Origin: a virus
Length of the DNA: 21,766 nucleotides
Virus record (IMG/VR): IMGVR_UViG_3300036945_000919
Coordinates: 1 to 21,766 of that record
Direction: 5' to 3' (one strand)
Part shown: piece after piece, positions 1 to 21,766 of the stretch
How positions within the stretch are numbered: the first letter of the stretch is position 1
How the letters are laid out: each line of letters begins with the position of its first letter
Notes under the pieces: generated by a model
Told to the model about the DNA's origin: nothing
What the model saw: only the letters and a program-made list of their open reading frames with translations
Database searches by the model: none
Program-made: the position numbers and the translations under genes

Positions 1-67
1 TCGAACCAAGATTTCAGATTATGTCCTGCATTCAGACCTCTGCGTACTGCCGTTGTACTATAGCTCC
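1..67 (-). tRNA. Unresolved tRNA-like sequence, cut by window edge
   Basis: Read on the minus strand, this begins with a 7-nt acceptor-like GGAGCTA, a D-arm with a perfect GTAC/GTAC stem, and reaches a T-loop GGTTCGA exactly at the window edge. About 67 nt separate the 5' end from the T-loop, roughly ten more than in a standard tRNA. That implies a long variable arm or an insertion. I could not fold a convincing 5-bp anticodon stem with U33, so no anticodon is assigned. It may be a type II tRNA, a degenerate tRNA, or chance similarity next to two real tRNAs. Confidence 0.35.
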
Positions 68-113
68 AGGTTCAGCTTGTCTCAGATGCCTCCGAGATAG
101 TTCCTCTGCCTGT

Positions 114-188
<75 letters not shown>

Positions 189-189
189 G

Positions 190-265
190 TGGTAGTCCCA
201 ACGGGATTCGAACCCGTGCTACCGCCGTGAAAGGGCGGCGTCCTAGGCCACTAAACGATGGGACC
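190..265 (-). tRNA. tRNA-Glu (TTC)
   Basis: A complete cloverleaf reads on the minus strand. The acceptor GGTCCCA pairs with TGGGACT (first pair G-T), the anticodon arm is CCGCC-CTTTCAC-GGCGG with anticodon TTC, and the T-arm is ACGGG-TTCGAAT-CCCGT. CCA is encoded. It lies 8 nt downstream of the glycosyltransferase stop on the same strand, so the tRNA cluster may be transcribed from the upstream genes. Confidence 0.96.
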
Positions 266-273
266 AGAGTTGC

Positions 274-942
274 TTAACGAAGTTCGTAAGCAATTCCTTT
301 GTGATGCTTAACTTTAACGGTTGGATCAACGTATGTCAAAATTCCGTTTCGTCTTGCATTCACACAAAAAGAATAATCCTCTCCAATGTTTAAGTCAAAT
401 TCAAAATGATCCCAGCGAATTCTTTCCATCAAGAACCAAGGTCGATCGCACTTCTCGAATACTCCACTTTTCATTGCGACGAATCCAAAACCAATGCCAT
501 AACATTCCCGAGGCTGAGGGTCTAACATAATAAAGTCTTGTTCACGAACTATGGTTGGCTGGTCTGCGGCATCAAAGAACGCTACTGCAACTCGACCATC
601 CGGAGCTGTTTGGTATAACCCACCAACAATCTCTAGGTCGCTTTCATAAATAGTTGAAAAAGCTTCGACAGTCCACTCTATGTCAGAGTCAATCCAAAAG
701 ATTTTGCCGTATGTGTACTCTCCACCGCCAACTTCGCGAGTCTCCCAGTTTGGCTTGTAGGAGTCCAAGGCAGTCATCTCTCTAGTACTAGATATCAACG
801 AGCCTTGTTTATTCAAAAACTTATAGGTTAGGCCTTTGGATTCTAGCCACGTAATTGTCTCTACCAAACTTGAAACATACTCGGCATGCAACATCTTGCC
901 AGGGGTAGCTATCAATACGTCATAGTGAGGCTTATCTGTCAT
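274..942 (-). CDS. Glycosyltransferase, GT-A/GT2-like
   Basis: The 222-aa protein probably transfers a sugar from a nucleotide-sugar donor in the cytoplasm; the acceptor is unknown. Residues 5-13 (DVLIATPGK) resemble the opening strand of GT-A enzymes. An IDSDIEW segment near residue 85 carries a DxD-type metal/nucleotide-sugar motif. GEDYSFCVNARRNG in the C-terminal part matches the catalytic ED region of GT2-like proteins. The length suits a minimal single-domain phage glycosyltransferase. The ATG overlaps the upstream stop by one base (TAATG), and AAAGG lies about 6 nt upstream, so it is both coupled and SD-led. The fold is fairly clear, the substrate is not. Confidence 0.75.
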   Translation of the reverse strand: MTDKPHYDVLIATPGKMLHAEYVSSLVETITWLESKGLTYKFLNKQGSLISSTREMTALDSYKPNWETREVGGGEYTYGKIFWIDSDIEWTVEAFSTIYESDLEIVGGLYQTAPDGRVAVAFFDAADQPTIVREQDFIMLDPQPRECYGIGFGFVAMKSGVFEKCDRPWFLMERIRWDHFEFDLNIGEDYSFCVNARRNGILTYVDPTVKVKHHKGIAYELR

Positions 943-1454
943 TACACACCTTTTGTTCTAGTTTTCAGCCATGAAACTAATTCTTCCATAGGTTTCAGAT
1001 ATTCACGGCCAACTGTAAGCCAAGTTTCGAAGATGCCTCGTACTCGGTCATATTTACTTTCTGAACCCCAGTTAGCAGAGGTACTGACAGGCACTACTAA
1101 CATAGATGAAGTTTTCTGGCTAACTAAGACGACAGCAAGGGGCTTCTCTTTTTTCTTGTTCCAACCATCTAAGGTGTCAACAAAAGCAGAGTCATATGGG
1201 TAGCTTTCCATGGAGTCCCCGAAAGAAAGATTTCTAGATTTGACCTCTAGGTGACCAGACATATCAGTAAAAACAATGTCTTTCTCGTTCTCCGAGAATG
1301 AGGATATCTCTGATATGTGGGATCTAACTTTGCCTTCAGGGGTATAGCAAGGCACTCCAACAGAGTTCAAGTGAGAAGCCACAAAGTTTGCCCACTTATT
1401 TCCAGTCGCTAGCTCTCTAAAAAAGAGCTCGTCATTTTGAATCCAAGATGTCAT
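942..1454 (-). CDS. PD-(D/E)XK-like nuclease domain protein, putative
   Basis: This 170-aa protein may be a small endonuclease or a non-catalytic relative. The support is a D-x10-ExK arrangement: D59 in KDIVF, then E70-V-K72 in HLEVKSR. These are spaced as in PD-(D/E)XK cores, with alternating hydrophobic strands around them and a second strand LAVVLV further on. No DNA-binding domain is visible. The start ATG has only a weak upstream GGA. A short inverted repeat (CAGTCT/AGACTG, about 1466-1484) lies in the 41-nt gap before it. The target and role are unknown; I did not recognise a specific family. Confidence 0.45.
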   Translation of the reverse strand: MTSWIQNDELFFRELATGNKWANFVASHLNSVGVPCYTPEGKVRSHISEISSFSENEKDIVFTDMSGHLEVKSRNLSFGDSMESYPYDSAFVDTLDGWNKKKEKPLAVVLVSQKTSSMLVVPVSTSANWGSESKYDRVRGIFETWLTVGREYLKPMEELVSWLKTRTKGV

Positions 1455-1495
1455 TTTTATCCAGTCTGTAGTTAAGACTGATCTTAGATTATTTT

Positions 1496-2335
1496 CTAGC
1501 TTTCAGCAAGACCTAGGGTCTTTAGCTCATTGCTGTCTGGAGAAATCTCGTGTCTTCTCGTGAAAAATCCAGAGAACTCTCGCTCTCCTCTATGGAATCC
1601 GCCAGTTACCGCGTGGTACATTCTAAAGATGTCAGCAAGAATTACGTCGTTTTGCTTCCATTTTTGTACGATCCTAAGATCTGTATTGTTGTAGACGATG
1701 TTTTCAACTTCCGTCATTATCCTTAGGAACAACAAAGACTCGTCCACCGATGGCTCTCGTCCCTCGTATGTATGGAGATAAGTAGGGAATGGCCTGGATA
1801 CGTCGACATCTAGCCTAATTACTGGTTCTTTAGTGTAGAAGTGTCTCTCAACTGCAGGCGTAACAAATGGTCCGGTACCGTCAAACTGATCCCAGCAAAC
1901 TACTGACTTATCTAAAAACTCCTGCCAATCTTTTGACAGAGAGCTGTAGATGGATCTTCCATCCATAAAGTATGTCATGCCAGACCCATGAGTTGCAGAG
2001 AATGTGTGCATGTTCCATATGCCAGCCCAGATCGGGTTTACATACTCTACATGTTCCATGTGCCAAGGCAGGAAGACTTCGTCTGGTCGTCTATCCCAAG
2101 TGACTTCTTGCTCGTGACTACAGGTGTAGAAATCCACCTTAGTTTCATGGGAATTGTTCGGCCACCAACCTAGATCATTGCCCAATTCCCGTATGAGCCA
2201 GTCCTGATCAGCGTACTCAAACTTAAAGTCAGAGATGACTAAAATACCGTCAGATAGAAAAGAATCTAGAATCTCTTCTTTTATATTTAGTATGTCTTCT
2301 CTACTGGAGACACTGAAAGATTTAGGAACGAGCAT
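1496..2335 (-). CDS. TauD/TfdA-like Fe(II)/2-oxoglutarate dioxygenase
   Basis: This is a 279-aa putative non-heme iron oxygenase. It should couple 2-oxoglutarate decarboxylation to hydroxylation of an unknown substrate. The likely iron triad is H92-x-E94 (in PWHMEHVE) with distal H241 (in FRMYHAV), and an Arg follows at 249 or 252 (HRGEREF) for 2OG binding. ILADIFRMYH resembles the distal strand of TauD proteins. E in place of the more common D in HxD/E is accepted in the superfamily. The ATG follows the stop of the 31-aa microORF with no gap (TAAATG) and has no good SD of its own, so translation is probably coupled. Its partnership with the upstream carbamoyltransferase suggests successive steps on one molecule (inference). 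Confidence 0.75.
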   Translation of the reverse strand: MLVPKSFSVSSREDILNIKEEILDSFLSDGILVISDFKFEYADQDWLIRELGNDLGWWPNNSHETKVDFYTCSHEQEVTWDRRPDEVFLPWHMEHVEYVNPIWAGIWNMHTFSATHGSGMTYFMDGRSIYSSLSKDWQEFLDKSVVCWDQFDGTGPFVTPAVERHFYTKEPVIRLDVDVSRPFPTYLHTYEGREPSVDESLLFLRIMTEVENIVYNNTDLRIVQKWKQNDVILADIFRMYHAVTGGFHRGEREFSGFFTRRHEISPDSNELKTLGLAES

Positions 2336-2431
2336 TTAATAAATAAACTTGTCTTTTTCATTCTTCTTAGGCGGGAAAATAAACGACTTCACTTTCAAGT
2401 AAATTCGCTCTAAGTAGTACATAAAACTCAT
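2336..2431 (-). CDS. 31-aa microprotein between carbamoyltransferase and oxygenase
   Basis: This is a 31-codon ORF of unknown function. Three things support it as real. The ATG overlaps the carbamoyltransferase stop as ATGA. AAAAAAGGAG sits 7 nt upstream, one of the best ribosome-binding sites in the region. The TAA is followed directly by the next gene's ATG. The peptide starts MSFMYYLERIYLKVKSF, an aromatic and basic, possibly amphipathic helix. It continues with a Pro-Pro turn and a Lys-rich tail ending KFIY. No Cys and no clear transmembrane span are present. Small ORFs are known beside some bacterial NodU-type carbamoyltransferase genes, but homology cannot be judged by eye. Confidence 0.65.
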   Translation of the reverse strand: MSFMYYLERIYLKVKSFIFPPKKNEKDKFIY

Positions 2432-3864
2432 CTAATTACTCCTTTTTTGTAGAATCTCTCCCAGGCATCGACATCAGCTTCATCGTTAAGTATCGGCTGA
2501 CCCTTAATGTTTAAGCTGGTATTTAATAGTACAGGAACACCAGTGAGCTCATACCATCGCTTTAGAACTGCATAAAGCCCTGGGTGCTGCTTCTCGTTCA
2601 CAGTTTGCACTCTAGATGTGCCATCAGCGTGGACAACACTAGGAATTAGTTCTGGCTTAAGGCATTTAGGCGTGAACTGCATATACGGCGATGCATAGTT
2701 CATATCAAACCACTCGCTCGCATGCTCTTCCATAACTACAGGAGCAAAAGGTCTAAACAACTCTCGCTGCTTAATCTTGTTTACTTTTTCCTTAATATTA
2801 GGATCGCGAGGATCAGCAAGAATACTGCGGTTCCCCAATGCTCTTGGCCCATACTCGGCCCTTCCTGTCGCTACTGGAGCGATCTTATCTTCAATAAGGG
2901 CGTTTACAATCTTGTCTACAGGGTACTCACCCGAGATATTAGTTCCAAGATATGGTCCAGCCCAGTCAAGCTTTCTCTCGTAAAAAGCTGCTGCTGCACC
3001 TAGAGATGATCCAGCGTCTCCAGGATTTGGCATAATCCACACATCATCAAACAAATCCCAGAGTTCAGTGTTAGCTTTACTGTTTAACGCGCATCCGCCC
3101 ATGAAAACTAGATTGCTCTTACCGGTCTTCTTTTTCGCGTATCGCATGAAGTCCATAAGGCGAAGTTCATAGACCTTCTGCACTGCTGCAGCAATATCAA
3201 AGCGATCCTGCTCTGTTATCTCCTGGCCCCAGTTATCTATGCCTTTATGGAAGTTATAGGTTTGATAGTTAAAGATAGGAAAGTAGTGAAGAACTTTGTA
3301 GTAGTACTTAGTCCAGTCGCCATAGGCGGCCATCCCCATCATGATGTACTCTTCTTCATTTGGTTTAAGTCCAATCAAATGAGTGAAGCCAGAGTAGAAC
3401 AGTCCATAGCTGAACGGGTACTTCCAGCGCTTAACTTGCTTAAGGTCGTCGCCTTCACCAACCCAGATAGAGCTAGTGGTAAATTCACCTATAGCATCTA
3501 AGACAACAACTACAGCATCATCAAACGGCGATGTGTAGTAGCCAGCTGAAGCATGTGAGTGGTGGTGATAAGCAACATACGTAGGGATGCCTTTAAGTTC
3601 AGGCATGCTTTTGTAGAATGGTTTGCCGCCACCCAAACCACCGCGTGAAAGAATTCGCCACTTCTTTAGCCAGCGGTCTTCGTAGTAAGCGATTTTGTCT
3701 GGTCTACCGTAGGACAGCGCCTCAAGAATTAGTTCGCGATTGGTGTACCAGTCGTTCTTCTTTTTAGAGTAACGCTCAGCATGAGCAGCAAAGAGGACTT
3801 TACCGTCTTCTATGACGCAAACAGCAGCATCATGCGTAGTCTCATTTATACCAAGAATTCTCAT
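2428..3864 (-). CDS. O-carbamoyltransferase, NodU/CmcH/TobZ family
   Basis: The 478-aa enzyme should move a carbamoyl group from carbamoyl phosphate, via carbamoyl-adenylate, to a hydroxyl group. The N-terminal Kae1-like domain begins MRILGINETTHDAA with H11, followed by the HHHSHA cluster at 100-105 and GGCALN at 256-261. The C-terminal domain carries EYGPRALGNRSILADPR at 337-353, RPFAP at 371-375 and LLNTSLNIKGQPI at 446-458. All core motifs are intact. It is shorter than bacterial NodU (about 560 aa). The acceptor is unknown: a sugar, an antibiotic-like molecule or a nucleobase are all possible. TAGACT lies exactly 6 nt before the ATG and there is no close SD, so the message may be leaderless. 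Confidence 0.93.
   Translation of the reverse strand: MRILGINETTHDAAVCVIEDGKVLFAAHAERYSKKKNDWYTNRELILEALSYGRPDKIAYYEDRWLKKWRILSRGGLGGGKPFYKSMPELKGIPTYVAYHHHSHASAGYYTSPFDDAVVVVLDAIGEFTTSSIWVGEGDDLKQVKRWKYPFSYGLFYSGFTHLIGLKPNEEEYIMMGMAAYGDWTKYYYKVLHYFPIFNYQTYNFHKGIDNWGQEITEQDRFDIAAAVQKVYELRLMDFMRYAKKKTGKSNLVFMGGCALNSKANTELWDLFDDVWIMPNPGDAGSSLGAAAAFYERKLDWAGPYLGTNISGEYPVDKIVNALIEDKIAPVATGRAEYGPRALGNRSILADPRDPNIKEKVNKIKQRELFRPFAPVVMEEHASEWFDMNYASPYMQFTPKCLKPELIPSVVHADGTSRVQTVNEKQHPGLYAVLKRWYELTGVPVLLNTSLNIKGQPILNDEADVDAWERFYKKGVIR
2895..2907 (+). repeat. Dispersed motif, exact copy (carbamoyltransferase)
   Basis: TAAGGGCGTTTAC. On the coding strand it spells V-N-A-L. Confidence 0.7.
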
Positions 3865-3870
3865 GGTACA

Positions 3871-3876
3871 AGTCTA
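3871..3876 (-). promoter_or_regulatory. Candidate -10 (TAGACT), 6 nt before the carbamoyltransferase ATG
   Basis: TAGACT on the minus strand is followed by TGTACC and then ATG. It overlaps the TAG stop of the protease gene. A start site 7 nt downstream would be the A of the ATG. I see no matching -35 element, so the call rests on the recurrent spacing. Confidence 0.4.
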
Positions 3877-5457
3877 CATTCCTTGATACCCGACGATCCC
3901 GATGACTTTTTTAGAGCCGTCAGATAGAGTGACACTGACTTTAAGTAAGTATTGAACAGTAAGGCCAGCAACAAACTTAATACTTGTACCAGTAGTTGAT
4001 CGGAGCAACAACCAACTTTCACCGTTAGTATTCGAGATCTCTACATCGTATTTAGTTGCGCCAGTAACAGGAGTCCAAGTAATGTCACCGACACTAGACC
4101 CAGCTCCACCTCGTTGTGTAGCCACTACAGAACTATTAGTTGGAGGAGCTACTAGAACCGGGGGCGTTATCAGATTGGCAGCTGATGCACCAGAGTTACG
4201 GATACCGTCAGTAGCTGGTCCAAATCCTTTAGGGGTCTTAGCCAAAACTCTGTATATAGAAGAGTCAGTGGTGCTTCCTCTAGGTAGGGCATACATCAGG
4301 TTGCCAGTTTCAGCTATAGTCACCCACTTGTCAGATACATACTGCTGAACTACGTAAGTAACCCTTGCATAACTTGACGAGTAGGTAGGCCTAGTCCACG
4401 TTAGTTTGTTGTACTTGATCGTAAATTTACCTGGAGACGAAATGCTTTTATCAATAGCCATGGTGACAACAGGTGATTCAGGAAGCGGAGATACCGGAAT
4501 TACGATTGGCGTATCGGCAACAACCTTTGCCACGTTAAGAAGGTCACTCGCTCTAGACCTAGAGTCAGAAACTACAGACTTCTGGGAGAAAGAATTTATG
4601 GCATTTAGTGCACCAGAATAGTTAGATACATACCCGGCCGACACGTAGGTGGCCATTGCTCCAGAAACAAAAGCAGCTGCCTGGGAGGTGCCGCTTTTCT
4701 GTGACAACCGTCCGCCCATCGCACTGGAAGTTATCTTAGAGCCGGGTGCAAAGATATCAATACAATCTCCCCAGTTGGAGAATGGTGACCTAGCATCTTG
4801 TTCGTTTACAGATCCAACGCTAATAACCCCAGGGGTACTTGCAGGGGAGAATGTACAAGCATCCGACGTGGCGTTTCCAGCAGCTGCAATCACTATCATT
4901 CCAGCTTCTATCAGCCGAGAAGTAGCGGCGTTTACTGCATCGTCTTTTGGCCCACCAAGACTCATGTTGATAATGGCAGGCTTACCAGCCGGGTGGTTGC
5001 GCAAAATCCAACTAATTCCAGCGGTCAGTGTCGAGGTAGTTCCCTGACCAGAGCAGTTCAACACCCTAACCGGAACTATAGTTGCAGCCTTTGCCACACC
5101 GTAAATGGAGCCACCGACAATCCCGGCAATGTGAGTGCCATGTCCGTTACAGTCTGCTTGATCTAAGTTTTGATTGAAAGCATCAAAGCCGTCTAGTACT
5201 CGTCCGGAGAAATCAGAATGAGTAGCGTCTACTCCCGTGTCTACAATGTAGATGCGTACGCCAACGCCATCACTTAAGTATTCATAGGAACCATTGGCGG
5301 TTCCATCTATCCTGTCTAGACCCCAGGTTGGCCCAGCTTGGACCTCCATAGTGGTATATATGTTCTCGCTGTAGGCAGTAGTCACTGGACCGCCACTTAT
5401 GGCAGTTCCGACTAATAGAGCTGAAGCACCTACAATGCTGCATATTTTTCTAATCAT
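3874..5457 (-). CDS. Secreted subtilisin-like serine protease (S8) with FN3-like C-terminus
   Basis: The 527-aa protein is a predicted exported endopeptidase. Residues 1-29 form a Sec signal peptide: a basic MIRK, a hydrophobic core and small residues before Tyr29. The S8 domain (about 43-275) has D73 in IVDTG, H106 in GHGTH, oxyanion N195 in AAAGN and S258 in SGTSQA, all intact. Fewer than 25 residues lie between the signal and WGLDRIDG, so the usual ~80-100 aa I9 propeptide is missing. Residues about 325-420 and 430-525 look like two fibronectin-III-like beta domains. Secreted S8 proteases are uncommon phage cargo. A role in cleaving host surface proteins or processing virion proteins is inference. 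Confidence 0.9.
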   Translation of the reverse strand: MIRKICSIVGASALLVGTAISGGPVTTAYSENIYTTMEVQAGPTWGLDRIDGTANGSYEYLSDGVGVRIYIVDTGVDATHSDFSGRVLDGFDAFNQNLDQADCNGHGTHIAGIVGGSIYGVAKAATIVPVRVLNCSGQGTTSTLTAGISWILRNHPAGKPAIINMSLGGPKDDAVNAATSRLIEAGMIVIAAAGNATSDACTFSPASTPGVISVGSVNEQDARSPFSNWGDCIDIFAPGSKITSSAMGGRLSQKSGTSQAAAFVSGAMATYVSAGYVSNYSGALNAINSFSQKSVVSDSRSRASDLLNVAKVVADTPIVIPVSPLPESPVVTMAIDKSISSPGKFTIKYNKLTWTRPTYSSSYARVTYVVQQYVSDKWVTIAETGNLMYALPRGSTTDSSIYRVLAKTPKGFGPATDGIRNSGASAANLITPPVLVAPPTNSSVVATQRGGAGSSVGDITWTPVTGATKYDVEISNTNGESWLLLRSTTGTSIKFVAGLTVQYLLKVSVTLSDGSKKVIGIVGYQGM

Positions 5458-5463
5458 GTCTAG

Positions 5464-5469
5464 AAACTA
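5464..5469 (-). promoter_or_regulatory. Weak candidate -10 (TAGTTT), 6 nt before the protease ATG
   Basis: The minus strand reads TG-C-TAGTTT, then six bases, then ATG. The gene has no visible SD. The hexamer is a poor consensus match, supported mainly by having the same position relative to ATG as at other genes here. Confidence 0.25.
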
Positions 5470-5495
5470 GCACATAATTAGTAATTGCGCAAGAA

Positions 5496-6449
5496 CTAGA
5501 TACAACCTAATTCTTCGAGCTTTTGGTGGAATCTCTCGGCAACATGTATGTTGGCGTGGTACCCCATATGGGACGTTCCGTAGATGTTACCATCTGCAGC
5601 ATAGTCGAAGAGATCTCCGGCTCCGTGCCTATGCTCTTCATGGCAGCCCTGTTCAAGGTCTACATGTGTAGCCTCACACATCGAGACATATGAGCCACTA
5701 TCAATAGGAATACTCCTGTAGAAATCATCAAAGATTATGTTCTCAAATAGGTAGCAGCTATCACCATGCCAAGAGCCCCAGACGAGTTCTATATCTACAT
5801 CTTTACAGTAGTCAACTAGTCTCTGAACAGCGTAAATTGCATCCGCAATAGGGAATTCATACGGCAGAATTTCTTTTAAATTATGAGGAGTTTTAGAGTA
5901 CTTAGGGACAACTCGGTCTAACTCTAGGGATGTTCTCATTATCCCGGCAGAAGCGTCAGTTATGTCTGGGCGGGTACCTTCTACCCAAGGTACTGCGACA
6001 TCTGTGTTGTACGGTATAGCAAGCCTATACGGGTCAGGCAGCATTACTGCTATGACCTTAGGCTTACCATACCGCCTAATGTAATTGAAGATATTTAATA
6101 CTATTGTCCCGATAGACCAGCCAGAAAATGAAAGATTTACATTTCTTTCAGTGCCAAGCTTGCTCGCCAGTAGGTTCCCCCACATATGCTCTTCAAGAAT
6201 CCCCTCGCCAAAAGTCTGAGAACACCCAGCAACTAATAAATCTGGGTTATCTAAAAATTCTCTAGAGCGGTACCCCATGGAATTCACCATATAGCTTTTA
6301 ACTAGTGGGTGGTCAAATGCCAAATTATCTTTACGGACGCCGGCACTATTGTCTTCTAAATCAAATCTGTTCCAAAAGTTACCCTTTAAATACTTACCCT
6401 TAAATAGATGCCATATATTAGGAAATTCTCGGGAGTATATTTCTTCCAT
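5496..6449 (-). CDS. SGNH/GDSL-like hydrolase family protein, paralogue 1
   Basis: This 317-aa protein is one of three paralogues in the window. Block I is VAGCSQTFGEG with candidate nucleophile S77, preceded by the shared NSMGYRSREF segment. The C-terminal block is SHMGYHANIHVAE (about 293-305), whose last His (about 302) could be the catalytic His. These features match SGNH hydrolases, which act on esters of lipids or carbohydrates. A canonical DxxH block V is not obvious, so catalysis is not certain. It shares YSKTPHN and a Cys-His-rich stretch before the C-terminal His block with its paralogues. No SD is visible before the ATG, 16 nt after paralogue 2. No signal peptide is seen, so it should act in the cytoplasm or the virion. 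Confidence 0.6.
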   Translation of the reverse strand: MEEIYSREFPNIWHLFKGKYLKGNFWNRFDLEDNSAGVRKDNLAFDHPLVKSYMVNSMGYRSREFLDNPDLLVAGCSQTFGEGILEEHMWGNLLASKLGTERNVNLSFSGWSIGTIVLNIFNYIRRYGKPKVIAVMLPDPYRLAIPYNTDVAVPWVEGTRPDITDASAGIMRTSLELDRVVPKYSKTPHNLKEILPYEFPIADAIYAVQRLVDYCKDVDIELVWGSWHGDSCYLFENIIFDDFYRSIPIDSGSYVSMCEATHVDLEQGCHEEHRHGAGDLFDYAADGNIYGTSHMGYHANIHVAERFHQKLEELGCI

Positions 6450-6465
6450 TTGTTCTGGAGTGAAG

Positions 6466-7383
6466 TTAATTTTTGCTCACCTGTTTCATAAAAGCCTCAG
6501 CAATGTGAATATTATTATGATACCCCAAGTGCTGGGAGTCCGCGGCTTTATCAAATAAGTCACCAGAGTTTGGCTTTTCTTCGAGGTGGCACGATCGCTT
6601 ATCAGTATCTACCTCAGTAAAAGTATCAACATAAGATGACAAATCGAAATGCAGGCCAATAGCAGGTAGAAACTCTAAAAACGTACGATGCGTGTCTGTA
6701 TCCCAAGTTCCCCAAGTCAGATCAATTCCGCTTGCGGTGCAGTATTGGATTAAGTGTTGTATGGCTGTTATGGATAGATATATAGGCAGCTCTATAGGGG
6801 TGATGTCATATTGATTGTGCGGCCGTTTAGAGTAATTAGGTACAGAATATCGATTACGTAGGTGCACGGTCTCCACTCCAGAGTGCGGGTGCATATCTGA
6901 TTTTTTAGTTCCAGGAACCCATGGAGTGGTTATCTCGGAATTATATGGAGACACGTATCTAAGCATGTCTGGGAACAGTACATATATCTTTTTAGGATGC
7001 CCATATAGAAGAAAGTAGTTCATCAAACCATTAACTGTGCCCTGAATAGATTGCCCCGGCTGAGACAAGTTTACGTACTTGGAAACACCCAATCTTTTCG
7101 ACATTATGTTCGACCACATGTACTCTTCAGGCACTCCAATTCCATAGGTCTGAGAGCAGCCAGAGTAGATAATTTTCGGGTTTTGTGTAAATTCAGGCGA
7201 CCTATACCCGTTGGAATTTAGGTGGTACTTGCTTATCCTAGGGTGCGAAAAGTCCAGGGGACTATTCTTCATGTAAGACTTATCTTCAAAAGATAGCCAC
7301 CTATCGAATGTGCCCTTTGAGTACTTACCTAAAAATACACTTTCAACGGTGTACTCATCGATAGGGAAATCTCTTTCCCCCAC
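6466..7383 (-). CDS. SGNH/GDSL-like hydrolase family protein, paralogue 2
   Basis: This is a 305-aa tandem relative of the gene downstream of it. It shows YSGCSQTYGIG with S77, the leading NSNGYRSPEF segment, VPNYSKRPHN in the middle and HLGYHNNIHIAEAF at the end. The two tandem copies have their candidate nucleophile at the same residue number and are clearly diverged duplicates rather than a recent copy. The start is GTG, sharing its first G with the dUTPase stop (TAGTG), so translation is probably coupled to dut. Confidence 0.6.
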   Translation of the reverse strand: MGERDFPIDEYTVESVFLGKYSKGTFDRWLSFEDKSYMKNSPLDFSHPRISKYHLNSNGYRSPEFTQNPKIIYSGCSQTYGIGVPEEYMWSNIMSKRLGVSKYVNLSQPGQSIQGTVNGLMNYFLLYGHPKKIYVLFPDMLRYVSPYNSEITTPWVPGTKKSDMHPHSGVETVHLRNRYSVPNYSKRPHNQYDITPIELPIYLSITAIQHLIQYCTASGIDLTWGTWDTDTHRTFLEFLPAIGLHFDLSSYVDTFTEVDTDKRSCHLEEKPNSGDLFDKAADSQHLGYHNNIHIAEAFMKQVSKN

Positions 7384-7811
7384 TATGACTTAATCCCGGT
7401 GGAACCAAATCCACCTTCGCCTCTGTCACTTTCAGTAAGGGCGTCTACAACTTTAAACTCTGCAGTCTCAACCTTTTGGATGACCAGCTGTGCAATTCGA
7501 TCTCCGGCTTTCACCTCAAAGTCAAGCGACCCAGTGTTTAGCAAGATAACGCCGACCTCTCCGCGATACCCAGCATCGATTGTCCCAGGAGCATTAAGCA
7601 CCGTAATGCCATGCTTGAGCGCCAATCCACTACGAGGGTGGACAAGTCCGACATAGCCCTCAGGGATTGCAATCTTGATTCCAGTCTTAACTAGAACTCG
7701 CTGATGTGCAGCAATGCGAACATCTTCTGCTGAAACTAAATCAGCACCAGCATCTCCTGCAGTTGCGTACTTAGGGACGTTTTCCCCTACAACCTCAATT
7801 AATACGGACAT
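7383..7811 (-). CDS. dut: dUTP diphosphatase
   Basis: The 142-aa trimeric dUTPase hydrolyses dUTP to dUMP and pyrophosphate. It keeps uracil out of phage DNA and feeds dTMP synthesis. All five family motifs are present in order: [27 protein letters not shown] (with the catalytic Asp), GDRIAQLV and the C-terminal [10 protein letters not shown] that closes over the active site. The length is typical. AGGAGG lies 6-7 nt before the ATG. The gene overlaps the upstream zinc-ribbon ORF by 17 nt. A 13-bp dispersed motif lies within its 3' part. Confidence 0.97.
7436..7448 (+). repeat. Dispersed motif, exact copy (dut)
   Basis: TAAGGGCGTCTAC. On the coding strand it spells V-D-A-L. Confidence 0.7.
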
Positions 7812-7923
7812 ACTTTGCCTCCTCGATCAGTTTCCCTCGACATATTGGACATAGTCCATGCATAAGGGCGTTTATTTTGTACCATACGCCACATTTGTGG
7901 CAGCAGTCTTTGTCGTCATTCAT
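7795..7923 (-). CDS. 42-aa zinc-ribbon protein
   Basis: This is a short ORF between a conserved small protein and dut. It encodes [10 protein letters not shown] near residues 7-16 and [10 protein letters not shown] near 24-33, i.e. two CxxC knuckles spaced as in a minimal zinc ribbon. Start and stop overlap both neighbours: the ATG lies inside the last codons of the upstream gene and the TGA lies 17 nt inside dut. That is typical of a translated phage operon. The SD is weak. The function is unknown; binding of nucleic acid or protein is inference from the fold. Confidence 0.7.
7863..7875 (+). repeat. Dispersed motif, exact copy (zinc-ribbon ORF)
   Basis: TAAGGGCGTTTAT. On the coding strand it spells I-N-A-L. 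Confidence 0.7.
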
Positions 7924-8266
7924 CGTCATTATTTTCTAATTCAGCTCGCTTAGCGGCAAGTTTTTGTTTATGTTCAATAGCTAAATTTGCTACTGTCTGG
8001 TTCTTGTAGTGTACACGCTTAATGCGTTCCATGTAAAAGCTTCTGCAGTTCTCTGCACCCTTAGGGCCACCCCAAACATCTACCCATTCCACGCCCTTGT
8101 GGTTAGTGACCTGCTGTATGAATCTGAATCGACCACGTTCGCCAGATATCTTTAGCTCGGTGCCAGGGGATACATTTCTACCGTTTATTTGAATTTCAGT
8201 CTGGTAGATCCAGTCATCGTTTGGCTTTGGCCCTTGTTGAATCTGGGATTTCTTTTTTCGCCCCAC
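7916..8266 (-). CDS. Conserved actinophage-type protein of unknown function
   Basis: The 116-aa protein has a Lys-rich N-terminus (MGRKKKSQ) and a beta-rich core containing GERGRFRFIQQV and WGGPKG. These are followed by RSFYMERIKRVHYKN and a charged helical tail. I recall this architecture from small uncharacterised proteins in actinobacteriophages but cannot name a function. The start is GTG with AGAGGA about 8-9 nt upstream. This places the first 53 nt inside the metallopeptidase gene; no later in-frame start would keep the core, so I keep the overlap. Confidence 0.7.
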   Translation of the reverse strand: MGRKKKSQIQQGPKPNDDWIYQTEIQINGRNVSPGTELKISGERGRFRFIQQVTNHKGVEWVDVWGGPKGAENCRSFYMERIKRVHYKNQTVANLAIEHKQKLAAKRAELENNDDE

Positions 8267-8618
8267 TGATAAAGTCCTCTTCTATTTGCATCCACTTAAC
8301 AACTTCTGGGTTGTCTTTTATGAACGATAGCATAGGTGCTTCCCAAAGTCCAATAAAGTGGTGTTCCCAGATATCGTATTCATCTTTTGGTTTAGGTTGA
8401 ACTTGACCAGCGTACACCATAGTTATGACGTGGATGATTTCGTGTAGAAGAGTTTGCTGTTTTTTGTTCAGGGAAATACTGACATCTAAGACAATGATGT
8501 TCCCCGCATCGAGCGTATATCCGTAAGAATTATCGTTCAGTGTTCCATCTTGCTTGACGGTTCTTTCCTCGATCTTGAAGACCTGACCACCGATTTTAAC
8601 TCTCTTCGGCGTCTCCAT
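8214..8618 (-). CDS. Putative zinc metallopeptidase (HExxH)
   Basis: The 134-aa protein carries LLHEIIHVI, so H59, E60 and H63 form a zincin HExxH motif. DIWEHHFIG at about 82-90 may supply the third ligand. The size and the beta-rich N-terminus before the helix resemble minimal SprT/ImmA-like phage metallopeptidases. The ATG has a perfect GGAGG about 6 nt upstream. It overlaps the end of the recombinase gene by 23 nt. No signal peptide is present, so it should be cytoplasmic. The substrate is unknown; cleavage of a host regulator is one possibility by analogy with ImmA. Confidence 0.7.
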   Translation of the reverse strand: METPKRVKIGGQVFKIEERTVKQDGTLNDNSYGYTLDAGNIIVLDVSISLNKKQQTLLHEIIHVITMVYAGQVQPKPKDEYDIWEHHFIGLWEAPMLSFIKDNPEVVKWMQIEEDFISGAKKEIPDSTRAKAKR

Positions 8619-9291
8619 TTTGTTCCTCCAGGTTAAGGGCGTCTACGATATTCTTGATACTAGAAGGATACCAGCTGCCCCCTCTAGGGGTCTGGATGCC
8701 GCTTGAATTGAGGGCGTCTGCGATAGCCTGGAAAGAATACCCTAATTTTCTCTTTAAAGCAACTTGATTTCGAACCTCATCCTGGATCACCTGCTTAGGG
8801 CCTATGTCTCTACCCCAGACTACGCCACGCTGTCTACGGTCCTTGTGAATATCTTTAGCTCGTTCTGCAATGATGCCTCGCTCCATCTCCGCGAGCGCCG
8901 ACATAATCGTAACCACGAACCTACCTTGATATGTAGACGTGTCGAGATTCAAATCCAAAAGGATAAGTCGCCAGTTATTCTTGTTGGCCCTGTCCACAAT
9001 GTCCAAGAAGTCTTTAGTTGACCTAGCCAGTCTGTCAATCCTAGTGACAATAAGGGCGTCTGCTTCTTTGTTGTCTAACCGCTTAAGGGCGTTTATTAAT
9101 TTAGGTCTACCAGAAACATTCTTACCGGAGCGCCCCTCTTCTTTGACTAGCTCACTTTCAGTGAACCCGTACATCTCTCCGGCTTGCCTCAGGGTTCTCT
9201 CTTGAACATCTAACGACACGCCATCTTCAACCTGCATGGCTGTCGACACGCGGGCATATAGAAGTGCTTTACCAGTAGGGGCGTCTATCAT
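8596..9291 (-). CDS. Small serine recombinase (resolvase/invertase type)
   Basis: The 231-aa protein has an N-terminal resolvase domain: LLYARVST with nucleophile S16, EEGRSGKN, and ALIVTRIDRLARS with the Arg-rich active-site strand. The EMERGIIAERA E-helix follows, then a C-terminal segment GYSFQAIADALNSSG that looks like a helix-turn-helix. It lacks the ~300-residue C-terminal region of large serine integrases, so inversion or resolution is more likely than attP-attB integration. I see no paired attachment or crossover sites nearby. The ATG overlaps the upstream SGNH gene stop (ATGA). The gene body carries five copies of the dispersed 13-bp motif, including one at its start codon. Confidence 0.9.
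   Translation of the reverse strand: MIDAPTGKALLYARVSTAMQVEDGVSLDVQERTLRQAGEMYGFTESELVKEEGRSGKNVSGRPKLINALKRLDNKEADALIVTRIDRLARSTKDFLDIVDRANKNNWRLILLDLNLDTSTYQGRFVVTIMSALAEMERGIIAERAKDIHKDRRQRGVVWGRDIGPKQVIQDEVRNQVALKRKLGYSFQAIADALNSSGIQTPRGGSWYPSSIKNIVDALNLEEQNGDAEES
8634..8646 (+). repeat. Dispersed motif, exact copy (recombinase 3' end)
   Basis: TAAGGGCGTCTAC. It lies about 40 nt before the recombinase stop and upstream of the metallopeptidase SD. Confidence 0.7.
8709..8721 (+). repeat. Dispersed motif, two mismatches (recombinase)
   Basis: TGAGGGCGTCTGC. It codes A-D-A-L in the predicted helix-turn-helix. Confidence 0.5.
9051..9063 (+). repeat. Dispersed motif, one mismatch (recombinase)
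   Basis: TAAGGGCGTCTGC. It codes A-D-A-L just before the IVTRIDRLAR active-site strand. Confidence 0.6.
9084..9096 (+). repeat. Dispersed motif, exact copy (recombinase)
   Basis: TAAGGGCGTTTAT. It lies 33 nt (start to start) from the previous copy and codes I-N-A-L. Confidence 0.7.
9276..9288 (+). repeat. Dispersed motif, one mismatch (recombinase start)
   Basis: TAGGGGCGTCTAT. It covers codons 2-6 of the recombinase gene, next to the start codon. Confidence 0.6.
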
Positions 9292-10280
9292 TTTTTAGTT
9301 TTTATGAACGCTTCAAATTCTTCAGCCAAGTGAACGTGCTCGTGGAGGGTCATGTGGCTGGGATTACCGAATGCCTCGTTGAAGTTCTCTTCGTACTGAT
9401 CTTTAACATCTAAGTGACAGTCAGAGTGCTTATTAATAAAGTCTGGTTTTTCAGGGATGTCTCTATAGATAAAACCAGACATGTCTAATTCGTTATACCC
9501 CTCTAGCGATAGGCATCTATATAGATCTAGAACCGGCTGATTCCAGCTGCTCCAGATAAGTTCTATGCCGCTAGCCTTGCAGTACGAAACGAGAGTGGCC
9601 AAACCCTGAGCCGAGAAGTAGAAAGGTAGCTCGTACGGGGTTACCTCATACAAGTCATAAGGTTTCTTTATGAACTTGTATCTAGGCCCATATGCACCTT
9701 TAGGGTTGTTGTTCGCATAGTTAAGAGTAGTGACTACAATCTCATCGCTACTCTTCTTGTTGCCGTCTTTCCAGCCCAAGAAACTATTTACGTCTCTTCT
9801 TAGAGGCATAACTATTCGCCTAAAGTCAGGAATCAGAGCTACAACGTACTTAGGCTTTCCGTACAAGTTGACATGACGCATGACAGCATTAGTTATATCT
9901 TGTACTGACCAACCAGGGGCAGCGTAGCTCACATGGGAAAGTCCCAAGTTAGATGCCAAGACCTCGGTCCAGATCTTCTCTTGAGCAACACCCACACCAA
10001 AAGTCTGGGAACATCCGGCCATAACGAGGTCTACCTGCTCGCCAGGCTCAGGGGACCTGAATCCAAGAGAGTTTACAGCGTACTTATTCTTTGAATCACC
10101 GTAGATACTTTCATCATCAGGGGATATTTTGTGTTGCTTAGTTATGAGTTCAGTGAAATTGAAAACTGTATTATCTACAGAAGCCCCCTTAAAGACCTGC
10201 TGAGATAGATTGAGTCGCTGGGCTATACCGTTTTCACCAGTAAATAGGCCAGGGTTTGGGAGTTTTCTATTAGATCTCAT
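9288..10280 (-). CDS. SGNH/GDSL-like hydrolase family protein, paralogue 3
   Basis: This 330-aa protein is the most diverged of the three. It keeps NSLGFRSPEPG, VMAGCSQTFGVG with S91, KKPYDLYEVTPYELP in the middle and SHMTLHEHVHLAEEF near the end. The N-terminus has an extra ~15 residues compared with the tandem pair. It is the first gene of the leftward run. TATACT lies exactly 6 nt before the ATG and no SD is present, predicting a leaderless message. An enzymatic function is likely from the Ser and His blocks, but not proven. Confidence 0.6.
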   Translation of the reverse strand: MRSNRKLPNPGLFTGENGIAQRLNLSQQVFKGASVDNTVFNFTELITKQHKISPDDESIYGDSKNKYAVNSLGFRSPEPGEQVDLVMAGCSQTFGVGVAQEKIWTEVLASNLGLSHVSYAAPGWSVQDITNAVMRHVNLYGKPKYVVALIPDFRRIVMPLRRDVNSFLGWKDGNKKSSDEIVVTTLNYANNNPKGAYGPRYKFIKKPYDLYEVTPYELPFYFSAQGLATLVSYCKASGIELIWSSWNQPVLDLYRCLSLEGYNELDMSGFIYRDIPEKPDFINKHSDCHLDVKDQYEENFNEAFGNPSHMTLHEHVHLAEEFEAFIKTKK

Positions 10281-10286
10281 GCTTAC

Positions 10287-10292
10287 AGTATA
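10287..10292 (-). promoter_or_regulatory. -10 element (TATACT), 6 nt before the ATG of SGNH paralogue 3
   Basis: The minus strand reads TATACT-GTAAGC-ATG in the 44-nt gap between divergent genes. A start 7 nt after the hexamer is the A of ATG. No SD is present. The -35 region is weak. A plus-strand TATAAT at 10289-10294 overlaps it and may serve the rightward hydroxylase gene. Confidence 0.55.
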
Positions 10293-10294
10293 AT
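10289..10294 (+). promoter_or_regulatory. -10 element (TATAAT) for the rightward hydroxylase gene
   Basis: This is a perfect TATAAT, 30 nt before the GTG at 10325, leaving room for a short leader containing TAAGG. No clear -35 is visible 17 nt upstream. It overlaps the oppositely directed TATACT, so the two promoters may compete. Confidence 0.4.
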
Positions 10295-10324
10295 ATAGTT
10301 AGCCCCCCATATCTAAGGTATAAA

Positions 10325-10999
10325 GTGGACAACCAAAGCTCGTATCACATAATCGAAGACTTCTTGACCAAAGAAGAATGCGCTCAATTCACTGAGATAG
10401 TTCTAGCTAACCCAGAGGGAAACCACGACAGGTACCCTCTATTTGACTGGATGCAGATGCCTAACTTCGCTATTCTGGCAGAAATGCCTAGACCATGGGA
10501 CCAAGAGGTTGTCTTCATAAAGAAGCTAAATGAGGCCATTAAGACTTCTTACAACTTCTTAGTTAACAACTACACGATGACCGGGACTAAATTCGGACTA
10601 AACCGTATACATGGAAACATCATGACTACAGGTGCAAGCTTCGATACTCACGTAGACGAGCAGCCAAACGAAGATGGCATCTATGACGGTCAGAAGAAGA
10701 CCTATGTAGGTGCGTTGTTTCTAAACGACGATTACGAAGGTGGCGAGTACTACTTTAAGGACCAAGATGCCGAGTTCAAGCCAAAGGCCGGTAGCATAGT
10801 TCTTTTTCCTGGGTACTGCACACCGCACGAGATACGAGAAATAACTGGTGGCACAAGGGTAAATGTCCTAATAGTTTTCTATGACTACCTAAAAGAGAAC
10901 TACGACGAGCTTCTTTCTTATTACGCGTCAGAGACCGGCGAGATGGTCTTCTCCACTGAAACCCAGAAAGAGATCAACCTCCACACTCGCCGCGGTTAG
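10325..10999 (+). CDS. Prolyl-4-hydroxylase-like Fe(II)/2OG oxygenase, paralogue 1
   Basis: The 224-aa protein has the double-stranded beta-helix iron triad H109-V-D111 and distal H168 (TPHEIREI), with R178 (GGTRVN) for 2-oxoglutarate. LNDDYEGGEYYF is the strand typical of P4H-type enzymes, and AGSIVLFPG precedes the distal His. It is about 20 residues longer at the C-terminus than its paralogues. The start is GTG with AAGG 6 nt upstream. The gene ends 4 nt inside the convergent paralogue 2. The substrate is unknown: protein side chains are usual in the family, but small molecules are possible. Confidence 0.85.
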   Translation: MDNQSSYHIIEDFLTKEECAQFTEIVLANPEGNHDRYPLFDWMQMPNFAILAEMPRPWDQEVVFIKKLNEAIKTSYNFLVNNYTMTGTKFGLNRIHGNIMTTGASFDTHVDEQPNEDGIYDGQKKTYVGALFLNDDYEGGEYYFKDQDAEFKPKAGSIVLFPGYCTPHEIREITGGTRVNVLIVFYDYLKENYDELLSYYASETGEMVFSTETQKEINLHTRRG

Positions 11000-11616
11000 C
11001 TAGTGCCTAATCCAGCGACAGTGTCGTAGGTGTGAGGGTCAAACTCTGAGATTATGACCTCATCGGCTGGGTCGTAGTCCTTGAAGAATAAGACATAATT
11101 TGTTCTTTTTCCAGAAATAACGGCGTTTACTCCGTGGTGGTTCTTTCCCTCAAACAAGATAAGACTTCTAGCTGGTGGCACTAGGCTCACGTTAAACTCT
11201 GGGAAAAAGAGCTCCCCGCCCTCATAATCGTCAGTCAGAAATAGCAACCCCGAGTAGTGCTTCTCGTTCTTCCTGCGACCCTGGTAAAGGTCATCATCAT
11301 CGCTGTGTTGCTGGAGGCTAGCGCCTTCGCCCATACTTCCCATGAATCCACGCTTGTACTCGAAAACGTTCTTCATTTCGTAGTTATCCAAGAAATAGTT
11401 CTTACCCTGCTCGATAACCCTTAGCAACGGGAGAACCTCTGGCTCTACGGAGCTCAGAGCAGCTAGCCCATTGGTGTACTGGTGCATGTTAGCAATAGGG
11501 CAAAACTCCCAGCCCGGGCGTGGGTCCGGCTGCTTATTGGCCTCGAAGAACTCTAATAAGCCAGCTAACTCGTCTTCCGAGATGGCGTCTTCAATCAAAT
11601 GGTACGGCTTAGTCAT
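10996..11616 (-). CDS. Prolyl-4-hydroxylase-like Fe(II)/2OG oxygenase, paralogue 2
   Basis: The 206-aa protein has the triad H104-S-D106, H161 (in NHHGV) and R171 (in SGKRTN). LTDDYEGGELFFPE and RSLILFEG are the family strands. The N-terminus PYHLIEDAISEDEL aligns with paralogues 1 and 3. It is convergent with paralogue 1 (4-nt overlap) and divergent from paralogue 3 across a 200-nt gap. TAGACT sits 6 nt before the ATG and no SD is visible. Confidence 0.85.
   Translation of the reverse strand: MTKPYHLIEDAISEDELAGLLEFFEANKQPDPRPGWEFCPIANMHQYTNGLAALSSVEPEVLPLLRVIEQGKNYFLDNYEMKNVFEYKRGFMGSMGEGASLQQHSDDDDLYQGRRKNEKHYSGLLFLTDDYEGGELFFPEFNVSLVPPARSLILFEGKNHHGVNAVISGKRTNYVLFFKDYDPADEVIISEFDPHTYDTVAGLGTS
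11118..11130 (+). repeat. Dispersed motif, one mismatch (hydroxylase 2)
   Basis: TAACGGCGTTTAC. It codes V-N-A-V just after the distal iron-ligand His. Confidence 0.45.
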
Positions 11617-11651
11617 AAGTTAAGTCTATATCAAGGAAGTGCTACATATTT

Positions 11652-11677
11652 ATACAAGCTTAGGTCTAAGTTTGTAT
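11652..11677. repeat. Inverted repeat, 12-nt arms
   Basis: The arms ATACAAGCTTAG and CTAAGTTTGTAT flank a central GT, with one mismatched pair. The two-base centre suits a protein-binding dyad in DNA better than an RNA hairpin. Confidence 0.6.
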
Positions 11678-11685
11678 GACATTTA

Positions 11686-11705
11686 TGTACACAAGCTTTT
11701 GTACA
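11686..11705. repeat. 20-nt near-palindrome
   Basis: TGTACA stands at each end around CAAGCTTT; only one symmetric pair is mismatched. It shares ACAAGCTT with the dyad 9 nt to its left. Confidence 0.6.
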
Positions 11706-11830
11706 TTAACCAACAAAATACTGGTATACAGTATGCTATATTTAGTACCTTAGTATGTACTCTATCAGTATAGTATATTTAACCATATATACTAGAGAGA
11801 TGGAGATACCTATAACGATAGTTGGAACCC

Positions 11831-12448
11831 GTGGCAAACAGTAACTTATATTATCTAGTTAAGAACGCACTTCCAGCAGCAGAGATAGATGCTCTACACA
11901 AGTACGTGCATGTAGGTACAGAGCCAGATAGAAGGCCAAACTACACCCATAAAGGGATTACAATCCAAGATTTCTATGAAGCCGCCTCACCCGAGATACT
12001 GTCGCTTCATCGCGTTATAGAGATTTGCCACAAGACATTCACTAAAAACTACACATTTAAGTACAACAGATTCGAGCTAAAGAGGCTGTTTGGCAACATT
12101 ATGAGCGTGGGGGCACTCAACGAGGCCCACGATGATGATGGTGATGTGTACCCGGGGAAGCCTGAAATTGAAGAGCACTACTCGGCGATATTGATGCTCA
12201 CCAGCGACTACTCCGGTGGAGAGCTCTACTTTGAACATCACGGCGTAGAGCTAAAGCTAGATGCCGGAGATTTGATAATGTTTAGAGGTAATGCAGCTAA
12301 CCTGCATGGAGTTAGAGAGGTCCTCTCGGGGGAGAGGGCTAACGTGATCATTTTCTTTAGGAACTACCCGACCGACGTTGACATAGACGACGATGAATGG
12401 CTGGAGCTGTCGGCCACTTGGGAGAGGTCAGACAGTGATTCCGTATAA
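11831..12448 (+). CDS. Prolyl-4-hydroxylase-like Fe(II)/2OG oxygenase, paralogue 3
   Basis: The 205-aa protein has the triad H100-D-D102, H159 (NLHGVREV) and R169 (SGERAN). LTSDYSGGELYF and AGDLIMFRG match its paralogues. I take the GTG at 11831 because ANSNLYYLVKN then aligns with the starts of paralogues 1 and 2. A TTG at 11822 would add three residues. Neither start has a good SD. The end overlaps the start of the GT61 gene by 14 nt, linking it to the sugar cassette. Confidence 0.83.
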   Translation: MANSNLYYLVKNALPAAEIDALHKYVHVGTEPDRRPNYTHKGITIQDFYEAASPEILSLHRVIEICHKTFTKNYTFKYNRFELKRLFGNIMSVGALNEAHDDDGDVYPGKPEIEEHYSAILMLTSDYSGGELYFEHHGVELKLDAGDLIMFRGNAANLHGVREVLSGERANVIIFFRNYPTDVDIDDDEWLELSATWERSDSDSV

Positions 12449-13463
12449 AGGCAGCTCATTACCCTCCAACTGGGACATATCGACAGCAACACCATTTTCA
12501 GGTACGTCGTATATCTGCCTGGAGCTAGTTAGTCACAATTTCTACTTCGAGTCGCTAGAAGAACTACAGTCAAAAACAATGCACAATTTTAGGTTGGAGT
12601 CTAGTGACTTACTCAAAGCAGCGAATACTAAGTACCTAATCAGACTTGATGACCCGTTTTTTCATGTAATTTATGACTCTTTGGCACTAGTACTGGCACT
12701 ACATCGATTAGACCCTTCCGGTATTTTCATCTTATATAGACCAAGGATAGAGTCGAAAAGTACCAAAAAGATATATGACTACTTTGAAGAACTCTTTAAG
12801 TCCAAAAACATATCTCATTTAATACTCTACCCGGCTAGGGACGAGCTTATCGATAAGATGGGATACTACTCTCCGGTTATAGAGACTCATAACTACATAG
12901 ACATAGTCGGGTACTTGAACGATAATGACATTAAGTTCACCCTTGATGACTATCTATTTGCGTCTAGAGAGGTTCTAGCTCACCTTGGACCTAGCGCTAC
13001 CGAACCCCACAGAAGAGTGTACTTGTCCCGATCCCACATAGATCACAGGCAGTACGAGACAAGAGATGACCACGTTGGATATAAGGACGACGTAAGACTG
13101 GAGAATGAAGAACTTTTAGAGGACTTTTTTAGGTCTAAGGGCTATGAAATAGTTGTCCCCGAGCACAAATTCAGCACTTTTAGGGAGCAGCTGGAGTACA
13201 TGAGGTCAGTAAAAGTTCTAGCTTCCGTGACTAGCTCAGGGATAACAAATGCTCTTTTTATGGAAGATGGTCAAACTGTCATCGAAATAGTGGCAGAGTT
13301 AGTCTTTCCAGGCGAAGATCTAACTACAGAGCAAACACTGTTCGGTAATTACATTCAAACATCTTACGAAAAGCTCCATACGCATGTGTGCATTCCATCT
13401 AGGCGTGACCCGAAACCAGTGATCAAAACGTTAGAGACCTTAGTAGCTACGCTTAACTTATGA
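12435..13463 (+). CDS. GT61-family glycosyltransferase (DUF563)
   Basis: This is a 342-aa putative glycosyltransferase. The C-terminal half has RRVYLSRS, ENEELLEDFFRSKGYEIV, STFREQLEYMRS and a region around TSSGITNALFMEDGQTVIEI. That order and wording is the GT61 signature. The usual HG-A/G-L motif is replaced by TSSGITNAL, a deviation worth noting. The start is GTG at 12435 with GAGAGG 7 nt upstream, inside the end of the hydroxylase gene. An ATG at 12393 lacks an SD and overlaps more. It leads a four-gene cassette. The donor and acceptor sugars are unknown. Confidence 0.75.
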   Translation: MIPYKGSSLPSNWDISTATPFSGTSYICLELVSHNFYFESLEELQSKTMHNFRLESSDLLKAANTKYLIRLDDPFFHVIYDSLALVLALHRLDPSGIFILYRPRIESKSTKKIYDYFEELFKSKNISHLILYPARDELIDKMGYYSPVIETHNYIDIVGYLNDNDIKFTLDDYLFASREVLAHLGPSATEPHRRVYLSRSHIDHRQYETRDDHVGYKDDVRLENEELLEDFFRSKGYEIVVPEHKFSTFREQLEYMRSVKVLASVTSSGITNALFMEDGQTVIEIVAELVFPGEDLTTEQTLFGNYIQTSYEKLHTHVCIPSRRDPKPVIKTLETLVATLNL

Positions 13464-14083
13464 GACCAGCAATCATTTTTGACTTAGATGGTGTACTTAT
13501 AGACAGTAAAGAGCTTCACTATGATGCCCTCAATCTTGCGCTAAAGAGCATTAACGAAAAGTACATGATATCTAGACAAGAACAAGCTTCCATCTACGAA
13601 GGTCTAACTACTAGATCAAAGTTAGACATTCTTACGCACACGAAAGCTCTTCCGAGAGATCTGCACGAACATATCTGGAGACTTAAGCAGCAATACTCGT
13701 CTGCAATGTTTGAGGATATGCCTTTAGATTCAGAGCTAGTAGGTATCTTTAAATATATTAGAAAGCAAGGAATTGCTTTAGGGATAGCCAGCAATAGCAT
13801 CAGAGAGACTCTAACTACCTGCTTACGCTCAATAGGCGTTTACGAATACGTTGATGTCTGCCTAAGCAACGAAGACGTAGATAACCCGAAACCTAGCCCC
13901 GAGATATACAATCTCTGCATGCTAATGCTGGGCTCGGCTCCAGAAAGCACTGTCATTTTTGAAGATAGTAATATAGGTAGAGAAGCCGCCAGACAGAGCG
14001 GTGCATTTTTGGTAGAAGTTGGCAGTAGGCAGGATCTAACCATGAGGTTTATCTCGAATAAGATAGCGAGCTATCTTGAATAA
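13460..14083 (+). CDS. HAD-superfamily phosphatase (beta-phosphoglucomutase-like)
   Basis: The 207-aa protein has motif I FDLDGVLIDS with nucleophile D8 and D10, motif II GIASNS, the motif III Lys in NPKPSP and motif IV in IFEDSNIG. The helical cap between about 17 and 85 is of the PGM/phosphoglycolate phosphatase type. It probably dephosphorylates or isomerises a sugar phosphate for the cassette. The ATG overlaps the GT61 stop by four bases (ATGA). No SD is visible, so coupling is likely. Confidence 0.87.
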   Translation: MRPAIIFDLDGVLIDSKELHYDALNLALKSINEKYMISRQEQASIYEGLTTRSKLDILTHTKALPRDLHEHIWRLKQQYSSAMFEDMPLDSELVGIFKYIRKQGIALGIASNSIRETLTTCLRSIGVYEYVDVCLSNEDVDNPKPSPEIYNLCMLMLGSAPESTVIFEDSNIGREAARQSGAFLVEVGSRQDLTMRFISNKIASYLE

Positions 14084-14792
14084 GCCAAATATCCTAATCC
14101 CAATGGCGGGTCTAGGAAGTAGATTTGCTGATAAAGGTTACGATCTACCAAAGCCGCTAATTAAATTTTTCGGTAAGCCGATGATTCAGCACGTGGTGGA
14201 GAGCTTGGCCATCGACGGTCAGTACATCTTCTTGGTACAGAAGGCTCATCGCGTTAAGTATCACTTAGACGACGTACTAGACGAGATTGCCCCGGGGTGC
14301 TCGGTTATAGAAGTAGACGGCCTGACAGAGGGTGCCGCAAGCACTAGTCTTCTAGCCAAAGACTTAATCAACAGCCAAACTCCGCTAGTCATCGCTAACT
14401 CTGACCAGATAGTTAATTGGGATTCATTACATTTTCTAAAGTCACTAACTGCCTTTGATGGCACTACCGCTGTCTTCGAGGCGACTGACCCTAAGTGGTC
14501 TTACGTAATCTCGGATGGCGGGGTGTCCGTGGAGGGTGTAGTTGAGAAGCAAGTTGTTAGCAACATAGCCAATGTTGGGATATATGGCTGGGCTAGTGGA
14601 GCCGAGTACGTGCGAGCAGCGGAGACTATGATTGCCAAGGATATCCGTACAAATGGGGAGTTCTATATTGCACCTGCGTACAACGAGGCCATCGCTAACG
14701 GTGCGCATGTAGTGACATTCCAAGTAGAAGATATGTATGGCGTTGGGACCCCCGAGGACTTAGATGCTTATATTAGGAGCACCGTTGATTAA
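14076..14792 (+). CDS. Sugar-phosphate nucleotidyltransferase
   Basis: The 238-aa protein should make an NDP-sugar or NDP-alcohol from NTP and a phosphate ester. PMAGLGSRF (9-17) is the GxGxR nucleotide-binding loop, followed by LPKPLIKFFGKPMI (24-37) with the conserved Lys. VIANSDQIVNWD holds the metal-binding Asp. The length is that of single-domain transferases with no hexapeptide-repeat tail. The start is TTG, overlapping the HAD stop in the 8-nt string TTGAATAA. Confidence 0.88.
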   Translation: MNKPNILIPMAGLGSRFADKGYDLPKPLIKFFGKPMIQHVVESLAIDGQYIFLVQKAHRVKYHLDDVLDEIAPGCSVIEVDGLTEGAASTSLLAKDLINSQTPLVIANSDQIVNWDSLHFLKSLTAFDGTTAVFEATDPKWSYVISDGGVSVEGVVEKQVVSNIANVGIYGWASGAEYVRAAETMIAKDIRTNGEFYIAPAYNEAIANGAHVVTFQVEDMYGVGTPEDLDAYIRSTVD

Positions 14793-15264
14793 AATTGCTC
14801 ACCGAGGAAACTTATATGGCCCATCTCACAAAGAGAATCAGCCTCACTACCTAATGGACGCCATTTCAGCCGGATATGACGTCGAACTAGATCTGTGGAG
14901 GCTGAAAGGCCTACTATGGTTGGGTCATGATGGGCCACAGTACCTCATACCAGAGAGTTTTCTTTTAGAAGTAGGCCACGCTGCCTGGATTCACTGTAAA
15001 AACTTAGAAGCTCTACATTTTCTAACCACAACATTCCCGCAGCTTAGATATTTTTGGCACCAGGAAGATGACTTTACACTGACTAGTGACGGCTACATCT
15101 GGACGTACCCAGGCATGCAAGTAACAGATAAATCAATACTAGTTAGTTTAGGGAAGACTTTACCAGAAGGTGCCCCATATGGGGTTTGTTCTGATTACGT
15201 CGTGGACCTGGCGGGAATCGAACCCGCGTCCAATGAAAGTTCCATCGTTCTTCTACAAGCTTAG
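14785..15264 (+). CDS. GDPD-like phosphodiesterase, 3' end overlapping tmRNA
   Basis: The 159-aa protein resembles a compact glycerophosphodiester phosphodiesterase. IAHRGN supplies His and Arg, DVELDLW supplies the E-x-D metal pair, and WLGHDG supplies the second His. It would hydrolyse a phosphodiester such as a polyol-phosphate linkage. I choose TTG at 14785 because AGGAG lies 5 nt upstream and the 8-nt overlap TTGATTAA mirrors the previous junction. An upstream ATG at 14764 has no SD. The frame runs about 20 codons into the antisense of the tmRNA, so the last residues (LAGIEPAS and on) are an RNA shadow rather than domain sequence. Confidence 0.75.
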   Translation: MIKIAHRGNLYGPSHKENQPHYLMDAISAGYDVELDLWRLKGLLWLGHDGPQYLIPESFLLEVGHAAWIHCKNLEALHFLTTTFPQLRYFWHQEDDFTLTSDGYIWTYPGMQVTDKSILVSLGKTLPEGAPYGVCSDYVVDLAGIEPASNESSIVLLQA

Positions 15265-15523
15265 GCTTTACCAGCCACGGTGTTGCGTGTTGCGCAACGC
15301 GCAACGCGTACGGTTTAGGTCGTCACCTTTGGTTGTTCTACTTATTTAAGACCTAACTGCCCACCTAGAACTAGTGCTTTGTTAGGGGCGTCTAGCAGTT
15401 TTTAGGCTGCTAGTGCGAATGCTGAACGTGAGTTTGCATTTATTGCTTTGCCCGATTTAAGAGGTACAGGCTTCTCTGCTTGCTTCACCGACTTCAGTTT
15501 CACTGTCGAAACCAGTCAGGCCC
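15203..15523 (-). ncRNA. ssrA: Transfer-messenger RNA (tmRNA)
   Basis: This RNA rescues stalled ribosomes and tags their nascent peptides. On the minus strand the 5' acceptor GGGCCTG pairs with the 3' CAGGTCC, and the TGACTGGTTTCGACAG sequence after it is the conserved D-like loop. The T-arm is CGCGGGTTCGATTCCCGC. The tag frame at 15402-15437 reads ANSRSAFALAA then TAA, with resume codon GCA. CCA is not encoded (CGA follows the discriminator A), so host CCA-adding enzyme would be needed. No SmpB gene is in this window. A GC-rich 24-nt palindrome (15282-15305) lies in a 3' pseudoknot-like region. Confidence 0.96.
15282..15305. repeat. 24-nt GC-rich palindrome inside the tmRNA
   Basis: The arms GTTGCGTGTTGC and GCAACGCGCAAC have one mismatched pair. 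In the tmRNA it would form a strong hairpin near the last pseudoknot, with a C-A mismatch in the stem. Confidence 0.7.
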
Positions 15524-15548
15524 ATATTTAGTTGTTCTTTAATTATAG

Positions 15549-15620
15549 CTCCCCTCCATGGATTCGAACCATGAACCTACGAGTTAACAGCTCGTTGCTC
15601 TGCCGTTGAGCTAGAGAGGA
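15549..15620 (-). tRNA. tRNA-Asn (GTT)
   Basis: The minus strand gives acceptor TCCTCTC pairing with GAGGGGA, anticodon arm ACGAG-CTGTTAA-CTCGT with anticodon GTT, and T-arm CATGG-TTCGAAT-CCATG. CCA is not encoded, as for the adjacent tmRNA and unlike the tRNAs at the left edge. It is 25 nt upstream of the tmRNA and probably co-transcribed with it. Confidence 0.95.
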
Positions 15621-15650
15621 CTGGTTCTATCTATATTCTATACTATACTC
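15621..15650. promoter_or_regulatory. Bidirectional AT-rich promoter gap
   Basis: On the plus strand TATACT (15639-15644) lies exactly 6 nt before the ATG at 15651, and there is no SD. On the minus strand TATAGT and TAGAAT-like hexamers precede tRNA-Asn and tmRNA. No strong -35 is visible in either direction. Confidence 0.5.
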
Positions 15651-16235
15651 ATGGGTCAAATTGAAATTATTAAAACTGTAAAGAACTTCTTAACCAAAGA
15701 AGAGATGCAGTTGTGGGTAGACTTTTGCGACTCTGCCGTTGAATCCAGGCAATCTGAGATGGCAATCTATGCCAACGGCCTGAGGTATATCTTTCAATTT
15801 GGAAAAGACAAGTGCGACACTCACTACGCATCAAACACTGATCTAAGTGCCATACCAGAGCTTGAGGCAGAGTCTAGGGATTTATTTTCTCGGGTCATCT
15901 CAATCAGCAAAAATCTATTTGATGACGAATCAAAGATGTATATGACAGGGTTTTGGGTCTCGAAGCAATTACCTGGATCTTATGTAGGGGAGCATGAAGA
16001 TACCGACGAGGGGTTGAATGATCACTTTAAATACAGTGCTGTTCTATATTTGAATACATTAGCGAGCACTGGTCAATTGATGTTTACAGATCTTGGCCTA
16101 AGTGTCACTCCCGAAGCAGGAGATTTAGTCGTGTTTAAATCTCTGCCATCCGGAAAGCATAAGGTTGACCCAATCAACGAAGACAGGTACACCCTAGCCT
16201 TCTGGATGACAGAAGATGAAAATTACTCTATCTAG
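15651..16235 (+). CDS. Prolyl-4-hydroxylase-like Fe(II)/2OG oxygenase, paralogue 4
   Basis: The 194-aa protein has the triad H115-E-D117, H170 (SGKHKVDPI) and R179 (EDRYTLAFW). LYLNTLASTGQLMF replaces the usual xGGE strand with TGQL, so this copy is more diverged. AGDLVVFKS precedes the distal His as in its paralogues. The gene is probably expressed from a leaderless message. It ends 8 nt inside the convergent 42-aa basic ORF. Confidence 0.82.
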   Translation: MGQIEIIKTVKNFLTKEEMQLWVDFCDSAVESRQSEMAIYANGLRYIFQFGKDKCDTHYASNTDLSAIPELEAESRDLFSRVISISKNLFDDESKMYMTGFWVSKQLPGSYVGEHEDTDEGLNDHFKYSAVLYLNTLASTGQLMFTDLGLSVTPEAGDLVVFKSLPSGKHKVDPINEDRYTLAFWMTEDENYSI

Positions 16236-16356
16236 CCGTAACTAAGCGACGCTTCTGAGCATCCCATACCTTTGGACGCTTCTTTGATGCCTTACCGTTC
16301 TTTCGATCAGTAGTTGTCTTCTGAGGAGCCTGTGCTCCACCCTTGCCTTTTGCCAT
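16228..16356 (-). CDS. 42-aa highly basic protein
   Basis: This short ORF begins MAKGKGGAQAPQKTTTDRKNG, continues with a KASKKRPK cluster and ends VWDAQKRRLVTAR. Nearly all its charge is positive, suggesting nucleic-acid binding (inference). TAGGAAATAAAATG supplies an SD (AGGA) within the end of the upstream hydroxylase gene, 8 nt from that gene's stop. Its own stop overlaps the convergent paralogue 4 gene. No family recognised. Confidence 0.65.
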   Translation of the reverse strand: MAKGKGGAQAPQKTTTDRKNGKASKKRPKVWDAQKRRLVTAR

Positions 16357-16364
16357 TTTATTTC

Positions 16365-16973
16365 CTATCTGCCGTAAAACGGAATATCTGATTTAACAAT
16401 TTTACTTAGTTTTCCAGTAAAGATCGCCAAACATTTTCTTTTTCCAGATAAAACTTCCAAGACCTCATGCGGATGGTCTACATCTGACTTGAAATATACT
16501 AGCGTACCAGCTGCTGGTTTTTCTAAGATATTTTGATTAGGGAAGCTAATCTCCCCGCCGGTGAAGTCCTCATCAGCTGAGGTTAGATATAAAACCCCAG
16601 ACCAATCATTTACTTCTTCAATGTCAGCATCAAAAGGAGATCCATCTACTTCACAGCTGTCACAGTGGAGTTGATGTTTTCCACCTTCAAGTATTACTTG
16701 ATAGAAAGCATTAACAAGACGTATATCGTCAACTTCATAAGTTTTACCTATTGCGTCTAGAACTTTTTTAATGGTAGATGTCACCAATAAATTCTCAGTG
16801 TCATGGCCGACATTATCCGAGTAACCGATTTTACTTGCCTCTAGCGGAGTTGGCCAACCTAAGGCAGAGAGCTGGTTGTGTCTAGGGGTAGGGGTAGCCC
16901 TTACCTCTAGTAACTCATTGATGAGGGCGCACTCTTCTTTAGAGATAAAATTGGGTATTACGTAAACTGACAT
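16365..16973 (-). CDS. Prolyl-4-hydroxylase-like Fe(II)/2OG oxygenase, paralogue 5
   Basis: The 202-aa protein has the triad H103-C-D105, H169 (DHPHEVLEV) and R179 (SGKRKC). LTSADEDFTGGEISF and AGTLVYFKS are the family strands. SGKRK after the distal His is close to the SGKRTN and SGERAN of paralogues 2 and 3. TATAAT lies 6 nt before the ATG with no SD, overlapping the upstream gene's stop codon. Confidence 0.85.
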   Translation of the reverse strand: MSVYVIPNFISKEECALINELLEVRATPTPRHNQLSALGWPTPLEASKIGYSDNVGHDTENLLVTSTIKKVLDAIGKTYEVDDIRLVNAFYQVILEGGKHQLHCDSCEVDGSPFDADIEEVNDWSGVLYLTSADEDFTGGEISFPNQNILEKPAAGTLVYFKSDVDHPHEVLEVLSGKRKCLAIFTGKLSKIVKSDIPFYGR

Positions 16974-16979
16974 ATGTAA

Positions 16980-16985
16980 ATTATA
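16980..16985 (-). promoter_or_regulatory. -10 element (TATAAT), 6 nt before the ATG of hydroxylase 5
   Basis: The minus strand reads TATAAT-TTACAT-ATG, a perfect hexamer at the spacing seen at other starts here. No -35 match is found 17 nt upstream. It overlaps the TAA of the preceding 79-aa gene. Confidence 0.5.
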
Positions 16986-17220
16986 TGTCTATACCGCGGT
17001 TTGTAGCTCTCCAAGTAGAGGGGGCGTGATTTGCCTCAACTGCTTTTTTATTTAAGTTATCTTCATAAAGACGAAGTATGTGGATACAAGGATCACTACC
17101 ATCTTCGAACTCAGCATCTTCTGGTTCGGACGTTGGCAAACCGTCATGGGTATAGCAGACAGAGGGTCCGCACCAACCCTGCTTGATACCGTGAGACAGC
17201 CACTCTTCAAAATCTTGCAT
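16981..17220 (-). CDS. Conserved actinophage-type 79-aa protein, unknown function
   Basis: The protein begins MQDFEEWLSHGIKQGWCGPSV and continues CYTHDGLPTSEPEDAEFEDG, then DPCIHILRLYED. I recall this pattern from many actinophage proteins without a known function. Three Cys and several acidic residues could bind metal, but there is no named motif. I place the start at the ATG at 17220, not an in-frame GTG at 17247. The longer form would be coded through the terminator hairpin, and a full promoter ends 6 nt before the ATG. Confidence 0.75.
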   Translation of the reverse strand: MQDFEEWLSHGIKQGWCGPSVCYTHDGLPTSEPEDAEFEDGSDPCIHILRLYEDNLNKKAVEANHAPSTWRATNRGIDI

Positions 17221-17226
17221 ATATAA

Positions 17227-17255
17227 ATAATAACCCCTACCCGACACGATGTCAA
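17227..17255 (-). promoter_or_regulatory. Sigma70-type promoter for a leaderless gene, inside a terminator hairpin
   Basis: On the minus strand TTGACA (17250-17255), a 17-nt spacer and TATTAT (17227-17232) are followed by TTATAT and then the ATG at 17220. Both boxes and the spacer are near consensus. The predicted start is the A of ATG. It is the best-supported promoter in the window. Confidence 0.8.
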
Positions 17256-17264
17256 GTAGGGGTT
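17232..17264 (-). terminator. Hairpin terminator after the holin-like gene
   Basis: AACCCCTAC pairs with GTAGGGGTT, and an inner GACA/TGTC extends the stem. On the minus strand it is followed by the T-rich ATTATTTATAT. It lies 15 nt after the stop of the holin-like gene and shares sequence with the next gene's promoter. Confidence 0.65.
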
Positions 17265-17279
17265 CTTATTGCTTTAGGT

Positions 17280-17555
17280 TTATAGACCAGTTTCGTCAGA
17301 CGAAGCTGATTCAGACTTCTTGCCCTTATCTGCCTGACCACCGAATGCAGAGTTGATCTCGTCAACGTCTAGCTTTCCGTCAATCATATAGGCGCGAGAA
17401 AGATTTTCTGCGACGTCCATGACGCCAATAAATGCGGCCATAGCGCCCGCTTGCCAGAGTTCGACTCCAGCGATTGAACCACCAGCGAAAGTTCCACTTA
17501 CGCGGAGGATGATTAGTGCGGCGGTTCTTCTGAATACTTCAGAGAATACTCCCAT
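17280..17555 (-). CDS. Putative holin-like membrane protein
   Basis: The 91-aa protein has one or two hydrophobic segments: TAALIILRVSGTFAGGSI at about 11-28 and WQAGAMAAFIGVMDVAENL at about 34-52. A polar tail contains YMIDGKLDVDEINSAFGG and a charged Lys/Ser/Glu-rich end. I recall the DGKLxxDEIN tail after a membrane pair from actinophage holins, which permeabilise the membrane for lysis. AGGAG lies 5 nt before the ATG. No endolysin gene is next to it, so the role is provisional. Confidence 0.6.
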   Translation of the reverse strand: MGVFSEVFRRTAALIILRVSGTFAGGSIAGVELWQAGAMAAFIGVMDVAENLSRAYMIDGKLDVDEINSAFGGQADKGKKSESASSDETGL

Positions 17556-17616
17556 TTTTACTCCTAGGATAGATGCGATTAATATGCTTCTCTCCCAAGC
17601 AGTACAATTTTACCAC

Positions 17617-17943
17617 TTATCGAAGGTTAGGAGTAGGGATCTTCCTATTTAAGGCGATCTTGTGTTTTCTTCTGAGAGACTCTCGCTGTGACTCAGTAGT
17701 TCCGCCCCAAATGCCTATTTCTGCGTTTTTTAGGGCATATTCTAGGCACTGTAGAGCTAGGGGGCAGTTAGCGCATACTCGCTTAGCTTCTGACATATTT
17801 AAATACTTGGATACAACCTTATTTGGAGATACCTCGATCTCCTGGGGGAAAAAGAGCTCAGGGTCTACGGTAGAGCACGCTGGTGTATTGTCGACAATAA
17901 ACCGAGGAATTGATAGATCTCTACTGTTTAGACGTTGTGCCAT
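17617..17943 (-). CDS. WhiB-family iron-sulfur transcription regulator
   Basis: The 108-aa protein has the four cluster ligands C23, C57, C60 and C66 (ACSTVDPELFF and VCANCPLALQC). The EIGIWGGTTESQRESLRR turn and basic tail are what Wbl proteins use to bind the primary sigma factor and DNA. The family is restricted to actinobacteria and their phages, which sets the host group. The SD is GAGGA 6 nt before the ATG. It lies 3 nt after the FmdB-type gene. It may redirect host transcription or affect exclusion, as reported for phage WhiB proteins such as TM4 WhiB. Confidence 0.95.
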   Translation of the reverse strand: MAQRLNSRDLSIPRFIVDNTPACSTVDPELFFPQEIEVSPNKVVSKYLNMSEAKRVCANCPLALQCLEYALKNAEIGIWGGTTESQRESLRRKHKIALNRKIPTPNLR

Positions 17944-17946
17944 TAA

Positions 17947-18132
17947 TTATCCTCGTTTTGCGCTAAACCCAGTTCCATTGAAGGTGATGGGAGGTGTGCC
18001 GAATATACGTAACAGTTTACCGTTACATCCGGCTTCCGCGCAAGTCGATCTAGTGGCTTCTTCTGTCATTCCACGTTTTTCTGAAAACGTGTGCTCAGGA
18101 TTCTCTGAGCATTTATATTCGTACGTTGGCAA
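17947..18132 (-). CDS. FmdB-type zinc-ribbon protein
   Basis: The 61-aa protein begins MPTYEYKC, the hallmark of FmdB-family putative regulators. TCAEAGC supplies further Cys ligands; the second position of the first knuckle is replaced (CSENPEH). It ends ITFNGTGFSAKRG, matching the family's FxGxGFY-like tail. The start codon is TTG with GGGAG 7-8 nt upstream. It is probably co-transcribed with WhiB from the divergent promoter shared with PhoH. Confidence 0.85.
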   Translation of the reverse strand: MPTYEYKCSENPEHTFSEKRGMTEEATRSTCAEAGCNGKLLRIFGTPPITFNGTGFSAKRG

Positions 18133-18155
18133 GGCATCTCTCCCGAACTGGTAGC

Positions 18156-18179
18156 ATTGATAGTATAAATTGTATCAAT
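18156..18179. promoter_or_regulatory. Divergent promoter with dyad between FmdB-type gene and PhoH
   Basis: ATTGATA and TATCAAT form an inverted repeat with a 10-nt centre. That centre holds TATAAA on the plus strand (18164-18169) and TATACT on the minus strand (18162-18167). A regulator bound here could block both directions. Confidence 0.5.
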
Positions 18180-18193
18180 AGGAGAGAGCGCCA

Positions 18194-19492
18194 GTGGCAA
18201 CTACCTACATCCTCGACACCAGCGTATTGCTGGCTAGCCCAAAATCTATATTTTCTTTCGAGGAGCATGAGGTTGTTCTCCCGTTAATAGTCATAAAAGA
18301 ACTAGAGACTAAAAGAAACGATCCAGAAATTGGATATTTGGCTAGACAGGCGCTTCGTTCTTTAGAAGAACTTAGACAGTCTAAGGGTGACCTAAAAACT
18401 GGTGTTGTCGTAAATACCGATAACGGTACTCTACGAGTAGAGGTTAGTCCGGGAGACAGATCTCTGTTGCCAGAAACCCTGAGAGACAGCTACTCTCACG
18501 ACACTGCGATACTGTCTGTAGCAGCCACTTTGTCCAGTAGCGGGCAGAAAGTCGTGTTGGTCAGTAAAGATCTTCCAATGCGCCTTTTAGCCTCGACAGC
18601 GGTAAATATTGTTGCAGAAGACTATAGAGCCGACATCCTGCCAGACTCTGGATACACCGGACTGATTCAGGTTCAAGTCACCAAAGAAGTGCTTGACTCT
18701 CTGTACGAGAACAAAACACTAAGAATCAGCTCCGTGAGCGAGGAGCTGAAAGATATTCCAGTTCACACAGGGGTTATTCTGAAATCCGGTAGATCATCAG
18801 CTATTGCCAGAATCACCACTAGTGGCTCAGTCGAATTGATCCCACAAGATCTTGAAGCTTTTGGAGTCCGCGGTAGATCGGCAGAACAGAGAATTGCTCT
18901 AGCTCACCTACTTGACCACTCTATTGGCGTAGTTTCCATGAGTGGAAGTGGAGGAACCGGAAAGAGCATGCTAGCTCTAGCAGCTGGACTAGATTCTGTC
19001 CTAGAGCAGCGAACCCACAAGAAGATAGTCGTGTTTAGGCCGCTATTTGCAGTTGGAGGTCAAGAACTTGGATTCCTTCCTGGTAGCGAAGCCGAGAAGA
19101 TGAACCCTTGGGCAGCGGCTGTTTACGATGCACTAAGTGCTTTTGCATCTAAAAACGCCATTGAAGACGTTATGGATCGAGGGATCATCGAGGTTCTTCC
19201 GTTAACCCATATCCGCGGTAGAACTTTCACTGACACAATCATAATTGTCGATGAAGCTCAGAACCTAGAACGTAATGTGCTACTTACCGCTCTAAGTAGG
19301 ACAGGCGAAAATACCCGCGTGTTTATCAGCAGCGATGTCGCCCAAAGAGACAACCTCCGCGTTGGTCGTCACGATGGTATCGCCTCAGTAGTCGAGAAGC
19401 TTAAGGGGGAAGAGCTATTTGCTCACATAAAGCTAACTAGATCTGAGCGCAGTAGAGTAGCAGAGATGGTAACCAGACTCCTCGACGAGTAG
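18194..19492 (+). CDS. phoH: PhoH-family ATPase with N-terminal PIN domain
   Basis: The 432-aa protein resembles PhoH2. The PIN ribonuclease domain (about 1-145) has D8 in ILDTSVL, E36 in IKELE and D103 in SHDTAIL. The PhoH ATPase domain has Walker A GSGGTGKS (251-258), RPLFAVGGQELGFLPG, and Walker B IIIVDEAQN (349-357) followed by FISSDVAQRDN. PhoH2 proteins unwind and cleave RNA; phage PhoH is common but its role is unclear. The start is GTG with GGAGAG about 7 nt upstream. It ends at a strong bidirectional terminator. Confidence 0.93.
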   Translation: MATTYILDTSVLLASPKSIFSFEEHEVVLPLIVIKELETKRNDPEIGYLARQALRSLEELRQSKGDLKTGVVVNTDNGTLRVEVSPGDRSLLPETLRDSYSHDTAILSVAATLSSSGQKVVLVSKDLPMRLLASTAVNIVAEDYRADILPDSGYTGLIQVQVTKEVLDSLYENKTLRISSVSEELKDIPVHTGVILKSGRSSAIARITTSGSVELIPQDLEAFGVRGRSAEQRIALAHLLDHSIGVVSMSGSGGTGKSMLALAAGLDSVLEQRTHKKIVVFRPLFAVGGQELGFLPGSEAEKMNPWAAAVYDALSAFASKNAIEDVMDRGIIEVLPLTHIRGRTFTDTIIIVDEAQNLERNVLLTALSRTGENTRVFISSDVAQRDNLRVGRHDGIASVVEKLKGEELFAHIKLTRSERSRVAEMVTRLLDE

Positions 19493-19504
19493 CATTAAAT
19501 GAGA

Positions 19505-19528
19505 AAACCCCCTCTTTCGAGGGGGTTT
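19505..19528. terminator. Strong bidirectional intrinsic terminator
   Basis: AAACCCCCTC and GAGGGGGTTT form a perfect 10-bp stem with a TTTC loop. CTTTTT follows on the plus strand and TTTTCTC on the minus strand. It serves phoH from the left and the nrd operon from the right. Confidence 0.93.
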
Positions 19529-19532
19529 CTTT

Positions 19533-19583
19533 TTAGTTGTCCTTACCGCACGGGCAAGTTCCACCGCATTTGCAGCCGTCCAT
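19533..19583 (-). CDS. 16-aa Cys-rich micropeptide downstream of nrdF
   Basis: This 16-codon ORF reads MDGCKCGGTCPCGKDN, with two CxC pairs that could bind a metal or be redox-active. AAGGAGG lies 4-5 nt before the ATG, a full Shine-Dalgarno match overlapping the nrdF stop. The ORF ends just before the terminator, so it fits exactly in the operon tail. A strong SD at the end of a transcript would be wasteful without translation. The function is unknown: metal handling for the nrdF cofactor or redox partnering are inferences from context. Confidence 0.6.
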   Translation of the reverse strand: MDGCKCGGTCPCGKDN

Positions 19584-19592
19584 GATTCCTCC

Positions 19593-21766
<2,174 letters not shown>

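Follow-up and report, generated by a model that had tools for sequence, protein, structure and literature searches.

The systems described so far that lie closest to the locus analysed here come from both bacteria and phages. SxtI has been proposed to carbamoylate together with SxtJ and the 54-aa protein SxtK, the product of a 165-bp gene, and the GDSL protein SxtL was assigned decarbamoylation (PMC2679770). The crocagin pathway starts from the 21-aa precursor CgnA, whose leader is basic and whose C-terminus reads Ile-Tyr-Trp, and it uses a 2OG-dependent enzyme (CgnC), CgnD, and the carbamoyltransferase CgnI (PMC10070186). In a further RiPP pathway, a lysine of the precursor is carbamoylated by a NodU-like carbamoyltransferase (CT; PMC13174530). 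A phage carbamoyltransferase acting on 5-hydroxymethylcytosine (5hmC) is known from MetaGPA (PMC8670742), and Nol-like carbamoyltransferases are found as auxiliary genes in cyanophages and pelagiphages.

The window, that is, the whole stretch of 21,766 nucleotides that was analysed, is a fragment of a virus record (IMGVR_UViG_3300036945_000919) from a virus of bacteria. The features that are needed below are the following:

1496..2335, minus strand: TauD/TfdA-type 2OG-Fe(II) oxygenase, 279 aa, facultative here (PF02668, 4e-19, 70 bits vs a cut-off of 27)
2336..2431, minus strand: microprotein of 31 aa, MSFMYYLERIYLKVKSFIFPPKKNEKDKFIY, with an N-terminal basic helix (predicted) and a C-terminal Phe-Ile-Tyr
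2439..2445, minus strand: Shine-Dalgarno (SD) site AAAGGAG of the microprotein, in the final CT codons, 7 nt before the ATG
2428..3864, minus strand: CT of the NodU/CmcH/TobZ type, 478 aa (PF16861, 3e-53, 180 bits; PF02543, 1e-39, 137 bits; both over the cut-off)
3874..5457, minus strand: subtilisin-type (S8) protease, directly upstream of the CT (PF00082, 9e-38)
5496..6449, minus strand: SGNH/GDSL-fold hydrolase-like protein 1 (AF2, Foldseek, VIA-align)
6466..7383, minus strand: SGNH-like protein 2, of the family of protein 1 (E 8e-70 to protein 1; in alignment A4 via the L002 copy)
9288..10280, minus strand: SGNH-like protein 3, of the family of protein 1 (E 2e-39 to protein 1; in alignment A4)

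The window CT is a NodU/CmcH/TobZ carbamoyltransferase, with an activity that is predicted from its sequence. It matches PHROG 1601 (Nol-like carbamoyltransferase) at 5e-103, and its relatives in the PDB are NovN, GdmN, and TobZ. H100, H101, and H104 (H-H-x-x-H) as well as G339-S347 (GPRALGNRS) are invariant across 15 diverse phage CTs, and GPRALGNRS, which is shared with NovN and GdmN in the alignment, is an active-site motif of the small-molecule carbamoyltransferase type. A scan of IMG/VR with the CT returned at least 153 relatives, of which 80 were kept. The CTs of isolate phages stand among genes for glycosyltransferase, UDP-glucose dehydrogenase, NadE, and methyltransferase. The Nol-like enzymes of cyanophages and pelagiphages belong to the same family (PHROG 1601), however, they have less than 45% identity to the window CT and are located in sugar-gene clusters, and no microprotein was detected in the loci checked, save a weak YIY-containing ORF in one of them (L119). 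Bacterial relatives of the CT were limited to two loci. One of these, from Streptomyces samsunensis (L084), is the closest bacterial CT found, with 47% identity; no microprotein was seen there, and inspection by eye suggests that an aminotransferase and a radical-SAM protein of the B12 type are its neighbours, which may point to a natural-product cluster. In the actinophage-type contigs L010, L011, L012/L013, and L034, the CT is followed immediately or at a short distance by ThyX (PF02511), and a phage contig (L173:10400-12439) features a large ORF after the CT with a start that is catalase-peroxidase-like by eye.

The MetaGPA enzyme is a member of the same phage NodU/TobZ family, so a phage NodU-type enzyme of another lineage has been proven to modify DNA, and the window CT could likewise modify the DNA of its phage. 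The proven enzyme, however, reads GPRALCNTTTL and the window CT GPRALGNRSIL, which places Cys and Thr where the window CT keeps the Gly and Arg of GPRALGNRS; by motif position these would correspond to G421 and R423 of TobZ. A hydroxymethylase partner was not found either: no gene of the thymidylate-synthase/dCMP-hydroxymethylase family is present in 18 related records (many of the 18 are fragments, and three have 152-154 kb), a C5-methyltransferase occurs in one of the 18 and is broken by two stops, and the window's species uses ThyX. The proposal, to which only a very slight chance is given, was set aside because partner genes and diagnostic residues are missing, and DNA-base carbamoylation by the window CT appears unlikely from the sequences compared.

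The initial annotation described the CT, the micro-ORF, and the oxygenase as three genes joined by ATGA and TAAATG junctions, and this layout was confirmed on the minus strand: the CT/micro-ORF junction is an ATGA overlap and the micro-ORF/oxygenase junction is TAAATG. Its observation that the micro-ORF has the strongest SD and the oxygenase none also holds (AAAGGAG, 7 nt spacing); the micro-ORF is the only one with a clear SD, and the CT and oxygenase starts are without a comparable site.

The micro-ORF is a real gene, beyond chance. With a profile built from the micro-ORF, homologues were found in many CT relatives, where they directly adjoin the 3′ end of the CT with the same overlap. A strict pattern (ORF of 18-94 aa, strongly basic, C-terminal [FYW]IY) detected at least one copy in 61 of 82 CT loci. 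In the 46 non-redundant CT loci, 33 strict copies adjoin the CT or an SGNH-like gene, in 32 of the loci, and the background in the same 563 kb is two copies elsewhere on the strand and none on the opposite strand. Thirteen of the 33 are located just before the CT, 12 just after it, seven before an SGNH-like gene, and one after such a gene. With a widened pattern (basic small ORF ending in an aromatic residue, Ile/Val/Leu/Thr, and Tyr), a microprotein is found by the CT or SGNH-like gene in 35 of the 46 loci, with five copies elsewhere and one on the opposite strand; the loci were sampled through the CT, so that microproteins without a CT could be missed in these counts. No microprotein was detectable near the CT in the other 11 of the 46. 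The genetic tie between microprotein and CT that was noted initially is thus borne out by a family that adjoins CT or SGNH-like genes in most loci.

The tails observed are FIY, YIY, FVY, YLY, LLY, WIY, and YTY. The terminal Tyr is built into the widened pattern, and its invariance therefore rests on the profile matches and on a tail-blind inspection of the remaining loci, which revealed basic ORFs with YLY, LLY, FVY (twice), and YTY ends in the same positions. The phage microproteins are 25-38 aa long, with a highly variable helix part and a near-constant tail. The AF2 model of the window microprotein, which has a low pTM, consists of a helix at residues 3-18 followed by the tail. Synonymous and nonsynonymous codon changes in the most similar pairs of micro-ORFs number 5:2, 5:2, 12:7, and 12:6. 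The family has no match in Pfam, PHROG, NCBIfam, or PADLOC, and a literature search found no phage microprotein of this kind. A defence role was rejected, given that PADLOC returned no match.

The oxygenase is a TauD/TfdA-type 2OG-Fe(II) enzyme by sequence, in which the iron and 2OG residues are intact: H92 and E94 (H92-x-E94), H241, and R252 are invariant in six phage TauDs. The initial annotation took CT, micro-ORF, and oxygenase to be one coupled cassette, in which translation of the micro-ORF would set the output of the oxygenase and the oxygenase would make the hydroxyl for the CT. The tight junctions and the SD pattern fit such a co-evolved unit, however, the distribution of the genes does not. 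The closest relative (L008), with a CT that is 88% identical, keeps the CT, the micro-ORF, the following gene, and the intergenic sequence and is without TauD; the exact trio, with TauD in this position, is found in the window's phage species only. An SD like GAAAGGA or AAAGGA is retained before the micro-ORF in L006, L008, L014, L022, and L067, which include TauD-less loci, and in other loci the micro-ORF stop overlaps or abuts the starts of unrelated genes at the same kind of junction. These two results argue that the SD is not there to tune TauD, and the proposed translational control of the oxygenase was not upheld. A profile of TauD found 80 phage loci. Three further clusters combine TauD with the microprotein and SGNH-like genes, in the orders TauD-SGNH-micro-CT (L173), micro-SGNH-TauD with the CT 3.5 kb off (L181), and TauD-micro-SGNH (L198), and the TauD tree has at least three origins of TauD beside the microprotein/SGNH/CT module. 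The recruitment of TauD to the module is therefore recurrent, although the module is out of reach in 42 of the 46 non-redundant TauD loci; by a crude chance estimate, at most about one such case would be expected in 46, so that non-random recruitment is suggestive, not significant. Overall, TauD is an optional add-on to the module, and a co-evolved trio is improbable. What stands of the initial interpretation is the tie between microprotein and CT, and what is not supported is the conserved trio and its regulation. Hydroxylation followed by O-carbamoylation is a possibility, in line with the TauD genes of the three further clusters and with the P4H-type oxygenases that are common near CTs, although their enrichment beside the CT is weak.

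The window TauD had no match in the phage collection, and a single-sequence search of 246 actinobacterial genomes, which is too weak to inform, returned no relatives. In the tree it groups with the TauDs of a collagen-associated phage cluster (support 97/95). The TauDs of that cluster, however, stand among tandem P4H-type oxygenases, with collagen-like genes no closer than 1.6 kb and the CT no closer than 20 kb. Related phages (L131, L132, L134, L135) have at least six tandem 2OG-Fe(II) oxygenase genes, including TauD, by collagen-like virion proteins (PF01391) that are long and have GXY runs of up to 65 triplets, and these tandem oxygenases are likely phage-collagen hydroxylases. In the window, another five oxygenase genes of the P4H-type/2OG kind are packed into 7 kb (10325-12448 and 15651-16973), an unusual density for a phage. 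P4H-type oxygenases make up 13% of the genes around CTs and are weakly enriched directly beside them (11/45 vs 69/582, p = 0.03, an indicative value since the sequence groups are not wholly independent). The window also features a GT61 glycosyltransferase, a HAD phosphatase, and a sugar nucleotidyltransferase in consecutive genes (12393-14792), a small phage glycan pathway.

The SGNH-like proteins of the window belong to a family with no usable Pfam match, of which two of 43 members touch Lipase_GDSL weakly, and the structure of protein 1 was predicted because of this weak signal. The AF2 model (pLDDT 81, pTM 0.85) matches SGNH esterases, TesA, and CgnD with Foldseek and VIA-align, and this modelling confirmed the SGNH fold of the family. 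G75 and S77 are invariant in the 43 members and D286 and H294 are present in at least 90% of them, so the block I Ser together with the C-terminal Asp and His would form the SGNH catalytic triad. Of 90 immediate CT neighbours, 36 are SGNH-like genes, and the figure for other genes is 22 of 491 (p = 3e-18, again indicative, with many of the loci and records being fragments). Additionally, a microprotein is present in 29 of the 33 loci with an SGNH-like gene vs 6 of the 13 without one. The conserved unit consists of the CT, an SGNH-like protein, and the microprotein, rather than of the CT, microprotein, and oxygenase. The S8 protease, which has C-terminal repeats, lies 10 bp upstream of the CT and adjoins the CT also in L001, L002, and L008. 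Its N-terminus is signal-peptide-like by eye and the protein is apparently secreted; a role as processing enzyme was set aside for this reason, and the protease is probably a mere neighbour that is unrelated to the module.

A similar arrangement is found in bacterial operons of a CT, DUF5989 (PF19451), an SxtJ-like protein, and a GDSL/SGNH protein, in which a NodU-type CT likewise lies by a tiny conserved protein and an SGNH/GDSL protein. In one bacterial locus (L085) the gene order is SGNH, CT, an SxtJ-like protein (below the cut-off), and DUF5989. The CT adjoins the DUF5989 gene in 28 of 31 Bacteroidota DUF5989 loci, and a search of the phylum found DUF5989 in about 40% of the sampled genomes, nearly always by a carbamoyltransferase. 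In the Bacteroidota DUF5989 proteins, PFIY or PFVY is followed by the last three residues (e.g. PFIYTLF), so that an F-[I/V]-Y close to the C-terminus or at it is common to DUF5989 and the phage microprotein, and the phage gene shares with those of DUF5989 and SxtK that it adjoins a NodU-type CT. The two proteins differ in that DUF5989 has about 50 aa, a transmembrane segment, and a FIYTLF end, whereas the phage microprotein has 25-38 aa, is soluble, and ends exactly at Tyr. No transmembrane segment is present in the phage microproteins (maximal 19-residue Kyte-Doolittle mean of at most 1.45 vs 3.0 in DUF5989). Homology to DUF5989 was not supported, with an hhalign profile-profile probability of 0.8%, PF19451 has no match in 14 phage records, and SxtJ was not found in the phage, unlike in the bacterial operons. 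A candidate DUF5989 fusion in G105 is only an upstream open frame and no true fusion.

The gene order of L085, the adjacency of DUF5989 and CT, the likeness in F-[I/V]-Y, and the SxtI/SxtJ/SxtK proposal lead us to favour, with a confidence that stays a little short of an even chance, a three-part phage tailoring module in which the microprotein is a dedicated tail-docking partner of the CT and SGNH-like protein and TauD is optional; we infer the docking, the substrate, and the order of reactions. The microprotein would dock on the CT/SGNH pair via its C-terminal tripeptide, and its basic amphipathic helix would hold the enzymes or the substrate together. It would correspond in function to the DUF5989 of bacterial CT operons, but as a soluble rather than a membrane-anchored protein. 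The CT would move the carbamoyl group from carbamoyl phosphate via carbamoyl-adenylate to the hydroxyl or amine of an acceptor, which may be a glycan, a small molecule, or a peptide. The SGNH-like protein would edit the product of the CT by transfer, deacylation, or decarbamoylation, and TauD may be a tailoring enzyme that is recruited next to the module. Several results speak against a partner: DUF5989 homology is unsupported and a transmembrane segment absent, some loci (L035, L061) have two microproteins with one CT, and in 11 of 46 loci no microprotein was detectable nearby. A variable helix with a constant tail is also expected of a peptide substrate that is modified.

The rival given most weight casts the microprotein as such a substrate, a ribosomal precursor composed of a basic leader and, at the C-terminus, a [Phe/Tyr]-Ile-Tyr core, from which the phage would make a small modified peptide. 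The SGNH-like protein would cut the leader as CgnD does, carbamoylation by the CT would fall on the core or on a lysine, and aromatics would be hydroxylated by the 2OG oxygenases. The crocagin pathway offers parallels (PMC10070186): the phage likewise has a short basic peptide with an aromatic/aliphatic tail, an SGNH-like protein, a CT, and a 2OG oxygenase. Among the structural matches to the SGNH model, CgnD has the widest coverage and the top Z (14.8, residues 24-312), although TesA-type esterases are tied with it within one Z unit. A near-constant extreme C-terminus with a variable basic N-terminus fits a precursor, as do the NodU-like CT that acts on a precursor lysine (PMC13174530) and the loci with two microproteins. 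The tail tripeptide, however, is almost constant and hardly diversifies, the phage module can do without the 2OG enzymes, no homologue of the peptide-binding proteins CgnB and CgnE was noticed among the phage genes in general searches, and the bacterial counterpart DUF5989 resembles a membrane protein rather than a precursor. The crocagin core is Ile-Tyr-Trp and the phage tail Phe/Tyr-Ile-Tyr; a crocagin-type x-Tyr-Trp core is absent among the phage microprotein tails observed. A precursor role for the microprotein is possible but doubtful. The broader proposal, that phages widely encode a RiPP-like cassette in which the CT carbamoylates the core, the CgnD-like SGNH protein releases it, and TauD or P4H hydroxylates it in some phages, yielding a small modified peptide in the course of infection, is rather unlikely. 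A docking partner, the reading preferred here, and a modified substrate predict opposite microprotein masses.

Aquatic phages commonly carry carbamoyltransferase genes, and the acceptor has been established in one case, which is DNA-modifying. A conserved microprotein with a near-fixed tail, which most loci of a large CT subfamily contain, provides a handle on what these CTs bind or modify and links the phage modules to bacterial CT operons with the 50-aa partner DUF5989. Should the microprotein turn out to be the substrate, carbamoylated ribosomal peptides would have a new source in phages.
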